From: Bradyrhizobium cytisi
GTDB taxonomy: Bacteria; Pseudomonadota; Alphaproteobacteria; Rhizobiales; Xanthobacteraceae
Assembly (NCBI RefSeq): GCF_008123515.1
Contig: NZ_VSSR01000011.1
Coordinates: 186,001-250,000, forward strand
DNA length: 64,000 nt
Direction: 5' to 3'
Under the pieces are notes generated by a model, which made no database searches, had not been told where the DNA came from, and worked only from the letters and a program-made list of their open reading frames with translations. The translations under genes were made by a program, and so were the position numbers. Within the stretch, counting starts at the first letter, position 1. Every line of letters begins with the position of its first letter. Of the stretch, positions 1 to 64,000 are shown piece by piece.

Positions 1-447
1 ATGCGCGAGGATGATGCCGAAATAGGTATTGGCGAGCCCGACGCGGGCATAAAACAGATAGGTTCCGACCGCCGTCACGACGACCGGGACGATCAGGGGC
101 GAAATCAGCAAAGGCACGACGAACCGCCGCGCCGGGAATTTCGGATCCGACAGGCCGATCGCGGTCAGCGTTCCCAGCACGGTCGCCAGCACGGTCGATC
201 CCAATCCGATCAGCAGGCTGTTGCCGATGGCGGCGCGCCAGCGCGGCGTCCCGAGCACGACTTCGTACCACCGCGTTGAAAGCCCGGCGAGCGGGAAGGT
301 GAAGAATGAACCGCTGTTGAAAGACAAGGGCACCGGCACGAAAATCGGCACGACGAGGAAGATCAGCACCAGCACGCACCAGAACCAGAGCGCGGTGACG
401 CGGACCCATTCGGCGGTCGTTGGGTATGGCGACAACATGGCGTTCAT
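1..447 (-). CDS. ABC transporter permease, PotC-like (3' part outside window)
   Basis: Inner-membrane permease of a spermidine/putrescine-type ABC importer; the gene runs off the left edge, leaving about 149 codons. The visible part has an N-terminal transmembrane helix (residues about 17-37), a periplasmic loop with a WYE motif, and the first helices of the BPD_transp_1 domain (NSLLIGSTVLATVLGT). The ATG at 447 overlaps the stop of the upstream permease as ATGA, which fixes the start and implies translational coupling. It is the last visible gene of the four-gene importer operon. PotC-type assignment rests on order and helix pattern; the substrate is unknown. Confidence 0.85.
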   Translation of the reverse strand, partial: MNAMLSPYPTTAEWVRVTALWFWCVLVLIFLVVPIFVPVPLSFNSGSFFTFPLAGLSTRWYEVVLGTPRWRAAIGNSLLIGLGSTVLATVLGTLTAIGLSDPKFPARRFVVPLLISPLIVPVVVTAVGTYLFYARVGLANTYFGIILAH

Positions 448-1655
448 CCCATCTTGAAGAGATCGAGACCGAGGTACCGCGTCAGGGTGACGTAAAGGCC
501 GAGGGTAGAGGCGAGCAGCACGAAGCTCAACGCCGCCGCCATCTCCCAATTGAGCTCGACGTTGACGTAGTTGGCGATGAAATTGCTGATCAACTGGTCG
601 CTTGCCCCGCCGATTAGCACCGGCGTGATGTAGTAGCCGAGGCACAGGATGAAGGTGAGCAGGCAACCGGCGAGAACGCCGGGCATGACTTGCGGCAGAT
701 AGACCCGCCAGAACGCGGTGAAAGGCCGGGCTCCAAGTGATTGGGCGGCTCTGACCAGCGAAGGCTTGACCGAGCGCATCACGCTGTAGATCGGCAGCAG
801 CGTAAAGGGCAGCTGGATATGCGTCATCGCGATGATGAGCCCGGTGCGGCTGTACATCAATTCGAGGCGATCCGACGTCAGGCCGAGCCAGAGCAACAGG
901 TCGTTGAGCAGGCCGAATTTCTGCAGGATCACGGTCCAGGCGGCGGTACGCACAAGGATCGACGTCCAAAACGGCAGCAGCACCAGAACGAGGACCATGC
1001 CGGCAACCGCGGGGCGCAGGTTGGTGATTACGAAGGCGAGCGGAAAGGCGAGCGCCAGCGTTGCGAGCGTGACGATCGTTGCGATCAGAAACGTCCGGCC
1101 AAAGACCCGGAGGAAGACCGCCTGGTCGGCCGGAACCGCGCCGATGGTCCCCCGCTCGGTCCATCGCAGGTCAAAGGCGCTGAGGAGATAGAACGAGGTG
1201 AAGCGGTTTGTGCCGGTGCGAATAGCCGCCCAGCTTTGCTCTTCGCCGAGCAGCGGAGCCGCCTTGATCATCGCCTCCTTGCCCGTCGCCTGATCCTGCG
1301 TGGCGATGCGCGCTACGCGGAGCACCTGGCTGCGGGCGCCGGGCAGGCGGGTGTTGAGGGCCTTGGCGAATTCATAAACGGCGCCTGCCGCCTGCGCCTG
1401 CTTCAAATCGGCCGCCAAGGCGAGGAAGACGGGCTCGCCGGGCACGCCGGCGCCGCTGTCCTGCCGGAGCGCCGCGATGGTGTGAGGCAGCGCATTGGCA
1501 ATTGTCGGCTCGTAGACGGCCCGCGACAGCAGCGCGACGATCGGCGCGCCGAAACTGAACAACAGAAGCAGCAGGAGCGGGGCCGCCAACGCAAGCGGAC
1601 GCAGGCCGTCCCATCGGTCCGTTGTGCCGATTTTCGGTAAGGCGATCGATGACAT
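444..1655 (-). CDS. ABC transporter permease, PotB-like, with large periplasmic insert
   Basis: First permease of the polyamine-type importer, 403 aa against about 290 for the family. The N-terminal helix (residues about 19-46, leucine-rich) is followed by a hydrophilic stretch of roughly 130 residues before the six-helix transport domain (about 185-400). The EAA-like loop is visible as SLGARPFTAFWRVYLPQVMPG. The start ATG has GAGGGGTG a few bases upstream. It follows the binding-protein gene by 65 nt and overlaps the next permease by 4 nt. The large periplasmic insert could contact the binding protein; that is inference. Confidence 0.88.
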   Translation of the reverse strand: MSSIALPKIGTTDRWDGLRPLALAAPLLLLLLFSFGAPIVALLSRAVYEPTIANALPHTIAALRQDSGAGVPGEPVFLALAADLKQAQAAGAVYEFAKALNTRLPGARSQVLRVARIATQDQATGKEAMIKAAPLLGEEQSWAAIRTGTNRFTSFYLLSAFDLRWTERGTIGAVPADQAVFLRVFGRTFLIATIVTLATLALAFPLAFVITNLRPAVAGMVLVLVLLPFWTSILVRTAAWTVILQKFGLLNDLLLWLGLTSDRLELMYSRTGLIIAMTHIQLPFTLLPIYSVMRSVKPSLVRAAQSLGARPFTAFWRVYLPQVMPGVLAGCLLTFILCLGYYITPVLIGGASDQLISNFIANYVNVELNWEMAAALSFVLLASTLGLYVTLTRYLGLDLFKMG

Positions 1656-1720
1656 GAGGCACCCCTCGCGTGGCGTTAGGACCGGGTGGTGCCCGATCGG
1701 CGTTCTCGTCGCGGCCTATT

Positions 1721-2770
1721 CTATTGGGCGAGCCAGGCGTTGAAGCGCTTGACCAAGTCCTCGCCATGGTCACCCCAGAATTCGACGTCGCCGACCAGGT
1801 AGCTCTTCATGTGATCGGGCGCGGTGGGGAGTTTCGGCAGGACCTCCTTGGGAACGAACGGCGTCGCATCCGTCAGCACCGGACCATAGGGAATGAAGCG
1901 GCCGAGCCGCGCGCCGACTTCAGGATCGGCCGCATAGGCGAGATATTTGTAGGCGAGGTCGAGGTTCTTGGCGCTCTTCGGAATCGCGATCATGTCATAT
2001 TCGACGATCTGGTTGTCCCAGACGATCGCGAAGGGGCGCTTGTCCTGGTCGATCGCGTTTTGAATGCGCCCGTTCCACGCGGTCGTCATGACCACCTCCT
2101 TGGAGGCAAGCAGTTGCGGCGGCTGTGCGCCGGCATCCCACCAGACGATATCCTTCTTGATGGTGTCGAGCTTCTTGAAGGCGCGGTCGACCCCGGCCAA
2201 GGTTCCCAGCACTTTGTAGATGTCGGCGATCGGCACGCCATCGGCCATCAGAGCCCATTCCAGATTCTGCGCGGGCGCCTTGCGCATGGCGCGCTTGCCG
2301 GGGAATTTCTTGGTGTCGAAAATATCGAGCACGGAAGTCGGCGCCTCTTTCAGCACGGTCGTGTCATAGGCCAACACGTCGCCATAGACATCGATGCCGA
2401 CGCCGCAATCGAGCGCCGTGCCTGGCAGGAATCGCGAACGATCGGCGACCTTCGAATAATCGAGGCGGATCAGAACGCCGGCGTCGCAGCCTTGCAGGAC
2501 CGTCGAGGTTTCGACCGTCACGAGGTCGATCGGCACATTGCCGGTCTCGACCATCGCTTTGATCTTGCCGAGCTCGCCGGTATATTCCTGCTCGTTGAAC
2601 TTGATGCCCATCTTCTTGGCGAACGGCTCGAACCAGGCCTGCCGCAGCGCCGCCTGCCACGCGCCGCCGGTGGCCATGACGGTGAGTTCTTCGGCGCTGG
2701 CGGGTTGAAGCTGGCCAACGATCGCGGCGCTCGCCAAGGCAAGCAAGGTCGTCCTGGATACTCGCTTCAT
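1721..2770 (-). CDS. Periplasmic solute-binding protein of polyamine-type ABC importer (PotD-like)
   Basis: Periplasmic binding protein, 349 aa. It starts with a Sec signal peptide (MKRVSRTT, hydrophobic core, cleavage near PASA-EELTVMATGG). The mature protein has SBP_bac_8-type features: DLVTVETSTVLQGCDAG, a W-x-DN segment and the C-terminal LDLAYKYLAYAADPEVGARLGRFIPYGP typical of PotD/PotF relatives. A longer in-frame start exists at 2851, but the ATG at 2770 is preceded by GGGAGCG, overlaps the ATPase stop (ATGA) and gives a proper signal peptide, so it is preferred. The ligand is probably an amine or amino-acid-like compound given the neighbouring oxidase; this is inference. Confidence 0.9.
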   Translation of the reverse strand: MKRVSRTTLLALASAAIVGQLQPASAEELTVMATGGAWQAALRQAWFEPFAKKMGIKFNEQEYTGELGKIKAMVETGNVPIDLVTVETSTVLQGCDAGVLIRLDYSKVADRSRFLPGTALDCGVGIDVYGDVLAYDTTVLKEAPTSVLDIFDTKKFPGKRAMRKAPAQNLEWALMADGVPIADIYKVLGTLAGVDRAFKKLDTIKKDIVWWDAGAQPPQLLASKEVVMTTAWNGRIQNAIDQDKRPFAIVWDNQIVEYDMIAIPKSAKNLDLAYKYLAYAADPEVGARLGRFIPYGPVLTDATPFVPKEVLPKLPTAPDHMKSYLVGDVEFWGDHGEDLVKRFNAWLAQ

Positions 2771-3954
2771 GAAACGCTCCCTATGTTCGCTGAGCTGCCG
2801 TCCGGGACGGCGCCTGCCGGAAAAGCCCGGCAATCGGATATAGGCCAGCAAAGGTCGATCGCTTCGCCCGCCGCCATCGTTGCTTCAGGTCCGACTTTTA
2901 CAGTCAGGATCTGCCCGCTCGCCAAACGCGCGAGTAGGCGCTGATGGTCGCCGTGATAGATTCGGCCATCGACCGTCGCCTGAAACCGGTTGTCCGAATC
3001 CGCGCCGGCGCCCGACAGCCCGATCCGCTCGGGCCGGATCGTCAGATGGACCGGCGCGCCCGGACGAATATCGCCGATCGCCATCGCGGTCGTCTTCAAT
3101 CCTGTTGGCAGCGCGACCAGACATTGATTGCCGACGACGCGTTCGACGACACCATCCAGTGCATTGTTTTCGCCAATGAAGCCTGCGACGAACGCAGTCG
3201 CCGGCTTATTGTAAAGCTCGTCCGGCGTTCCGATCTGATCGATGGCGCCGCTTTCGAAGATGGCGACGCGATCCGACATCGTCAGTGCTTCGCTCTGGTC
3301 GTGCGTCACGTATACGATGGTGACGCCGAGCATCTGATGGATCTGCATCAATTCGATCTGCATGTGCTCGCGCAGCTTCTTGTCGAGAGCGCCGAGGGGT
3401 TCGTCCATCAGAACGAGGGTCGGCTGGAAGACGAGCGCGCGGGCGAGCGCGACACGCTGCTGCTGACCGCCCGAGAGCTGCGCCGGCTTGCGGTCCTTGA
3501 AGCGCTCCAACTGCACCATTTCGAGGGCGCGCACGACGCGCGGCCCGATCTCCGCCCTCGGCAGCTTTCTCACCGACAAAGGGAAGGCGACGTTGTCCGC
3601 TACGCTCATATGCGGAAACAGCGCGTAGTTCTGGAACACCATGCCGATGTTGCGTTCATAGGGCGGCAGGCGGTCGACCGACTTGCCATCGAGCGTAATG
3701 ACGCCCTCGCTCGGACGTTCGAAGCCCGCCAGCATGTTCAAGGTCGTGGTCTTGCCGGAACCTGAGGGACCGAGGAACGTCAAAAACTCGCCCCGGCCGA
3801 TGCTCAAATTCAACCGGCGGACCGCATGAAAATTGCCGTACGATTTCTCGACGTCAATGAATTCGACAAATTTGGCGTCGCCTTGGCCCGTTGCGAGTCG
3901 CGCGCCTGCCGCAAGGGGACTACGAAGCGACGAACTTTGTCCGGTCGAAACCAT
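2767..3954 (-). CDS. ABC transporter ATP-binding protein, PotA-like
   Basis: Cytoplasmic ATPase of the importer, 395 aa. Walker A GPSGSGKTT, Q-loop (VFQNYALFPHMSV), signature LSGGQQQRVALARAL, Walker B LVLMDEP and H-loop (VTHDQSEA) are all intact. A C-terminal TOBE domain (about 290-375) is typical of PotA/MalK ATPases. GGAGGTGGAGCG stands directly before the ATG at 3954, so this start is preferred over the in-frame one at 3981. It is the first gene of the minus-strand operon, divergent from the MocR-type regulator. Confidence 0.92.
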   Translation of the reverse strand: MVSTGQSSSLRSPLAAGARLATGQGDAKFVEFIDVEKSYGNFHAVRRLNLSIGRGEFLTFLGPSGSGKTTTLNMLAGFERPSEGVITLDGKSVDRLPPYERNIGMVFQNYALFPHMSVADNVAFPLSVRKLPRAEIGPRVVRALEMVQLERFKDRKPAQLSGGQQQRVALARALVFQPTLVLMDEPLGALDKKLREHMQIELMQIHQMLGVTIVYVTHDQSEALTMSDRVAIFESGAIDQIGTPDELYNKPATAFVAGFIGENNALDGVVERVVGNQCLVALPTGLKTTAMAIGDIRPGAPVHLTIRPERIGLSGAGADSDNRFQATVDGRIYHGDHQRLLARLASGQILTVKVGPEATMAAGEAIDLCWPISDCRAFPAGAVPDGSSANIGSVS

Positions 3955-3985
3955 CGCTCCACCTCCCAAGGTTGCCCACAATTAT

Positions 3986-4021
3986 GTGACCACACAATAG
4001 ACGATTGAGTGACCGTACAAT
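3986..4021. promoter_or_regulatory. Direct repeat, candidate operator of the MocR-type regulator
   Basis: Two 13-nt direct repeats, GTGACCACACAAT (3986-3998) and GTGACCGTACAAT (4009-4021), lie 23 nt apart in the gap between the importer operon and the MocR-type gene. They differ at two positions. MocR/GabR-type regulators are known to bind direct repeats, so this is a reasonable operator. No promoter boxes could be assigned with confidence. Confidence 0.45.
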
Positions 4022-4141
4022 GCGGAAATCTGAGCGTCAAGGCTATCAAATGATGCAATTTACGGCGTCGACCATGTCATATAATAGGCAGTTGAAGCCG
4101 TAAGGAATGCATACAAGTCGGATTGTCCGATTCTTTTCTCC

Positions 4142-5578
4142 ATGTTAAGAATGCCTTGGCCAAGACAAGAACGCTCGGGGCACCCAGCCGAAATGCTCGA
4201 AAATCTGGAACTGCCGGACAACGATCGACCGATTTATCAGCGTTTGGCGGATGCCATCGGTGAACGAATTGCTTGCGGCGAACTGGCTGAGGGCGACAGG
4301 TTGCCGCCACATCGAGAAATTGCGCGCCTGCTCGGCATCAATGTCACGACCGTCACCCGCGCCTTCTCGGCCTTGCAACAGCGCGGACTCGTTGAGGCGC
4401 GCCCCGGCCGCGGGACACTTGTCGCCGCGAAGGAGACGGAGGAAGGTGGATTCAAATCCGCGCCCAGCGATGAGGCCGGTCTGATCGATCTGTCCGTCAA
4501 CAGGCCGGCGACGTCGGCTTATCGCGACGCGCTGGCGCTTCTTCTGCCGCACATCGCCAAAGATCGCCGATTTGGCGCGTTGCAAGACTATCATCCCCCG
4601 GAAGGTCCGCTATGGGCGCGCGCCGCGGCTGCGGATTGGCTCAATGGCGTAGCGGGCGATGGCGATGCCGGTCGCGTTGTCCTGACCGACGGCGCTCAGC
4701 ATGGCCTTGCCTGTGTGCTACGGGCCCTGACGCAGCCCGACGATGTCGTCCTCGCTGATTCCATCACCTATCAAGGCATCAGCGCGCTTTGCCGGTCACA
4801 AGGTGTCGACCTGCGTGGGGTGTCGATCGACCGAGAGGGCATGCGGCCGGATGCTCTCGAGGCGGCTTGCGCGACCTTGCGCCCTCGCGCGGTTTTCCTC
4901 GTACCCAGCTTGCACAATCCGACAACGGTTACATTGAGCGAAGAGCGCCGCCGCGCGCTCGGGGCGATTGCGCGGCGCCATAACGTGCTGATCATCGAGG
5001 ACGATGTCTACCGTCCGTTGCTCGATCGCGCCATTCCATCTTTCGCGGCCCTCGAACCTGAACTCACCGTCCACATCAGCGGCCTATCGAAATGCATCGC
5101 ACCCGGCCTGCGCTACGGATTTGTGGTCGCGCCACGCGCAGTCTTGGGCAATGTCGCGGCGGCGCTGCGGATTGATTGCTGGAGCATCAGCCCGCTCACG
5201 GCATTGGTTGCCACCGTTTTGCTGGAAGAGGGGACCGCGAAGCGGATCATCGAATTCCAGCGCGAGGAACTGCGCCGGCGGCAGGCCATTTTGCGCGACG
5301 CCCTCGCGGCATTCGATGTTCAGACGGACGAGACGTCGCCTCACGCCTGGCTGCATTTGCCCGAACCGTGGCGAGGCGCTGCTTTCGCGCGCGCCTGCCG
5401 TCAGCGCGGCGTAGGCGTGCTTCCTGCGGACGCATTTGCGGTAGGACGCGAAACGCTCGCCCACGCCGTGCGCATCAATGTGGGCGCGGCGCCTTCAGCC
5501 GGCGAATTGCGGCAGGCGCTTTCGATCATGGCTGAACTGCTGAATGCCGGTCATCTCGAAATCTCGGGCGCGGTGTGA
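4142..5578 (+). CDS. MocR-type regulator (GntR winged helix fused to aminotransferase fold I)
   Basis: Probable PLP-dependent transcription factor, 478 aa. A GntR winged-helix domain (about 25-95: PIYQRLADAIGERIACGELAEG, LPPHREIARLLGINVTTVTRAF) is followed by a full aminotransferase fold-I domain. The PLP lysine is in GLSKCIAPGLRYGF (K317), with IIEDDVY and an HNPTT segment as cofactor contacts. Length fits the family. An alternative ATG at 4193 lies closer to the DNA-binding domain; neither start has a strong ribosome site. It is divergent from the ABC operon and 6 nt upstream of the FAD oxidase, so it probably controls both. Confidence 0.9.
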   Translation: MLRMPWPRQERSGHPAEMLENLELPDNDRPIYQRLADAIGERIACGELAEGDRLPPHREIARLLGINVTTVTRAFSALQQRGLVEARPGRGTLVAAKETEEGGFKSAPSDEAGLIDLSVNRPATSAYRDALALLLPHIAKDRRFGALQDYHPPEGPLWARAAAADWLNGVAGDGDAGRVVLTDGAQHGLACVLRALTQPDDVVLADSITYQGISALCRSQGVDLRGVSIDREGMRPDALEAACATLRPRAVFLVPSLHNPTTVTLSEERRRALGAIARRHNVLIIEDDVYRPLLDRAIPSFAALEPELTVHISGLSKCIAPGLRYGFVVAPRAVLGNVAAALRIDCWSISPLTALVATVLLEEGTAKRIIEFQREELRRRQAILRDALAAFDVQTDETSPHAWLHLPEPWRGAAFARACRQRGVGVLPADAFAVGRETLAHAVRINVGAAPSAGELRQALSIMAELLNAGHLEISGAV

Positions 5579-5584
5579 GGCGCC

Positions 5585-6832
5585 GTGGCGGAGTTGATCA
5601 AAACAGACGTCGCGATTGTCGGAGCCGGAATCATCGGCCTTGCGATTTCATTTCGGCTGGCGGGAGCTGGCCGTGAAGTCGTTGTCGTCGATCCGAACGA
5701 GGCAGGTTCGGGCGCCTCGTACGGCAATGCCGGGACATTGGCTCCTTACGCCTGTGCGCCGGTCGGCAACCCCGACGTTCTCTGGAATCTGCCGAACCTG
5801 CTTCTCAAGGCGGACAGCCCTCTGACCGTCAGGCTAGCCGCCTTACCCGCACTCGTTCCCTGGCTGTCGCGGTTCGTTTGGCAATCCGCGCCGGCTCGAG
5901 CGCGCCGCAACGGACACGCGCTTGCGGGCTTGCTCAAGGATGCGATGCCGGATTGGCGAGCGCTCGCCGAAGAGGCTCGACTTGCGGACCTGCTTCGCTA
6001 TGAAGGCTGCCTCTATTACTATCGGGGAAAGCTTCCGCAAAAAGATAGCGAGTGGGGCGCCCGGCTGCGGAACGAGTTCGGCGTCCGACAGGAATGGCTG
6101 ACGTCGGCAGAGGTCGCAAGGCTGGAGCCCGCGCTTCCTCCCGCGGCCGGCGGCGTTTTTTTCCCCGATGCGGCCCATACCGTCGATCCAGCCGTGATGA
6201 CCCGCCGACTGGCGGCCGCAGCCGAGGCCAAGGGTGCTACGTTCGAACGCGCCCGCGTGGATCGGCTGGAGCCGCAGGACAGCGGACGCATCCGCTTGAT
6301 CTGCCGCGACCGCACGATCGAAGCGCATACGGTCGTGCTCGCCGCCGGCGCCTGGTCGCAGTCTCTGGCTGCGCCAATTGGAGAGAATATTCCCCTCGAT
6401 ACGGAGCGCGGCTACCACATTGAATTCGCGATGGATGTCTGTCCGATCAACAGGCCCGTCAGCCCGGTCGATCTGGGCTTCTATATCACACCCATGGCCG
6501 GTCGTTTGCGGGTCGCGGGAACGGTCGAGCTTAGTGGCCTCTCGGCACCGCTCAATCAGAAGCAAATTGCTGTCCTGGAGCGAGGCGTCCGCAAGCTTTT
6601 CCCGAATCTCGGACCCGTTCAATCGCAGTGGCTCGGCTTTCGCCCCTCGCTTCCGGATTCGCTGCCCGTCATTGGACCGAGCCGACGCTATCCGAACCTG
6701 ATCCACGCCTTTGGACACGGACACCTCGGCATGACCTTGGCCGGCGTAACCAGCCGCGTTGTTGTAAGCCTGATCGAAAGGCGCAATGATGTTCCGGACC
6801 TTTTCGCATTCCGACCTGACCGGTTTGGTTGA
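5585..6832 (+). CDS. FAD-dependent oxidoreductase, D-amino-acid dehydrogenase (DadA-like)
   Basis: Flavoprotein of the DAO/DadA superfamily, 415 aa, starting with GTG 6 nt after the regulator. The N-terminal dinucleotide-binding motif is VAIVGAGIIGLAISFRLAGAG with the acidic strand end VVVVDP. GASYGNAG and the C-terminal WLGFRPSLPDSLPVIGPS, with HAFGHGHLGMTLAG, are typical of DadA-like enzymes that oxidise an amine and reduce FAD. With the importer and MocR-type regulator it suggests uptake and oxidative deamination of an amino compound. The exact substrate cannot be read from the sequence; other DAO-superfamily activities remain possible. Confidence 0.87.
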   Translation: MAELIKTDVAIVGAGIIGLAISFRLAGAGREVVVVDPNEAGSGASYGNAGTLAPYACAPVGNPDVLWNLPNLLLKADSPLTVRLAALPALVPWLSRFVWQSAPARARRNGHALAGLLKDAMPDWRALAEEARLADLLRYEGCLYYYRGKLPQKDSEWGARLRNEFGVRQEWLTSAEVARLEPALPPAAGGVFFPDAAHTVDPAVMTRRLAAAAEAKGATFERARVDRLEPQDSGRIRLICRDRTIEAHTVVLAAGAWSQSLAAPIGENIPLDTERGYHIEFAMDVCPINRPVSPVDLGFYITPMAGRLRVAGTVELSGLSAPLNQKQIAVLERGVRKLFPNLGPVQSQWLGFRPSLPDSLPVIGPSRRYPNLIHAFGHGHLGMTLAGVTSRVVVSLIERRNDVPDLFAFRPDRFG

Positions 6833-7224
6833 GTGATTTTTCGCGGCCGGGCTGTGTCTCGGAGCGCGCTGCACTCGCGACGACGCGAAGTTATACAATT
6901 ATTTCAATTTCGTAAGAGTTCGCAGTTTTATTCTGAATGGCGCACCAAAAGTACGATGTTCTGCGATTTTCTATCGGATCCCGCGATGCGGCTCGCAACC
7001 GAGCTCGATTTCCATCGCCGGCGGATGATTGTTGTTGATAATCCGAATCGACGAACTTCGCGATCTCGGGCCTCCGTTGGCTGGCACCGGGCGAGGCAAA
7101 TACTTCGCTCCCGCGCGCTGTCCACGGCTGCCAGCCTGGTGATGTCGTCGATCAGGGAGGGCGGCCGAGCGCGCTGGCCGTTTTGATCCGAAATAGTGCT
7201 TTTCTACTAGCGGCTTAGTCGGGG
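6833..7224. other. Intergenic stretch with no recognised gene
   Basis: About 390 nt between the FAD oxidase and the stress promoter. It is more AT-rich than its surroundings near 6890-6965. One 117-codon reading frame exists, but its composition (Arg/Ser-rich) and lack of a ribosome site argue against it. I see no RNA gene, repeat or clear terminator here. Confidence 0.5.
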
Positions 7225-7249
7225 GGAACTACACTTCTCGCACGGCGTT
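7225..7249 (+). promoter_or_regulatory. Candidate EcfG (general stress response) promoter
   Basis: GGAAC (7225-7229), then 16 nt, then CGTT (7246-7249). This matches exactly the GGAAC-N16/17-CGTT consensus known for EcfG-type ECF sigma factors of alphaproteobacteria. It lies about 60 nt upstream of the LuxR gene that heads the kaiBC group, giving a 5' leader of about 50 nt. Confidence 0.65.
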
Positions 7250-7308
7250 GTCAGGGCGAACATTTCAAAGTTCGTCAGCCCCATCACCAATCGCAAAGGG
7301 GAAACGCC

Positions 7309-7974
7309 ATGGATGACGTGGTGAATGATCGTTCGCGCCCGCAAGAACAGCTCGAGCGCGTCGTGACTGCACTCGGAACAGGAGCGGTGCTACTCGATTC
7401 CAATCGCGAGATCGCGTGGATCGATGAGCGCACCCGCGAGCGCCTGAACGGAGGCATCGACGAGCTCGCCGCGTCGTTGCGCACGCTCGATGCCGGCGCC
7501 GCCGTTCATTGTTGTCTCTCCGCCCAACAGATCGTGATCAATGGAGATGCGGTCACGATATGCCTTATTCAGGAACGCGAGCTTTCCCGGGACGAGCATG
7601 GACGTGATGCGGTTACGGCGCTCGAGGCCGCGTTGGCCGATCCATCCCGGTTTACGCGCTCGATCATCGAAGCGCTCAAGGCGTTCCGTAAAGCCAAGCC
7701 GGCGCCAAGAACCTCGGATCTGGACATTCTCTCCGATCGCGAGCGCGAAGTCTTGGGCCTGATCTGCGAGGGCCGCAGCGATACCGAAATGGGGACCATG
7801 CTCAATCTTTCACAGAATACGATCCGCAACCACATCGCCTCGCTGTATCGGAAGATCGGTGTGAACCGCCGCAGCGCCGCTATGATTTGGGCGCGTGAGC
7901 GCGGCATCACGCCTCAAGATGCCTTGTCCGGACGGCGGCGGACGTCGCCGCGCCCGAGTCCCTCGGTTGAATAA
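7309..7974 (+). CDS. LuxR-family transcriptional regulator
   Basis: DNA-binding regulator, 221 aa. The C-terminal GerE/LuxR helix-turn-helix spans about 145-205 (LSDREREVLGLICEGRSDTE, then LNLSQNTIRNHIASLYRKIG). The N-terminal half (about 10-100) contains a short PAS-like strand pattern (VTALGTGAVLLDSNREIAW) with no receiver aspartate, so it is not a classical response regulator. AAAGGGGAAACGCC gives a good ribosome site. It is the first gene after the EcfG-type promoter and may regulate or sense input for the kaiBC-kinase group; its target is unknown. Confidence 0.85.
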   Translation: MDDVVNDRSRPQEQLERVVTALGTGAVLLDSNREIAWIDERTRERLNGGIDELAASLRTLDAGAAVHCCLSAQQIVINGDAVTICLIQERELSRDEHGRDAVTALEAALADPSRFTRSIIEALKAFRKAKPAPRTSDLDILSDREREVLGLICEGRSDTEMGTMLNLSQNTIRNHIASLYRKIGVNRRSAAMIWARERGITPQDALSGRRRTSPRPSPSVE

Positions 7975-8126
7975 GGCTTACTAGAAGGTTGGTATTTCTC
8001 TCTCTCTTGCGCACGAGGCGAGGAAACGCTCTTACTTTGCGATCCATCGCGCGTGCGGATGAAATCGATCATCCGTACTGAAAGGGGTGGCAGCGGGTCT
8101 GCCGTCGCCCGCTGGCGCCCCGCGAT

Positions 8127-8432
8127 GTGCAACCAGGGCCACGCCCCGTGATCGACCCAATTCTACGCCTCTACGTTGCCGGGACCTCGGCAACTGCCCG
8201 GCGGGCTGAGAAACAGCTTGCCGAGCTTCAGGCGCGCATCCATCCGGCGTGCAAGGTCGAAATCATCGACGTTCAGGAGAGGCCGGAACTCGCTGAAAAG
8301 TCAGGCATCCTGGCGACGCCAACGCTCGCGTACGAAAGCCCTGAGCGCTCGCGGCGCATCGTCGGCGATCTCGGCGACACCAGGCGTGTCCTGGATTTTC
8401 TCGGCATAGAACTGAAAGGGAAGTCCGCATGA
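8127..8432 (+). CDS. kaiB: KaiB-like circadian clock protein
   Basis: Small thioredoxin-like protein of the KaiB family, about 101 aa. LRLYVAGTSATARRAEKQLAEL is the first strand and helix, and IDVQERPELAEKSGILATPTL is the diagnostic KaiB segment; the end (RRIVGDLGDTRRVLDFLGI) also fits. KaiB binds KaiC and, in cyanobacteria, switches fold to do so. The start is uncertain: GTG at 8127 gives the longest form and GTG at 8148 a form nearer the family's usual N-terminus; neither has a good ribosome site. The stop overlaps the kaiC start (ATGA), so the pair is translationally coupled. Confidence 0.9.
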   Translation: MQPGPRPVIDPILRLYVAGTSATARRAEKQLAELQARIHPACKVEIIDVQERPELAEKSGILATPTLAYESPERSRRIVGDLGDTRRVLDFLGIELKGKSA

Positions 8433-9922
8433 TCGCGCAAGACGAGGACATGGAGGTCTCGGATGTCCTGGACCGGGTGAAGACCGGTGTGAACGCCTTC
8501 GATGAACTGGTGATGGGCGGCCTGCCGCGTGGCCGCACGACGGTTGTCGGCGGGACGCCAGGTAGCGGCAAGACGGTGTTCGCGACGCAATTTCTCGCTC
8601 ATGGCATTACTCACTACGGCGAAAACGGGGTTCTGGTGACGTTCGAAGAGCCGCCCGTCGATATCGAGGCCAACATGCGCAGCTTCGGCTGGGATCTTCC
8701 CGCCTGGCGCAAGGAGGGGCGTCTGGCCTTTGTCGATGCGAGCCCTTCGGCGAGCGACGAAATGGTGGTCGGCGATTACGATCTGGCCGGCCTGCTGGCG
8801 CGCATCGATCATGCGGTCAAAACCGTCCGCGCCCGTCGCGTGGTGCTGGATTCGCTGACGCAGCTCTTCGATCACTTCATCGGCGACCCGAAGATATTGC
8901 GCCGCGAGTTGTTCCGCATCAGCAGTGCCCTGAAGAAATCGAAGCTCGCGGTGCTGATGACCGCAGAGCGCAACAACGAATATGGTGAGATCACGCGCCA
9001 TCGCCTCGAAGAGTTCGTTGCGGACAATGTCGTGATTTTGCGCAACGTGCTTCACCGCGAAAAGCGCCGCCGTACCATCGAAGTGCTGAAGATGCGCGGC
9101 AGCCATCACGCCGAAGGCGAGGCGCCGTTCACCTTACTGGAGAATCGCGGTGTCGTGGCCGTGCCTCTGTCGTCGCTGCGCCTCGAACAGCAGTCGAGCA
9201 TGGTGCGGGTGACCAGCGGCAATCCCGCGATCGACGAGATGTGCGGCGGCGGCTTCTTCCGCGACAGCGTCACGCTCGTCAGCGGCGCCACCGGGACCGG
9301 CAAGACGCTCTTGGTGACGAACTTCCTCGCCGGCGGCGTCGCCGCGGGCGAAAAGTCCATCCTGTTTGGATACGAGGAGAGCAGAGGCCAGTTGTTTCGC
9401 AACGCAAGCGGCTGGGGCGTGGACTTCGCGCAAATGGAGGCGGAGGGCAAGCTCAAGATCGTCTGCCTCTATCCGGAAGCGCAGGGCTTGCCGGATCATC
9501 TCCTCACCATCCAGGGCCTGGTCGATGAGTTCAAGCCGAGCCGGATTGCGATCGACAGCCTCTCTGCGCTGGAGCGAATCGCCCCCGACACGGGCTTTCG
9601 CGAATTCCTGATCAGCCTCACGTCCTTTATCAAGAAGCGTGAAATCGCCGGCCTTTGCACGGCGACCAGCAAGTCGCTGGTCGGTGGCGAAAGCGTCAGC
9701 GAACAGCACATTTCGACGCTGACCGACTCGATCATTCTGCTGCGCTATATCCAGGAGCAGGACAGGATGCATCGCGGTCTGATGATCCTGAAGATGCGAG
9801 GCAGCGAGCACGCCAAGGAGATTCGCCGTTTCACCATCGACAACACCGGCATGCATCTCGGTGATCGTTTCGAGGACGCACCCAACGTGTTCACCGGCGG
9901 CGATCCCGAGTACAGACGCTGA
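8429..9922 (+). CDS. kaiC: KaiC-like circadian clock ATPase/autokinase
   Basis: Double-domain RecA-like ATPase, 497 aa. CI has Walker A GTPGSGKT (42-49) and the catalytic glutamate pair in TFEEP (73-74). CII has GATGTGKT (286-293) and EE in GYEES (316-317). The two autophosphorylation residues of cyanobacterial KaiC are conserved as S429-T430 in EQHISTLTDS; the neighbouring T426 equivalent is serine. The protein ends in GDPEYRR, so it lacks the roughly 20-residue tail that KaiA grips in Synechococcus, and no kaiA lies in the window. It probably works in a KaiA-independent timer or stress module with KaiB and the adjacent kinase. Confidence 0.93.
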   Translation: MIAQDEDMEVSDVLDRVKTGVNAFDELVMGGLPRGRTTVVGGTPGSGKTVFATQFLAHGITHYGENGVLVTFEEPPVDIEANMRSFGWDLPAWRKEGRLAFVDASPSASDEMVVGDYDLAGLLARIDHAVKTVRARRVVLDSLTQLFDHFIGDPKILRRELFRISSALKKSKLAVLMTAERNNEYGEITRHRLEEFVADNVVILRNVLHREKRRRTIEVLKMRGSHHAEGEAPFTLLENRGVVAVPLSSLRLEQQSSMVRVTSGNPAIDEMCGGGFFRDSVTLVSGATGTGKTLLVTNFLAGGVAAGEKSILFGYEESRGQLFRNASGWGVDFAQMEAEGKLKIVCLYPEAQGLPDHLLTIQGLVDEFKPSRIAIDSLSALERIAPDTGFREFLISLTSFIKKREIAGLCTATSKSLVGGESVSEQHISTLTDSIILLRYIQEQDRMHRGLMILKMRGSEHAKEIRRFTIDNTGMHLGDRFEDAPNVFTGGDPEYRR

Positions 9923-9947
9923 GGTCCGGACCGCCGAATAATACCCC

Positions 9948-11849
9948 ATGCGAGACATCACGATGAATGCGGCAAGTCCCCGAAGAAGCGGTGGTATCGA
10001 TCAGGCGGACATCCGCTTCCTGGTCGAGAAGAATGCCGACGGAATCATCGTTGTCGACGAAGACGGCATCGTGTTGTTCGCCAATCCGGCCGCGGAACAG
10101 ATTTTCGGCCGCGCGCGCGAGACGCTGACCGGTTCGCCGATCGGCATACCTCTGATCGGCGGCGACACGACCGAGATAGCGATTCATCGTCCGGGCGGCG
10201 GTTCGATCGACGCCGAGATCCGAGTTGTGGATACGACGTGGGATCGCCGCCCGGCGCTTCTGGCGAGCTTGCGCGATATATCGGCGCGAAAGGCGATGGA
10301 AGAGCGGATGAGGCAGTCGGCCAAGATGGAGGCGGTCGGCCGGCTGACCGCCGGCATCGCGCATGACTTCAACAACCTGTTGACGGTCGTGCTTGGAAAC
10401 CTGGAAAGCGCGCGGCGGCAGTCCGCCGTGGCGACGACCGAACGGGCTCAGGCCCTTGACAACGCGACGCGCGGCGCACGCCGGGCCGCAGTTCTGACCG
10501 AACGGCTGCTTGCCTTCGCGCGTCAAAAGCCGCTGGAGCCGGTCCTCATCGATGTCAACGAAATCGTGTTGAGTATGTCCGATTTGCTTCAGCGCACTCT
10601 GGGCGAGAGCATCAATGTCCGTACCGTGCTCGATCCCGAAGCCTGGAACATCGAGACCGATCCGACCGAACTGGAAGCAGCGATCCTGAATCTCGCCGTC
10701 AACGCGCGTGATGCGATGCCGGATGGCGGTGAACTCGTGATTGAAACCTCGAATGTCGAGCTTGAAGCCGCCTATGCCGCAGCCAACGCCGATGTGACGA
10801 CCGGACCGAATGTGATGATCGCGGTCTCCGATACAGGCACGGGGATGACGGCCGATGTCCTCAAGAAAGTGTTCGAGCCGTTTTTTACGACCAAACCCGA
10901 CGGCCGCGGGACCGGTCTCGGACTCAGCCAGGTCTACGGCTTCGTGAAGCAGACCGGCGGCCACCTGAAGCTTTATAGCGAGCCCGGGCTCGGAACGACT
11001 GCGAAGATTTACTTCCCAAGAGCATCGAAAACGCCGCGCAGCCCTAAAGCCGATGGACCGAAAAAGCTTGACCATGTTCCGCTCGCCTGCGAGGGCGAAG
11101 TCATCCTTGTGGTCGAAGATGACGAGGATGTTCGCAACTACACCGTCAGCAGCCTGCGCGAACTCGGCTATGTCGTGTTTGAAGCCATCGATGGGACCTC
11201 TGCGCTCGAGATCGTAGAACGCGAAGCACGAATCCATCTGCTCTTTACCGATCTCGGCCTTCCGGGCGCCATGGACGGAAGGGCGCTTGCGGACCGCGTT
11301 CGCGTCATCAGGCCGTCTTTGAGGACACTCATCACGACAGCATACGCCGGCAGTGTCCTTCTCAGCGAGGGAAGGCTTGCTCCTGGCGTCGAACTACTTA
11401 GTAAACCTTTCACTTTGACCGCTCTGGCCATGCGTATCCGGGAATTGCTCGATCGGGACGAAGAAAGTCAGGGCGGCCGCATTCTTGTCGTCGATGACGA
11501 AGTCCTGATTCGCATGTTGGTTGTGGATACTCTCGGGCGCGAAGGGCTGCAGGCTGAAGAAGCCGGCAGCTTCCATGAGGCTCTCGCGAAGATTCGAAAC
11601 ATCGGCGACAAACTGGTCGGGGCAATCATCGACCTCGGTCTTCCAGACAAGCCCGGCGATGGACTTGTCGCCGACATCAGGGCTTTGCAGCCACATTTGC
11701 CGATCATCTTGGCAACCGGCTATGCCAGGGAGAATGTCCGCCAGCGGTTTGCGCAAGATGCGTTGCTGCAGATCGTAGCAAAGCCGTTTGATATGGAAAC
11801 TCTCATGGCTGCGCTGACAACGATGGGAGTACGAACGCGGAGGATCTGA
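9948..11849 (+). CDS. Hybrid sensor histidine kinase with PAS and two receiver domains
   Basis: Cytoplasmic kinase, 633 aa, without transmembrane helices. PAS domain about 18-115; HisKA with phospho-acceptor H139 in AGIAHDFNN; HATPase_c about 235-358 with the N-box (LNLAVNARDAM), G1 (SDTGTGM) and G2 (GRGTGLGLS). Receiver 1 (about 384-502) has acceptor D435 and receiver 2 (about 511-628) D562, both with the switch lysine (SKPF, AKPF). A second ATG at 9963 is better spaced from GAGA and may be the true start. It lies 25 nt after kaiC and is the likely output or input kinase of the clock-like module. Confidence 0.92.
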   Translation: MRDITMNAASPRRSGGIDQADIRFLVEKNADGIIVVDEDGIVLFANPAAEQIFGRARETLTGSPIGIPLIGGDTTEIAIHRPGGGSIDAEIRVVDTTWDRRPALLASLRDISARKAMEERMRQSAKMEAVGRLTAGIAHDFNNLLTVVLGNLESARRQSAVATTERAQALDNATRGARRAAVLTERLLAFARQKPLEPVLIDVNEIVLSMSDLLQRTLGESINVRTVLDPEAWNIETDPTELEAAILNLAVNARDAMPDGGELVIETSNVELEAAYAAANADVTTGPNVMIAVSDTGTGMTADVLKKVFEPFFTTKPDGRGTGLGLSQVYGFVKQTGGHLKLYSEPGLGTTAKIYFPRASKTPRSPKADGPKKLDHVPLACEGEVILVVEDDEDVRNYTVSSLRELGYVVFEAIDGTSALEIVEREARIHLLFTDLGLPGAMDGRALADRVRVIRPSLRTLITTAYAGSVLLSEGRLAPGVELLSKPFTLTALAMRIRELLDRDEESQGGRILVVDDEVLIRMLVVDTLGREGLQAEEAGSFHEALAKIRNIGDKLVGAIIDLGLPDKPGDGLVADIRALQPHLPIILATGYARENVRQRFAQDALLQIVAKPFDMETLMAALTTMGVRTRRI

Positions 11850-11960
11850 TACGATGCGTTGTCAGATGGCGCGAGAGCGCTCTAGGTGCAAAACCTGCGC
11901 TTCCTGGCCGCAGCTCCAACGTCACAAGCTCGCGACTACGCGGAAACACCGGGCGCGGTC

Positions 11961-12734
11961 CTAAGCCTGAGGAAGCGCGATGCCCGTTAGCTCCTCCAAT
12001 TTGGCGATGAGCTGCTCCTGGAATTGGAGATCGAGGGCCTCACCGGCCGGCTGCTCCTGCCGGAGATGGTGCCAGTAGCGTCCGCTGACCATTGCAGCCG
12101 GTTCGTCGCTGATGGCAAGCCAGGTCTGGGTCCTTTGGCCGGTATCGAGGTCGACCGGCGCACCCGGGCCGCCCATTCTCGTGCGTGCCCAGCCGGGATC
12201 GACGGCATTGCTCAAGACCTGCGGCCAGCGTCGCGCCAGGGCGAAAGCGAGCGCGACGACCTGCAGCTTGCTTTCGGCGTAGGCCTTAGCCGGATCCCAG
12301 CTCCGCTTCGTCCAGTCAACGTCGCCCAGCGAACCCTCTCCGCCGCGGTGCAGGCCGCTGCTGAGGTAGACCAACCGACCGGGACGCTCGATCAGCGCAG
12401 TCAGGATGTACGGCGCCAAGGTGTTCACCGCCAACGTGGAGGCATGGCCCTCGGGCGTCGCGCCGCGACTGCGCTCCGTGTAGACGCCGGCGTTGTGGAT
12501 GATCGCATCCATTCGCCCGATCGCGTTGACCTGATCCGCGATACCTCTGGTCTCAGCGGCGCTGCGGAGATCGCCGATGACGATTCCTGCGGTCCGCGAG
12601 GAGAGCTTGCCGATGGTCGCGACGCGATCCGCCGATCGGGCATGCAGCACCACGCGGTGTCCGTGGTCGAGAAGCGACTCCGCCGCCGCCCGCCCGAGTC
12701 CGTCCGTGCTGCCCGTAATAAAAACAATCGCCAC
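11961..12734 (-). CDS. Short-chain dehydrogenase/reductase
   Basis: NAD(P)-dependent SDR, 257 aa. Cofactor motif TGSTDGLGRAAAE at the N-terminus, an IHNAGVY segment equivalent to NNAG, and the catalytic YAESK. The GTG start at 12734 is preceded by GAGGAGGAG, which decides it over an in-frame ATG at 12797. It lies 79 nt after an HxlR regulator on the same strand, so it may be its regulatory target. The substrate is not predictable. Confidence 0.87.
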   Translation of the reverse strand: MAIVFITGSTDGLGRAAAESLLDHGHRVVLHARSADRVATIGKLSSRTAGIVIGDLRSAAETRGIADQVNAIGRMDAIIHNAGVYTERSRGATPEGHASTLAVNTLAPYILTALIERPGRLVYLSSGLHRGGEGSLGDVDWTKRSWDPAKAYAESKLQVVALAFALARRWPQVLSNAVDPGWARTRMGGPGAPVDLDTGQRTQTWLAISDEPAAMVSGRYWHHLRQEQPAGEALDLQFQEQLIAKLEELTGIALPQA

Positions 12735-12813
12735 TCGCTCCTCCTCTCGATGTCCAGAAGCTCCCAGGATCGCCGCCCTCACGCCAGACCGACGCAAGGC
12801 AATGTGTTCGCAT

Positions 12814-13194
12814 TCAGCTGCCCTTGGCTTTCCGCCCGCGGCCGCTCGGCTTTACGGGCACGCTCTTTCCGTGCTCCTTCCACCAGGCGGTCAGTGCCTG
12901 CATCATGGGACCGAGCCCCCGCGCCTTGGACGTGATCTCATATTCGACGCGGGGCGGCACTTCCGCGAATACGGTGCGTGACACCAGACCGTCCGCTTCG
13001 AGCTCACGGAGCTGTGCCGTCAGCATGTGCTGGGTGATGCCCGGGATCGCCTTTCGCAGCTCCCCGAAGCGGTAGACCCGCTGATTGAGCAGCCACATGA
13101 TCTCCAGCTTCCATTTGCCTGAGAGCAGCGCGAACGCGCGCCGCATCTCTTCATGCATGTTGATCTGTTTATCGGCCATAGTCTGCTTTTCCAT
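12814..13194 (-). CDS. HxlR-family transcriptional regulator
   Basis: Winged-helix HxlR (MarR-like) regulator, 126 aa. The core is visible from about 20 to 105: ALLSGKWKLEIMWLLNQRVYRFGELRKAI, then ITQHMLTAQLRELEADGLVSR and VEYEITSKARGL. No conserved cysteine is near the usual redox position, so a redox sensor role is not supported. The C-terminus is a basic tail (PSGRGRKAKGS). It is divergent from a DoxX-like membrane protein and upstream of an SDR; HxlR members often control such neighbouring redox genes. Two starts (M1, M6) are possible. Confidence 0.9.
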   Translation of the reverse strand: MEKQTMADKQINMHEEMRRAFALLSGKWKLEIMWLLNQRVYRFGELRKAIPGITQHMLTAQLRELEADGLVSRTVFAEVPPRVEYEITSKARGLGPMMQALTAWWKEHGKSVPVKPSGRGRKAKGS

Positions 13195-13343
13195 ACTAGC
13201 AACAGGTTATTCATCCTACTTGCGAATACAGATCTTAGCCGACATTTTCGATGTGCGCTGCGGATGCAGAGACAATCACGCATTTCGAGCAGCCGCGAAG
13301 TCGAAGGAGCTGTTGCTGCCGCAACCGCGCTCAGGAAGAGATC

Positions 13344-13733
13344 ATGGCATCGGTCTACATATATTGGGTCAGCACCACGCTTTTGTGCCTGCTGTATCTG
13401 ACCTCGGGCTACATGTACGCAACAAAAGGGGACTGGGTCCGGAAGGCACTCGCCGACCTCGGTTATCCCGCCTACCTCGTGCCGTTCATGATCGTGGTGA
13501 AGATCGCAGGCCCAGTCGCCATCGTGTCGCGTTTCAACGTGGCGCTCAGCGATCTCGCCTATGCCGGTGTCTTCTATCACCTCCTGCTGTCTGGAATGGG
13601 GCACATCGGCGTGCGCAGCCTCAAGGGCGCTCTGCCGGCGGCCATTGGCCTGATCTTGCTGGCCGCTTCCTTTGCAACGCAGAACGTCGCTCGTGAAGTC
13701 CCGTCACCCTACGTGCAAGCGGCGATGCTCTGA
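13344..13733 (+). CDS. DoxX-like small membrane protein
   Basis: Integral membrane protein, 129 aa, with four predicted hydrophobic helices (about 5-22, 45-63, 70-90, 97-117). The pattern LYLTSGYMYATKGDWVRKALADLGYPAYLVP is like DoxX-family proteins (DoxX_2 type). AGGAAGAG before the ATG at 13344 sets this start; longer in-frame starts upstream give an arginine/cysteine-rich extension that looks non-coding. It is divergent from the HxlR regulator. Function in the family is poorly defined (membrane redox or quinone-linked roles have been proposed). Confidence 0.78.
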   Translation: MASVYIYWVSTTLLCLLYLTSGYMYATKGDWVRKALADLGYPAYLVPFMIVVKIAGPVAIVSRFNVALSDLAYAGVFYHLLLSGMGHIGVRSLKGALPAAIGLILLAASFATQNVAREVPSPYVQAAML

Positions 13734-13948
13734 CGCACCAGGAAAATATCGAGCACACCATCGAATGGAGACAAGAGCGCACGACGGAGCATTCTGGAAA
13801 GTTTGCAACGTCAGCGAACTCGCCCAAAAAATCGGGGACGCGAGAGTACCCGCACCTTCTCCAGAGCCGCAATGGGCGCAGAGCTCGTTCGAGCTGACGC
13901 GCGTCGTATCGTCACAAACAACTTGTTCCTACCGAAAGAGGATCACTC

Positions 13949-14809
13949 ATGAATGAGCGACGGGTATCTGGTGGCAATTACGTGTTTTTCGGCGGTTCCA
14001 CGGGCATTGGTCGTGCTGCGGCCGTGGGGCTGGGGCGCCGCGGCGCGAACGTGCTGATCGTCGGTCGGGGACGAAAGGCCGGCGAGGTCGCGATCGAGGC
14101 CGTTCGCGCAGCGGGCGGCGCGGCCGCCTTCCTGAGCGCCGACCTATCGACCCTCAGGGGCGTCAAGGCGGCGGCCGAGGAGGTCATGGCGTGGCGACCG
14201 GTCCTGCACGGGGTGATGCACACCGCCATGGCCGCGTTCAAGGGCAAGACCTTGACGGCTGACGGTCTGGAGTTCGCCTTCGCCCTGCAATACATGGCGC
14301 GCGCGGCGCTCAATCGGGCGCTGGCCGAACCGCTCGCCGCCTCGGGCGATGGACGCATTGTTAGCATCTCGGGCAATGTCCCGTTGTCATTCATGCCCGA
14401 GCTGGATGACCTGCAATTCGAGCGCCGCAAGTGGAGCTTCTACAAGTCGATACTGGGTACGCACCTCCTTGGTCATCTGCATGTCCAGGAAGCTGCGCGG
14501 TTGTGGCGCGACCGTCCTGTGACTATCGCGGCGGCCTGTGTCGGTTCCACCAAGACCAAGGTCATGGCCGATCCGCTTATGCCCTTGAGTATGAAATTGC
14601 TGGGGCTGTTCGGTACAACGCCCGAGGTTTCCGCAGTCAACGCAGTCCGCATTTTGACCCAGGCCTCGCCGGCCGACTTCGATGGAGTCGTCCTGCGCAA
14701 CCCCAAGCGTTTCGAGCCGGAGCCACTTGCAATGAACTCCGATGCCGCCAGGAAGCTATGGGCCCTGACGGGCGACATTGCGGCCAAGCACGGCTTATCG
14801 TTGGAATAA
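13949..14809 (+). CDS. SDR-family protein, possibly atypical active site
   Basis: Rossmann-fold SDR-like protein, 286 aa. The nucleotide-binding motif YVFFGGSTGIGRAAAVGLGRRGA is clear and the strand LHGVMHTAMAAFKG sits where NNAG is expected. The catalytic YxxxK is not evident: the matching region reads KWSFYKSILGT, with lysine directly after tyrosine. It may be a degenerate or non-catalytic SDR, or the active site may be placed differently. It is followed 7 nt later by a Rossmann epimerase-like gene on the same strand. Confidence 0.8.
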   Translation: MNERRVSGGNYVFFGGSTGIGRAAAVGLGRRGANVLIVGRGRKAGEVAIEAVRAAGGAAAFLSADLSTLRGVKAAAEEVMAWRPVLHGVMHTAMAAFKGKTLTADGLEFAFALQYMARAALNRALAEPLAASGDGRIVSISGNVPLSFMPELDDLQFERRKWSFYKSILGTHLLGHLHVQEAARLWRDRPVTIAAACVGSTKTKVMADPLMPLSMKLLGLFGTTPEVSAVNAVRILTQASPADFDGVVLRNPKRFEPEPLAMNSDAARKLWALTGDIAAKHGLSLE

Positions 14810-14816
14810 CGAGCCA

Positions 14817-15728
14817 ATGAAAACGAATGTCATCGTAGGGGCCAGTGCTGTCGGAAGCGCTGTCGCGTCCCTGCTCGCTGAACGCGGCGAGAACGTCCGG
14901 CTCGTGACACGCAGAGGCGGCGGCCCAACTCATCCTTTGATCGAGCGCATCGCGGCGAACGCGGCCGATGCCGATCGGCTGAGCACAATCGCCGAAGGTG
15001 CAGCCGCTCTCTTCAATTGCGCCAGCCCGGCCTATGATCGTTGGCTGATCGACTGGCCGCCGATCAGTGCGGCAATATTGAAGGCTGCGGAGCGCAGCGG
15101 CGCGGTCCTCGCGACACACGCCACGCTATACCCCTATGGTCCGGGCTCCGGCGTCATGTCAGAAGCCACGCCGCTCGCTGCCACACATCCCAAGCTACGC
15201 ATGCGCGGCGAGATGTGGCAGGAGGCGCTCGCGCTGCACCGCGCCGGCCGCATCCGCGCGACTGAAATACGCGCCAGCGATCATATCCAGCCCCAATCGT
15301 TGGTCAGTCTGGCGATGTTCAGACCCATGCTCGCCGGCAAGCGCGTGAAATCGCCGGTACCTGTCGACGTGCCTCGAACCTGGACGTCGACCGGGGATGC
15401 GGCCCGCCTTCTGTCGACTGTGGCAGCCGACAAACGCGCTTGGGGCAGAGCATGGCACGTGCCGAGCCATGAGCCGATGACGGCACGCGAGCTCCTCACC
15501 CGGTTCGCGAAAGCCAACGGTCTGCCGGAACCGAAGATAACGGTCATACCCTGGGGCTTGGTCTGGACTGTCGGCATTTTCGTCCCGATGGTTCGCGAAC
15601 TCCGCGCGACACGCTATCAGTTCACCGACCCCTTCATCATGGACTCTCGTATCGCCCGAGAGACTTTCGGGATGGAGCCGGAACCGCTGGAGACCGCGTT
15701 GCGCGATGCCGCGCGGATGCTGGAGTGA
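14817..15728 (+). CDS. NAD-dependent epimerase/dehydratase-like protein
   Basis: Extended-SDR-like Rossmann protein, 303 aa, beginning MKTNVIVGASAVGSAVASLL. Loss of the usual GxxGxxG spacing (GASAVGS) still fits an atypical extended SDR or NmrA-like fold. The C-terminal region (MTARELLTRFAKANGLPEPKITVIP) resembles the substrate domain of epimerase-like proteins. The ATG at 14817 directly follows the previous stop, so the two genes are co-transcribed. The reaction is unknown. Confidence 0.8.
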   Translation: MKTNVIVGASAVGSAVASLLAERGENVRLVTRRGGGPTHPLIERIAANAADADRLSTIAEGAAALFNCASPAYDRWLIDWPPISAAILKAAERSGAVLATHATLYPYGPGSGVMSEATPLAATHPKLRMRGEMWQEALALHRAGRIRATEIRASDHIQPQSLVSLAMFRPMLAGKRVKSPVPVDVPRTWTSTGDAARLLSTVAADKRAWGRAWHVPSHEPMTARELLTRFAKANGLPEPKITVIPWGLVWTVGIFVPMVRELRATRYQFTDPFIMDSRIARETFGMEPEPLETALRDAARMLE

Positions 15729-15847
15729 GATCTCCTTTCGCGCCGGAAACCGTACGCTCTCAAATGCGTCGAGAAGACAGTCGCCGGATCGCGCTCAATC
15801 CGTTAGCGGCGGGTGCGATCGAGACCGGCTTCGGTCGCGCGCGCGGC

Positions 15848-18160
15848 TCACTCTGCCGTGCCGGCAAGACGCAGATTCGGCACGCCGACGCCGCGGGCAC
15901 GGATTGGTGCGGCCAACTTTCCTCCGCTGACATCGAGAACGAAGCCGGTATCGTCGGGGCGCAGGCGCAATTCAATGGTCGTGCCTGTCTTGCGCCAATC
16001 CGCCGCCTCGCCATCGTCGACATAGAGGAGGCCGAAGCCACCATGATCGGGCGCTCCGAACGCGATCGCCGTCAGCCCCTCCTTGTCTTCGACCGGAACG
16101 ATCGCGCCCGCGCGTGCGAACAGCGGTAGCCGGCCCAGAGGCGCTGCGACAGTAATGGTTCGCCCGCCCTCGAATGGCGTCCCGTCATGCCAGTCGTACC
16201 AGCCACCGGGATGGGTGGGCAGATAGATTTCGCGCGTCGTCGCTCCCTCTTCCAGCACCGGAGCGACGAGCAGATCGGGTCCAAGCATGAAAGCATCCTC
16301 GACGGCCCCGGCGGTCGCGTCGGACGCGAAATCCCACAGCAGCGGGCGCACCGCCGGCACGTCTTCGGCCGCCGCACGCCACATCTGGGTGTAGAGATAA
16401 GGGATAAGGCTGTGACGCAGGTTCATGGCGGATCGGACCTGCGGAACTACGCCCGGATGCATCCAGGGCGTGTTGACGATGCCGCTCGTCTTCCAGGAAT
16501 TCATCACCATGCGCGGCCACAACGCGCAGAACTCGACAAACCGGCAGAGCAGCTCCGGGCCTGGCGACGGGCCATGGAAGCCACCGACGTCGTGGCCGAT
16601 GTTGTAAAGCCCCGACAGGCTCATGTTGAGCCCCTGGGTCAGGTTGTAGCGCAGCGTCTTCCACGAGGTTTCGTTGTCGCCGCTCCAGGTCTGGCCGTAG
16701 CGGGCGATGCCGGCGCTGCCGGCGCGCGTGATGGTATAGGGGCGTTTGTCCGGTGCCTGTGCGGCCTGGGTCTCGTAGGCGAGCTTGTGCATCAGGAGCG
16801 CCTGCGCGGGACGGGCGAGCCCTTGCGGAAACGGCCGTCCGTCGCCGTCGCAGACCGCATCCTCGTCCCAGATCTCGTATTCGTTGTTGTCGCTCCACAC
16901 CGCCGTCACCCCATAGGCGAGCAGCGCGTCGCGGATGCCGTCCGCCCACCACTGCCGGCCCTTCGGGTTGGTGAAGTCGACATGGAAGCCGAGGCCGTCC
17001 CAGAATTGCGCGACCGCCGGATCGCCGGTCTCGCCGTCGGCGACCAGAATGCCGCTCGCCCTGGCTTCAGCGAGCCGTGGATGATCGTCGAGCAGGCAGG
17101 GCTTGATGTTGGTGACCGGCTGCATGCCGGCCGCCTTGAGCCGCGCCATCGTCGCCGACGGATCCGGGAATTTCTCGCGGTTCCAGTTGAAGACGTAGCG
17201 ACGGTCGCCGATCGAGGTGTAACCCGAGCCGAAGTGAAAGCTGTCGCAACGAATGCCGTAGCGTCTGCAATCCTCGATGAAGCCGGTGATGCGCGCGTCC
17301 GCATCCGGCGCGTCGGCAATCGTCATGGTCGTCATCGCGAATCCGAGCGTCCAGCGGGGCGCAAAAGCCTGTCCGCCGGTCAGCCAGGAAAACCGGCGCG
17401 TGACTTCCGGCACGGTCGGGCCGGCGAGCACGTAATAGTCGAGGTCGCCGTCCTCGGCGCGATAGCTGCGGAACAGCCCATGGTAATTGTCGATCGTGCA
17501 GCCGAGGTCGACCGAGCCGAGGGCGAGATTGTCGTAGAACACGCCGTGCGCGCCGCGTGGGCCATCGACGATGAAGAACGGCAGCATCTTGTACAGCGGA
17601 TCGGAAAGCTCGGCATCGTAGCCGCAGGGGTCGACAGCGTCGATCGCGAAGCGCCGGCCTGTGCGATCGAGCGGACCGGCCTTGTCTCCGAGGCCGTAAT
17701 GGCGTTCGTCGTCGTGCCGTTCCATCGCGTGCAGCGACGCACCGGTCTTGCGCGACAGCAAATAGGCCTGGGTCGGACGGTCGCGCAGCAATGGCCGGTC
17801 CTCGCCGTCGCGGTACCAGGCGATGCCGAACGGATCAAGCTGCACCTGCGCGCTGAGACCCGCGGCGGCGAGCGTGACGATGCCGCCGGCCTCCGACACC
17901 GTCGAAGCCGGATTGGCAAAGCCGGAGAAATCGTCGCGCAGCCGTCCTTCGAACGGCGGCTCGGTGCGACCAGGCGCAATCGCCCAGCCGCGGTCGAGGC
18001 GATAGCCATCCTGCTGGCGCAGGGTGACGCGGCCGATGTCGCTCTCCAGAATTGCGACGCGCAGCGTCGCGAGCGGAGCCGCCGCCGGTCCGGTCGCGAG
18101 GTCGAACAGCGCGGCTTGGCCGTCGAGACCGCGAAAGCGGCCGTGGGTCAGGGCTTTCAT
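15848..18160 (-). CDS. Glycoside hydrolase family 31 alpha-glucosidase-like enzyme
   Basis: Cytoplasmic GH31 enzyme, 770 aa, no signal peptide. The catalytic nucleophile is D424 in AVWSDNNEYEIW (family motif WxDxNE) and the acid/base is D495 in GQTWSGDNETSW. An N-terminal beta-sandwich, the (beta/alpha)8 barrel from about 265 to 590 and C-terminal beta domains follow the family plan. GH31 enzymes hydrolyse alpha-glucosides, alpha-xylosides or sulfoquinovosides. It ends the ABC importer operon, 20 nt after the ATPase, so it probably splits the imported sugar inside the cell. Which sugar is unknown. Confidence 0.93.
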   Translation of the reverse strand: MKALTHGRFRGLDGQAALFDLATGPAAAPLATLRVAILESDIGRVTLRQQDGYRLDRGWAIAPGRTEPPFEGRLRDDFSGFANPASTVSEAGGIVTLAAAGLSAQVQLDPFGIAWYRDGEDRPLLRDRPTQAYLLSRKTGASLHAMERHDDERHYGLGDKAGPLDRTGRRFAIDAVDPCGYDAELSDPLYKMLPFFIVDGPRGAHGVFYDNLALGSVDLGCTIDNYHGLFRSYRAEDGDLDYYVLAGPTVPEVTRRFSWLTGGQAFAPRWTLGFAMTTMTIADAPDADARITGFIEDCRRYGIRCDSFHFGSGYTSIGDRRYVFNWNREKFPDPSATMARLKAAGMQPVTNIKPCLLDDHPRLAEARASGILVADGETGDPAVAQFWDGLGFHVDFTNPKGRQWWADGIRDALLAYGVTAVWSDNNEYEIWDEDAVCDGDGRPFPQGLARPAQALLMHKLAYETQAAQAPDKRPYTITRAGSAGIARYGQTWSGDNETSWKTLRYNLTQGLNMSLSGLYNIGHDVGGFHGPSPGPELLCRFVEFCALWPRMVMNSWKTSGIVNTPWMHPGVVPQVRSAMNLRHSLIPYLYTQMWRAAAEDVPAVRPLLWDFASDATAGAVEDAFMLGPDLLVAPVLEEGATTREIYLPTHPGGWYDWHDGTPFEGGRTITVAAPLGRLPLFARAGAIVPVEDKEGLTAIAFGAPDHGGFGLLYVDDGEAADWRKTGTTIELRLRPDDTGFVLDVSGGKLAAPIRARGVGVPNLRLAGTAE

Positions 18161-18180
18161 GAAATCAGGCTCCGGGTCGG

Positions 18181-19260
18181 TCAGGGCCGGGCGAGGGCTG
18201 CGCCGGCTGCGTCGAAGATATGCAGATGGTCGGCGGCGAAGCGGATCGCGACCGCATCGCCGCGGTGGAACTGTGACTGGCCATCCTGGCGCAGCGTGAT
18301 CTGCGGCAGGCCGGGGGCCGACGCATAGATGAAGGTCTCACCGCCAAGCCGTTCGACGAGGTCGACAGTTGCTGTGAGCATGCCCGTGTCGGGCGCGACG
18401 TCGATATGCTCGGGGCGGATGCCGAGCGTCACGGCCGCGCCGGCTGCGAGGCCGGAAGGGGCGCGAGGTAACGCGACGTCACGTTCGCCGACCGTGAGGC
18501 GGAGCATGCCGTCGTCGGAAACCACCACAGCCGGCAGGAAGTTCATCCGGGGCGAACCGATGAAGCCGGCAACGAAGGCGTTCGAGGGGTGATTGTAGAG
18601 CTCGAGGGGCGTGCCGATCTGCTCGATCCGGCCAGCTTTCAGCACCACGATCCGGTCGGCAAGTGTCATGGCTTCGACCTGATCGTGGGTGACATAGATC
18701 ATGGTGCCGCCCAGCTTGGCATGCAGCGCGGCAAGCTCCTTGCGCGTCGCGACGCGCAACTCCGCGTCGAGGTTCGACAACGGCTCATCGAACAGAAAGA
18801 TCTTCGGATCGCGCACGATGGCCCGGCCGATGGCGACACGCTGCCGTTGTCCGCCGGACAGCGCCTTGGGTTTGCGGTCGAGATAGTCCGTGAGCCGCAG
18901 CATGGCGGCGGCGCGCTCGACCCGCTCCTCGATCTGCGCAGGCTTCAGCCCCATGTTCTCGAGCGCAAAGGCCATGTTCTTGCGCACGCTCATGTGCGGA
19001 TAAAGCGCATAGGACTGGAACACCATGGCGAGCCCGCGCTCGGAGGCCGGCAGATGGGTGACGCGCTCGCCGTCGATATGGACCTCGCCGCTGGTTACGT
19101 TTTCGAGGCCGGCGATGACGCGCAGCAGCGTCGACTTCCCGCAACCGGACGGTCCGACGAAGACGACGAATTCGCCATCCTTCACGGCGAGATCGATGCC
19201 GTGAAGCACGTCGATGGTGCCGAAGGATTTGCGTGCGCCCGTGAGTTTCAGTTCAGCCAT
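18181..19260 (-). CDS. Sugar ABC transporter ATP-binding protein (MalK/UgpC-like)
   Basis: ATPase of a CUT1 carbohydrate importer, 359 aa. Walker A GPSGCGKST, Q-loop FQSYALYPHMSV, signature LSGGQRQRVAIGRAI, Walker B IFLFDEP and H-loop THDQVEA are complete. The C-terminal TOBE/OB region (about 240-355) includes IRPEHIDV, typical of MalK/UgpC. It lies 18 nt downstream of the second permease and 20 nt upstream of the GH31 gene. Confidence 0.93.
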   Translation of the reverse strand: MAELKLTGARKSFGTIDVLHGIDLAVKDGEFVVFVGPSGCGKSTLLRVIAGLENVTSGEVHIDGERVTHLPASERGLAMVFQSYALYPHMSVRKNMAFALENMGLKPAQIEERVERAAAMLRLTDYLDRKPKALSGGQRQRVAIGRAIVRDPKIFLFDEPLSNLDAELRVATRKELAALHAKLGGTMIYVTHDQVEAMTLADRIVVLKAGRIEQIGTPLELYNHPSNAFVAGFIGSPRMNFLPAVVVSDDGMLRLTVGERDVALPRAPSGLAAGAAVTLGIRPEHIDVAPDTGMLTATVDLVERLGGETFIYASAPGLPQITLRQDGQSQFHRGDAVAIRFAADHLHIFDAAGAALARP

Positions 19261-19278
19261 GGTGATAGCCCCGATCGG

Positions 19279-20343
19279 TCATTTCATTCCGGTCGAGCCG
19301 ATGCCCGTCGTGATGAAGCGCTGGAGGAACACGAAGACGAGCGCGACGGGAATGAGCGTCACGACCGTCATCGCAAGCAGGTAATGCCACTGGGTCTGGA
19401 GCTCGCCCTGGAAGGCATTGAGCGCGATCTGCAGCGTGTAGACCTCGGTCTTGGTCAGCACCGCGAGCGGCCACAGGAATTCGTTCCAGCGCCACATGAT
19501 CGAGAAAATCGCCAGAACCGCCAGCGCCGGCAGGGTCAGCGGCATGACGATGCGCCAATAGATCTGCCACTCGGACGCCTTGTCCATGCGCGCGGCCTCG
19601 ATCAGATCCTTCGGCAAGGTCAGCATGTATTGCCGCAGCAGGAACACGCCGGTCGGCGTCGCGGCGCCCGGCAGGATCACCGCCCAAAGCGAGTTGGTGA
19701 GGCCGAGTTCGGTCACCACCAGATAAACCGGCACGAGGATGATGGTCACCGGGATCATCAGCGTCCCGATCACCGCCAGGGTGGCCGCCTGCTTGCCGGG
19801 AAACTGATAAACGGCGAGCCCGTAGGCGGCCATGGAATTGATCAGCAGCGTGATCAGCGTGGCGATCACCGTCACGAATACCGAATTGTACAGGAAGCGC
19901 AGGAAGGCGAAGCGCTGCAGCGGCTCGCTGTAGTTCTCGGTCGCAAGCGCGACGCGGCGCACCGGTTCGCGCTTGTCGATCGCGACGCGGAACTGTTGCG
20001 AGGGATCGGCGGGATCGACCATCTGGGCAATGAGCCCGATGCGTCGGACCTGCGCCAATTCGCGGACCGTGCCGTCGGGAAGCTTGGCGCGGAACAGCGG
20101 CAGCTTCTGCGGCTGACCTGATACCGTCACTTCGACCTGTGCGAACGGGAGCAGCGACGGGGGAAATTCCAGCAGCGCGCTCTGGGTCTTGAACGATGAC
20201 AGCACCAGCCATAGCACCGGTCCGAACATCAGGACGACACCGAGCGCGAGATAGACGTAGGCCGCGATGTCGGTCCAGTGCAGCGGACGTCCGGGCCCGT
20301 TGCGACGCTGACCGAGCATGCTTGAAAGGCGCATGGTTGCCAT
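19279..20343 (-). CDS. Sugar ABC transporter permease, MalG-like, with periplasmic insert
   Basis: CUT1 inner-membrane permease, 354 aa, longer than the usual 270-300. Helix 1 (about 27-50) is followed by a hydrophilic insert of about 90 residues, then five helices. The EAA loop is ARMDKASEWQIYWRIVMPLTLPAL. Permeases with this insert occur in alpha-glucoside (Agl-type) systems of rhizobia, by analogy. It starts 1 nt after the stop of the first permease. Confidence 0.9.
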   Translation of the reverse strand: MATMRLSSMLGQRRNGPGRPLHWTDIAAYVYLALGVVLMFGPVLWLVLSSFKTQSALLEFPPSLLPFAQVEVTVSGQPQKLPLFRAKLPDGTVRELAQVRRIGLIAQMVDPADPSQQFRVAIDKREPVRRVALATENYSEPLQRFAFLRFLYNSVFVTVIATLITLLINSMAAYGLAVYQFPGKQAATLAVIGTLMIPVTIILVPVYLVVTELGLTNSLWAVILPGAATPTGVFLLRQYMLTLPKDLIEAARMDKASEWQIYWRIVMPLTLPALAVLAIFSIMWRWNEFLWPLAVLTKTEVYTLQIALNAFQGELQTQWHYLLAMTVVTLIPVALVFVFLQRFITTGIGSTGMK

Positions 20344-20344
20344 C

Positions 20345-21385
20345 TCAAACCTCTTTGCGCCGCGCGGCGGCGAATTGCAGGAGCGTCAGGACAAAAAGCA
20401 CGACACCGAGCACGACGGATGCCGCGGCAGCGAGGCCGAAATTCTGCACCTGGCTGGAGAACGCGGTCTCGTAGATGTACTGGACCACCATCAGCGTCGC
20501 GGTGCCGGGACCGCCGCCGGTCAGCACGAAGACCTCGTCGAAGGTCTGCGCGCCCTTGATGAGCGCGAGCACGATGACGACGATCATGTTCGGCCACAGC
20601 AACGGCAGCGTGATGCGTAACAATACGCGCCAGCGCGGCGTCGCGTCCATCTCCGCCGCCTCGTAGAGATCGGCGGGTATAGCTTGCAGGCCGGCGAGCA
20701 GGATCAGGGTGTAGAAGCCCATATGGGCCCACACCGAGACGAATACTGCCCAGAACATCGCCCAGCCCGGATCGACGAAGAACAGGATCTTCTGACCGCC
20801 GAGCGTGGTGATGGCGGCGTTGAGGAGCCCGTCGCGCTGCAAGATCCATTTCCAGATCAGTGCGACCACCACGGGCGACAGCAGCACGGGAAAGAAATAG
20901 ACCGCCCGGAAAAAGCCCCTTCCACGGATCTTCATGTTGAGGACGAGCGCGGTGACGAGAGAAAGCAGCACCATCGCCGTCACCTGAAAAACGACGAACT
21001 TTGCGGTATTGGCGACGCCGCGCCAGAAGTGGTCCTCGCGGCAGCTCGATGGATCGAGATAGGAGCCGCAGTCGAACAGATAGGCGAACTGGTCGCCGCC
21101 GACATAGGGGCGCTGCGAGGGAAACAGCGCCGTACCGCCGGTCACCGAGAACACGACGTTGATGCCGATCGGCAGGAATACGAACAAGCCGAAGAAGACG
21201 AAGTTGGGAAGCAGGAACACGTACGCCATGCGCCGCGCACCGATCATGCGCTGCATCCATCGCATCGGCGGATCGAGCAGCCGCAGCGCGACGCCAACCG
21301 GCAGGACCGCGACCTGTCCGAGCCGGGCGAGCGCGCCGGTTGCCATGCCGCGCTCAGGTCGGATCGTGGACGAGACGCCCGACAT
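20345..21385 (-). CDS. Sugar ABC transporter permease, MalF-like
   Basis: CUT1 permease, 346 aa, six or more helices (first at about 53-75). A periplasmic loop carries two cysteines (FDCGSYLDPSSCRED), possibly a disulfide. EAA loop: AAEMDATPRWRVLLRITLPLLWPNM. GGAGGATCAG before the ATG at 21385 decides this start over an in-frame one at 21424. It is the second gene of the operon, 35 nt after the binding-protein gene. Confidence 0.9.
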   Translation of the reverse strand: MSGVSSTIRPERGMATGALARLGQVAVLPVGVALRLLDPPMRWMQRMIGARRMAYVFLLPNFVFFGLFVFLPIGINVVFSVTGGTALFPSQRPYVGGDQFAYLFDCGSYLDPSSCREDHFWRGVANTAKFVVFQVTAMVLLSLVTALVLNMKIRGRGFFRAVYFFPVLLSPVVVALIWKWILQRDGLLNAAITTLGGQKILFFVDPGWAMFWAVFVSVWAHMGFYTLILLAGLQAIPADLYEAAEMDATPRWRVLLRITLPLLWPNMIVVIVLALIKGAQTFDEVFVLTGGGPGTATLMVVQYIYETAFSSQVQNFGLAAAASVVLGVVLFVLTLLQFAAARRKEV

Positions 21386-21420
21386 CACACTGATCCTCCG
21401 GCCCGATGAAGGCGTTGCCG

Positions 21421-22713
21421 TCACTTCTTGTTGCGTTCGGCTATCTGCTGCGCGACGTCGGCGGTGATGCGCTTGTAGGCGTCCTCGAGCGTCGTCTCGC
21501 CCGAGACCGCCTGCCCGAGCCGGCTGATGACGGCGTTCAGGACGATTCGGCTATTGCTGTAGCCCTGGATCCGGTAGGCGATCGGAGAAATCTGGGCCGC
21601 GCTTGCGGTGAAGACCTTCAGCGCGGCGGCGGCTTCCGGGCTGGCCGTCGGATAGTCGAGGCCCTTCTTCGCGAGCCCGAGGTGGCCGGGCACGAACAGC
21701 GAGCGCGAGTAGAACTCCGCCAGCACCGGTTCGCTCGCGAGATAGTCCATCACCCGCGCGACTTCTTTGGGATGCTGGGTCGTCTTGAAGGCCACAAGAC
21801 CGGCGCCGCCCGGCATGCTGCTGCACCCGCCGAGCCCGCAGGGATTGGGGACCGCCACCCAGTCGAAGGCATCACCGACGGTCTTGGCGAACTGACTAAT
21901 CTGCCACGATCCGGACAGATACATCACGACCTGCGCATTCTTGAATTCGTCGTTGGCGCCGCGATAGGCCGTGCCGGAGACCGAGCCCCACAGCTCCTTC
22001 GACATCACGCCGGACTTATGCCAGTCGTAGACGAGCTGCGCCGCGCGCTTGAAGCCTCCGTCGACGACATCGGGCTCGCCATTCGCCCCGAACACCTGCG
22101 TGCCTTGCGAGACCGCGAGTGCATAGAAACGATGGCCCGAGCGGTCGAGCGCCAGCGGGAACGGCGCCTGGACCTTATCCGCCACCTGCTTCGCCGCCTT
22201 CGCCCAGTCCTCCCAGGTCGACTTCTCGCCCGGCATCGCGACCCCGGCCTGCTCGAACAGGGTCTTGTTGACGAACGGACCGGTGACAGTGAGCTGGGTC
22301 ATGAAGCCCGGGATTGACTTGGTGTCGCCGGCCGGGCGCATCCATTCGAGGAAAGGGCCGAAGTTCGTTTCCCAGTAGCCGGGGTCCTTGAGAAAGGGGC
22401 GCATGTCGAGGGCGAAGCGCGACAGGCCGCCCATGTCGACGACGCGCGCCATGTCCGGGCCCTGGCCGGAGGCCAGCTGCACCGGCAAGGTCTCGTTGAT
22501 GGCCTTGAAGGGCACCTGATCGAGGACGATTTCGATGTCCTTGTTCTGCTCATGGAATCGCTTGAGCAGGTCAGCCATCACCTCGCCCTCGTTGCCATCC
22601 GAATACCAGGTCATGCGCAGCGTGGTGGTCTCGGCCGCGGCCGGCCCGCCGAACGCAGTGGCGGCCAGCAGGGACAGTGTAAAGGACGCGATGACGGGCG
22701 TGGCGGCACGCAT
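21421..22713 (-). CDS. Periplasmic sugar-binding protein of CUT1 ABC importer
   Basis: Extracellular solute-binding protein (SBP_bac_1/family 1), 430 aa. Signal peptide MRAATPVIASFTLSLLAATA with cleavage near PAAAETTTLRM. Diagnostic segments: DLLKRFHEQNKDIEI, ASGQGPDMARV, and MPGGAGLVAFKTTQHPKEVARVMDYLAS. The ATG at 22713 is preceded by GGAGAGGAG and gives a proper signal peptide, so it is chosen over 22824. First gene of the minus-strand sugar operon, facing the LacI-type regulator across a palindromic operator. Confidence 0.93.
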   Translation of the reverse strand: MRAATPVIASFTLSLLAATAFGGPAAAETTTLRMTWYSDGNEGEVMADLLKRFHEQNKDIEIVLDQVPFKAINETLPVQLASGQGPDMARVVDMGGLSRFALDMRPFLKDPGYWETNFGPFLEWMRPAGDTKSIPGFMTQLTVTGPFVNKTLFEQAGVAMPGEKSTWEDWAKAAKQVADKVQAPFPLALDRSGHRFYALAVSQGTQVFGANGEPDVVDGGFKRAAQLVYDWHKSGVMSKELWGSVSGTAYRGANDEFKNAQVVMYLSGSWQISQFAKTVGDAFDWVAVPNPCGLGGCSSMPGGAGLVAFKTTQHPKEVARVMDYLASEPVLAEFYSRSLFVPGHLGLAKKGLDYPTASPEAAAALKVFTASAAQISPIAYRIQGYSNSRIVLNAVISRLGQAVSGETTLEDAYKRITADVAQQIAERNKK

Positions 22714-22926
22714 GGTCGAATCTCCTCTCCGCTCGCCGACCCGATGCGGGTCCGCGCGAGATCTGGCGCACGGGTCCGTTCTCGGACGGATCCTCAGCGC
22801 TGGCGTTTCCTTCAATATCGGCACCTGCTCAGGCGGATGCCTTACTCACGAATTGGGGCGCGTTATCCACAGACTGGGCAGCAGGTGGATAAACCGACAT
22901 CCCCTTCCACAAGGGCAAAAACATCT

Positions 22927-22944
22927 TTGGCAAACGTTTGCCAA
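22927..22944. promoter_or_regulatory. 18-bp perfect palindrome, candidate LacI-family operator
   Basis: TTGGCAAACGTTTGCCAA is a perfect inverted repeat with the central CG typical of LacI/GalR-family operators (half-site pattern ...AAACG|CGTTT...). It lies between the sugar-importer operon (start 22713) and the LacI regulator (start 23063), about 215 nt and 120 nt away. It is probably bound by that regulator and controls both directions. Confidence 0.7.
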
Positions 22945-23062
22945 TCTGTCAATCTTCGTTCTGACAGCCTCCTTGCTTTCGGGGGACGCCCGGGGGGAAC
23001 CTCGACAGCGGACACTGCGGATGACTATGAAAAGACAGTCGGATCAGACCCTGGGGAGGCCG

Positions 23063-24046
23063 ATGCGGGAAGACGTCTCACTTGCCACCGTTGCGGCCCG
23101 CGCCGGCGTTTCGGTTTCGACCGTATCGCGGATCGTCAACGGCCAGACCCGACGCGCCTCCCCGGCCACGGTGGCGCGGGTCCGCGACGCGATCGAGGCG
23201 GTCGGCTACCGGCCAAATCCGGTCGGACGCGCGCTCCAGCGCGGCCAAAGTCAGCTCGTGGCGATGATCGCGGCCAATCTCGACAATCCGGCGATGGCGA
23301 CCATCGCAAGTTCGACCGAAACCGCGCTGCGCGAAGCCGGCTACGTGATGATCCTCTGCGACACGCACGACCGCGCCGAACTTCAGGACGAGTATCTCTT
23401 TGCGATGCGGGCGCAGATGGTGCGCGGCTATGTCCTCGTCGCGGCGGTGCCGAGCCCCGGATTGAGCGAACTTTCCACCTCGGGCGCGCCGACGGTGTTC
23501 GTGAACCGTCGAAATCCGAGCGGCAGCGGCCCGTTCGTCGGTATCGACGATGCCGCAGCGGGTGCTGCCGTCGCCGACTATTTCGCCGATCTCGGTCGGC
23601 GCGTCCCCGCCGTTGTTTTTCCGCGGCTGAGTTCGTCCGCATCGCGAGACCGCGTATCGGGCTTCCTCGCCAGGCTGCGGGAGCGCGGATGGTCCGACGA
23701 GGCGATCGTCCGGGCCGACGGGGAGGGACGATCGCACCTCCAGGTCGGCTACGATGCCGGCGCGCGAATTTTCGACGGCCGCGACAGGCCGGACGCCATT
23801 CTCTGTGTGAGCGACCAGATTGCCTACGGCGTGAATCGTCGCGCGCTCGAATGCGGCCTGAAAATCCCTGGCGATTGCGAACTGGTCAGCATCGACGGCA
23901 CGCCACTCAACAAGTGGGTCGCACCCTGGCTGAAGTCGATCGAAATTCCCTACGCCGTCTACGGCGCGGAGATCGTCTCGGGCTTGCAATTGATCTGGCG
24001 AGGCGAACCTTTCGGCGAACGCCTGCTTCCCTGCAAGTTCGGCTGA
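23063..24046 (+). CDS. LacI-family transcriptional regulator
   Basis: Sugar-responsive repressor, 327 aa. The N-terminal LacI helix-turn-helix and hinge are at about 5-58 (SLATVAARAGVSVSTVSRIV, GYRPNPVGRAL). The periplasmic-binding-like effector domain follows (LVAMIAANLDNPAMATI; DAILCVSDQIAYGV; IPGDCELVSIDGTPL). GGGGAGG lies just before the ATG at 23063, and this start puts the DNA-binding domain at the usual position; ATGs at 23021 and 23027 are alternatives. It is divergent from the sugar importer and GH31 operon and is its likely regulator. Confidence 0.92.
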   Translation: MREDVSLATVAARAGVSVSTVSRIVNGQTRRASPATVARVRDAIEAVGYRPNPVGRALQRGQSQLVAMIAANLDNPAMATIASSTETALREAGYVMILCDTHDRAELQDEYLFAMRAQMVRGYVLVAAVPSPGLSELSTSGAPTVFVNRRNPSGSGPFVGIDDAAAGAAVADYFADLGRRVPAVVFPRLSSSASRDRVSGFLARLRERGWSDEAIVRADGEGRSHLQVGYDAGARIFDGRDRPDAILCVSDQIAYGVNRRALECGLKIPGDCELVSIDGTPLNKWVAPWLKSIEIPYAVYGAEIVSGLQLIWRGEPFGERLLPCKFG

Positions 24047-24115
24047 CACACAACCGTTCGCGGGGGAGATCTGGCTGCATCTGCGAGCGGGGCGGTCGTG
24101 CCGCCTTTCGTCCGC

Positions 24116-24613
24116 TCAATCAGCCGGCGGATGGATAACGACACCGTACTGCTCGGCAATTGCAGCAATGGTCTCGATTGCCGGCTTATGTCCGCTCCGT
24201 TTTCCCAGCTCGTCGAAGGCGGCGAACATCCGATCGAGACCGCCGCCTGGCATCGCCAACACCAGGAGGCGCGCCGTATCGGTGCCCACATTGCGATAGC
24301 CGTGACGCCGATGGCGCGGGGCAAAGAGAAATGCGCCGGTGCCGAGACGCAACGGATCGGTCGCGCCTTCGACCTCGACCAGCACTTCGCCACTCAGCAC
24401 ATAGAATGCTTCGTCCTCACGGGTATGCGTGTGCGCCGGCGCGCCGCGGCCCGGCGGCACGATCGATTCCCATACCGAGAATTGCTGACCGGTATCGCTC
24501 GCCATTGCCTTGTAGCTGTGCGTCACACCGAGCACGTCGAGCGTAGGTCCGGTGCCGGGCGCCCGAAAGAGCGGGCTCAATCGCGAAAAATCGCGGCTTG
24601 CATCGCTGTTCAT
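24116..24613 (-). CDS. Cupin-domain protein
   Basis: Small cupin, 165 aa. Cupin motif 1 is PPGRGAPAHTHTREDEAFYVLSG-like (metal ligands H-x-H ... E in AHTHTREDE), and motif 2 includes APRHRRHGYRNVG. GGAGGGAAC before the ATG at 24613 sets the start. Such single-domain cupins bind a metal and act on small molecules or sense them; function here is unknown. A near-match to the EcfG promoter (GGAAC-N16-GGTT) lies upstream at 24665-24689 on this strand. Confidence 0.82.
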   Translation of the reverse strand: MNSDASRDFSRLSPLFRAPGTGPTLDVLGVTHSYKAMASDTGQQFSVWESIVPPGRGAPAHTHTREDEAFYVLSGEVLVEVEGATDPLRLGTGAFLFAPRHRRHGYRNVGTDTARLLVLAMPGGGLDRMFAAFDELGKRSGHKPAIETIAAIAEQYGVVIHPPAD

Positions 24614-24814
24614 GGCAGTTCCCTCCGCGATCGGGTTGCGATGCGTTGTCGTCAAGTGGCAGTGAACCCGCCTGACGCGGCAACGTTCCTCGCACAAAGG
24701 ATGTGATGCGCCTGCTGAGGCGATGGTGGAACCGAATGAACGGGGGTGGTCGCACCGCTTTGTTTTCCGGAAAGCGTGCGACCCATCCAAGGTTCTCCGT
24801 CGCGGAGACCCGCT

Positions 24815-24961
24815 ATGCCGTCACCGGTACCCGCAAACGAAACCGAACGACTGGCAGCCCTGCACGCTCTCGACATTGTCGATAGCGCGCCGGAGACAGC
24901 TTACGACGAAATCACCGAACTTGCGGCGCAAATCTGCGGCTGCCCGGTCGTAATCCCGTAA
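24815..24961 (+). pseudogene. Truncated GAF-domain sensor gene (N-terminal remnant)
   Basis: 48 codons starting at an ATG: the segment ETERLAALHALDIVDSAPET and TAYDEITELAAQICGCPV is the conserved N-terminus of GAF-domain kinases and cyclases, which then normally continue for hundreds of residues. Here it stops at TAA (24959-24961). The rest of the gene is missing, and an unrelated gene end follows directly. It is best read as a deletion remnant. Confidence 0.6.
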
Positions 24962-25092
24962 TCATTGATCTGCTGCTCCCGGGGCTCTCCGTCAACACCG
25001 CCCCGACCGACTATCGTGTGGTCAAGGAGTTCCGAATGATGCGTTTCACGGGCGATCGATGGGAGGCGTTCGGACCGATCGTCACCGATTGA
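24952..25092 (+). pseudogene. C-terminal remnant of a branched-chain-type ABC solute-binding protein
   Basis: An open frame without start that ends at TGA 25090-25092. It reads NPVIIDLLLPGLSVNTAPTD and then YRVVKEFRMMRFTGDRWEAF, ending GPIVTD. The LPG-xxVNTxPTDY and MxRFTGDRWE-FGP pattern is what I know as the C-terminus of Peripla_BP_6 (branched-chain amino acid or amide) binding proteins. Only the last ~47 codons remain. The exact 5' limit of the remnant is unclear. Confidence 0.5.
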
Positions 25093-25151
25093 TCCCGCGC
25101 GGCTGCGAGCGATCGCGGTTCGCGCGATGTCCCGGCGATTGCCGCAGTACT

Positions 25152-26141
25152 TCATGCGTCGCTTTCGCGACGAGCCCGCTCTCTTGCGTCTGATGGGGTC
25201 ATGCAGAAGCGGCGGCGGAAGGTGCGCGTGAAATAGGAGAGGTCGCCGAAGCCAACCTTGAAAGCGACGTCGCTGATGGCGCGATTGGAAAAACGGGGAT
25301 CGCTCAGCATCCGGTTGGCTTGGACTAACCGTTGTTCAAGGACATATTCCGTGAACGTGGTGCCTTCGCTCTCGAACAGCTTCTGAATGTAGCGCGGCGT
25401 GACGCTATGGTGCAAAGCGACATAGGTGATCGACAGCTCGCGCCGGCCGAGATTTTCGACAATGTTCGACATGATTGCTCGCAGCCTTGCCGAGCGTATC
25501 CCACGTCCTTCAACGAGAATTGCCGCGTCCTGTGTGGCGCCGAGTGCGGATGCAAGCAGGTCGTGGATATGCGTGACAGCCAGGCGCTGTAACTCGGGGT
25601 CGCAAAGCTTGTCAGCTTCGTTGACAATGCCGAGATAGCTCGTGAGCAGCCGCAGCGCTTCGCTGTGCTTCGAAATCGGACGGACGAGCATTGAACCCGC
25701 CTCGACGACCATCGGCGATATGGCGTCGCGCGGCACCGAGAGGGTCAGAAAGCGACCTCCCGAATGCAAGGTGCAAATGCTTGGTTCGGTCGCCGACATC
25801 AGCAACGCTTCCCCTACTCCTATGGTGGCTTCGCGGCCTCGTTGCGAGATGATGCCCACGCCGTTCGTGACCACGGCAAAGATGAGATTGTCGGTGGATT
25901 TGGTCGCGAGCTCGCGCGTCATGCGGTAGTGCGAGTCCGACCTGTGGCCGGCAGCCACTCCCAATCCCGGAAGCGAGCGCAACGTCACGCCAGCGCGAAA
26001 CGGAGTGTCGTTAATCGGCTTGATGTCGAATTTTGCGATCGTGCGGCCATAGATCTCGCGCCACATCGCCAGACGCCGATGAACCGGAAAGGCGTCGGTC
26101 GAAATGTGCAAGGGCGCGAACGGGACTGGCGCGTCGGTCAT
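25152..26141 (-). CDS. AraC-family transcriptional regulator
   Basis: AraC/XylS regulator, 329 aa from the ATG at 26141 (an in-frame start at 26216 is possible). The N-terminal effector domain (about 10-190) resembles AraC_binding_2 (RRLAMWREIYGRTIAKFDI, LIFAVVTNGVGIISQRGRE). The C-terminal domain has both helix-turn-helix units: ITYVALHHSVTPRYIQKLFE and ISDVAFKVGFGDLSYFTRTF. It lies 100 nt upstream of nothing on its own strand but next to the TOMM operon's end; a link is not shown. Confidence 0.9.
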   Translation of the reverse strand: MTDAPVPFAPLHISTDAFPVHRRLAMWREIYGRTIAKFDIKPINDTPFRAGVTLRSLPGLGVAAGHRSDSHYRMTRELATKSTDNLIFAVVTNGVGIISQRGREATIGVGEALLMSATEPSICTLHSGGRFLTLSVPRDAISPMVVEAGSMLVRPISKHSEALRLLTSYLGIVNEADKLCDPELQRLAVTHIHDLLASALGATQDAAILVEGRGIRSARLRAIMSNIVENLGRRELSITYVALHHSVTPRYIQKLFESEGTTFTEYVLEQRLVQANRMLSDPRFSNRAISDVAFKVGFGDLSYFTRTFRRRFCMTPSDARERARRESDA

Positions 26142-26318
26142 GGCCCTGTTTGTTACATAAGATCGAGCGGGGAGCGAGCCTTCCGAAAGGGCCGTCGGGT
26201 ATTGAGGCGTCACCACCCAGTGTTGCAGGATAGCACCACGCCGCTGGGGAATGACTGCGAGTACGCAGGGGTCCAGACGTCATTCGCTCCAGACCAAGCC
26301 GAGCCTCCGCCGGGGCTG

Positions 26319-27776
26319 CTAGCTTGGGATTGCCGCCTTCCTCCCACGCCCGAGCGCAAACTGCCCGACCGGCCCCTCGACATAAAATTCCAGCCCCGTC
26401 ATTTTTGCGAACAGATCGATATTGCCGGTGCCGATGGCGCAGCCGCCGAGGCCCATGTCGGTGGCGGCCAGGTAGAACGTCTGGATCAGGCAGCCGACGT
26501 TTTTCAGGATCAGCGAATAGGCGATCGAAGAGTATTTCCAGGAGATCCGGCCGAAGCGCGCGGCGATCGTGATCAGGATCTGCGGCGGACCGGATGCTCC
26601 CATCGCAAATTCGGCGGCCATCGAAAGCGCCTGGAGTTGATTGGCGGAGGCGTCGATTGCGACCAGTGCGTGGCCGCCGGCGTCATAGTGATAAAGCCCG
26701 GGCGCAAGGCCCTCGCACTTCGAGACCGTCAGGTACAGCTCCAGCTCATAGGCGCTGCCTGCGCCCGGATACGGTCTCGAGCTGTAGGTGACCTCCGGGC
26801 CGCCGTCGACATCGGCGCCGCTCTTCCATTCCGACAGCACGCGGGCGGTGGCGTCGAGAAACCGCGCGAGCTCGGCGAGCGTGACGGGATGCTGATCGTC
26901 GAAATCCCGTGTCGAGTGGCGCGCGCGTAGCAGTTTTGCGAAGGGCGACGCGGGCTCCGGCGTGGCGAATTTGCCGAGGGAGATTTTCTTGCCGCGCCAG
27001 GGCGGGCGCACGGCAGGCAGCGGCGGAATAGCCCCCGCATGCGCGTACGTGCCGCCAACCGGATTGGCGTGCCGGCCCTCCGTGCTCCGCGCGTGAAACA
27101 CGAGGTCGTGGAAATCCCAGAGAGCGAGGTTGCTGTCGCCGTTTTCCAGGCGAAGGCCGTCTCCGTCTTTCGTGTCGCGCTTGATCAGCATCTCGCTGTC
27201 GAGCAGCAGTCCGAGCAGATCGAGGTTCAGGGAGGCCGTCTGCTTGCGAAGCTTGCTGATCATTTGCGGTTGCGACAGGGCAGCCAGCGTGGCGGCGATG
27301 GCGGGATCGCAAATCCGGAACAGCGCGCCGGCGCGCGGCGATTCCAGCACCATCTCGTTGCCGCGCCGGCGCAAATAAGCATAGCGCGACAACACGATCG
27401 TATCGGCGCTCGATAGCTTGGCGCGTTGCGGCCAGTATCCGGCGATCTGGGGCTCGATGACCACCAGGTCTTGCGCGTCACGGGGAGAGAACAGGCGATA
27501 GTCGAGCAGCCCATGCTGCGCCAACCGCCGCACCAGAGCATGAAGCTGCCGCGCGAGGGTGCTCTTGCCGGCAAGGGAGGTGAGCGGCAGGCCGGCGGCC
27601 AGATGCCCCGCGCGCGCGATTGCCGCGGCGCTGAATTGTCCGAGGCTCACCGAATAATCGCCCGAGACCGCGGCAATGCTTCCGTCGGCCTGCATGTGAA
27701 GCGAGAAGCGGCCGTTCAGCCGGGCGGCGATGATGGGCGCGCTTGTCCTGCTCGGCTTTTTCCGGGGAACGCGCAA
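26319..27776 (-). CDS. SagB-type azoline dehydrogenase (TOMM biosynthesis)
   Basis: FMN-dependent oxidase that turns thiazolines/oxazolines into thiazoles/oxazoles in TOMM natural products, 485 aa. The C-terminal nitroreductase domain (about 270-485) shows LLRARHSTRDFDD, RPYPGAGSAYELELYL, and SSIAYSLILKNVGCLIQTFY followed by AATDMGLGGCAIGTGN, the SagB/McbC hallmark. The N-terminal half (about 1-250) is the poorly conserved leader domain of SagB-like proteins. The start is TTG at 27776, 12 nt after the cyclodehydratase stop; a shorter form from M28 is possible. It is the last gene of the TOMM operon. Confidence 0.9.
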   Translation of the reverse strand: MRVPRKKPSRTSAPIIAARLNGRFSLHMQADGSIAAVSGDYSVSLGQFSAAAIARAGHLAAGLPLTSLAGKSTLARQLHALVRRLAQHGLLDYRLFSPRDAQDLVVIEPQIAGYWPQRAKLSSADTIVLSRYAYLRRRGNEMVLESPRAGALFRICDPAIAATLAALSQPQMISKLRKQTASLNLDLLGLLLDSEMLIKRDTKDGDGLRLENGDSNLALWDFHDLVFHARSTEGRHANPVGGTYAHAGAIPPLPAVRPPWRGKKISLGKFATPEPASPFAKLLRARHSTRDFDDQHPVTLAELARFLDATARVLSEWKSGADVDGGPEVTYSSRPYPGAGSAYELELYLTVSKCEGLAPGLYHYDAGGHALVAIDASANQLQALSMAAEFAMGASGPPQILITIAARFGRISWKYSSIAYSLILKNVGCLIQTFYLAATDMGLGGCAIGTGNIDLFAKMTGLEFYVEGPVGQFALGRGRKAAIPS

Positions 27777-27788
27777 CGAGACCAGCCT

Positions 27789-30029
27789 TCAGGTGTGTGG
27801 CAGGAACGGAGTGAGCTCGCTTTCCAGCCGCGGGCGGTCCAGCAGCCCAAGCTTCACCGGGACGTCGTAAAGCCGGCCGGGCCCGAAGCGGCGATAGAAA
27901 TGCCGCAGGCCCGGAACGAGCACCCTGACGACGGGGACCTCGACATCGGGCCGCGTCTGGTCGAGCACGAGAAAATCATATCCTGCGCGGCCCGCGATCT
28001 CCACGCAGGCATTGACCTGGTCGCGCGTGTTGTCGTGAACTGTGATCCCAGGCGCCGGCGGGAGCAGCGGATTGTCGCTGGGGGTCAGGAACGGATAATC
28101 GTCCAGCCGCAGCGGTGTGACACCGTCAAGCGACGGCTTCTCGCCGCTGCCGCCGCTCATCATCCCGATCGACATGAACTGGGTCAGCTCGGTAAGCGAA
28201 CGCAGCAAGGCGATGCGGCGATCGAAATGCGAGCCGGACCCGAACTCGATGTTCTCGTGTCCGTTCTGCATCCAGTGCATGATCGCAACATAGGAGGGAA
28301 TGCCGAGATCGCTGGTGATGTCGAGCACCCAGAGCCGGCGGCCCGCATCGGCAAACTGGCTCTGGAGATCCCGCACATAGGAATCCTCGAATTGCGAGAG
28401 ATCGAGTTCGGCACGCTGCACGCGGTTGTACCACCAGATCGCGTACGCATCGCGTTCGACCAGTTCGAGGAAACCTTGAACGATGGCCTCCTCGCGGGTG
28501 TTGCCGGCAGCGCATCCGTTCGAATCGGTGTGGAAGCCGCCATAGAAGAAATACAAAAGACCGGTCGGAAGATATTTGAAACGCTTGTCGCGCAACGACC
28601 AGACCGGCGACCACTCGGTTCTGGTCGCGGGATCGAACGGCTCGGGAACCGGATGCGAATCGTCCGGCAGCGGGACATGCCGGTTTTGAAATTGCATATC
28701 GCTGAAGAACTGGACGTCGTTGGGAAGGAGCGCGTCACCGGGAGCGAAATCGGCAAAGCGGCGCGTCGTCCTGATCTCGTCGCCCTGGAAGATGCCGGAA
28801 TAGCGCTCGATCGCCTCCATCAGTGCACTGGCCTCGCCCTGCTCGGCCGTGGAGCCCTTGCCGAAGCTGCCGCCGCTCAGGCCTGACCTGAGCTGGTCGA
28901 CGTTCCAGGCCGGCGCAGAGAAATTGTGGTGCGCAAAAAAATTGGTGTTCATCGGCAGGTCGACCTCGATCCGCTCGAGCCGCGACACCACGCCGGTCAG
29001 CGGGCTGACGTGCTTGCGGAACCGCGCCACGGTCGCTCGCGACGTCACGGTGCGGTATCCGCCGCTGGTCATGACCAGCTTTCTGCCCTCGGCAAGCTCG
29101 ATCGGCGCTGCTGTTCGTCGCGGATTCCTGAGCTTCCTGCTGCCGCAGGTCGCGCATTGCGGGCGCTTCGCGACGTAGTGCTTGGCGATGGCCGCCCCGG
29201 TCAAATCGAAGCTTGCGATGTGATTGGTGAGATCGGTGCGAAATCCGGAGGCGATCGCCTTCGCGATTTCAATAGCAGCGAAATGGATCGCGGTCTCGCC
29301 CACGGTGTCGCTGACCAGCGGCGATATGGCGACCGCCTGCGCCGCTCCGCGGTCCAGAAATCCCTTGATCTCGCGATTGCGGATCATGCGATCATGCAGG
29401 CAGGTCCAGCAGGCGCTCTCGCCCGGCTTGAACACGGGCCCCACCAGCGGAAACGCGCCGGACGGCTGGACCAGCAGCCAGGGCGTCCCGTCGGCGACGC
29501 GTTCGCCGTTCAGTTCGGCGAGCTGCCGTTCGAGGTAGTCGTTCACCAGCGTGATGATGAGCCTGGGCGATCGCCTGGCGATGTGAACCCCGAGCTTGCC
29601 CAACGCCGCGCTCAGTTCGCCCGCGCCTTTGACGTCGATCGATTCGACCCGCACAGGCCAATTGCACAGGTTCTCTTCGGCGACCTCCGGAGGCAGGCCG
29701 AGGCTTGCCCAATAGCCATCAACGGCGCCTGCGTGCGATGCTCCGTTGACGCAGTAGCGGCGCTCCAGCAGCCGCCTGATTGCTTCCTCGATCCCGGTGA
29801 CGGGAAAACTCTTCGAGAGCTGGCGGATGATCTCCGGCGCCGTCTTGCCGTTCTTTCCGATTGCGCTTGCCACGGCGCAATAGAGATCGCCGTGCAGGAA
29901 GAACTTGCGGTTCTCGGAATAGAGACAGACCGCATTGGGAGGAAGCAGATAGGCGGTGAAGTTTGGTGCGAATCGCAAAATGTCCTTGCGGGTCTGCTTC
30001 GCAGCGTTGCTCTTTCGCTTGACTGTCAT
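27789..30029 (-). CDS. Fused E1-like/YcaO cyclodehydratase of a TOMM (azole-modified peptide) system
   Basis: 746-aa fusion that makes azolines from Cys/Ser/Thr of a ribosomal precursor. The N-terminal part (about 15-355) holds the leader-binding region and the E1-like (ocin_ThiF) domain, with four zinc-type cysteines C207, C210 (CWTC) and C292, C295 (CATC). The C-terminal YcaO domain starts near 360; its ATP-binding motifs are SGGSFGKGSTAEQGEASALM with EAIERYSG (about 385-411), GNTREEAIVQGFLELVERDA, and the GSHFDRRIALLRSLTE segment. The C-terminus ends PFLPHT, a proline-containing tail as in many YcaO enzymes. It lies between the precursor gene and the SagB gene. Confidence 0.94.
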   Translation of the reverse strand: MTVKRKSNAAKQTRKDILRFAPNFTAYLLPPNAVCLYSENRKFFLHGDLYCAVASAIGKNGKTAPEIIRQLSKSFPVTGIEEAIRRLLERRYCVNGASHAGAVDGYWASLGLPPEVAEENLCNWPVRVESIDVKGAGELSAALGKLGVHIARRSPRLIITLVNDYLERQLAELNGERVADGTPWLLVQPSGAFPLVGPVFKPGESACWTCLHDRMIRNREIKGFLDRGAAQAVAISPLVSDTVGETAIHFAAIEIAKAIASGFRTDLTNHIASFDLTGAAIAKHYVAKRPQCATCGSRKLRNPRRTAAPIELAEGRKLVMTSGGYRTVTSRATVARFRKHVSPLTGVVSRLERIEVDLPMNTNFFAHHNFSAPAWNVDQLRSGLSGGSFGKGSTAEQGEASALMEAIERYSGIFQGDEIRTTRRFADFAPGDALLPNDVQFFSDMQFQNRHVPLPDDSHPVPEPFDPATRTEWSPVWSLRDKRFKYLPTGLLYFFYGGFHTDSNGCAAGNTREEAIVQGFLELVERDAYAIWWYNRVQRAELDLSQFEDSYVRDLQSQFADAGRRLWVLDITSDLGIPSYVAIMHWMQNGHENIEFGSGSHFDRRIALLRSLTELTQFMSIGMMSGGSGEKPSLDGVTPLRLDDYPFLTPSDNPLLPPAPGITVHDNTRDQVNACVEIAGRAGYDFLVLDQTRPDVEVPVVRVLVPGLRHFYRRFGPGRLYDVPVKLGLLDRPRLESELTPFLPHT

Positions 30030-30208
30030 CGGGTCAGCACGCGGATCCTGTTCCCGTCATGTCCGATTGCCGGCGCACGACGGAGCTTGAAGCGGCCCGA
30101 CTTGTGCGCCGAATTCGACCGGCCTTCTTCGAACAAGTTGGAACACACTCGCTCGCCATCGGCAAGCTGAGGAGCCGGGCGAAACGAATCCTGTGGCGAC
30201 AACAGCAA

Positions 30209-30240
30209 ATTGGCCGGGGTCGTTAGCGAACCCGGCCAAT
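30209..30240 (-). terminator. Hairpin between TOMM precursor and biosynthesis genes (attenuator-like)
   Basis: A perfect 10-bp stem (ATTGGCCGGG at 30209-30218 with CCCGGCCAAT at 30231-30240) and a 12-nt loop, 43 nt downstream of the precursor stop and about 180 nt before the cyclodehydratase start. On the minus strand it is followed by TTTGCTGTTGT, a weak U-rich tract. It may be a partial terminator that gives more precursor than enzyme, as is common in peptide-maturation operons. Confidence 0.6.
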
Positions 30241-30282
30241 GAAATCGCGACCTGTCGATGTCCGGTCAAGAAGCGCCAGCGC

Positions 30283-30738
30283 CTAGCACCAGCGGCAGCG
30301 GCCCCATGATGCGCAGCATCCTGTGCATGCCACCGGCGCAACAACGGCGCAGCCAATGCCAACGCCACAACCGACGCCGCAGCGACAGGCTCTGCAGCCT
30401 GCGCAGCCTCGGCAGCCACCGCAACCTCTGCAACCACCGCATCCTCTGCAGCCGCCGCATCCGCGCGCAAGCAGCACGCCGCTGAGAGTCTTCTCGTCAC
30501 TAGCGAGATGGAAGGTGGCGAGATTGACGTCGGCGAGCTCTTCCTCGCTGAGCGCAGAGAACTGGCCAGGCGAAAAATTCACTCGTTGTTGAGGCTCGTC
30601 CGCCGGCACTGCGGACGCCATCGCGCTTCCCGCCATCGAAAAGGTCAGTCCGGCAAATCCGAGCGCCGGTACTGCAGCTTTGGTCATTCGCTTCTTTTTC
30701 GAAGCTTGCTTCGCTCGCTGCACGGCTGCATCCTCCAT
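30283..30738 (-). CDS. Cysteine-rich TOMM precursor peptide
   Basis: Predicted substrate of the adjacent cyclodehydratase, 151 aa. Residues 1-93 contain no cysteine and form the leader: a basic start (ASKKKRMTK), a signal-peptide-like hydrophobic stretch (about 20-42), then an acidic part (FSALSEEELADVNLATFHLA). Residues 94-151 contain 17 cysteines; from 94 to 118 every third residue is Cys (units CGGCRG, encoded by an 18-nt tandem repeat), followed by a less regular Gly/Cys tail ending RCRWC. The start could be M18 at 30687, which has AGAAGCGA upstream. No close named family is recognised; the repeat pattern recalls heterocycloanthracin-type precursors. Confidence 0.85.
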   Translation of the reverse strand: MEDAAVQRAKQASKKKRMTKAAVPALGFAGLTFSMAGSAMASAVPADEPQQRVNFSPGQFSALSEEELADVNLATFHLASDEKTLSGVLLARGCGGCRGCGGCRGCGGCRGCAGCRACRCGVGCGVGIGCAVVAPVACTGCCASWGRCRWC

Positions 30739-30835
30739 GGTCGGAAGAACGATCTTCTACAATCATCCTACGCCGAGCAATCAAAGCGGGCAAGATTCGC
30801 GTGAACACGAAATGTAATGGCGCTGGTTCAGATTG

Positions 30836-30853
30836 CATTCATCTTCATGAATG
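30836..30853. promoter_or_regulatory. Inverted repeat in the precursor/VOC divergent region
   Basis: CATTCAT-CTTC-ATGAATG, a perfect 7-bp inverted repeat with a 4-nt spacer, about 100 nt from both the precursor start and the divergent VOC-protein start. It is a possible regulator site; no adjacent regulator can be tied to it from sequence alone. Confidence 0.3.
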
Positions 30854-30953
30854 GCATTGCCACAAATTCCTGTCCAAATTCCCTATCGATGACACGGGCT
30901 GCGGCGCATGATGCAGTGCGCAACCGTCTGTCCGCGCGAACGGGGACACTAGC

Positions 30954-31823
30954 TTGGTCGTTCAACTCGGACGCTTTGTTTGGCATGAGCTTCTGACGAC
31001 GGATATGCCGTCGGCGGCTGCTTTTTACGCCGGGGTGGTCGGCTGGGCTGTGAAAGATGTGTCGAGCCCGGAACTGGCTTACACGCTACTGGCTGCAGGC
31101 GACGCTCCGGTCGTCGGGCTGATGGATCTCCCCGAAGAAGGGGTGCGAATGGGAGCAACACCGAGATGGCTCGGCTACGTCGCCGTCGATGACATGGATG
31201 CGCGGGTCGCGCAGATCCGCCGGCTTGGAGGCGCGATCCTCGTCGCGCCGACCGACAGCAACATCGGCCGCATTGCGGTGGTCGCCGATCCGCAAGGAGC
31301 GACGTTTGCGCTGGTCACCGGGCCGACATATGGCCAATCGCAACAGAACGGGTTGGACCAGCCCGGGCGCGTGGGCTGGCACGAGTTGCTGGCTGAAGAC
31401 CGAAGCAAGGTCTTTCCGTTTTACGGCAAGCTTCTCGGCTGGCAACAGGCCTCCACTGAGGCCGACCCGGCAAGCGTGTACGAATTGTTTTCGGCGGCCG
31501 GGCAGACGATCGGCGGCATGCTCACCAAGCTTCCGAGCGTACCGCAGGCGTGTTGGCTTCATTACTTCAATGTCGACGACGTCGGGGTGGCGGCCCGGCG
31601 GGTCGATGCCGGCGGGGGCCGGGTTCTTCAGGAGCCGATCGAGTTGCCCGATGGTTGCTGGATCGTGCGATGTGTCGATCCCCAGGGCGCCCTGTTTGCA
31701 CTGCAGGGGGCGTGGGATCAAAAGGGCATCGCGCGATCCTCCGCCCCGGAGGTCACCTGGTCCGCCAAATGGGGTGACATTGCTTCACAGGGCCGGATGG
31801 TGCTTCACAAGACGAAGCGCTAG
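30954..31823 (+). CDS. VOC-superfamily protein (two glyoxalase-like domains)
   Basis: 289-aa protein with two vicinal-oxygen-chelate domains in tandem (about 8-125 and 135-265). Each begins alike (GRFVWHELLTTDMPSAAAFY and GRVGWHELLAEDRSKVFPFY) and ends in a DPQGA-FAL strand, as in CFP-30B-like proteins. The family includes glyoxalases, dioxygenases and antibiotic-binding resistance proteins. The start is TTG with GGGGAC upstream. It is divergent from the TOMM precursor, so a self-protection role is conceivable but unsupported beyond position. Confidence 0.85.
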   Translation: MVVQLGRFVWHELLTTDMPSAAAFYAGVVGWAVKDVSSPELAYTLLAAGDAPVVGLMDLPEEGVRMGATPRWLGYVAVDDMDARVAQIRRLGGAILVAPTDSNIGRIAVVADPQGATFALVTGPTYGQSQQNGLDQPGRVGWHELLAEDRSKVFPFYGKLLGWQQASTEADPASVYELFSAAGQTIGGMLTKLPSVPQACWLHYFNVDDVGVAARRVDAGGGRVLQEPIELPDGCWIVRCVDPQGALFALQGAWDQKGIARSSAPEVTWSAKWGDIASQGRMVLHKTKR

Positions 31824-31976
31824 GACGAGACGCTTCATCGACCTGGTTGTTTCAGGCGCACTTGGCGGGACCGGAGCCCTGCTTTTCGGATCGCGCCCGC
31901 TTCCTGGCACTCCGCTTGCTCAGCCAGGGCCAAAGCCAGGCCTCAACTGGGGGGCCGTTTCAGGTTGAGGCAAGCG

Positions 31977-32225
31977 ATGCAGGAAGTGTCCCGTTCTGGT
32001 GCAGCTGGAGAGCTCCGGCTTGATGCGTTGATCGCCGATTTGTGGTGGCGTGTCCGGCTGCTCAACACCGACATTCTCGAGGAAGAGGCCCGGGTCGGGG
32101 TGTTCGACGCGCAGCAGCCGACCTATCCGCAGCGCGCGGCGAACCTACGCGCGCGCCGCGACAATCTGGTCTTGACGATCGGCATGCTCGAGCAGCGCGC
32201 CAAATCGACGTCCGAAGCGGCTTGA
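31977..32225 (+). CDS. Small uncharacterised protein
   Basis: 82 aa, no signal peptide or membrane helix; largely helical and charged (LRLDALIADLWWRVRLLNTD, then EEEARVGVFD and an Arg-rich stretch). I do not recognise a family. The ATG at 31977 has GAGGCAAGCG upstream; a TTG at 31965 is in frame. It lies 150 nt after the VOC gene and converges with a LuxR regulator. Coding status is moderately supported by composition. Confidence 0.5.
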   Translation: MQEVSRSGAAGELRLDALIADLWWRVRLLNTDILEEEARVGVFDAQQPTYPQRAANLRARRDNLVLTIGMLEQRAKSTSEAA

Positions 32226-32233
32226 GAGCCGCC

Positions 32234-33376
32234 TCATACCGGAAATATCAGTGATCTCGCGAGCCTGACCAGGTCGACCTGGCGGCGGCAACCTGTCTTT
32301 TCGAACACATGAAGCAAATGGCTCTTCACGGTGGCGACGGACACGCCGAGCAGTCCTGAGATCGCGTCGCGGGTATGGCCCTCGCAGATGAGCTCGAAGA
32401 TGCGAATCTCGGCTGGCGTCAAATCGTAGAGCTGGTTGAGAGCGACGTGAGACATCTGCGGCGGTCCGGAGGCTGACGCCACGAACAGGGCGGCGGCAGC
32501 GCGCTGGATCAGGCCGGCGCGCATGTGACCGCGTCGCAGCGGCAGAACGTGGATGACGAGCGGGTCGCCGCTTCCGCGAAGGATCGGGATGCCAATGCCC
32601 TTCTGGCCAAGTGCCGCCTCGTCCTTCGCGGCCTGCACGATGGCCGATTGCAATGAAGTGGTCGTCGTCGCCGACTGAACCGCGATGCGGCCATGTCGCG
32701 TCAAGATCGGATCGCCGGCCGCGAGCATCGCGGTAGCGACGGCGTTGGTGTGAACGATCTGCGACTCCTCGTCCACCAGGACGACACCGACCGTCAGGGT
32801 CTCCACGGTCTCGGAGAATGCCGCGGCTTCGACCGTCTTCATGTCGAACAGATTGCTGATGGTCACGGCGCGGCGGATGTGAGGTGCGAGCAAGCGTAAT
32901 CCGTTGAGCTGCGCATCGTCGATGGCGCCGGCGGACTCGTGCTGGCTGAAGATCGCGTTGCCGACCATCGTCCCGTCGCGCACGAGGCCGACCGCGACGG
33001 CGTCGAACAGGCCCTTGGGCATGGCCCATTCACGATAATAGCGATTGCCGGAAATGATGTCCTGCCGGACGGCCTGGGATTGAACGATGGGTTCTCCGAG
33101 CGGGTATTGTTGAATGCGCTCGGCGCCGCCCCAGAGTTCGATGATGTCGGGCCCGTAGCCGATCGCATTCTGAGACATCTGGGTCAGGTCGGACCCGGCG
33201 ACGGCATTGACGACGGCCTTCATGTTGGTGAGGCTGGCCACCGAGAGCGCGCCGGTGGCGAAGCCGAACTCGGTGCATACCTCCTCCAGAACTCCGGCCC
33301 ACCGTTCAGGTGCGATCACACAGTCATAGACAGCACCGATGAGATCCGAGAATTTCTCGACTGAAACCCGCTGCAT
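32234..33376 (-). CDS. LuxR-family transcriptional regulator with long sensory domain
   Basis: 380 aa. The C-terminal helix-turn-helix is at about 315-375 (LTPAEIRIFELICEGHTRDA and LLGVSVATVKSHLLHVFEKTG). The long N-terminal region contains a PAS-like segment around 195-240 (ETLTVGVVLVDEESQIVHTN), with an uncharacterised part before it (about 1-180). This arrangement is common in rhizobial orphan LuxR proteins. No autoinducer-binding motif is evident. Target unknown; it ends next to a small unknown gene transcribed toward it. Confidence 0.87.
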   Translation of the reverse strand: MQRVSVEKFSDLIGAVYDCVIAPERWAGVLEEVCTEFGFATGALSVASLTNMKAVVNAVAGSDLTQMSQNAIGYGPDIIELWGGAERIQQYPLGEPIVQSQAVRQDIISGNRYYREWAMPKGLFDAVAVGLVRDGTMVGNAIFSQHESAGAIDDAQLNGLRLLAPHIRRAVTISNLFDMKTVEAAAFSETVETLTVGVVLVDEESQIVHTNAVATAMLAAGDPILTRHGRIAVQSATTTTSLQSAIVQAAKDEAALGQKGIGIPILRGSGDPLVIHVLPLRRGHMRAGLIQRAAAALFVASASGPPQMSHVALNQLYDLTPAEIRIFELICEGHTRDAISGLLGVSVATVKSHLLHVFEKTGCRRQVDLVRLARSLIFPV

Positions 33377-33848
33377 TCCAAACTACTCACTTGAATATCA
33401 CCGGCGTCAAAATCACCGACGTCGCTTGAAAATCGCTCCCGAGCCGATCGATCCGCCAATGGCGAATGTCACAGCCCGTTCGCTCATGGTCTTACCACCG
33501 CGATTCCGCGGCGCAAAAGGGGTACTCCGAGCACAAACTCTTGTGACGCCATTTGGCCGGATGCCGTGGCTTTCGTGAATGCCGGGAGATCTGCGCTCGA
33601 CGGCGGAGATCCTATCCTCGGTCTGTGGGATGTCCTGAGTAAAACTTCGGCAGATGTCGCGCTGCGTATGCAGACTAAATCGAGTTGCAGCAGTGGATGA
33701 TGCAAAAGTCCTTCCTGAAGATGCCATTGAATGATGGCGGGCAAATGACTCAAGGGCTCGCAACGCGCAGGTCCCCTTCCGGTTCCATTCCGCTCGATTC
33801 ACGCCGCCCTTGTGCTATTGCTGCTCCGCGCAACGATGCGAGGTTTCC
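33377..33848. other. Intergenic stretch with no recognised gene
   Basis: About 470 nt between the divergent LuxR regulator and a beta-barrel protein gene. A 129-codon minus-strand frame (33413-33802) has no ribosome site or recognisable domain. I see no repeat, RNA gene or promoter I would defend. Confidence 0.5.
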
Positions 33849-34508
33849 ATGCTCCCCATTCCCGCCGACATTTTCACCGAGCCCGAGGACGTCTCGTCCG
33901 ACAGCCTTGCCAATCTCGGGCCGCTCCGCCGGCTCGCCGGCACCTGGCAGGCGGACAAGGGCATCGATATCAATCCGAAGGCGGAGGGGCCGGAGCGGCG
34001 GACCTTCATCGAGCATATCCGGATGGACCCGATCGATCCGCAGGCCAACGGGCCACAGCTGTTCTACGGGCTGCGCTATCACATTCACATCAACACGCCC
34101 GAGGAAGACATCACCTTCCACGACCAGGTCGGCTACTGGCTCTGGGAGCCCGCGACCGGGTTGATCATGCAGACGCTTGCGATCCCGCGCGGGCAGGTGC
34201 TGCTGGCCTCCGGCCAGGCCAAGCCGGATGATAAAAAGATCTCCGTCACAGCGAAGCGCGGCGACACCGCTTACGGGATCTGCTCGACCGACTTCCTGGA
34301 ACAAGCCTTCCGCACCGATAGTTACCGCTGCGACATCAGCTTCAACGACGATGGTAGCTGGAGCTACGAGATCCAGACCGAGTTGTTCGTCCGCGGGGCG
34401 CCGTTCGACCATCATGATAGTAATACGCTTCTGCTGGTCGCACCGCCAAAACTCAATCCGCTCGCGGTGATCGTGAACAATCGCGCCAAGGATGGTAAGC
34501 CGGCCTGA
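33849..34508 (+). CDS. FABP-like/nitrobindin-type heme-binding beta-barrel protein
   Basis: 219 aa from the ATG at 33849 (GAGG upstream). It starts after a short tail with LGPLRRLAGTWQADKGIDINPKAEGPE, the N-terminal signature of the THAP4/nitrobindin-like beta-barrel (DUF1794-type) family, and continues with F-x-DQVGYWLWEPATGLIMQTLAIPRGQ, which also fits. Such proteins bind heme or fatty ligands in a ten-strand barrel. No signal peptide. It lies 22 nt before a RibD-like reductase gene and may be co-transcribed. Confidence 0.75.
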   Translation: MLPIPADIFTEPEDVSSDSLANLGPLRRLAGTWQADKGIDINPKAEGPERRTFIEHIRMDPIDPQANGPQLFYGLRYHIHINTPEEDITFHDQVGYWLWEPATGLIMQTLAIPRGQVLLASGQAKPDDKKISVTAKRGDTAYGICSTDFLEQAFRTDSYRCDISFNDDGSWSYEIQTELFVRGAPFDHHDSNTLLLVAPPKLNPLAVIVNNRAKDGKPA

Positions 34509-34530
34509 CGAGCGGGCACGGAGAATTTGT

Positions 34531-35235
34531 ATGAAGCCTTACGTCATCTGTCTGATGCACGCGAGCCTCGACGGCCGCACCCATCCCAGCCGCTGGCGCC
34601 CGAAGGGCGCCGGCACCGACTGGTTCGAGAAGATCCATGACGAGCTCGGCGGCGATGCCTGGGTGATCGGCCGCGTCACCGGCTCCGAGTTCGCCAAGGG
34701 CAAGCCCTATCCCGGGACGGCGCGCGAAATACTCCCGCGCGAAAACTGGTTGGCGCGGCGCGATGCGGAAACCTATGGCGTGGTGCTCGACGCGCACGGC
34801 AAGATCGGCTGGGGCCGCTCTGACATCGGCGGCGATCCGATCGTCGTGGTGCTGACCGAGAGCGTACCGGATTCGCATCTCGCCGGCCTGCGTGGCGAGG
34901 GCGTGTCTTATATCTTCGCCGGAAAGTCCGAGATCGACCTCGCATTGGCCATCGAGATTCTCAATCGCGAGCTGGGCGTCAAGCGCCTGCTGGTGGAGGG
35001 CGGCGGCGTCGCCAATGGCGCGTTCCTCCGCGCCGGCCTGATCGACGAATTCAACCTGATCCTCAGCCCCGCGATCGATGGTGCCAGGGGTGCACCCTTC
35101 GTGTTCGATTCGACGGACGCCGACAGCGACAAGCGCGCGCCGCTCGCCGCGATGACGCTGGAGAGCACGCGGCAGCTCGGCGGCGGCGTGCTGCTGCTGC
35201 GCTACCTGATCCAGAACGACGCCGCGCGCCAATAA
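34531..35235 (+). CDS. RibD C-terminal/dihydrofolate-reductase-like protein
   Basis: 234 aa, pyrimidine-reductase fold (RibD_C). Features: MKPYVICLMHASLDGRTHPSRW, the Rossmann-like mid part (DPIVVVLTES) and the hallmark LGVKRLLVEGGGVANGAFLRAGLIDEFNLILSP-like C-terminus. Family members reduce deaminated flavin or pterin intermediates or act on drugs; the fused deaminase of RibD is absent, so this is not the main riboflavin enzyme. ACGGAGA precedes the ATG. It lies 9 nt upstream of a flavin amine oxidase. Confidence 0.85.
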   Translation: MKPYVICLMHASLDGRTHPSRWRPKGAGTDWFEKIHDELGGDAWVIGRVTGSEFAKGKPYPGTAREILPRENWLARRDAETYGVVLDAHGKIGWGRSDIGGDPIVVVLTESVPDSHLAGLRGEGVSYIFAGKSEIDLALAIEILNRELGVKRLLVEGGGVANGAFLRAGLIDEFNLILSPAIDGARGAPFVFDSTDADSDKRAPLAAMTLESTRQLGGGVLLLRYLIQNDAARQ

Positions 35236-35244
35236 GCAACGGCA

Positions 35245-36513
35245 ATGTCGAACAAGTCAGAGCATATCGTCATCGTCGGCGCGGGCGCGGCCGGCTTGAT
35301 GGCCGCGCGCGAGCTTGTGCGGGTAGGGAAACGCGTCACAATCCTGGAGGCGCGCGACCGTTGCGGCGGACGCATCCATCCGCTGCCGGCGTCGGCGTTC
35401 GGCTATCCCGCCGATGGCGGCGCCGAGTTCGTCCATGGCGAAGCGCCGGTCACGCGCGGTCTGATGAGCGAGGCCGGGCTGTCGCTGCAGGCCATCGAAG
35501 GCACGCAATGGAGCTTTGACGGCACAAAACTCTCGCGTGAAGGCCGGGACAATCCGCATGAGGCCGAGCTTCATGCCGCGCTGAGGGACCTGAAGGACGA
35601 CCTCACCGTCGCCGAGTTCCTGCACCGACATTTTGCAGGCGATCAATATGCGCGGATGCGGCACACGATCGAACGGATGGTCGAAGGCTACGACGCCGCC
35701 GAACCCGAGCGCGCCTCGACGCTGGCCTTGCGTGCGGAGTGGATGGACGGCGGGCACCATTCGCAGGGGCGCGTCGTCGGCGGCTACGGCGCGTTGATTG
35801 CGTTTCTGGCGGCCGAATGCTGCAGGCATGGCGTTGTGATCCACCTCAATTGCGCGGTGGTGGCGATCGAAGAGGGTATCACCGTTGCGGCCCGTTGCGC
35901 GGGCGGCGAGGCGTTCACCTGTGACAAGGTGATCCTCACCGTACCGCTACCGCTGTTGCGCGAGATCGCGCTGCCGCAAGCCGCGCGCGAAAAGGCGGCC
36001 GCCGCGGCCGACATCGGCTTCGGCAATGTCATCAAGATCCTGCTGCGCTTCACACGGCCATGGTGGCGCGACAGGGCGGCGGATCTCGCCGATCTCACCT
36101 TTCTGCTGTCGGACGAGACGATCCCGGTGTGGTGGACGCAGAATCCATCCGAACTTCCCGTGCTGACTGGCTGGTTCGGCGGGCCGCGCACCGCGGCGCT
36201 GGCCGGACTCAATCGACGGGGCTTGATCGACGCCGGCATCGATTCGCTCGCCGCGATCTTTGGACTTTCACGCGATGATCTCGTACGCGACCTCGTGGCG
36301 GCGGAAGCCGCCAACTGGGCGCGCGATCCCTTTGCGCGCGGCGCCTATTCCTGGGCGACGCCGCAGACGCGGACGGCGCAGGAAATTCTCGCGCGCGCCG
36401 ATGGCCCGGTGCTGTTCTCCGGCGAGGCGCTCTATCGTGGTCGCGACATGGGCACGGTCGAGGCTGCGCTCGCGAGCGGCCTGAAGACGGCTGGCCTCAT
36501 CTTGCAGGGTTGA
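35245..36513 (+). CDS. Flavin-containing amine oxidase
   Basis: FAD-dependent amine oxidase superfamily protein, 422 aa. The dinucleotide motif is IVIVGAGAAGLMAARELVR with the GG-x-GRI-like CGGRIHPLPASAFGY following. DGGAEFVHGE and the C-terminal GPVLFSGEALYRGRDMGTVEAALASG (FAD-binding end) are family hallmarks. Substrate may be a polyamine or other amine. It is close behind the RibD-like gene and is followed by a strong hairpin at 36520-36541. Confidence 0.88.
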   Translation: MSNKSEHIVIVGAGAAGLMAARELVRVGKRVTILEARDRCGGRIHPLPASAFGYPADGGAEFVHGEAPVTRGLMSEAGLSLQAIEGTQWSFDGTKLSREGRDNPHEAELHAALRDLKDDLTVAEFLHRHFAGDQYARMRHTIERMVEGYDAAEPERASTLALRAEWMDGGHHSQGRVVGGYGALIAFLAAECCRHGVVIHLNCAVVAIEEGITVAARCAGGEAFTCDKVILTVPLPLLREIALPQAAREKAAAAADIGFGNVIKILLRFTRPWWRDRAADLADLTFLLSDETIPVWWTQNPSELPVLTGWFGGPRTAALAGLNRRGLIDAGIDSLAAIFGLSRDDLVRDLVAAEAANWARDPFARGAYSWATPQTRTAQEILARADGPVLFSGEALYRGRDMGTVEAALASGLKTAGLILQG

Positions 36514-36519
36514 GAAAGA

Positions 36520-36541
36520 AGGCCCGCATCTCTGCGGGCCT
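36520..36541. terminator. Bidirectional terminator hairpin
   Basis: A perfect 9-bp stem (AGGCCCGCA 36520-36528 with TGCGGGCCT 36533-36541) and a TCTC loop between two convergent genes. On the minus strand the stem is followed by TCTTTCTC, consistent with a rho-independent terminator for the His-rich secreted protein; on the plus strand it ends the amine-oxidase transcript. Confidence 0.65.
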
Positions 36542-36548
36542 CCTGGTC

Positions 36549-36866
36549 TCACCAGCGATTGGCGCCGAAGCCAAACGTCACGCTGGGGCCGCCACCACCA
36601 TAATAGCCGTAGGGTCCGCCGCCGTAATAACCTTGGTGTCGCGGATAGTAGCCGTAGCTGCGATAGTGCGGCCGATAGTAGCCGTGATGATGAGGGTGCC
36701 AGCGATGATGGCGATGGCCGTAATGGCCGTGCCTGTGCTGCGCGCTGATGTCGGTCGATTGGCTGACTTGCGCGTACGGCTTGGCCTTGCCGCCGCTTGC
36801 CGCGTTGGCTGCGGACGCGGTGAGCGCAGCCGCACCGATGGCCATCGCGACAAAAAGATACTTCAT
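36549..36866 (-). CDS. His/Tyr/Gly-rich small secreted protein
   Basis: 105 aa with a Sec signal peptide (MKYLFVAMAIGAAALTASAA, cleavage near ANA-ASGG). The mature part is dominated by His, Tyr, Gly and Arg (HRHGHYGHRHHRWHPHHHGY, PYGYYGGGGP), a composition that suggests metal binding or surface adhesion. No named family is recognised, though similar secreted proteins occur in rhizobia. GGAGTGATGAC before the ATG supports the start. A near-match to an EcfG promoter (GGAAC-N16-TGTT) lies upstream. Confidence 0.75.
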   Translation of the reverse strand: MKYLFVAMAIGAAALTASAANAASGGKAKPYAQVSQSTDISAQHRHGHYGHRHHRWHPHHHGYYRPHYRSYGYYPRHQGYYGGGPYGYYGGGGPSVTFGFGANRW

Positions 36867-36976
36867 GTCATCACTCCAGTTGAGATGTCGAGTGACAACA
36901 GATGGGCGTTTGTTGCGTTCCGGCGAGTGCGGGCGTCGAAACGACGCAGACGATCAACGCGCAATCGCGCTGAGAT

Positions 36977-37552
36977 TTATTGTCGCACCGCTGCGAGCGA
37001 GCTGATCACGTCGTTCGTGGTCACGATGCGGGCAAATTCACCGTTCAGGTTCGACAGCGTCATCGCGTGGATGGATTCGGCCGAGTGCGTGTCGCCGTCG
37101 GGGCCAACGCGATCGAATGTCCAGGTCGCGTCGCGCACGAGGGCCGCTTCGAAGCCGAGATTGCCGGCCATGCGCGTCGTCGTTTCGACGCAATGATTGG
37201 TGGTGGCGCCGCAGATCACGAGCGTGGCGATGTCGCTCGCGCGCAGGCGCTTCTCGAGGTCGGTGCCGATGAAGGCGCTGTTGACGCGCTTGACGATCAC
37301 AGGCTCGCCGGCTTGCTCGCGCGCCTCGTCCTTGACGGCGTAGCCGGTGCGTGAGGGCAAAAACGTCGAGTTCGGCTTGGTGCCTTCGTGGCGGATGTGG
37401 AAGATCGGCGCGCGGCTCGCCCTGAACGCCGCGAGCAGATCAACGATGCGCGCCACCGCATCCGGATTGTTGCGCCGCTTGCCCGCTGCCTCCCATTCGT
37501 CGAATGCGCGCTGGACGTCGACGACGATGAGGGCGGGGAGGGGATGAGGCAT
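36977..37552 (-). CDS. Isochorismatase-like cysteine hydrolase
   Basis: 191 aa, isochorismatase/nicotinamidase superfamily. The catalytic triad is visible: Asp in ALIVVDVQRAF, Lys in VIVKRVNSAF, Cys in VICGATTNHCVETTTRMA. Family members hydrolyse amides, carbamates or enol ethers; this one is most like the uncharacterised CSHase group. A long in-frame upstream extension to 37768 runs through an intergenic repeat, so the ATG at 37552 is chosen. No linked pathway gene. Confidence 0.87.
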   Translation of the reverse strand: MPHPLPALIVVDVQRAFDEWEAAGKRRNNPDAVARIVDLLAAFRASRAPIFHIRHEGTKPNSTFLPSRTGYAVKDEAREQAGEPVIVKRVNSAFIGTDLEKRLRASDIATLVICGATTNHCVETTTRMAGNLGFEAALVRDATWTFDRVGPDGDTHSAESIHAMTLSNLNGEFARIVTTNDVISSLAAVRQ

Positions 37553-37645
37553 GGCGTGCGGATTCCGGAGCTTGTTTGCTGGGTCAAATATGTCGGGCGA
37601 TCGGGAAAGAGCACAATGCCAATCTTCCCTCGTTTCGCGACGCTT

Positions 37646-37785
37646 CTCGTGCCCCGGACGCAGCGCAGCGTCTCTTCGACGGTGCGCTGCAGAGCCGGGG
37701 CCCATGTTTCCACGAGTACTCTTTGCAGCCTGGGTCCCGGCTCTGCGGAGCAGCGCGACGCGCTGCACCGCGTCCGGGACACGAG
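37646..37785. repeat. Palindromic intergenic repeat element (family C)
   Basis: A GC-rich, imperfect inverted repeat of about 140 nt. The outer arms are CTCGTGCCCCGGACGC and GCGTCCGGGACACGAG, the inner arms GCAGAGCCGGGGCCCA and TGGGTCCCGGCTCTGC. A related element lies at 49271-49417. Such elements are multi-copy in Bradyrhizobium-type genomes; here it fills most of the gap between two minus-strand genes. Confidence 0.65.
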
Positions 37786-37883
37786 AGTGGATTGCGCGGG
37801 CAGCGCCCCCTCATGGATGCGGATCGGGAAAGCCATGCCGCTCGGACAGGGCAGCGAGAATGGCGTCTTTCTCGGCGATGCCG

Positions 37884-38474
37884 CTACTTGAACGGATCCT
37901 GGATCGACGGTGAGGACTGCCTGATGCGGCGCACGCTCACTGGCTTGCCGTCGGAGACGAACAGCAGCTCGTATTTGCGGCCCTCGTTGTCGGTGGCAGA
38001 GCAGGTGACGTCGTTGACCTTCTTCGCAGCGAAATTGCCGGTCTGGCGGCAGGTGCCGGTGGAGGTCTGCTCCGCCGGCACCGGCAGGCCGTCGACCTTC
38101 GGCCGGGTCTTGGAGTTGAGCAGCATGCGGTCGATCGGCAGCTCATAGGAATTGTCGTCCGCCCGCTTCCCGTTCTCGCCGGAGAACGACACGACGTGGT
38201 TCTCGTCGGAGGGATCGTCGACGGCGACCGCGAAATTGACTCGGCCCTTGTCGTCATGGGCGAATGCCACGGTCTTGCAGGCAAAGGCGCGCCCGGCAAC
38301 CCTGAGCGTTTTGCAATGGCCCGACATCAGCGCCAGCATGTCGATGAAATTATTCAGCCGGATCGGCGGATTGTTCACCGGGATCGTGCTGGAAGATCCG
38401 GCAAAACAAGGGCTTGCGAGGGAGAGGAGGAGTGCAGCCAGAACCGGCCGGCTGAGGCGCATCGTCAGGATCAT
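37884..38474 (-). CDS. Uncharacterised secreted protein
   Basis: 196 aa with an N-terminal signal peptide (MILTMRLSRPVLAALLLSLA, cleavage near CFA-GSSSTIP). The mature part has a paired-cysteine pattern (SGHCKTLRVAGRAFACKTVA; TGTCRQTGNFAAKKVNDVTC) and short beta-like strands; no known family is recognised. The start is either 38474 or the ATG at 38462; the longer frame to 38756 is not secreted-like and is rejected. Probably periplasmic. Confidence 0.7.
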   Translation of the reverse strand: MILTMRLSRPVLAALLLSLASPCFAGSSSTIPVNNPPIRLNNFIDMLALMSGHCKTLRVAGRAFACKTVAFAHDDKGRVNFAVAVDDPSDENHVVSFSGENGKRADDNSYELPIDRMLLNSKTRPKVDGLPVPAEQTSTGTCRQTGNFAAKKVNDVTCSATDNEGRKYELLFVSDGKPVSVRRIRQSSPSIQDPFK

Positions 38475-38676
38475 GTGCCAGGGGGCCACGGACGGGCGAA
38501 AGTTCCGCCCAATCACCATCGAATCGCAAACTGGTTGCGATCCCGTTTGCACCGCCAAGCGTTCGACAAAGCCCGTCTGGAATACCACCGCGCCACCCAT
38601 CGGCGATTCGCCCCAATCGCTCCAATCCGTCCCGGCAGGCACTTGCCGCCAGGCCGGTGTTTTTTTCGTGGCAGAA

Positions 38677-39990
38677 CTAGGCCGTCGCCGCCTGCCAGCG
38701 CCTATCGCGCAAGGACGGCCGGCGATGCAGGCGGGTGCCAAGCAGGCTGCGGGCACGCGGCAGCTCGCCGCTGCGCATCAGGGCGACAAGGAAAGTGTCC
38801 TCGACCAGCTCGCGCTGGGCATGGCTGCCGCCAATGCGCACGACCTCAGGGAGGACAGGCGCGAGCTCGCGCACGCAAACCGCGTAATTCTCGTCCGCGA
38901 ACGCCGCGAGCGCGCGGCAGATCGCCGGCACCACGGGGCCGGCAGGCAGCATGCCATCGGCAAGGCGCTGCTCGATCACGGTCAGGCGTGCTGCGAGCGC
39001 CGCGCGATTTTGCGTCGCGGCCGCAAACAGCGCCATGTGGACGTCGGCGAAGGGCAGGCTCGACTTCGGGAAGAGTTTTTGAGCCGTGGCGTCGGCCTCA
39101 ACCCAGAGCGCCCTTGGCACGGCGTGGCCGTAGGCCGACAGGCGCCAGAGCAGCGAGGCGCCGTCGGTGATGACGTTGAGCGGCGGCGCCTGCGTGGCGG
39201 AGGGCTGCAGCACGTCGTCATAGATTTTGAGCGCGCGGGCCGCATCGCCGTGCTCCAGCGCGCCGAGCGCCTGATGCCAGAGGATATGGCCGTGCAGGAT
39301 GCCGGCGCGGTCGTAAGTCGGAAGCCATTCGTCGACGAGACGGTCGGCCGCCTCGATCGAGCCGTCCTCGAACATCGCATGCAACACGGCATGTGCGGCG
39401 TGGGCGTTCGCGCGGCGCAAATTGAAGCCGCGCTCGGTGACGGCGCGGCCACGGGCGACGTCGCCATTCTCGGTCATCGCCCAGCCGGACATGGTGAGAA
39501 ACCACCAGTCCTCGCCATAGTGATGCGCGACGCGTTCGCAGAGCTCATGCCGCGCGCGATCGTGATCGGCCATGCCGGAGAAGGCGAACAGGCCGAACGC
39601 GCCAAGCGGCAGCGACAGCACCACGGCATCGCGCGGCCAGCTCTCGACATGCTTGAACATCGCGGCGATCGCGTCGGGCCCGCGTCCCTCGATAGCGAGC
39701 GCCAGCGTCTCGACATGCGAGCGCTCGCGCTCCGTGCCGCGTCTGGCCACAAGCTCGCGCGCCAGCGATCCCTTCTGCCGTGCAAGATCGCCCTGCTGGT
39801 AGAACGCATGCACGCGGGCGCGGGCGATGTGGGCCAGCGCAAAATCCGGATCGGCGGCGATCGCGCGCTCCAGCGTCTCCGTCGTGCCAGTCCAGCCGGC
39901 GAGCATAAGATCGATGCCTTCACGATAGGCGCTTGCTGCCTCGTGCGAGGTGGTGGAGAGCGGCAGTCCGTAGCGGTCTTCAAGCGCCAT
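38677..39990 (-). CDS. Tetratricopeptide-repeat protein (TTC38-like)
   Basis: 437-aa soluble helical-repeat protein. Repeats are degenerate: ETLERAIAADPDFALAHIAR, GMADHDRARHELCERVAHHY, EWLPTYDRAGILHGHILWHQ. The overall look (long alpha solenoid with HILWHQALGALE) resembles bacterial relatives of TTC38. GGAGACAACG precedes the ATG. It lies 15 nt downstream of an aldo/keto reductase gene on the same strand; the operon partner role is unknown. Confidence 0.78.
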   Translation of the reverse strand: MALEDRYGLPLSTTSHEAASAYREGIDLMLAGWTGTTETLERAIAADPDFALAHIARARVHAFYQQGDLARQKGSLARELVARRGTERERSHVETLALAIEGRGPDAIAAMFKHVESWPRDAVVLSLPLGAFGLFAFSGMADHDRARHELCERVAHHYGEDWWFLTMSGWAMTENGDVARGRAVTERGFNLRRANAHAAHAVLHAMFEDGSIEAADRLVDEWLPTYDRAGILHGHILWHQALGALEHGDAARALKIYDDVLQPSATQAPPLNVITDGASLLWRLSAYGHAVPRALWVEADATAQKLFPKSSLPFADVHMALFAAATQNRAALAARLTVIEQRLADGMLPAGPVVPAICRALAAFADENYAVCVRELAPVLPEVVRIGGSHAQRELVEDTFLVALMRSGELPRARSLLGTRLHRRPSLRDRRWQAATA

Positions 39991-40005
39991 CGTTGTCTCC
40001 GGATT

Positions 40006-41028
40006 TCAAGCCGTCCGCGCGCGGCGTCCCTCGATCGGATAGGCGGGGTCGTTGTAGCCCGGCGTCGATGGATGGCCCGGCACGACCAGGCGGTCGATCA
40101 GCGCTTCATCCTCCGCAGTGAAGCTGTAGTCGAGCGCGCTTATGTATCCGTCCCACTGCTCCTCGGTGCGCGGGCCTGCGACGATCGACGAGACGAAGGC
40201 GGAGTTGAGCACCCAGGCCACCGCGAACTGGCCGGCGGTGATGCCGTTCTTCTCGGCGTGGCCCTTTATCTCCTGCGCGAGCTGGAGCGATTCCGGCCGC
40301 CATTCGGTCTGCATCATGCGGGTGTCGTTGCGGCCCGCGCGCGTTTCCTTGTCGGGGGCTGCGTCCGGCTTGTACTTGCCGGTGAGCACGCCGCGCGCCA
40401 GCGGGCTATAGGGCACGATGCCGAGGCCGTAATAGGCGCAGGCCGGAAAGTGCTCGACCTCGGGCATGCGGTTCATCGCGTTGTAATAGGGTTGGCTCGC
40501 CACCGGACGGTCGATGCCGAGCCGGTCGCAGATGTTGCAAATCTCGGCGACGCGCCAGGCGCGGTAGTTGGAGACGCCGAAGTAGCGGATTTTGCCGGCG
40601 CGGATCAAATCGCCCATCGCGCGCACCGTCTCCTCCAGCGGCGTCGCGTGGTCTTCCTTGTGCAGATAGTAGATGTCGATGTGGTCGGTGCCGAGCCGCT
40701 TCAGGCTCTCGTCGGCGGCCTGCAACACCCAGCGCCGCGACAGCCCGACGCGATTGGGATCGTTGCCCGTCCCGGTGTTCATGGGATTCGCGAGCTTCGT
40801 CGCAAGCACCCAGGCGTGACGGTTGTTGCCGATCGCGCGGCCCACGACCTCCTCGGAGCCGCCCTTCGAATAGGCGTCCGCGGTGTCGATGAAGTTGATG
40901 CCGGCTTCATGGGCCTTGGCAATGATCCGCGTTGATGCCGCTTCATCCGTTGGCCCGCCGAACATCATGGTGCCCAGGCAGATCGGCGACACTTTCAGGC
41001 CGGAGCGGCCGAGCTGGCGGTATTGCAT
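40006..41028 (-). CDS. Aldo/keto reductase
   Basis: 340-aa NADPH-dependent AKR of the (beta/alpha)8 class. The family start MQYRQLGRSGLKVSPICLGTMMFGG is followed by FIDTADAYSKGGSEEVVGRA, the catalytic Asp/Tyr region; IDIYYLHKEDHATPLEETVRAM provides the His region, and GVSNYRAWRVAEI follows. AAGGACAG precedes the ATG at 41028, chosen over 41064. It is upstream of the TPR gene. Substrate unknown. Confidence 0.9.
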   Translation of the reverse strand: MQYRQLGRSGLKVSPICLGTMMFGGPTDEAASTRIIAKAHEAGINFIDTADAYSKGGSEEVVGRAIGNNRHAWVLATKLANPMNTGTGNDPNRVGLSRRWVLQAADESLKRLGTDHIDIYYLHKEDHATPLEETVRAMGDLIRAGKIRYFGVSNYRAWRVAEICNICDRLGIDRPVASQPYYNAMNRMPEVEHFPACAYYGLGIVPYSPLARGVLTGKYKPDAAPDKETRAGRNDTRMMQTEWRPESLQLAQEIKGHAEKNGITAGQFAVAWVLNSAFVSSIVAGPRTEEQWDGYISALDYSFTAEDEALIDRLVVPGHPSTPGYNDPAYPIEGRRARTA

Positions 41029-41077
41029 GGGGCTGTCCTTGCTGCTTTTTGTGGGCGTCAGCATATCCGCCTCACTC

Positions 41078-41159
41078 CGTCATTGCGAGCGCAGCGAAGC
41101 AATCCAGAGATGCGTCGGCGGAGAGATTTCTGGATTGCTTCGCTGCGCTCGCAATGACG
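41078..41159. repeat. Perfect 31-bp inverted repeat (repeat family A)
   Basis: Left arm 41078-41108, right arm 41129-41159, exact reverse complements, with a 20-nt loop. The arms begin CGTCATTGCGAGCGCAGCGA. A diverged copy is at 59930-60017. It lies between the aldo/keto reductase and a thioesterase gene, so as RNA it would form a very stable hairpin between their transcripts. Confidence 0.85.
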
Positions 41160-41192
41160 TGGAGAGGGCGGTAGCGGCCTGACGGCGCAGGA

Positions 41193-41630
41193 CTACACCG
41201 GCCCCTTCAAAATCTTGAACACACCGTTCGCCATCACGATGCAGCGGTCGTCGACGCTCACCTCGGTGCTCATGAAGATCAGGTTGCGCGTCGCGCGCAC
41301 CACGCGGGGGCGGGAGATCAGGATGTCGCCGATCTTGCCCGCTTCCACGAAATGGGTGTCGAGCTGCACCGTCGCCATGTACTCCTTGCCCGAGACGTAG
41401 CGGGCGGTCATGCCGCAGGTGCGGTCCGCGAAGGTCATCATCACGCCGCCCTGGACCATGCCGCGGCGGTTGTGGTGCTTGTCTTCGGTGGCGATTGCGA
41501 ATTCGTATTGGCCGTCGACCTTGCGTTCCCACAACGGGCCGACCAGGTGCATGAAGCCCGTGGTCTCCAGGATGGTCCAGCCGTCCGATTTGAGCTTTGC
41601 GGCGGTCCTGCTGGTCATCGCTCCGTCCAT
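41193..41630 (-). CDS. PaaI-type hotdog thioesterase
   Basis: 145-aa hotdog-fold acyl-CoA thioesterase. The family pattern is HNRRGMVQGGVMMTFADRTC (catalytic region after HHN), and the second half has ATVQLDTHFVEAGKIGD and VVRATRNLIFMSTEVSVDDR. It cleaves CoA thioesters, with substrate class unresolved. M1 or M5 may be the start. It is divergent from the Nudix gene, 60 nt away. Confidence 0.87.
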   Translation of the reverse strand: MDGAMTSRTAAKLKSDGWTILETTGFMHLVGPLWERKVDGQYEFAIATEDKHHNRRGMVQGGVMMTFADRTCGMTARYVSGKEYMATVQLDTHFVEAGKIGDILISRPRVVRATRNLIFMSTEVSVDDRCIVMANGVFKILKGPV

Positions 41631-41690
41631 CCTTGCAACGCTTGATCTCTCCTCGTTTCATCGAGCGCGGTCCTGGTGTAGTCAAGCATC

Positions 41691-42317
41691 ATGAGAGCTT
41701 TCGGCGATGCCACCAGACGGAATATCGCAGACGCCTGCGCGGCATTCGCGCGGCTGCCCGATGCGGCCGAGCCCTCGGCGCTGAAGCGCGCCGCTGTGGT
41801 GCTGGCGCTGACCGCATCCAATGACGGCGACGACACCGCGTTTCTGCTGACCAGGCGCGCATCGAGCTTGCGTGCGCATCGCGGCCAGTGGGCGTTGCCG
41901 GGCGGACGCTGCGATGCCGGCGAGACGCCGGTCGAGGCGGCGCTGCGCGAGCTCGACGAGGAGCTCGCGCTCAAGCTTCCGGTCGACGCCGTGCTCGGTC
42001 TGCTCGACGACTATCCGACGCGCTCCGGCTATCTGATCACGCCGGTCGTGGTCTGGGCTGCCGAGAGCAATGCGATCACGCCGAACCCGGACGAGGTCGC
42101 CTCCGTCCATCGCATCTCGCTCGACACGATCGAGCGCGATGATGCCTTCGATTTCACGGATATCGCCGAAAGCAGCCGTCGTGTGATCCGCTTCCATCAC
42201 CAGATGAGCCTGATCCATGCGCCGACGGCGGCGCTGATCTACCAGTTCCGCGAGGTACTCGCGGGGCGGCAGACCCGCGTCGGCGACCTGGAACAGCCGG
42301 TGTTCGCCTGGAAGTGA
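41691..42317 (+). CDS. Nudix hydrolase, CoA-pyrophosphatase type
   Basis: 208 aa. The Nudix box is at 72-94 (G-x5-E78-x7-R86-E87-L-x-E90-E91), but the conserved glycine after EE is alanine. The upstream LLTRRASSLRAHRGQWALPGG matches the NuCoA motif of CoA diphosphatases (NudL/NUDT7). It would hydrolyse CoA or acyl-CoA to phosphopantetheine and ADP. It is divergent from an acyl-CoA thioesterase, a plausible functional partner in CoA turnover. Confidence 0.88.
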   Translation: MRAFGDATRRNIADACAAFARLPDAAEPSALKRAAVVLALTASNDGDDTAFLLTRRASSLRAHRGQWALPGGRCDAGETPVEAALRELDEELALKLPVDAVLGLLDDYPTRSGYLITPVVVWAAESNAITPNPDEVASVHRISLDTIERDDAFDFTDIAESSRRVIRFHHQMSLIHAPTAALIYQFREVLAGRQTRVGDLEQPVFAWK

Positions 42318-42386
42318 CGCAAGCAACAAAAAGAGGTAAACGGCGCGTTAACGTGACGGTTACCGGATGCCTGCTAAAAGGGCAGC

Positions 42387-43607
42387 ATGCATCATTCGAT
42401 TCGAAAACAACTGGCGCTGGTTCCACTGGCGTTTGTCCTGCTCGTCTCCGCCGCGCGTGGCGGCGAGTCCGATGCGCTGCCGCCCGCCGTCAGCAATGCC
42501 AACGCCCAGCTTCTGTCGCAGTTTTTTGCGCAAAGCGGGGGCGGCGCGTCGCCGGCGGTGCTCGAATATCGCCGCAAGCTGGCCGAGTATCAGCAGATCC
42601 GCGGCGCCTTCGATGCCGAGGCCGGCGCCTATTGGGGCCAGGTCACGGAAAAGCGCCGTGGCCGCAATGCCAAGCGGCGCAGCGGGCAGCAGATCACGCT
42701 CGACGATTACGTGCTGGACCAGCCGCCGGTCTATACCGGGCCGAAGCGGCCGGTGAACCCCGAGCCGGAGGAAACGCCGGAGCGCCCCACGCGCAAGCCG
42801 CTTCCGGTGGCTTCCGATCTCTTGCGCGCCGCTCAGGATCTCTATCAATTCACGCCGCAGCGTCCGACCAACGAGGTCGAGTTCAAGCGCGCCTATGCGC
42901 GCTACGCGCTCTCCTCCGGGCTCACGCGCGAGCAGGCGGTGCGGGTCTATTCGTTCGAGACCGGCGGCACCGGCAATTTTGACGTGCAGGCGGGCATCGA
43001 GCACGGCGGCAAGCGCGCGATCTCGACCGCGATGGGCTACAACCAGCTGCTCACCACCAACAGCGTCGAGCTGCTGGCCGAGCAGGGCCATGAGTTCATC
43101 CGTGCGCTCTCCGACAAGGTGGCTCGCAGCTCAGGGCCGGCGCGCCAGTCGCTCGAGCACAAGCTCGGCGTTCTGAAGAAGATGGTGGCGCATGCGAAAT
43201 CGGTGCCTGACACCTGGTCGGAGCATGAGAAGATCGGCGACACCGCGCAGGGTTGGGCCATGCATGCGATGGTGCTGGACATCGACATCGGGCCGATGCT
43301 GCAGACCCACAAGCTCTTGACCTCGGTGCTGTTCGCACGCGCCAAGGGCTACACCCGTCCGCTCACCGCCGCCGAGCTCGAGATGATGAACCTCACCGGC
43401 GACGGTACCGGCCTCGACATGGTGACCATGCCGCAGGCGATGCGCGAGCAGGTGCCGACATCGAACTTCTTCCAGCGCGGCGGCTACGAGCGCAATCCGG
43501 TCGCGATCCGCCACAACACGGTGGCGAAGCTGCTCGCGGTGACGGATGCGCGGATGGACAGCAACAGCAACAATTCCGGCGCGCGGGAGCTGACGGCGGC
43601 GTTTTAG
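42387..43607 (+). CDS. Uncharacterised secreted protein with possible lysozyme-like fold
   Basis: 406 aa. Signal peptide MHHSIRKQLALVPLAFVLLV, cleavage near ARG-GESDA. The middle region is proline-rich (GPKRPVNPEPEETPERPTRK); the C-terminal half (about 150-400) contains VYSFETGGTGNFDVQAGIEHG and AISTAMGYNQLL, which recall the Glu and GYNQ-type signatures of soluble lytic transglycosylases. I cannot confirm a catalytic site. It stands alone downstream of the Nudix gene. Confidence 0.72.
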   Translation: MHHSIRKQLALVPLAFVLLVSAARGGESDALPPAVSNANAQLLSQFFAQSGGGASPAVLEYRRKLAEYQQIRGAFDAEAGAYWGQVTEKRRGRNAKRRSGQQITLDDYVLDQPPVYTGPKRPVNPEPEETPERPTRKPLPVASDLLRAAQDLYQFTPQRPTNEVEFKRAYARYALSSGLTREQAVRVYSFETGGTGNFDVQAGIEHGGKRAISTAMGYNQLLTTNSVELLAEQGHEFIRALSDKVARSSGPARQSLEHKLGVLKKMVAHAKSVPDTWSEHEKIGDTAQGWAMHAMVLDIDIGPMLQTHKLLTSVLFARAKGYTRPLTAAELEMMNLTGDGTGLDMVTMPQAMREQVPTSNFFQRGGYERNPVAIRHNTVAKLLAVTDARMDSNSNNSGARELTAAF

Positions 43608-43669
43608 ACGGTGTCTCTTCGCCTCGCTCAGTAAGAACGGGGCGAGGGAGCGCGCCGCTATCGCCCGCC

Positions 43670-43975
43670 CTACCGATCCGACCCGAACTTGAACCTGCCG
43701 TCGCCCTCGAGATACTGCCCGCTGCGCATGTAGAGCTGGCCGTTCTGGCCGATGAAGAACAGCGTGCCTTTGGGCACTTTCCTGGCTCCCTTCAGCAGCT
43801 CGCCGGCATTGCTGGTGCCCATCTTGTAGGAAAACGTCTTGCCTTCCTTGTCATAGGCATATCCGGTGTCCGGCTTGAGCTCCCACGGCGTCGCCGCGTT
43901 CTGCGCGCATGCGGGGGCGGCGAGCGCGCCCAGCGCGGCTGCAATTGCAAATGTCTTGATTGAAAATGCCATCAT
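43670..43975 (-). CDS. Small uncharacterised secreted protein
   Basis: 101 aa. A signal peptide follows MMAFSIKTFAIAAALGALAA and cleaves near ACA-QNAAT. The mature part ends GRFKFGSDR and has a short repeat-like GKTFSYKMG / GTLFFIGQNGQLYMRSGQY strand pattern, suggesting a small beta protein. GGGGAGG precedes the tandem ATGs (43975 and 43972). Family not recognised. Confidence 0.65.
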   Translation of the reverse strand: MMAFSIKTFAIAAALGALAAPACAQNAATPWELKPDTGYAYDKEGKTFSYKMGTSNAGELLKGARKVPKGTLFFIGQNGQLYMRSGQYLEGDGRFKFGSDR

Positions 43976-44166
43976 CCATCCTCCCCGTCGTTGAGGTGCT
44001 CTGCTTGAACAAATCACGAACGACGTTTCCGCGTCAATCCGCGATGACGCCGCAGCGCATCACGTCTTGCCCAGTAGTTTGTGATTTTCCCTTCGTCCCC
44101 TCGCGACTATGTTCCGCTTTCAGTCTAGAACGCAACACGACAAAGATATTGGTGGGGATGATTCGA

Positions 44167-44646
44167 ATGCGCCATGTCATTAAATTTTGCTGGATTGCCG
44201 GGGTGTCGCTGACGGCGCTCGCGCCGGCCGCCCGGGCCGATGATTACCAGCTCAGCCACAACCAGCGGATTTCGTGCAGCCGCGGCCTTGCGCCGGGCAA
44301 GCTCAACACCGCGACCTGCAAGTCCTACACCTATCTCTTCAATACCAAGACCTCGGAATATTTCCGCTGTCAGGTCTCGCTGGCGCTGACCCGCGACAAC
44401 AAGGAAGTCATCAACGTCCAGACCGATGGCGGCTGCACCAAGAAGCCGCGCATCTTCGAGACCGACGGGCACTATGATTTCGACGCGACCGAGACCGAGC
44501 CGCCGAACACCAACTCGTTCTTCGGCCCCGGCGGCTACTCGATCTGGGCCGCCGACATGGCCGCGCAGAAGATCCGCGGCTGCATCACCATCTCCTCCGG
44601 CCTCGGCTCCGACATCTCCAAGTGCCTGGACATGACCTTTCAGTAA
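44167..44646 (+). CDS. Uncharacterised secreted cysteine-containing protein
   Basis: 159 aa, signal peptide MRHVIKFCWIAGVSLTALAP with cleavage near ARA-DDYQL. The mature protein contains several cysteines (RISCSRGL, NTATCKSY, YFRCQVS, GGCTKK, RGCITI, KCLDM), which suggest disulfides in the periplasm. GGTGGGGATG upstream favours the ATG at 44167; an ATG at 44158 is also possible. No family recognised. Confidence 0.72.
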   Translation: MRHVIKFCWIAGVSLTALAPAARADDYQLSHNQRISCSRGLAPGKLNTATCKSYTYLFNTKTSEYFRCQVSLALTRDNKEVINVQTDGGCTKKPRIFETDGHYDFDATETEPPNTNSFFGPGGYSIWAADMAAQKIRGCITISSGLGSDISKCLDMTFQ

Positions 44647-44833
44647 CGGCTCTCGAATGACGGCGAGCCGCGGTCCAATGACCCCGGCTGCGCCATGTCG
44701 CCGCACCTGCCGAGTTCCCTGAAAAATCAAGGCGAATCGGCCGTTTACCGCAGTCCTGTTTTGCCTTTTGGATGGGTTGACCCGCTCCCCTCATCCGGCC
44801 AATTTCGCCGCCGGTTTGGGGAGTGAAACAACC

Positions 44834-45781
44834 ATGAAACGGACGATTTTCGGCGTGGCCGCGGCTCTTGCTGTGGCGGCGTCGGCACCTTGCGCGCATG
44901 CGCAATCCTTCATCAACGTGCTGACCGGCGGCACCTCCGGCGTCTACTATCCGCTCGGCGTCGCGATCGGGAAGATCTACGGCGACAAGATTCCGAACGT
45001 GAAGACGCAGGTGCAGGCCACCAAGGCGTCGGTCGAGAACCTGATCCTGCTGCAGCAGGGTCGCGGCGAGCTGGCGTTCACGCTGGGCGACTCGCTGAAG
45101 GCCGCCTGGGAAGGCGACGAGGAAGCCGGCTTCAAGACCAAGCTGGACAAGCTGCGCACCATCGGCGCGATTTATCCGAACTACATCCAGATCGTCGCGA
45201 CCGCCGAGAGCGGCATCAAGACGCTCGCCGACCTCAAGGGCAAGAGCCTGTCGGTCGGCGCGCCCAAATCGGGCACCGAGCTGAACTCGCGCGCCATCCT
45301 TTCGGCCGCCGGCATGACCTACAAGGATCTCGGCAAGGTCGAATACCTGCCGTTCGCCGAATCCGTCGACCTCATGAAGAACCGCCAGCTCGGTGCGACG
45401 CTGCAATCGGCCGGCCTCGGCGTCGCCTCGCTGAAGGATCTCTCGAGCTCGAGCGCGATCAGTGTGGTGGCCGTGCCGAAGGAGACCGTCGACAAGATCG
45501 GCCCGCCCTTCATCTCGACGATCATTCCCGCCAACACCTATAGCGGGCAGGACAAGGACGTCCCGACCGCGGCCGTGGTGAACTATCTCGTCACCAGTTC
45601 AGCCGTGTCCGACGACCTTGCCTATCAAATGACAAAGCTGGTCTACGAGTCGCTGCCCGAGCTTGCCAACGCGCACGCGGCCGGCAAGGAGATCAAGCTC
45701 GAGACGGCCGCCACCGGCAGCCCGATCCCGCTGCATCCCGGCGCGATCCGCTATTACAAGGAAAAAGGGCTGATCAAGTAA
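44834..45781 (+). CDS. TAXI-family TRAP transporter solute-binding protein
   Basis: Periplasmic binding protein, 315 aa. Signal peptide MKRTIFGVAAALAVAASAPC, then INVLTGGTSGVYYPLGVAIGKI, the TAXI hallmark (NMT1_3 fold). Other features: ATKASVENLILLQQGRGELAF, DLKGKSLSVGAPKSGTELNS and the C-terminal HPGAIRYYKEKG. GGGGAGTGAAAC precedes the ATG at 44834. TAXI-TRAP systems usually import small carboxylates or amino acids; the substrate is unknown. It is separated from the permease by a repeat element. Confidence 0.92.
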   Translation: MKRTIFGVAAALAVAASAPCAHAQSFINVLTGGTSGVYYPLGVAIGKIYGDKIPNVKTQVQATKASVENLILLQQGRGELAFTLGDSLKAAWEGDEEAGFKTKLDKLRTIGAIYPNYIQIVATAESGIKTLADLKGKSLSVGAPKSGTELNSRAILSAAGMTYKDLGKVEYLPFAESVDLMKNRQLGATLQSAGLGVASLKDLSSSSAISVVAVPKETVDKIGPPFISTIIPANTYSGQDKDVPTAAVVNYLVTSSAVSDDLAYQMTKLVYESLPELANAHAAGKEIKLETAATGSPIPLHPGAIRYYKEKGLIK

Positions 45782-45800
45782 GGCGCGCCTTCTCCGTCGA

Positions 45801-45885
45801 CGTCTTGCCCGGGCTTGTCCCGGGCATCCACGTTCTAGGATGAGCTTTAAGCCGTGGATGGCCGGGACGAGCCCGGCCATGACGG
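45801..45885. repeat. Palindromic intergenic repeat element (family B)
   Basis: Two hairpins (TGCCCGGG/CCCGGGCA at 45806-45826 and ATGGCCGGG/CCCGGCCAT at 45858-45880) joined by an inverted pair CATCCACG (45825-45832) / CGTGGATG (45853-45860). It sits between the TAXI binding protein and its permease and could fold in the transcript. Such elements are known to be multi-copy in Bradyrhizobium-type genomes. Confidence 0.7.
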
Positions 45886-45943
45886 TCCGGGTGGATCGTG
45901 TTGCTGCTATAGATTGAATGGGCTTGGACTGGGGCGATTTGTA

Positions 45944-48055
45944 ATGCTGGAAAAGGCGGAGAGCTCCGCGGAGCCGATCAAGGTCGAGTTCGACAATTTC
46001 GAGCACGGTTTTCCGGAAGGCTTTGGCCCGGGCTGGTGGGGCACGCTCGCCTACTGGATCGGCATCGCGTTCGCGACCTTCCAGCTCTATGTTGCCGCCT
46101 TCAACTATCTGCCGAGCCAGGTGGTGCGCGGCGTCCATGTCGGCTTCCTTGTCCTGCTCACGTTCGGCCTGATCGCCAACTTCACCGCGAAGAGCAGTCT
46201 TGGCCGCGCGCTCGGCTGGGTGATCGGCGGTGCCGGTTTCTTTTGCGGGCTCTATCAGTGGATCTTCTATGCCGACCTGATCGCGCGCGACGGCGATCCG
46301 ACCAGGCTTGACCTCGCCGTCGGCACGCTGCTCGCGGTGCTGATCTTCGAGGGCACCCGGCGCCTGATGGGCGCGGCGCTGCCGCTGATGTGCGGCGCGT
46401 GTCTCGTCTACTGGTTCTTCGGGCAATATCTGCCGTCGCCGCTGAACCATCGCGGCTATGATTTCGACCAGATCATCACGCATCTCGCCTACGGCACCGA
46501 AGGCTTTTACGGCGTGCCGATCTACGTGTCGGCGACCTACATCTTCCTGTTCATCCTGTTCGGCTCGTTCCTGGAGCGCGCCGGCATGATCCAGCTGTTC
46601 ACCGACGTCTCGCTCGGCCTGTTCGGCCGCACCCGCGGCGGCCCTGCGAAAGTCGCGGTGTTTGCCTCGGGCATGATGGGCACGATCTCGGGCTCGGGCG
46701 TCGCCAACGTCGTCACCGTCGGCCAGTTCACGATTCCGCTGATGATCAGGTTCGGCTATCGCCGCGCATTTGCGGCGGGCGTCGAGGCCACGGCCTCGAT
46801 GGGCGGGCAGATCATGCCGCCGGTGATGGGCGCGGTCGCCTTCATCATGGCGGAGACGCTCGGCGTCCAGTATTCGGAGATCGTCAAGGCCGCCGCCATC
46901 CCTGCGGTGCTCTACTTCGCCTCGGCCTTCTGGATGGTGCATCTCGAAGCCGGCAAGCACGGCCTCGTCGGCATGAAGCGCTCGGAAACTCCCAGTGCCT
47001 GGAACGCACTGGTCAAGGGCTGGTACCTCGTGCTGCCGCTCGCGGCCCTGGTCTACATGCTGTTCGAGGGCTTCACGCCGCTCTATGCAGGCAGCATGGG
47101 CCTCGCGCTGACGGTCGGGTTGATCCTCGGGACCAGCATCGCGGCCGGTGCCTCCTCCATGCTGATCCGCACCATCTTCTGGATCGGTCTTGCGCTCGTC
47201 GTCGCCGCGCTGTCGCACGACGGGTTGAAGATCGTGCCGGTCGGCTGCGTCGTCGTCGCGCTGATCGTGATCACGGCTTTCATCCGCGGCGGGATGGCGG
47301 CACTGCGCTCCTGCCGTGACTCGCTTGCGGAGAGCGCAAAATCCGCCATCACCGTCGGCATGGCCTGCGCCATCGTCGGCGTCATCATCGGCATGATGTC
47401 CCAGACCGGCGTCGGTACCATCTTCGGCGGCTGGGTGATCGGGCTCGGCGAGAAGAGCCTGTTCCTGGCGCTGATCATGACCATGCTGCTGTCGATCCTG
47501 CTCGGCACCGGCATCCCGACGATCCCGACCTACATCATCACGGCTGCGCTCGCAGCGCCCGCGCTGGCGAAACTCGGCGTGCCGCTGATCGCGAGCCACA
47601 TGTTCGCGTTCTATTACGGCATCATGGCCGATCTCTCGCCGCCGGTGGCGCTGGCCGCACTGGCGGCAGCGCCGATCGCGAAGGAGAACCCGGACAAGAT
47701 CGGGTGGGAAGCGATGCGCATCGCGCTTGCCGGCTACGTCATTCCCTTCATCTTCGTCTATTCGCCGGCCTTGATGCTGCAAGCCGGCGACCCCATGGCG
47801 GCCAAGCTAGGCTTCTACGGCGCGGTCGCGCTCGCGAGTTTCAAGGCGCTGGTGGCGATCGCGCTGTTCGGCATGGTCGCGATCGGCTTCCTGTTCACGC
47901 GGCTGACGCTACTCGAGCGTCTGGTGGCGCTCGGCGCCGCGATGTGCCTGCTCGGCGATTTTCCGTTCAGCGACACCGCGGGCTTCGTTCTCTCGGCGGC
48001 GCTGGTGCTGTGGCAATGGCGGCAGCGTCCGCCGGCCGTGGTCGAGGCGGTGTGA
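45944..48055 (+). CDS. TRAP transporter fused permease (TAXI-associated)
   Basis: Large inner-membrane protein, 703 aa, fusing the small (DctQ-like) and large (DctM-like) TRAP subunits. Long hydrophobic helices run from about 22 to 690. The characteristic GSGVANVVTVGQFTIPLMI, PPVMGAVAFIMAETLG, GTGIPTIPTYIITAALAAPA and ADLSPPVALAALAAAPIAKE segments are present. GGGGCGA upstream and the lack of a sensible upstream extension favour the ATG at 45944. Its stop overlaps the next gene (GTGA). Confidence 0.92.
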   Translation: MLEKAESSAEPIKVEFDNFEHGFPEGFGPGWWGTLAYWIGIAFATFQLYVAAFNYLPSQVVRGVHVGFLVLLTFGLIANFTAKSSLGRALGWVIGGAGFFCGLYQWIFYADLIARDGDPTRLDLAVGTLLAVLIFEGTRRLMGAALPLMCGACLVYWFFGQYLPSPLNHRGYDFDQIITHLAYGTEGFYGVPIYVSATYIFLFILFGSFLERAGMIQLFTDVSLGLFGRTRGGPAKVAVFASGMMGTISGSGVANVVTVGQFTIPLMIRFGYRRAFAAGVEATASMGGQIMPPVMGAVAFIMAETLGVQYSEIVKAAAIPAVLYFASAFWMVHLEAGKHGLVGMKRSETPSAWNALVKGWYLVLPLAALVYMLFEGFTPLYAGSMGLALTVGLILGTSIAAGASSMLIRTIFWIGLALVVAALSHDGLKIVPVGCVVVALIVITAFIRGGMAALRSCRDSLAESAKSAITVGMACAIVGVIIGMMSQTGVGTIFGGWVIGLGEKSLFLALIMTMLLSILLGTGIPTIPTYIITAALAAPALAKLGVPLIASHMFAFYYGIMADLSPPVALAALAAAPIAKENPDKIGWEAMRIALAGYVIPFIFVYSPALMLQAGDPMAAKLGFYGAVALASFKALVAIALFGMVAIGFLFTRLTLLERLVALGAAMCLLGDFPFSDTAGFVLSAALVLWQWRQRPPAVVEAV

Positions 48056-48435
48056 GCCTCTGCCTCGCAACAGCCGGCGGCGTGAAGGCGCTGGCGCTGT
48101 CCGCGTTCACGCTTGCATGGACGCATTCGATCGCGAAGGTCGAGTGGCAGGAAGACTGGCGCGTCACGCCTGCAGGCCTCGAACTGATGCAGGCCCGCGT
48201 CAAGGGCACCGGCCCCGGCATGGAGCCGCCGCCGGAAGCGCGGCTCGTCGACGGCTGGTTTCAGTGGAGGCCTGCGCGCGCGCCGATGCCGGAGGTCGTG
48301 CTCGGCAATTCGGGCGCTGCCGGCGAATGGCGGCTATGCCATGACGGGACGTGCCGGACGCTTTCCGAGATTGTCGGCCATCCCGTCGGTGCTAACGTCA
48401 CCAAGATGAGCATCTGCGACGAACAGCAGAGATAA
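48052..48435 (+). CDS. DUF1850 protein associated with TAXI-TRAP transporter
   Basis: 127 aa, starting at a GTG that overlaps the permease stop (GTGA). A short hydrophobic N-terminus (VKALALSAFTLAW) precedes THSIAKVEWQEDWRVTPAGL and ARVKGTGPGMEPP, a pattern I know from DUF1850 proteins that are encoded next to TAXI-type permeases. Possibly an accessory factor on the periplasmic face. The coupling to the permease is the main support. Confidence 0.82.
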   Translation: MSLCLATAGGVKALALSAFTLAWTHSIAKVEWQEDWRVTPAGLELMQARVKGTGPGMEPPPEARLVDGWFQWRPARAPMPEVVLGNSGAAGEWRLCHDGTCRTLSEIVGHPVGANVTKMSICDEQQR

Positions 48436-48446
48436 GGAGACACGCG

Positions 48447-49253
48447 ATGGACCGGCTCAAGGGCAAGGTTGCGATGGTGGTGGGGGCCGGCTCGATCGGG
48501 CCCGGCTGGGGCAACGGCAAGGCGGCGGCGGTGACCTTTGCGCGCGAGGGCGCGCAGGTGTTTTGCGTCGACCGCAACGGTGCGGCCGCCGAGGAGACCG
48601 CCAAGATCATCACCGGCGAGGGCGGCAAGGCGACCGCGTTCACCGCGGACGTGTCGCGGCCTGCCGAGATCGAGGCGATGGTCGCGGCGTGCCTCAAGGC
48701 CTATGGCCGCATCGACGTGCTCGACAACAATGTCGGCATCGCCGAGATGGGCAGCGTGGTCGAGGTGACCGAGGAGAGCTGGGACCGCGTCTTCAGCATC
48801 AACCTCAAGAGCGCCTATTTCGCCATGAAGCACGTCATTCCCGTCATGGTGACGCAGGGCGGCGGCTCGATCATCAACATCTCCTCGATCGCCTCGATCC
48901 GCCACATGGGCATCTCCTACGTCACCTACGGCGCCTCCAAGGCCGCGATGAACCAGATGACGCGCACCACCGCGATCGAGTTCGCGCGGCACCATGTGCG
49001 GGTGAGTGCGATCCTGCCCGGCCTGATGAAGACGCCGATGGTGGAGCATTCCGCCGGCCTCGCCAACAGCTACGCCAAGGGCGATGTGGAAGCGATGTGG
49101 CGCGCCCGCGATGCGCAAGTGCCGATGGGCCACATGGGCGACGCCTTCGATGTCGCCAACGCCGCGCTGTTCCTGGCGTCGGACGAGTCGAAATATGTGA
49201 CGGGGATCGAGCTCGTGGTCGACGGCGGGATCACCTGCAAGGCGGGGGCGTAA
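48447..49253 (+). CDS. Short-chain dehydrogenase/reductase
   Basis: 268-aa classical SDR. Cofactor motif VVGAGSIGPGWGNGKAAAV is longer than usual between the glycines; NNVGIAEMG replaces NNAG; the catalytic YGASK is in SYVTYGASKAAMNQMTRT. The end is YVTGIELVVDGGITCKAGA. AAGGAGACACGCG precedes the ATG. It lies 11 nt downstream of the DUF1850 gene and may be co-transcribed with the transporter, perhaps acting on the imported compound. Confidence 0.9.
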   Translation: MDRLKGKVAMVVGAGSIGPGWGNGKAAAVTFAREGAQVFCVDRNGAAAEETAKIITGEGGKATAFTADVSRPAEIEAMVAACLKAYGRIDVLDNNVGIAEMGSVVEVTEESWDRVFSINLKSAYFAMKHVIPVMVTQGGGSIINISSIASIRHMGISYVTYGASKAAMNQMTRTTAIEFARHHVRVSAILPGLMKTPMVEHSAGLANSYAKGDVEAMWRARDAQVPMGHMGDAFDVANAALFLASDESKYVTGIELVVDGGITCKAGA

Positions 49254-49270
49254 GCATCGCCTCAAACTCC

Positions 49271-49417
49271 CTGTCGTCCGGGGCGCGCACAGCGCGAGCC
49301 CGGGATCCATAACCACAGGGAGTGGTTTGACGCGCAGCAGGCAACTCCGAGTCTTCACAAAGCGATTGCTGCGGCGTATGGGTCCCGGATCTGCGCTACG
49401 CTTGTCCGGGACGACAG
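49271..49417. repeat. Palindromic intergenic repeat element (family C, second copy)
   Basis: An imperfect inverted repeat: outer arms CTGTCGTCCGG and CCGGGACGACAG, inner GAGCCCGGGATCCAT and ATGGGTCCCGGATCTGC. It is related to the element at 37646-37785 in its GTCCCGGxTCTGCG core. It lies between an SDR and a convergent antiporter gene. Confidence 0.6.
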
Positions 49418-49430
49418 TGGTGTTTGCGCA

Positions 49431-51008
49431 TCATCCCCCCGCACTCAACTCCGCCCGATCCAGCTCCTCCTCGATCCGGTGAAACGCGTCGTCACCGATC
49501 ACCTCGGTGGCGCGCAGGCTGAAGATCGATTTGCGCGCGGCGTCGATGGCGCGACGGCGCAGGGGATCGGCGGGCAATTCGCCGTTGGCGATGCCGCCGT
49601 GCGGATCGTCGTCGGCCTGCATCAGGATGGCGCGGTATTCGAGCCGCAGGATCTCGGCCTCTTCCGACGGATCGTCCTCGATTGCATCGAGCGCGGCGCG
49701 ATAGGCGATGGCGCGGGCGCGCGCGACCTCGATGCCAACGGGATCGTCATCCTTGAGGCCGAAAGCGAGGATCAGCGGCCGCAGCGTCAGGCCCTGGATC
49801 ACCAGCGAGCCCAGCACGACCGCGAAGGCGATGAAGACGATGAAGTCGCGATAAGGAAAATTCTCCGGCAGCGCGAAGGCGGTCGCGAGCGTGACCAGGC
49901 CGCGCATGCCGCACCAGGAGATGATGAGGCCGCCCTTGGGCGAAGCGACCTGCTTCGGATCCTTGGGGTGATAGATGCCATGAGCGATCAGCACGCGCAG
50001 GGTCGTGCGATAGAATGTAATCCAGAGCAGCCGGACCAGAATGACCGTGAGCAGGATCCACGCCGCAGCCACGCAATATTCCCAGCGCACGTCCGCGTTC
50101 AGCTTGGTCCAGATCGGCCGCATCTGCATGCCGATCAGCATGAAGGCGAGCACGTTGAGCACGAACACCGTGGTCTCCCACACCGCGTAGGACGGCACGC
50201 GCAGCCGCGCCGGCATGCGCGCCGGCGCCGTCTGCGCGATCGTGATGGCGTAGACGACGATGGTGAGGATGCCGGAGAGGCCGAGATGCTCGGCGGCGAT
50301 CCAGATCATGAAGGTGGTGGCGAACTGCACGATGATCGCGCTCGGCACTTCCCTGACGCGCTCCATGATGGGCGGGATGATGCGCCCCGCAAGAAGGCCG
50401 GCCAGCACGCTGCCGACCAGCGCCAGCGCCATGGTCGGCGCGACCTCGCTCCACGTCAGATGCTCGGTGACGACCGCGCCGACAGCGATGCGGTAGATCA
50501 GCAGCGCGCTGGCATCGTTGAGCAGGCTCTCGCCCTCCAGCACCTTCACCATGCGGTAGGGCAGCTTGACCTGGCTCAGGATCGCGACCGCCGCTGCCGC
50601 ATCCGGCGGCGCCACGATCGCGCCGAGCGCCACCGCGGCGGCCCAGGGCATATCAGGAAAGAGCCGGTGCGCGACAATGGCGACGCCGACCGTGGTCAGG
50701 CCGACCGCGGCCACAACCAGGGTCGAGACCGGAACCCAGTTGTTGCGGAGATCGCGCAAGGAAGTATCGAAGGCGGCGTCCAGCAGCACCGGTGCGACAA
50801 AAAGCGCCAGCGCCAGGTCCGGCTGCAGCGCCCAGGTCGGGCTGTTCGGCACGAAAGGGATCAGCGCGCCGCCGACGGCGAGAAAGGTCGGGTAGGGGAC
50901 CTTGATCCGCCGCGCCAGCGCCGATAATGCAACGGCGCCGAGCAGAAGCGCGATGATCCATTCGAATGTCGACACGACGATCCCCGAAACCGATGTGAGC
51001 GGCGCCAT
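49431..51008 (-). CDS. CPA1-family Na+/H+ antiporter
   Basis: 525 aa. About 12 transmembrane helices (first at 12-30) are followed by a cytoplasmic tail of about 110 residues. Core motifs: ALGAIVAPPDAAAAVAILSQ, VLEGESLLNDASALLIYRI (ND pair) and IISWCGMRGLVTLATAFALP. It exchanges Na+ or K+ for H+ at the inner membrane. The acidic tail (EDDPSEEAEILRLEYRA) may be regulatory. It is divergent from the first TPR/LprI-like gene. Confidence 0.88.
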   Translation of the reverse strand: MAPLTSVSGIVVSTFEWIIALLLGAVALSALARRIKVPYPTFLAVGGALIPFVPNSPTWALQPDLALALFVAPVLLDAAFDTSLRDLRNNWVPVSTLVVAAVGLTTVGVAIVAHRLFPDMPWAAAVALGAIVAPPDAAAAVAILSQVKLPYRMVKVLEGESLLNDASALLIYRIAVGAVVTEHLTWSEVAPTMALALVGSVLAGLLAGRIIPPIMERVREVPSAIIVQFATTFMIWIAAEHLGLSGILTIVVYAITIAQTAPARMPARLRVPSYAVWETTVFVLNVLAFMLIGMQMRPIWTKLNADVRWEYCVAAAWILLTVILVRLLWITFYRTTLRVLIAHGIYHPKDPKQVASPKGGLIISWCGMRGLVTLATAFALPENFPYRDFIVFIAFAVVLGSLVIQGLTLRPLILAFGLKDDDPVGIEVARARAIAYRAALDAIEDDPSEEAEILRLEYRAILMQADDDPHGGIANGELPADPLRRRAIDAARKSIFSLRATEVIGDDAFHRIEEELDRAELSAGG

Positions 51009-51078
51009 AAGCTAGCACCAATTCGGCCGTATGATGGATAGTACCGTCTCATGGCAAGACCTTCCGGCTGCAGCGAGC

Positions 51079-51843
51079 ATGCGTTTTCAAAAACTCCTTC
51101 GATTGTCCGGAGCCGTGGCGCTCTCAACGCTTTCGCTCGGTGCCGCTTGGGCCGCGACCGGGGGCGAGCCGGCCGCCACCGCGCAGATCGACGTCGCGGC
51201 ATGCCTGTCCGCAACCGCGGCCGATGACATGGACAAAGCGGGCCCGGCCTGCGCCGCCGTCATCGACAACGAGAAGACGGCAAAACCCGATCTGATCAAG
51301 GCCCTGATCGCGCGCGGCGCGCTGCTGGCGCGGCATGACCAGATCGACCGGGCCATCGCCGACGATAGCCGCGCGTTGTTGCTCGATCCCACGCTCGCCG
51401 ACGTCTTCAATGCGCGCGGTGAGCTCTGGCTGAAGAAGGGCGACAAGCCCAAGGCGGTGCAGGATTTTGGTGCGGCGCTCCGGATCAATCCCAACCACGA
51501 AAAAGCCAAGGCCAATCACCAGGCGATCGCGCGTGAGCTCGAGCGGATCGGCGCGCAGATGGCGGTCGCTGGTAAGCCCAGCTTCAATTGCGCAGGCGCG
51601 CGCCGCCCGGTCGAGAAGGCGATCTGCGCAAACCGCGAGCTCGCCGACCTCGACCGCGAGGTCTATGCAGCCAATGCGCGCGTGCTGCGCGAGGCGCACG
51701 ACACGGGCGAGGCAAGGAAATTCCAACGCGAGCAGGATGATTTCATCGCGCGTCGCAATGCCGGATTTGGCCGGCCGGGGTATGATTTGAAGAAGGCCAT
51801 GCAGGATCGGCTGCAGCGGCTGAACGGGGTGGACGGATACTAG
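51079..51843 (+). CDS. Secreted TPR protein with LprI-like C-terminal domain (paralogue 1)
   Basis: 254 aa. Signal peptide MRFQKLLRLSGAVALSTLSL with cleavage near WA-ATGGE. Two TPR units (IDRAIADDSRALLLDPTLAD, then KPKAVQDFGAALRINPNHEK) precede a C-terminal segment with two cysteines (FNCAGARRPVEKAICANREL), typical of the LprI (DUF1311) lysozyme-inhibitor-like domain, and end RPGYDLKKAMQDRLQRLNG. ATGs at 51031/51034 give longer forms. The next gene is a longer paralogue with the same ending. Confidence 0.78.
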   Translation: MRFQKLLRLSGAVALSTLSLGAAWAATGGEPAATAQIDVAACLSATAADDMDKAGPACAAVIDNEKTAKPDLIKALIARGALLARHDQIDRAIADDSRALLLDPTLADVFNARGELWLKKGDKPKAVQDFGAALRINPNHEKAKANHQAIARELERIGAQMAVAGKPSFNCAGARRPVEKAICANRELADLDREVYAANARVLREAHDTGEARKFQREQDDFIARRNAGFGRPGYDLKKAMQDRLQRLNGVDGY

Positions 51844-51911
51844 CCGGCATTTGAACCCTATCCCCGGCCGCCGCGACAATGGTGAACACCTGATGTTACG
51901 GAGCCTTCCTC

Positions 51912-53288
51912 ATGTGCGGCACGCGTTCTCCCGCGCAAACATCCAAAATCCCGCTGCGCGCGCTTCTGCTAGGCGCTGCGATGAGCCTGGTTCTCGTTGG
52001 CCCAGCCTCAGCCGGCGTCGATTGCGTGGCCGGCAGCAAGGCCGCCCCAGCCGAGCTGATCCCGGCATGCAGCGCCATCATCGACCAGGCCGCAAATCCA
52101 AATCCCGAGCGCGTCGCGGCGCTGCTGGTTCGGGCCGATGCCAATGCGCGGACCTCCGGCGGTCTGACGCAGGCGCTGCGGGATATCGACCGCGCCATCG
52201 CGCTCGACGGCAAGAACGCCCGCGCCTGGCGCCTGCGCGGCGACCTGTTGCGCGAGGCGGGTGGCGATCTCAACCGCGCCACGTCCGATCTCAGCAAGGC
52301 GATCGAGCTCGATCCGCAGGATGCCGAAGCCTATGAGCTGCGCGGCGTGGCCTATACCAATCAGCGCCGGCTCGACCGGGCGCTTGCCGATTACGACCAG
52401 GCAATCAAGCTGAAGCCGGATTATGCGCAGGCCTGGTCCGACCGCGGCGCAACCTATTATCTCAACGGCGACAACGACAGGGCGGTGAGCGATCTTAGCG
52501 AGGCCTTGCTGCTCGATCCGAACCGGGCGCGCAGCTACACCAATCGTGGTGCGGCCTACAAGAAGCTCGGCCAGCTCGACAGGTCGATCGCCGACGACAG
52601 CGAGGCGATCAGGCTCGATCCGAAGGTGCCGGAACATTACGACAATCGCGGGCTCTCCTATGCCGCGATGAAGGACTACGACAAGGCGATCGCCGATTAC
52701 GACCAGGCGCTGCGGCTGGCACCGCGGCCGAATTTCTTCACCAACCGTGGTGATTCCTACCAGTTCAAGGGCGAGTTCGGCGCGGCGCTCAGCGACTACA
52801 ACGACGCGCTGAAGCTCGATCCGAATTTCGCCAAGACCTACAACAACCGCGCCGTGCTCTATACCAAGATGGGCGACCGCAAGAAGGCGCTGGCCGATTA
52901 CGAGACGGCGCTGCGGCTCGACCCCGGCAACACCAACGCCGCGGACGGCCGCCGCACCATGATGGCGGAGATCGAGAAGTTCGGCGCCGGGTCACCGCAG
53001 CCGTTGGCTGCGAATTCCGGCAACGGCCCGTCATTCGATTGCGCGGATGCGAAGCGCGAGGTGGAAAAGGTGATCTGCGCCGATCCGCAGCTTGGCATGC
53101 TCGACCGCCAGCTCGCCGAGGCCTATGAGCGCGTGCTGAAGTCGATGAGCCGGCGCTCGGCCGCTGATCTGCGCAAATCCCAGCATGATTTCCTCGCCAC
53201 CCGCGACGCCAGCTTCCGCCGCCCCGGCTACGATTTGAAGAAGGTCATGCTGGACCGGTTGCAGCGGCTGAATGCGATGGAGGGCTAG
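51912..53288 (+). CDS. Secreted TPR protein with LprI-like C-terminal domain (paralogue 2)
   Basis: 458 aa. N-terminal signal-type region (RALLLGAAMSLVLVGPASAG), then about eight TPRs between 60 and 380 (LDRALADYDQAIKLKPDYAQ; YDKAIADYDQALRLAPRPNF; RKKALADYETALRLDPGNTN). The C-terminal domain has CADAKREVEKVICADPQLGM and ends RPGYDLKKVMLDRLQRLNAME, almost the same as the preceding gene, so the pair probably arose by duplication with TPR expansion. Likely periplasmic; a scaffold or envelope role is inferred. Confidence 0.8.
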   Translation: MCGTRSPAQTSKIPLRALLLGAAMSLVLVGPASAGVDCVAGSKAAPAELIPACSAIIDQAANPNPERVAALLVRADANARTSGGLTQALRDIDRAIALDGKNARAWRLRGDLLREAGGDLNRATSDLSKAIELDPQDAEAYELRGVAYTNQRRLDRALADYDQAIKLKPDYAQAWSDRGATYYLNGDNDRAVSDLSEALLLDPNRARSYTNRGAAYKKLGQLDRSIADDSEAIRLDPKVPEHYDNRGLSYAAMKDYDKAIADYDQALRLAPRPNFFTNRGDSYQFKGEFGAALSDYNDALKLDPNFAKTYNNRAVLYTKMGDRKKALADYETALRLDPGNTNAADGRRTMMAEIEKFGAGSPQPLAANSGNGPSFDCADAKREVEKVICADPQLGMLDRQLAEAYERVLKSMSRRSAADLRKSQHDFLATRDASFRRPGYDLKKVMLDRLQRLNAMEG

Positions 53289-53443
53289 GAAGGGGGCGAC
53301 GTCCATCCTTTTCAGCTTGAACCGCGGCCCGTTCCCGGGAAAATACCCCTCAAGCAAGGCCGGCACTTGATCCCTGTCATGGCGGGACTGACATCCCGCG
53401 GTCAGGTCGAGGCGAGGCCAATAAAGGGAACGGGAGCGCGGGA

Positions 53444-55366
53444 ATGAATGTCCGAGGAAACGCCGGCGGAAACAGCCTTTATCACGAGGTCCATGCGCGC
53501 TCGCTGGCCGATCCCGAGGGCTTTTGGGCCGAGGCGGCGAAGGAAATCGACTGGATCGAGCCGCCGAAGACAATCTTCGACCCCGCGCAAGGCGTCTACG
53601 GCCGCTGGTTCAGCGGCGGCGTCGTCAACACCTGCTACAACGCGCTCGACCGCCACGTCGAACGCGGCCGCGCCGAGCAGGTCGCGCTGATCCACGATTC
53701 GCCGCTGACCAATTCGGTCACCAGATTCACCTATGCCGAGCTGCTGGCCGAGGTGCAGGCGCTCGCCGCCATCATGCAGGATTTTGGCGTCGCCAAGGGT
53801 GACCGCGTCATCCTCTATATGCCGATGGTGCCAGAGGCCGTGGTCGCGATGCTCGCCTGCGCGCGCATCGGTGCGGTGCATTCAGTGGTGTTCGGCGGCT
53901 TTGCCGCAAAAGAGCTTGCGACCCGCATCGACGATGCGCAGCCAAAACTCATTCTCTCCGCAAGCTGCGGCGTCGAGCCGGGCCGCATCGTGCAGTACAA
54001 GCCGCTGCTCGACGAGGCGATCAAGCTCGCGTCTGCGAAGCCCAAGGCCTGCATCGTGCTGCAGCGTCCGCAGCTGATCTGCGATCTCACGCCAAAGCGC
54101 GACTATGACTGGGCGAGCCTGCGCCGCAAGGCGATGAACGACGGCAAGAAGGCGCCTTGCGTGCCCGTTGCCGCCACCGATCCGCTCTACATTCTCTATA
54201 CGTCAGGCACGACCGGTATCCCCAAGGGCGTCGTGCGCGACAATGGCGGGCATCTGGTCGCAGTGAAATGGTCGATGTTCAACCTCTATGGCGTCAAGCC
54301 GGGCGAGGTCTGGTGGTGCGGCTCCGACATCGGCTGGGTGGTCGGCCACAGCTACATCATCTACGGCCCGCTGCTGCACGGCGCGACCTCGATCATGTAT
54401 GAGGGCAAGCCCGTCGGCACGCCCGACGCCGGTGCGTTCTGGCGCGTGATCAGCCAGCACAACGCGGTTGCCTTCTTCACCGCGCCGACTGCGTTCCGCG
54501 CGATCCGGAAGGAGGATCCGGAAGGCAAGTTCATCCGGCAATACGATCTGTCGAAATTCCGCACGCTGTTCCTCGCGGGCGAGCGTGCCGATCCGCCGAC
54601 AGTGGAATGGGCGGAGCAGCAGCTGAAGGTGCCTGTCATCGACCATTGGTGGCAGACCGAGACCGGCTGGTGCATTGCCGGCAATCCGGTGGGGCTGGGC
54701 CAGCTGCCGGTGAAGCACGGCTCGCCGACGGTGCCGATGCCGGGCTATCAGGTCGATGTCGTCGACGACGCGGCAAAACCCGTCGGTCCCAACACCATGG
54801 GCTCGATCGTCATCAAGCTGCCGATGCCGCCGGGTTGCCTGCCGACACTGTGGAATCAGGATGCGCGCTTCAAGGAAGCCTACCTCAGCGAATTCCCCGG
54901 CTACTACAAGACCTCGGATGCCGGCTACAAGGATGAGGACGGCTATGTCTTCGTCATGGGCCGCACCGACGACATCATCAATGTCGCCGGCCACAGGCTC
55001 TCCACCGGCGGCATGGAGGAGATTCTGGCTTCGCATCCGGATGTCGCCGAATGCGCCGTGCTCGGCGTCAAGGACGCGATCAAGGGCGAGGTGCCTTGCG
55101 GCTTCCTCGTGCTGAAAGCCGGCGTGAAGCGCCCGCCCGCCGAGATCGAGAACGAGATCGTAGCACTTGTGCGCGACCGGCTCGGCCCTGTCGCCGCCTT
55201 CAAGCTCGCCATCACTGTCGCCCGCCTGCCCAAGACACGCTCGGGCAAGATCTTGCGCGGCACCATCAAGAAGATCGCCGACGGCGAGGTGTGGGCCATG
55301 CCCGCCACGATTGAGGACCCCAAGGTGCTTGACGAGATCGGGGAGGCGCTGAAGGGGCGGGTGTGA
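53444..55366 (+). CDS. prpE: Propionyl-CoA synthetase (acyl-CoA synthetase, PrpE-type)
   Basis: 640-aa ANL-superfamily enzyme that makes propionyl-CoA (or acetyl-CoA) from the acid, ATP and CoA. N-terminal ACAS_N region: FWAEAAKEIDWIEPPKTIFD. Core motifs: YTSGTTGIPKGVVRD (P-loop), VIDHWWQTETGW, GYYKTSDAGYKDEDGYVFVMGRTDD, and the catalytic lysine near PKTRSGKILRG. The length and the DWIEPPKTIFD start favour PrpE over Acs. It stands alone, after the TPR pair. Confidence 0.9.
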   Translation: MNVRGNAGGNSLYHEVHARSLADPEGFWAEAAKEIDWIEPPKTIFDPAQGVYGRWFSGGVVNTCYNALDRHVERGRAEQVALIHDSPLTNSVTRFTYAELLAEVQALAAIMQDFGVAKGDRVILYMPMVPEAVVAMLACARIGAVHSVVFGGFAAKELATRIDDAQPKLILSASCGVEPGRIVQYKPLLDEAIKLASAKPKACIVLQRPQLICDLTPKRDYDWASLRRKAMNDGKKAPCVPVAATDPLYILYTSGTTGIPKGVVRDNGGHLVAVKWSMFNLYGVKPGEVWWCGSDIGWVVGHSYIIYGPLLHGATSIMYEGKPVGTPDAGAFWRVISQHNAVAFFTAPTAFRAIRKEDPEGKFIRQYDLSKFRTLFLAGERADPPTVEWAEQQLKVPVIDHWWQTETGWCIAGNPVGLGQLPVKHGSPTVPMPGYQVDVVDDAAKPVGPNTMGSIVIKLPMPPGCLPTLWNQDARFKEAYLSEFPGYYKTSDAGYKDEDGYVFVMGRTDDIINVAGHRLSTGGMEEILASHPDVAECAVLGVKDAIKGEVPCGFLVLKAGVKRPPAEIENEIVALVRDRLGPVAAFKLAITVARLPKTRSGKILRGTIKKIADGEVWAMPATIEDPKVLDEIGEALKGRV

Positions 55367-55430
55367 GCGTGCTGTGACTTATATTCTCCGTATTCCGCGC
55401 TAAACAGGGCGGGCCAACAGGGGACCTCGT

Positions 55431-55700
55431 ATGCCACTCGCCACCGCACCGCGCCTGCTTGCAGCCGTCCTGCTCGCCATCGCTCTCTCCGCCTGCTCGG
55501 CGCGTTACCAGACGCCGACGGCGATGGGCGGAGACGACGATGATGCGGTGTGCCAGAGCCGCGGTTATGCCGTGGGCTCGCCGGAATATGTGGCCTGCCG
55601 CAAGGACCGCGACGTGCAGCGCAGTGCCGCCACCTCACGCGCCGATCGTCGCCAGCGTGATCTCGGCGAATACATGCTGAACCATCCCGATCGACCGTAA
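55431..55700 (+). CDS. Small lipoprotein
   Basis: 89 aa. The signal sequence ends in a lipobox LSAC (cysteine at about residue 22), so the mature protein would be lipid-anchored. The rest is short and charged (MGGDDDDAVCQSRGYAVGSP, YVACRKDRDVQ), with two more cysteines that may pair. No family recognised. AGGGGACC precedes the ATG. Confidence 0.75.
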   Translation: MPLATAPRLLAAVLLAIALSACSARYQTPTAMGGDDDDAVCQSRGYAVGSPEYVACRKDRDVQRSAATSRADRRQRDLGEYMLNHPDRP

Positions 55701-55725
55701 GGCCGCCAAAGGAAGCCGCAAACGA

Positions 55726-55753
55726 AAACGCGGCAGGTTGCCCCACCGCGTTT
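55726..55753 (-). terminator. Hairpin terminator between lipoprotein and trcR
   Basis: An 8-bp stem (AAACGCGG 55726-55733 with CCGCGTTT 55746-55753) and 12-nt loop in the 86-nt gap between convergent genes. On the minus strand the stem leads into TTTTCGTTT, a T-rich tract, so it probably ends the trcR transcript. Confidence 0.6.
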
Positions 55754-55786
55754 GAAGTGCATTCGATCGCAAACAAACAGCGAGGC

Positions 55787-56482
55787 CTACTCCTCCTCTT
55801 GCTCCTGCTTCTTGCCGCCGAGAGTCTTGAGCTTGGCGAACACGGCATCGACGTTGAGGTCGTCGCCCGACTTCTCCGACGGCTCGAACTCGTCCTTCTT
55901 GGTGGTCTCGGAGGCCGGCAGCAGGGTGGCGCCGCCATAGGCTGCGTCGATCGGCTTTTCCTTGGCCGCACGCGCCACTTCGAAATCGAGCTCGATCTGC
56001 GAGCAGAGGCCGAGGGTGACCGGGTCGATCGGGGTCAGCTGGGAGGTGTTCCAGTGGGTGCGGTCGCGGACGCTGGCGATCGTGCTCTTGGTGGTGCCGA
56101 CCAGGCGCATGATCTGGGCGTCCTTGAGCTCCGGATGGCTGCGCAACAGCCAGAGGATGGCGCTGGGGCGCTCGTGGCGGCGCGACACCGGGGTGTAGCG
56201 CGGGCCCTTGCGCTTGGGCTGGGGCGGCAGCACGACCTTGCTCTCCTGGAGACGGAGCCGGTAGTCTTGGTTCTTCTCGCCCTTCTCGATCTCCTCGCGG
56301 GTCAGCTGGCCGTTGGAAATCGGGTCCATGCCCTTGATGCCTTGCGCGGCGTCACCGTCGGCGATCGCGCGCACCTCGAGAGGGTGCATCTTGGTGAAAT
56401 CGGCGACCTGGTCGAAGGTCAGCGCGGTGTTGTCGAGCAGCCAGACGGCGGTCGCCTTGGGCATCAGAGGTGCGTTGCTCAT
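55787..56482 (-). CDS. trcR: Cell cycle transcriptional regulator TrcR (DUF1013)
   Basis: 231 aa, DUF1013 family, which includes TrcR, an essential RNA-polymerase-associated regulator in Caulobacter. The conserved start MSNAPLMPKATAVWLLDNTA leads into TFDQVADFTKMHPLEVRAIA; the middle KRKGPRYTPVSRRHERPSAI with LWLLRSHPELKDAQIMRLVG is also typical. The C-terminus is charged (KKQEQEEE). AAAGGAGATTTGCC precedes the ATG at 56482, which rules out the longer start at 56536. It is divergent from ispH. Confidence 0.92.
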   Translation of the reverse strand: MSNAPLMPKATAVWLLDNTALTFDQVADFTKMHPLEVRAIADGDAAQGIKGMDPISNGQLTREEIEKGEKNQDYRLRLQESKVVLPPQPKRKGPRYTPVSRRHERPSAILWLLRSHPELKDAQIMRLVGTTKSTIASVRDRTHWNTSQLTPIDPVTLGLCSQIELDFEVARAAKEKPIDAAYGGATLLPASETTKKDEFEPSEKSGDDLNVDAVFAKLKTLGGKKQEQEEE

Positions 56483-56746
56483 GGCAAATCTCCTTTGTGC
56501 TTCGCCCACCCCTCTGGAGGCGAAACCGGTGGTCATCAGCGATGACAGGGAATTCGCGCTATATAAGCCCGGAGGGGGTAGCCACGCAATGGTTCTGCTA
56601 TAGATAGTGCCTTGACAGCGCCCGAAAGGGGGCCCAATTCCCTCTCAAGTCGCTATAAGTCCAAGCAGACCGTTTCAGGCCCTTTTCCATCCATCGACCG
56701 TTCCCCGCCAGAAGGCGAGTGGGTGATTCGGTCCCGAGATCGCTCA

Positions 56747-57715
56747 ATGTCAGCCAAACCAGACCTCAAGTTAGTGCTTTGTTCTCCCCGCGGCTTCTGC
56801 GCTGGGGTGGTTCGGGCGATCGACACCGTGGAACGGGCGCTCGATAAATACGGCGCCCCCGTCTATGTTCGCCATGAGATTGTACATAACAAATACGTCG
56901 TCGACGGGTTGAAGAAGAAGGGCGCCATCTTCGTCGAGGAGCTCGCCGAGATCCCGGAAAACACCACCGCGCCGGTGGTGTTCTCGGCCCATGGCGTGCC
57001 GAAGTCGGTTCCGGCCGACGCCACGTCGCGCAATTTATTCTCGCTGGATGCGACCTGTCCGCTGGTGACCAAGGTGCACCGCGAGGCCGCGATCCACTTC
57101 AAGCGCGGCCGCGAGATCTTTCTGATCGGCCATTCGCATCATCCCGAAGTGGTCGGCACGCTCGGCCAGCTGCCGGTCGGCGCCGTCACCCTGATCGAGA
57201 CCGCCGAGGACGCCAAGACCATCGCTCCGAAGGACCCCAACAACCTCGCCTTCGTGACCCAGACCACACTGTCGATCGACGACACCGCGGAGATCGTGGC
57301 GCTGCTCAAGGAGCGCTTCCCGAACATCAATGGGCCGCACAAGGAAGACATCTGCTACGCCACCACCAACCGCCAGCTCGCGGTGAAGAAGGTGGCGCCG
57401 GTGGTCGACGCCCTGATCGTGGTCGGCGCGCCGAACTCGTCGAACTCGCAGCGCCTGCGCGAGGTCGCCGAGCGCGAGGGCTGCAAGGTTGCGGTGCTGG
57501 CGCAGCGCGCTGCCGACCTCGACTGGACGCGGTTCGAAAACATCACCAGCCTCGGCATCACCGCGGGCGCGTCGGCGCCGGAAGTGATCGTCGAGGAGAT
57601 CATGGACGCGTTCGCCGAGCGCTACACGCTGCACGTGGAAACGGTCTCGGCCGCCGAAGAGAACGAGTTCTTCCCGCTGCCGCGCCAGGTGCGCCCCGAA
57701 GCCGCCGCCGAGTAA
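56747..57715 (+). CDS. ispH: 4-hydroxy-3-methylbut-2-enyl diphosphate reductase
   Basis: IspH/LytB, last enzyme of the MEP isoprenoid pathway, making IPP and DMAPP from HMBPP with a [4Fe-4S] cluster. 322 aa. The three cluster cysteines are C18 (GFCAGVV), C104 ([11 protein letters not shown]) and C203 ([11 protein letters not shown]). Other motifs: [27 protein letters not shown] and TAGASAPE. The ATG at 56747 is chosen as the usual N-terminus. It begins a conserved ispH-thrB-rnhA run, 6 nt before thrB. Confidence 0.96.
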
Positions 57716-57721
57716 ACCTGC

Positions 57722-58705
57722 ATGGCGGTCTACACCGACGTTGCCGCCGACGAGCTTGCGGATTTCCTGAGGCAATACGATCTCGGCGAGTTGCTCTCCT
57801 ACAAGGGCATCGCCGAGGGCGTCGAAAATTCCAACTTCCTCCTGCACACCACCCAAGGCTCGTTCATCCTCACGCTCTACGAGAAGCGCGTGGCGAAGAA
57901 AGATCTGCCGTACTTCCTCGCGCTGATGACGCATCTCGCCGAGCACGGCGTCAGCTGCCCGCTGCCGGTGAAGGCGAAGGACGGCGAAGCGTTGCGCGAG
58001 CTGTCGGGACGCCCCGCGGCGATCATCACCTTTCTCGAAGGCGTCTGGCCGCGCAAGCCGAACGCGACGCATTGCGCCGGCGTCGGCGAGGGCCTCGCCC
58101 GGATGCATCTGGCCGGCGCCAATTTTGCGATCAAGCGTGCCAATGCGCTGTCGGTCGCGGGCTGGCGGCCGCTGTTCGATGCGGCAGCACACCGTGCCGA
58201 CGAGGTGCAGCCGGGCCTGCGCGCATTTCTCGCGGCCGAGCTCGACCATCTCTCGGGTGGCCTCTGGCCGAGCAATCTGCCCGAGGGCGTGATCCACGCC
58301 GACCTCTTCAACGACAACGTCTTCTTCCTCGGCGACAAGCTCTCGGGGATCATCGACTTCACCTTCGCCTGCAACGACATGCTGGCCTATGACGTCGCGA
58401 TCTGCCTGAACGCCTGGTGCTTCGAGCCGGACCACTCCTTCAACGTCACCAAGGCGCGCGCCTTCCTGAACGCCTATGGCCGTGTGCGAAAGCTCTCCGA
58501 GGCGGAAGAGGCTGCGTTGCCGCTGCTGGCGCGCGGTGCGGCGATCCGCTTCCTCCTCACGCGGCTGGTCGACTGGCTCAACGTGCCGCCGGGCGCGCTG
58601 GTCAAGCCGAAGGATCCGCTCGAGTATTTTCGCAAGCTGCGCTTCCACCAGAGCGTCTCCAGCGCGCGCGACTACGGGCTGCTGCCGTCAGGACTGGTCG
58701 CGTGA
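57722..58705 (+). CDS. thrB: Homoserine kinase (ThrB2/APH-fold type)
   Basis: 327-aa homoserine kinase of the aminoglycoside-phosphotransferase-like type used by alphaproteobacteria in threonine synthesis. N-terminus [20 protein letters not shown] with [20 protein letters not shown]; catalytic loop [20 protein letters not shown] followed by [13 protein letters not shown]. It lies between ispH and rnhA, an arrangement I know from rhizobia, and overlaps rnhA by 4 nt (GTGA). Confidence 0.95.
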
Positions 58706-59166
58706 GCGAGCTTCCCAATGTCACGATCTATACCGACGGCGCCTGCTCGGGAAATCCCGGGCCCGGCGGCTGGGGCGCGATCCTGAAGTTCGGCGACAAG
58801 GAAAAAGAGCTGAACGGCGGCGAACGCCACACCACCAACAACCAGATGGAATTGATGGCGGCGATCTCGGCGCTCGAAGCGCTGAAGAAGCCATGCACCG
58901 TCGATCTCTACACCGACAGCCAGTATGTCCGGCAGGGCATCACCGGCTGGATCCACGGCTGGAAGCGCAACGGCTGGCGCACCGCCGACAAGAAGCCGGT
59001 CAAGAATGTCGAGCTATGGCAGCGCTTGGATACCGCGCTGAAGGCGCATGAGGTACGCTGGCACTGGGTGAAAGGCCACGCCGGGCATCCCGAGAACGAG
59101 CGGGCCGATCAACTGGCGCGCGACGGGATCGTCAAGGCGCGGTTGCAGCAGCGGGTCGCAGAGTAG
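58702..59166 (+). CDS. rnhA: Ribonuclease HI
   Basis: 154-aa RNase HI that degrades RNA in RNA-DNA hybrids. Catalytic residues D12 ([15 protein letters not shown]), E50 (NNQMELMA), D72 (YTDSQYV) and D136 (NERADQLA), with H126 in [10 protein letters not shown]. Starts at GTG overlapping the thrB stop, so translationally coupled. Confidence 0.96.
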
Positions 59167-59203
59167 GGGCATCGACGTCGTCGCCGACGCGACCTCATTC
59201 TCA

Positions 59204-59310
59204 ACTGTCATCGCCCGGCTCGACCGGGCGATCCAGCACGCTGCGGCGGCTGTAATGAATCTCGACGTCTCTGGAATACTGGATGCCCCGCTTTCGCGGG
59301 GCATGACAGT
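59204..59310. repeat. Palindromic intergenic repeat element (family D)
   Basis: Outer arms ACTGTCA (59204-59210) and TGACAGT (59304-59310); inner hairpins TCGCCCGG-CTCGA-CCGGGCGA and TGCCCCGC-TTTC-GCGGGGCA. It fills the gap between convergent rnhA and the peroxiredoxin gene and may also end transcription. Confidence 0.65.
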
Positions 59311-59341
59311 GTCATTTGTGGCTGAGAGCGGCGCCTCAAGC

Positions 59342-59827
59342 TCAGAGCTGTCCCAGCAGCGTATCGCCGCCGGATACCTCGACCTTGCCGGGCATCGCCT
59401 CCAGGTTCAGCTTCTTGACCACGCCGTCCTCGACCAGCATCGAATAGCGCTTGGAGCGGATGCCGAGGCCGTTGCCGGAGGCGTCCAGCTCCATGCCGAT
59501 CGCCTTGGCGAAGTCGGCGTTGCCGTCGGCGAGGAAGATCGCTTCGTCGCGCTGGTCGGTGTCGCGCTTCCAGGCGTTCATGACGAAGGCATCGTTGACG
59601 GAGACGATCGCAATGGTGTCGACGCCCTTGTCCTTGATGGCATAGGCGTTGAGGAAGATGCTCGGCAGATGCATCTTGTGGCAGGTGCCGGTGTAGGCGC
59701 CGGGCACCGCGAACAGCGCCACCTTTTTGCCCTTGAAGATATCGTCGGTGGTCTTCACCTGCGGCCCTTCCGCCGTCATCACGCGGAATTTCGCCTCGGG
59801 CAGCTTGTCGCCAATCTGAATGGTCAT
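59342..59827 (-). CDS. Peroxiredoxin, Prx5/AhpC-TSA type
   Basis: 161-aa peroxidase that reduces hydroperoxides. Peroxidatic cysteine C49 in the PGAYTGTCHKMHLP loop (PxxxTxxC motif). It is the only cysteine, so it works as a 1-Cys enzyme with an external thiol such as glutathione. Other typical segments: MTIQIGDKLPEAKF and NDAFVMNAWKRDTD. Cytoplasmic. Confidence 0.93.
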   Translation of the reverse strand: MTIQIGDKLPEAKFRVMTAEGPQVKTTDDIFKGKKVALFAVPGAYTGTCHKMHLPSIFLNAYAIKDKGVDTIAIVSVNDAFVMNAWKRDTDQRDEAIFLADGNADFAKAIGMELDASGNGLGIRSKRYSMLVEDGVVKKLNLEAMPGKVEVSGGDTLLGQL

Positions 59828-59929
59828 CGTGAATTCTCCGTGGAAAGGGGCGGGGCTGTTCTAGAGCATTTTACCGGCGGAGGGAAACGGCTTCACAGCG
59901 GTGTGATGAGCAGTGGCTGCCAATTTTCT

Positions 59930-60017
59930 CGTCATTGCGAGCGGAGCGAAGCAATCCAGAGATGTCGCCGCGGTGACACTCTGGATTGCTTCGTCGCGAA
60001 GAGCTCCTCGAATGACG
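59930..60017. repeat. Imperfect inverted repeat (repeat family A, second copy)
   Basis: The left arm (59930-59960) matches the left arm at 41078 with one base changed; the right arm (59980-60017) starts TCTGGATTGCTTCG but then diverges and is 7 nt longer before the final AATGACG. It lies between the FadD-type ligase and the peroxiredoxin gene. Confidence 0.75.
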
Positions 60018-60033
60018 GCGGAGAGAGGCGGCC

Positions 60034-61719
60034 TTACGCCGCCTGAGCCTTCTTCTCGTCGCGCAGTTCGCGGCGCAGGATCTTGCCGACATTGGTCTTG
60101 GGCAGGTCGGCGCGGAATTCGATCTGCTTGGGTACCTTGTAGCCGGTGAGCTGCTCGCGGCAGAACTTGATGACGCCCTCCGCCGTGAGGTTCGGGTCCT
60201 TCTTCACCACGAACGCCTTCACCGCTTCGCCGGACCCGCTGTCGGGAACGCCGATCACGGCGCATTCCAGCACGCCCGGATGGCTCGCGATCACTTCCTC
60301 GATCTCGTTCGGATAGACGTTAAATCCGGAGACCAGGATCATGTCCTTCTTGCGGTCCACGATCTTGGTGTAGCCCTTCTCGTCCATGATGCCGATGTCG
60401 CCGGTGCGGAAATAGCCGTCCGCGGTCATCACCTTCGCGGTCTCCTCCGGCCTGTTCCAGTAGCCCGACATCACCTGCGGGCCCTTGGAGCAGATCTCGC
60501 CGGGCTGGCCGAGCGGGAGTTCATTGCCGTCGTCGTCGCGGATCGAGATCCAGGTCGAGGGCACGGGAATCCCGATCGATCCCGAGAATTCGGTTGTGGT
60601 CGCGGGATTGCAAGTCAGCGTCGGCGCAGTCTCCGACAGGCCGTAGCCTTCGGCGATGAAGCAGCCGGTCACGGCTTTCCACTGCTCCGCCACCGGGCGC
60701 TGTACCGCCATGCCGCCGCCGTTGGAAATCTTCAGCTTGGAGAAGTCGAGCTTCTTGAAGTCGGGATGGTGCATCAAGCCGTTGTAGAGCGTGTTCACCG
60801 CCGGGAAGCTGTTGACCTGGTATTTCGCGAGCTCCTTGACGAAGCCGGCGATGTCGCGCGGGTTGGGGATCAGGAGATTGCAGCCGCCGGCGCGCACCGC
60901 GAGTAGGTAGCAGGCCGTCAGTGCGAAGATGTGATAGAGCGGCAGCGCACAGACGATCATGAGCTGATCGACATGCGGCGGCGTGGTCATCGCCGGCTGC
61001 AGCCAAGCATCGTTCTGCAGCACGTTGGCGACGATATTGCGATGGAGCAGCGTGGCGCCCTTGGAGACACCGGTGGTGCCGCCGGTATATTGCAGGAAGG
61101 CGACGTCGCCGGGCGACAGCTTTGGCTTGTTGAGGGTTGCACCCCGGCCGGCCGAGAGCGCATCGTTGAACGAGACAGCGCCCGGCAGCGACCAGGTCGG
61201 CACCATCTTCTTGACGCGGCGGACGACGAGATTGACGATCACGCCCTTGAAGCCGAGCAGGTCGCCCATGCTGGCGACGATGACGTGCTTGACCTGCGTC
61301 TTCGCGATCACCTGCTCGACGGTGTGCGCAAAGTTCTCCAGCACGATGATCGCTTCGGCGCCGGAATCCTTGAGCTGATGCTCGAGCTCGCGCGGGGTGT
61401 AGAGCGGATTGACGTTGACCACGGCAAAGCCGGCGCGCAGCACCGCGGCGGTGGCGACCGGATATTGCAGCACGTTCGGCATCATGATGGCGACGCGCGC
61501 GCCGCGCTGCAGGCCGCGTCCCTGCAGGTAAGCAGCGAGCGCCAGCGACATCTGGTCGAGGTCGCGATAGCTGATCGCCTTGTCCATGCAGATGAACGCC
61601 TTGCGGTCGGCGAACTTGGCAAAACTCTCCTCAAGGAGGTCGACCAGCGACGCGTATTGAGTCGGCTCGATATCAGCGGGCACGCCGGGCGGATATTGCT
61701 TGAGCCAGATGCGCTCCAT
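60034..61719 (-). CDS. Long-chain fatty-acid-CoA ligase (FadD-like)
   Basis: 561-aa acyl-CoA synthetase activating fatty acids for beta-oxidation or lipid use. Motifs: FLQYTGGTTGVSKGATLLHR (P-loop), YGLSETAPTLTCNP, GYFRTGDIGIMDEKGYTKIV and DMILVSGFNVYPNEIEEVIA; C-terminal lysine near PKTNVGKILRREL. GAGGGGAG precedes the ATG at 61719. Its length and the MERIWLKQYPPGVPADI start are typical of FadD. Confidence 0.94.
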   Translation of the reverse strand: MERIWLKQYPPGVPADIEPTQYASLVDLLEESFAKFADRKAFICMDKAISYRDLDQMSLALAAYLQGRGLQRGARVAIMMPNVLQYPVATAAVLRAGFAVVNVNPLYTPRELEHQLKDSGAEAIIVLENFAHTVEQVIAKTQVKHVIVASMGDLLGFKGVIVNLVVRRVKKMVPTWSLPGAVSFNDALSAGRGATLNKPKLSPGDVAFLQYTGGTTGVSKGATLLHRNIVANVLQNDAWLQPAMTTPPHVDQLMIVCALPLYHIFALTACYLLAVRAGGCNLLIPNPRDIAGFVKELAKYQVNSFPAVNTLYNGLMHHPDFKKLDFSKLKISNGGGMAVQRPVAEQWKAVTGCFIAEGYGLSETAPTLTCNPATTTEFSGSIGIPVPSTWISIRDDDGNELPLGQPGEICSKGPQVMSGYWNRPEETAKVMTADGYFRTGDIGIMDEKGYTKIVDRKKDMILVSGFNVYPNEIEEVIASHPGVLECAVIGVPDSGSGEAVKAFVVKKDPNLTAEGVIKFCREQLTGYKVPKQIEFRADLPKTNVGKILRRELRDEKKAQAA

Positions 61720-61913
61720 GGAAACTCCCCTCTCTTGCACCAGAGCCCGTTGTGTCTCGGGCTTGCCTCATTGCCGGCAGTATCGAGCCTGCCGGAACGG
61801 CTGGCAAGGCGGTCGAGGCTTAGGGCAAAGGCTGGAGAGTGGCTACCGGAATCGTCGCAGATCGCTGCCGCAGTGCGAAGTGCGGGCGTAGCCAGGCGGC
61901 CTTGAGCCTTAAC

Positions 61914-63398
61914 CTAGCTGTTGTTGGGCGCGGGCTTCGGCTTGGTGGCGGCTTTGGGCTTGGCCGGCTTGGCAGTCTGATCGCCACTCGCCGCCGGCTT
62001 CTCCGCAGGCTTATCAGAAGGCTTGGCCGCCGCATCAGACTTGGCCGCGGCACGCTTGCTCGCCGCCGGCTTTGCCGCGCTCTTGGTGTCACTCTTCGCG
62101 GCCGCGTCGGGCTTGGTGGCGGCCGGTTTCGCCGCGGCAGTCTTGGTGTCAGTCTTGCCGTCAGTCTTGGCGTCGCTGCCGGCATCGGGCTTCTTGGCGG
62201 CGCGCGACTTCTTGCCACGCGCCTTCGGCGGGGTCTGCTGATCGGTGTCGGCTGCGACCGCCGCGACCAGGGCCGCGCCGGTGCGGGTCGGGCCGGTATA
62301 GACCACCATGGGCTCTGCGGCTGCAGGCGCCGAGGCCATCAGCTCGGACGCCCTCATCAGCGGCGGCTGGAGCCCTGCGGTGAAGAACGTCACCTGGGCT
62401 TCGCCGCCGGTGGCAGACCCGGTCGTGCCGCCGCCGTTGGTCGCGATCAGCGCATCGTCGTCGTCACTGGCCGGCCGCTTGCGGTGACCGCCGCACATCT
62501 CCTCGCGCAAATTCGGCGGCGAGGCGTCGACGGGCACGAGGTTCTCGACGGTGCCGAGCGAGGGCCGCAGCCACGACAGATTATCCTGGCTGAAGCCGCG
62601 CTCGAGCAGCTGCGCCGCCTTCACCGCACGCGCGGTGCCGGAATTGGCGCCGAGCACCACCGCGATCAGGCGGCGGCCGTTGCGCGTGGCGGAGGCCACG
62701 AGGTTGTAGCCGGAGGCGCAGATGAAGCCGGTCTTGAAACCGTCGGCGCCGGGATAGCGGCCGATCAGCTTGTTGAAATTGCCAGTGACGCGCTTGCCGA
62801 AGCGGATCGCCGGGATATGCACGAAATATTCGTATTCCGGCAGGTCGCGCAGGAACGAGCGCGCGAGAATCCCGAGGTCGCGTGCCGAGGTGACGTGTCC
62901 ATCTGCAGGCAGGCCGTTCGGATTGACGTAGTTCGTCTGCGTCATGCCGAGCTTCTTCGCGGTGTCGTTCATCATCACGGAGAAGCCGTCGATCGAACCG
63001 CCGAGGCCTTCGGCGAGCACCACGGCCATGTCGTTCGCCGACTTGACCATCATCATCTTCAGTGCGTTGTCGACGGTGAGCTGTGTCCCCGGACGGAGGC
63101 CCATCTTCGAGGGCGATTGCGAGGCGGCCGTCGGCGACACCGTCAGCAGCGTGTCGAGCGTGATCTTGCCGTCCTTCACCGCCTTCAGCGTCACATAGGC
63201 AGTCATGATCTTGGTGACGGAGGCCGGATACCAGGGATTGGTCGCGTTGTCCGCTTGCAGCACCTTGCCGGTGTCGGCTTCGATCAGAAGCAGTGCTTCA
63301 GCATTTGCGACGCGCGGTACGAGCAGCGCACCGACCGCGAGCGCTGCGGCGAACAGGTTGAACAGAGACTTGCGAAGCAGCGGGCGAAAGGCGTGCAC
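61914..63398 (-). CDS. D-alanyl-D-alanine carboxypeptidase (PBP5/DacA type) with low-complexity tail
   Basis: 494-aa serine peptidase of the S11 family that trims peptidoglycan stem peptides in the periplasm. Signal peptide with cleavage near VANA-EALLLIE. Catalytic motifs: S60-V-T-K63, S120-A-N122 and K222-T-G. The domain ends near 330; from about 390 an Ala/Lys/Pro-rich tail (KARGKKSRAAKKPDAGSDAK onward) runs to the C-terminus. This basic tail could bind wall polymers or DNA; its length is unusual. Confidence 0.93.
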   Translation of the reverse strand: MHAFRPLLRKSLFNLFAAALAVGALLVPRVANAEALLLIEADTGKVLQADNATNPWYPASVTKIMTAYVTLKAVKDGKITLDTLLTVSPTAASQSPSKMGLRPGTQLTVDNALKMMMVKSANDMAVVLAEGLGGSIDGFSVMMNDTAKKLGMTQTNYVNPNGLPADGHVTSARDLGILARSFLRDLPEYEYFVHIPAIRFGKRVTGNFNKLIGRYPGADGFKTGFICASGYNLVASATRNGRRLIAVVLGANSGTARAVKAAQLLERGFSQDNLSWLRPSLGTVENLVPVDASPPNLREEMCGGHRKRPASDDDDALIATNGGGTTGSATGGEAQVTFFTAGLQPPLMRASELMASAPAAAEPMVVYTGPTRTGAALVAAVAADTDQQTPPKARGKKSRAAKKPDAGSDAKTDGKTDTKTAAAKPAATKPDAAAKSDTKSAAKPAASKRAAAKSDAAAKPSDKPAEKPAASGDQTAKPAKPKAATKPKPAPNNS

Positions 63399-63586
63399 TA
63401 TCCGATTCCGGTCCTTGGAGATCCGCCAGTTCGGACGGTTCTCGTGATCTGATGTTCGGTTCTGAAATCCAGCGCCGCCGCTTGCGGCAGCGCAAACCTA
63501 TACCGGCTCGTGCGTCGAGAACAGGGGTTTCGGCTGCGTATTCCGCGATGAAATAGGCTGAATTTCGACGGTGCTACGGGGACTTG

Positions 63587-64000
63587 TTAAGGGGATTTGG
63601 CGGCAGAGGCCGCGGCCTCGGCGGCACCCGCGCTGGGCCGCGCATTTGCCTGAGCACTTTCCTGCACCATGAACTGGGCCTTGGCGAGTTCGGCAAAATG
63701 GCCGCCTTTGGCCACGAGTTCATCGAAAGTTCCGCTTTCGATCACCCGTCCGTCCTCGAACACCAGGATCCGCGTGGCATTGCGGATGGTGGAGAGGCGG
63801 TGGGCGATCACGAAGGTGGTGCGGCCCTTCATCACTTCATCGAGAGCGGCATTCAGCTTGGCCTCGGTGATGGCGTCGAGCGCGCTGGTCGCCTCGTCCA
63901 GGATCAGGATCGGCGGGTCCTTCAGCAGCGCGCGTGCGACCGACAGCCGTTGCCGCTCGCCGCCGGACAGCATGCGGCCGCGCTCGCCGGCATTGGTCTC
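63587..64000 (-). CDS. ABC exporter ATPase, C-terminal part (5' end outside window)
   Basis: Partial: the visible 137 codons start at residues [20 protein letters not shown] and include the signature LSGGERQR, Walker [13 protein letters not shown] and the H-loop [11 protein letters not shown]. The tail is Ala-rich ([13 protein letters not shown]). The arrangement is that of a fused exporter ATPase (MsbA/NdvA type); the glucan exporter NdvA is one possibility. The upstream membrane domain is outside the window. Confidence 0.88.

Follow-up and report, generated by a model that had tools for sequence, protein, structure and literature searches.

The window, the whole 64,000-nucleotide stretch of Bradyrhizobium cytisi DNA analysed here, was found to carry what is likely a four-gene locus of the TOMM/LAP type. 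It comprised genes for a precursor peptide, a leader-binding/YcaO fusion protein, a SagB/ThcOx-type dehydrogenase and a divergently encoded double-VOC protein. On balance, we expect that this locus turns many of the 17 core cysteines into thiazoles in the cytoplasm and that the peptide is then exported by the Sec route via its signal-like N-terminus. The kind of locus is known; the combination of parts is real, widespread and, judged from the literature searched, new. Which parts are present, in what order, how well they are conserved and how they co-occur was read directly from the sequences, and the following features were assigned.

26319..27776, minus strand: SagB/ThcOx-type dehydrogenase of 485 aa, assigned by TIGR03605, PF22767 and PF00881
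27789..30029, minus strand: fused leader-binding (RRE/E1-like) and YcaO cyclodehydratase protein of 746 aa, assigned by profiles and by LynD/TruD
30209..30240, minus strand: GC-rich hairpin between the precursor and enzyme genes, possible attenuator
30283..30723, minus strand: precursor gene, with a longer frame to ATG 30738; GTG 30723 is the probable start
30286..30465, minus strand: core of 60 residues with 17 Cys, predicted thiazole sites
30511..30552, minus strand: leader motif LSEEELADVNLATF, to which the RRE of the fusion is predicted to bind
30610..30723, minus strand: signal-peptide-like segment ending at AxA-type sites (VQRAKQASKKKRMTKAAVPALGFAGLTFSMAGSAMASA)
30954..31823, plus strand: double-VOC (glyoxalase/bleomycin-resistance superfamily) protein of 289 aa, divergent from the precursor, with two VOC stretches

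Three of the genes were located between 26319 and 30738 on the minus strand, in the order precursor, leader-binding/YcaO fusion and dehydrogenase. A sequence-only reading of this DNA had described a cysteine-rich precursor, an E1-like/YcaO fusion and a SagB-type oxidase on one strand in this order, and all were present. It had ended the locus at 30738, which was wrong, since the divergent VOC gene belongs to the locus. Altogether, 135 relatives were found, and the flanks of 80 named relatives were taken. Most belonged to Bradyrhizobium, which fits the origin 'from a rhizobium' given in that reading; some were affiliated with Xanthobacteraceae, Beijerinckiaceae and other MAGs. SagB was located downstream of YcaO in 80 of 80 named loci. 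The precursor was located ahead of YcaO in 76 of them, 72 recognised by a pattern and four by inspection. The remaining four comprised L172, with only a Cys-rich tail at the contig end, and L113, L150 and L177, which were cut.

Three components by which a TOMM/LAP locus is recognised were present: a YcaO cyclodehydratase with a leader-binding partner domain, an FMN-dependent SagB/McbC-type dehydrogenase, identified by profile, and a neighbouring precursor with a leader and a Cys-rich core. The fusion protein scored 151.8 bits with TIGR03882 (cut-off 36.9) and 299.4 bits with the Pfam family YcaO PF02624. With the SagD-type profile TIGR03604 it reached 217.4 bits, 1.85 bits under the cut-off of 219.25. 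The dehydrogenase scored 173.8 bits with TIGR03605 (cut-off 78.4) and also matched the Pfam families ThcOx and Nitroreductase. By sequence, the closest solved enzymes were those of the cyanobactins: LynD (469 bits, residues 17-741) and TruD (462 bits, residues 18-741) for the fusion, and the ThcOx-type oxidase CyaGox (185 bits, residues 125-479) for the dehydrogenase. These alignments spanned almost the whole of the fusion and the catalytic part of the dehydrogenase. The TOMM/LAP locus proposed in the sequence-only reading was well supported, and its precursor matches none of the curated families. A C-terminal PxPxP motif is known from azoline-forming YcaO enzymes. It was absent here, and eight aligned family members ended in FLPHT or FLPHS. 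The missing motif and the shortfall with TIGR03604 count against the preferred reading of the locus. A single YcaO gene was found in the genome of the window.

The divergent gene recurred in the flanks of the 80 named relatives, and a direct search detected VOC in 75 of these loci. In the five VOC-less loci, the contig ended at most 749 bases upstream of the YcaO gene. VOC was divergent and upstream of the precursor in 68 loci. In seven loci (L164, L166, L167, L169, L171, L173 and L174) it was located beyond SagB on the opposite strand, so the partners were kept through a change of place. The identities of YcaO and VOC to the window proteins co-varied with a Spearman coefficient of 0.94 across 75 loci, a value that shared ancestry alone could explain. 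L178 speaks against full dependence on VOC: in this distant cluster, which comes from another family and has a YcaO with 56% identity, precursor and SagB were present and no VOC match was found within about 6 kb on either side. The protein showed the VOC superfamily fold; its score with Ble-like_N was 19.0 bits, below the cut-off of 24.5. Its best structural relatives were Rv0577 and the biosynthetic enzyme AbxF and included no drug-binding protein, which was counted against a binding and shielding role. No bleomycin-resistance protein was among the best 50 structural matches listed, which excludes nothing. The VOC protein likely binds or further modifies the product. A serious contender, though held with less than even confidence, is that the azole chemistry proceeds as proposed and VOC acts as a tailoring enzyme, for example in an isomerisation or a ring-forming step, and as neither binder nor protector.

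Within the genus, a close YcaO, the precursor and VOC (at E ≤ 1e-20) were present in the same 60 of 146 genomes. None of the other 86 genomes contained VOC at this threshold. The YcaO search itself returned 62 genomes, and the extra two (G062 and G095) held proteins that were merely 37-38% identical. Other LynD-like YcaO proteins, 33-38% identical, were represented by L047, L048 and L049 (G062, G095 and G083:C3), with the signal-bearing precursor pattern absent nearby. When 397 genomes were searched at the level of the order, the YcaO alignment gave matches at E ≤ 1e-40 in nine, of which five belonged to the genus. The matches outside it were G377, G352 (in two pieces), G280 and G462. The G352 locus L179 belonged to another family, with the YcaO match split in two, a diverged precursor and VOC beyond SagB. 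The cluster L100 (JAUEPE010000004.1) was 94% identical to that of the window.

The longer precursor frame, 30283-30738, encoded 151 aa with 17 Cys, all within the last 60 residues. Translation probably starts at GTG 30723 instead of ATG 30738, because a GGAGG sequence sits among the opening codons of the longer frame and because of the sites in relatives. A GGAG/AGGA-type site preceded the matching start in 64 of 66 scored relatives; six of the 72 cluster precursors had no scorable start. No Pfam or NCBIfam family matched the window precursor at E ≤ 1. In the protein collection, 2,875 proteins matched it at E ≤ 1, of which the weak matches may reflect low complexity. Among the 120 matches listed, those with a name were mostly called 'hypothetical protein' and one, P0006, was automatically named as heterocycloanthracin/sonorensin family. 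The precursor had earlier been called apparently undescribed, which holds as far as curated families are concerned; the automatic label of P0006 qualifies it, a label that TIGR03601, the profile of that family, did not support for the precursors of the window and of L178. This profile gave no match to the window precursor at E ≤ 1 or E ≤ 5. It was weakly matched by six of 17 relatives, with a best E of 0.002, and the L178 precursor scored 17.2 bits with it (cut-off 35). The structure model of the precursor was of no use, with a mean pLDDT of 45 and without secondary structure. A comparison of the leader with solved structures returned only two designed proteins and was uninformative.

Ahead of the core, the leader motif LSEEELADVNLATF was conserved. 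Residues L63, E66, E67, V71, L73, A74, T75 and F76 were invariant in 17 relatives, which had been picked without reference to the motif. The pattern used for the 72 cluster precursors requires part of the motif, and the conservation is therefore quoted from these 17. The motif may resemble the cyanobactin recognition motif. This likeness was not shown in the texts searched, and the precursor of L180 (from G280) is cited as precedent instead. L180 was a different system, a TOMM with an NHLP leader, in which the related motif LSEEELDQVSGG was present in a precursor beside a LynD-like YcaO with 37% identity. The L180 precursor matched TIGR03793 with 87.7 bits (cut-off 50.9), whereas the window precursor showed no match at E ≤ 1. 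In the core, Cys was initially spaced at every third residue and the middle part was variable. The end was nearly fixed, with CCASWGRCRWC in the window and C-C-x-S-W-G-x-C-R-x-C across relatives.

Additional precursor genes away from the enzymes were frequent. They numbered 39, in 18 of the 60 cluster genomes, with up to six in G053. These distal genes, together with VOC, whose conservation equals that of the enzymes, and the signal-like N-terminus, are more than the 'minimal' set of the sequence-only reading, which was right about the enzymes. Of the 39, 36 were read. All 36 carried the leader motif, the feature used to recognise them; many retained the signal-like segment, and the core varied. 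The 86 genomes of the genus that lack the cluster contained no precursor at E ≤ 1e-5, as expected if the distal genes need the cluster enzymes. The genome of the window contained only the cluster copy, and no distal copy was found in it. Eight near-identical solitary precursors, L079-L086, were present in G043, G096, G083, G053, G123 and G031. They shared the leader motif, and their core comprised a short stretch of 3 to 5 Cys followed by a fixed Pro/Lys/His-rich tail. Common blocks of roughly 400 to 770 bases surrounded the gene, and G053 held three copies of this type at distant places with blocks of about 700 bases in common. No mobile element was identified around the distal precursors, for which adjoining frames were listed at eight of 36 loci. 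At L065 (G053:C1:43181-49543), a distal precursor was accompanied by a divergent VOC gene of its own, 53% identical to that of the window. A YcaO gene was not found beside this precursor, and L065 is possibly a split-off module.

A hairpin with a stem of at least 7, located no more than 110 bases past the precursor stop, was present in 67 of the 72 named loci; the offset had a median of 43 bases. In 64 of these 67 its arm contained GGCCGG, GCCGGG or CCGGGT. Any such hairpin occurred in 21 of 360 single-base shuffles, and nine of the 36 distal precursors were followed by one. The simplest reading of this placement is an attenuator that would make the precursor exceed the enzymes.

From its sequence, the precursor N-terminus looks like an ordinary secretion signal. 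A simple four-part test, including a basic stretch, an uncharged hydrophobic stretch and an AxA site, was passed by 92 of 108 relatives and by 12 of 21,600 shuffles; its criteria were post hoc, chosen after the sequences had been seen. The 108 comprised the 72 cluster precursors in named loci and the 36 distal ones; the four cluster precursors found by inspection were outside this count. Of the 72 cluster precursors, 69 passed and three failed; of the 36 distal ones, 23 passed and 13 failed. An RR pair was present within the first 40 tested residues in 32 of 108 precursors, so that export could instead be by Tat. Alternatively, the segment could simply be a hydrophobic portion of a long leader, or it could hold a GG-type site recognised by a peptidase-containing transporter whose gene lies elsewhere, with any export by a dedicated transporter. 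The stretch is Gly-rich and moderately hydrophobic (median 15-residue hydropathy 1.66), and GG precedes ASAS in some precursors, both of which agree with this alternative. We nevertheless regard it as unlikely: the basic N-terminus, the uncharged stretch and the AxA site occurred jointly in the 92 precursors, the double Gly was inconstant (S, G or N follows the first Gly), and neighbour clustering revealed no transporter gene shared among the loci.

According to PMC12452194, Sec signals are rare among bacterial RiPPs, and bufferins are the only ones for which experiments have demonstrated Sec use by the natural host. The same source describes bufferins as MNIO-made, Sec-exported, copper-binding peptides with a Cys-rich precursor and an N-terminal signal; the window precursor is Cys-rich too and has a signal-like N-terminus. 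The product could be an azole counterpart of bufferins, an exported Cys-rich peptide that serves as a periplasmic buffer for copper or another metal and makes no attack on rivals. The signal-like segment, the Cys-rich core and the wide retention of the cluster in the genus (60/146) agree with such a role. We consider it improbable, since bufferins are made by MNIO enzymes and not by YcaO, varied distal cores suit a fixed metal site poorly, and no recurrent metal gene was detected beside the cluster by neighbour clustering, nor any metal gene in a scan of six window proteins that flank it. In the window locus YcaO and SagB replace MNIO, and a scan of the cluster genes and these six proteins revealed no MNIO enzyme; the leader motif between signal and core and the VOC partner are further differences. 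That the precursor is a Cys-rich protein without azoles, metallothionein-like or structural and beside YcaO/SagB by chance, is very improbable: 17 Cys in 60 residues would suit such a protein and modification is unreadable from sequence, but the 60 genomes with the precursor were exactly those with the close YcaO, none of the other 86 had a copy, distal copies included, a conserved leader-like motif precedes the core and the gene order is fixed.

The preferred reading is cytoplasmic thiazole formation followed by Sec export. We infer thiazole formation, Sec export, VOC function, attenuation, action in trans and every biochemical step, as follows. First, the fusion is predicted to bind LSEEELADVNLATF through its RRE. 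The YcaO domain would then cyclodehydrate Cys to thiazoline with ATP, and the dehydrogenase would oxidise the thiazolines to thiazoles. VOC may bind the modified peptide in the cell and thereby either protect the producer or keep the peptide in an exportable state. Cleavage by signal peptidase at the AxA sites would release an azole-rich peptide into the periplasm or further out. The hairpin past the precursor gene would likely hold the enzymes scarcer than their substrate. In other strains, the same enzymes could act in trans on additional cores from the distal precursors. More tentatively, and with rather less than even confidence, the locus may represent a family of Sec-exported, azole-packed peptides, YcaO-modified, with cleavable signals, a dedicated VOC guardian and dispersed precursors whose varied cores feed one enzyme pair, a plug-in diversification in Bradyrhizobium and its kin.

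Known systems resemble the locus in individual parts. Cyanobactin precursors carry short core cassettes, as stated in the available part of PMC4663559, whereas the window precursor has one long Cys/Gly core, a signal-like N-terminus and a VOC partner. A PatA/PatG-type subtilisin-like protease was absent from the six flanking proteins in a Pfam scan. Heterocycloanthracin/sonorensin precursors (TIGR03601) share Gly-Cys repeats in the core, and their genes may lie far from the enzymes, according to the accessible text of PMC4603692. The same text describes the heterocycloanthracin cyclodehydratase as truncated and requiring an F protein, unlike the window fusion, whose alignment to LynD begins at residue 17. 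The LAP phazolicin from Rhizobium sp. Pop5 is an azole peptide of a rhizobium, as is predicted for the window product, a likeness in product type. The strings 'rhizob' and 'signal' were absent from the main text, as far as available, of the 2015 TOMM survey PMC4603692. No description of the locus was recognised in the literature searched, a search that mostly lay outside subscription papers.

A YcaO family with a Sec-type signal would join azole chemistry to general secretion and pose the question of how export waits until the rings are made. The strict linkage of VOC suggests a new and testable role for its superfamily in the company of azole peptides. The distal precursors would offer a single enzyme pair a natural library of cores. 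Bradyrhizobium, the host genus, includes legume symbionts, so a widely kept, secreted azole peptide may, speculatively, matter in competition in soil or nodules.

Other neighbouring genes were not constant. Apart from VOC/SagB frames, no neighbour was common to more than 24 of 81 loci in the neighbour clustering. This clustering had chained sense and antisense frames, and its first row mixed VOC and SagB shadow frames, so the top rows were re-tested by direct search. The downstream AraC gene at 25152-26216 was rejected as a cluster regulator, as it was present in only three of 87 loci. Cupin, LuxR, THAP4-like and RibD_C neighbours were present in 0, 3, 4 and 5 of 87 loci, respectively, and were likewise rejected as cluster members. 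In the window, the plus strand at 33810-35235 encoded a THAP4-like protein with a heme-binding domain and, after it, a protein with a RibD_C domain, both outside the azole locus.
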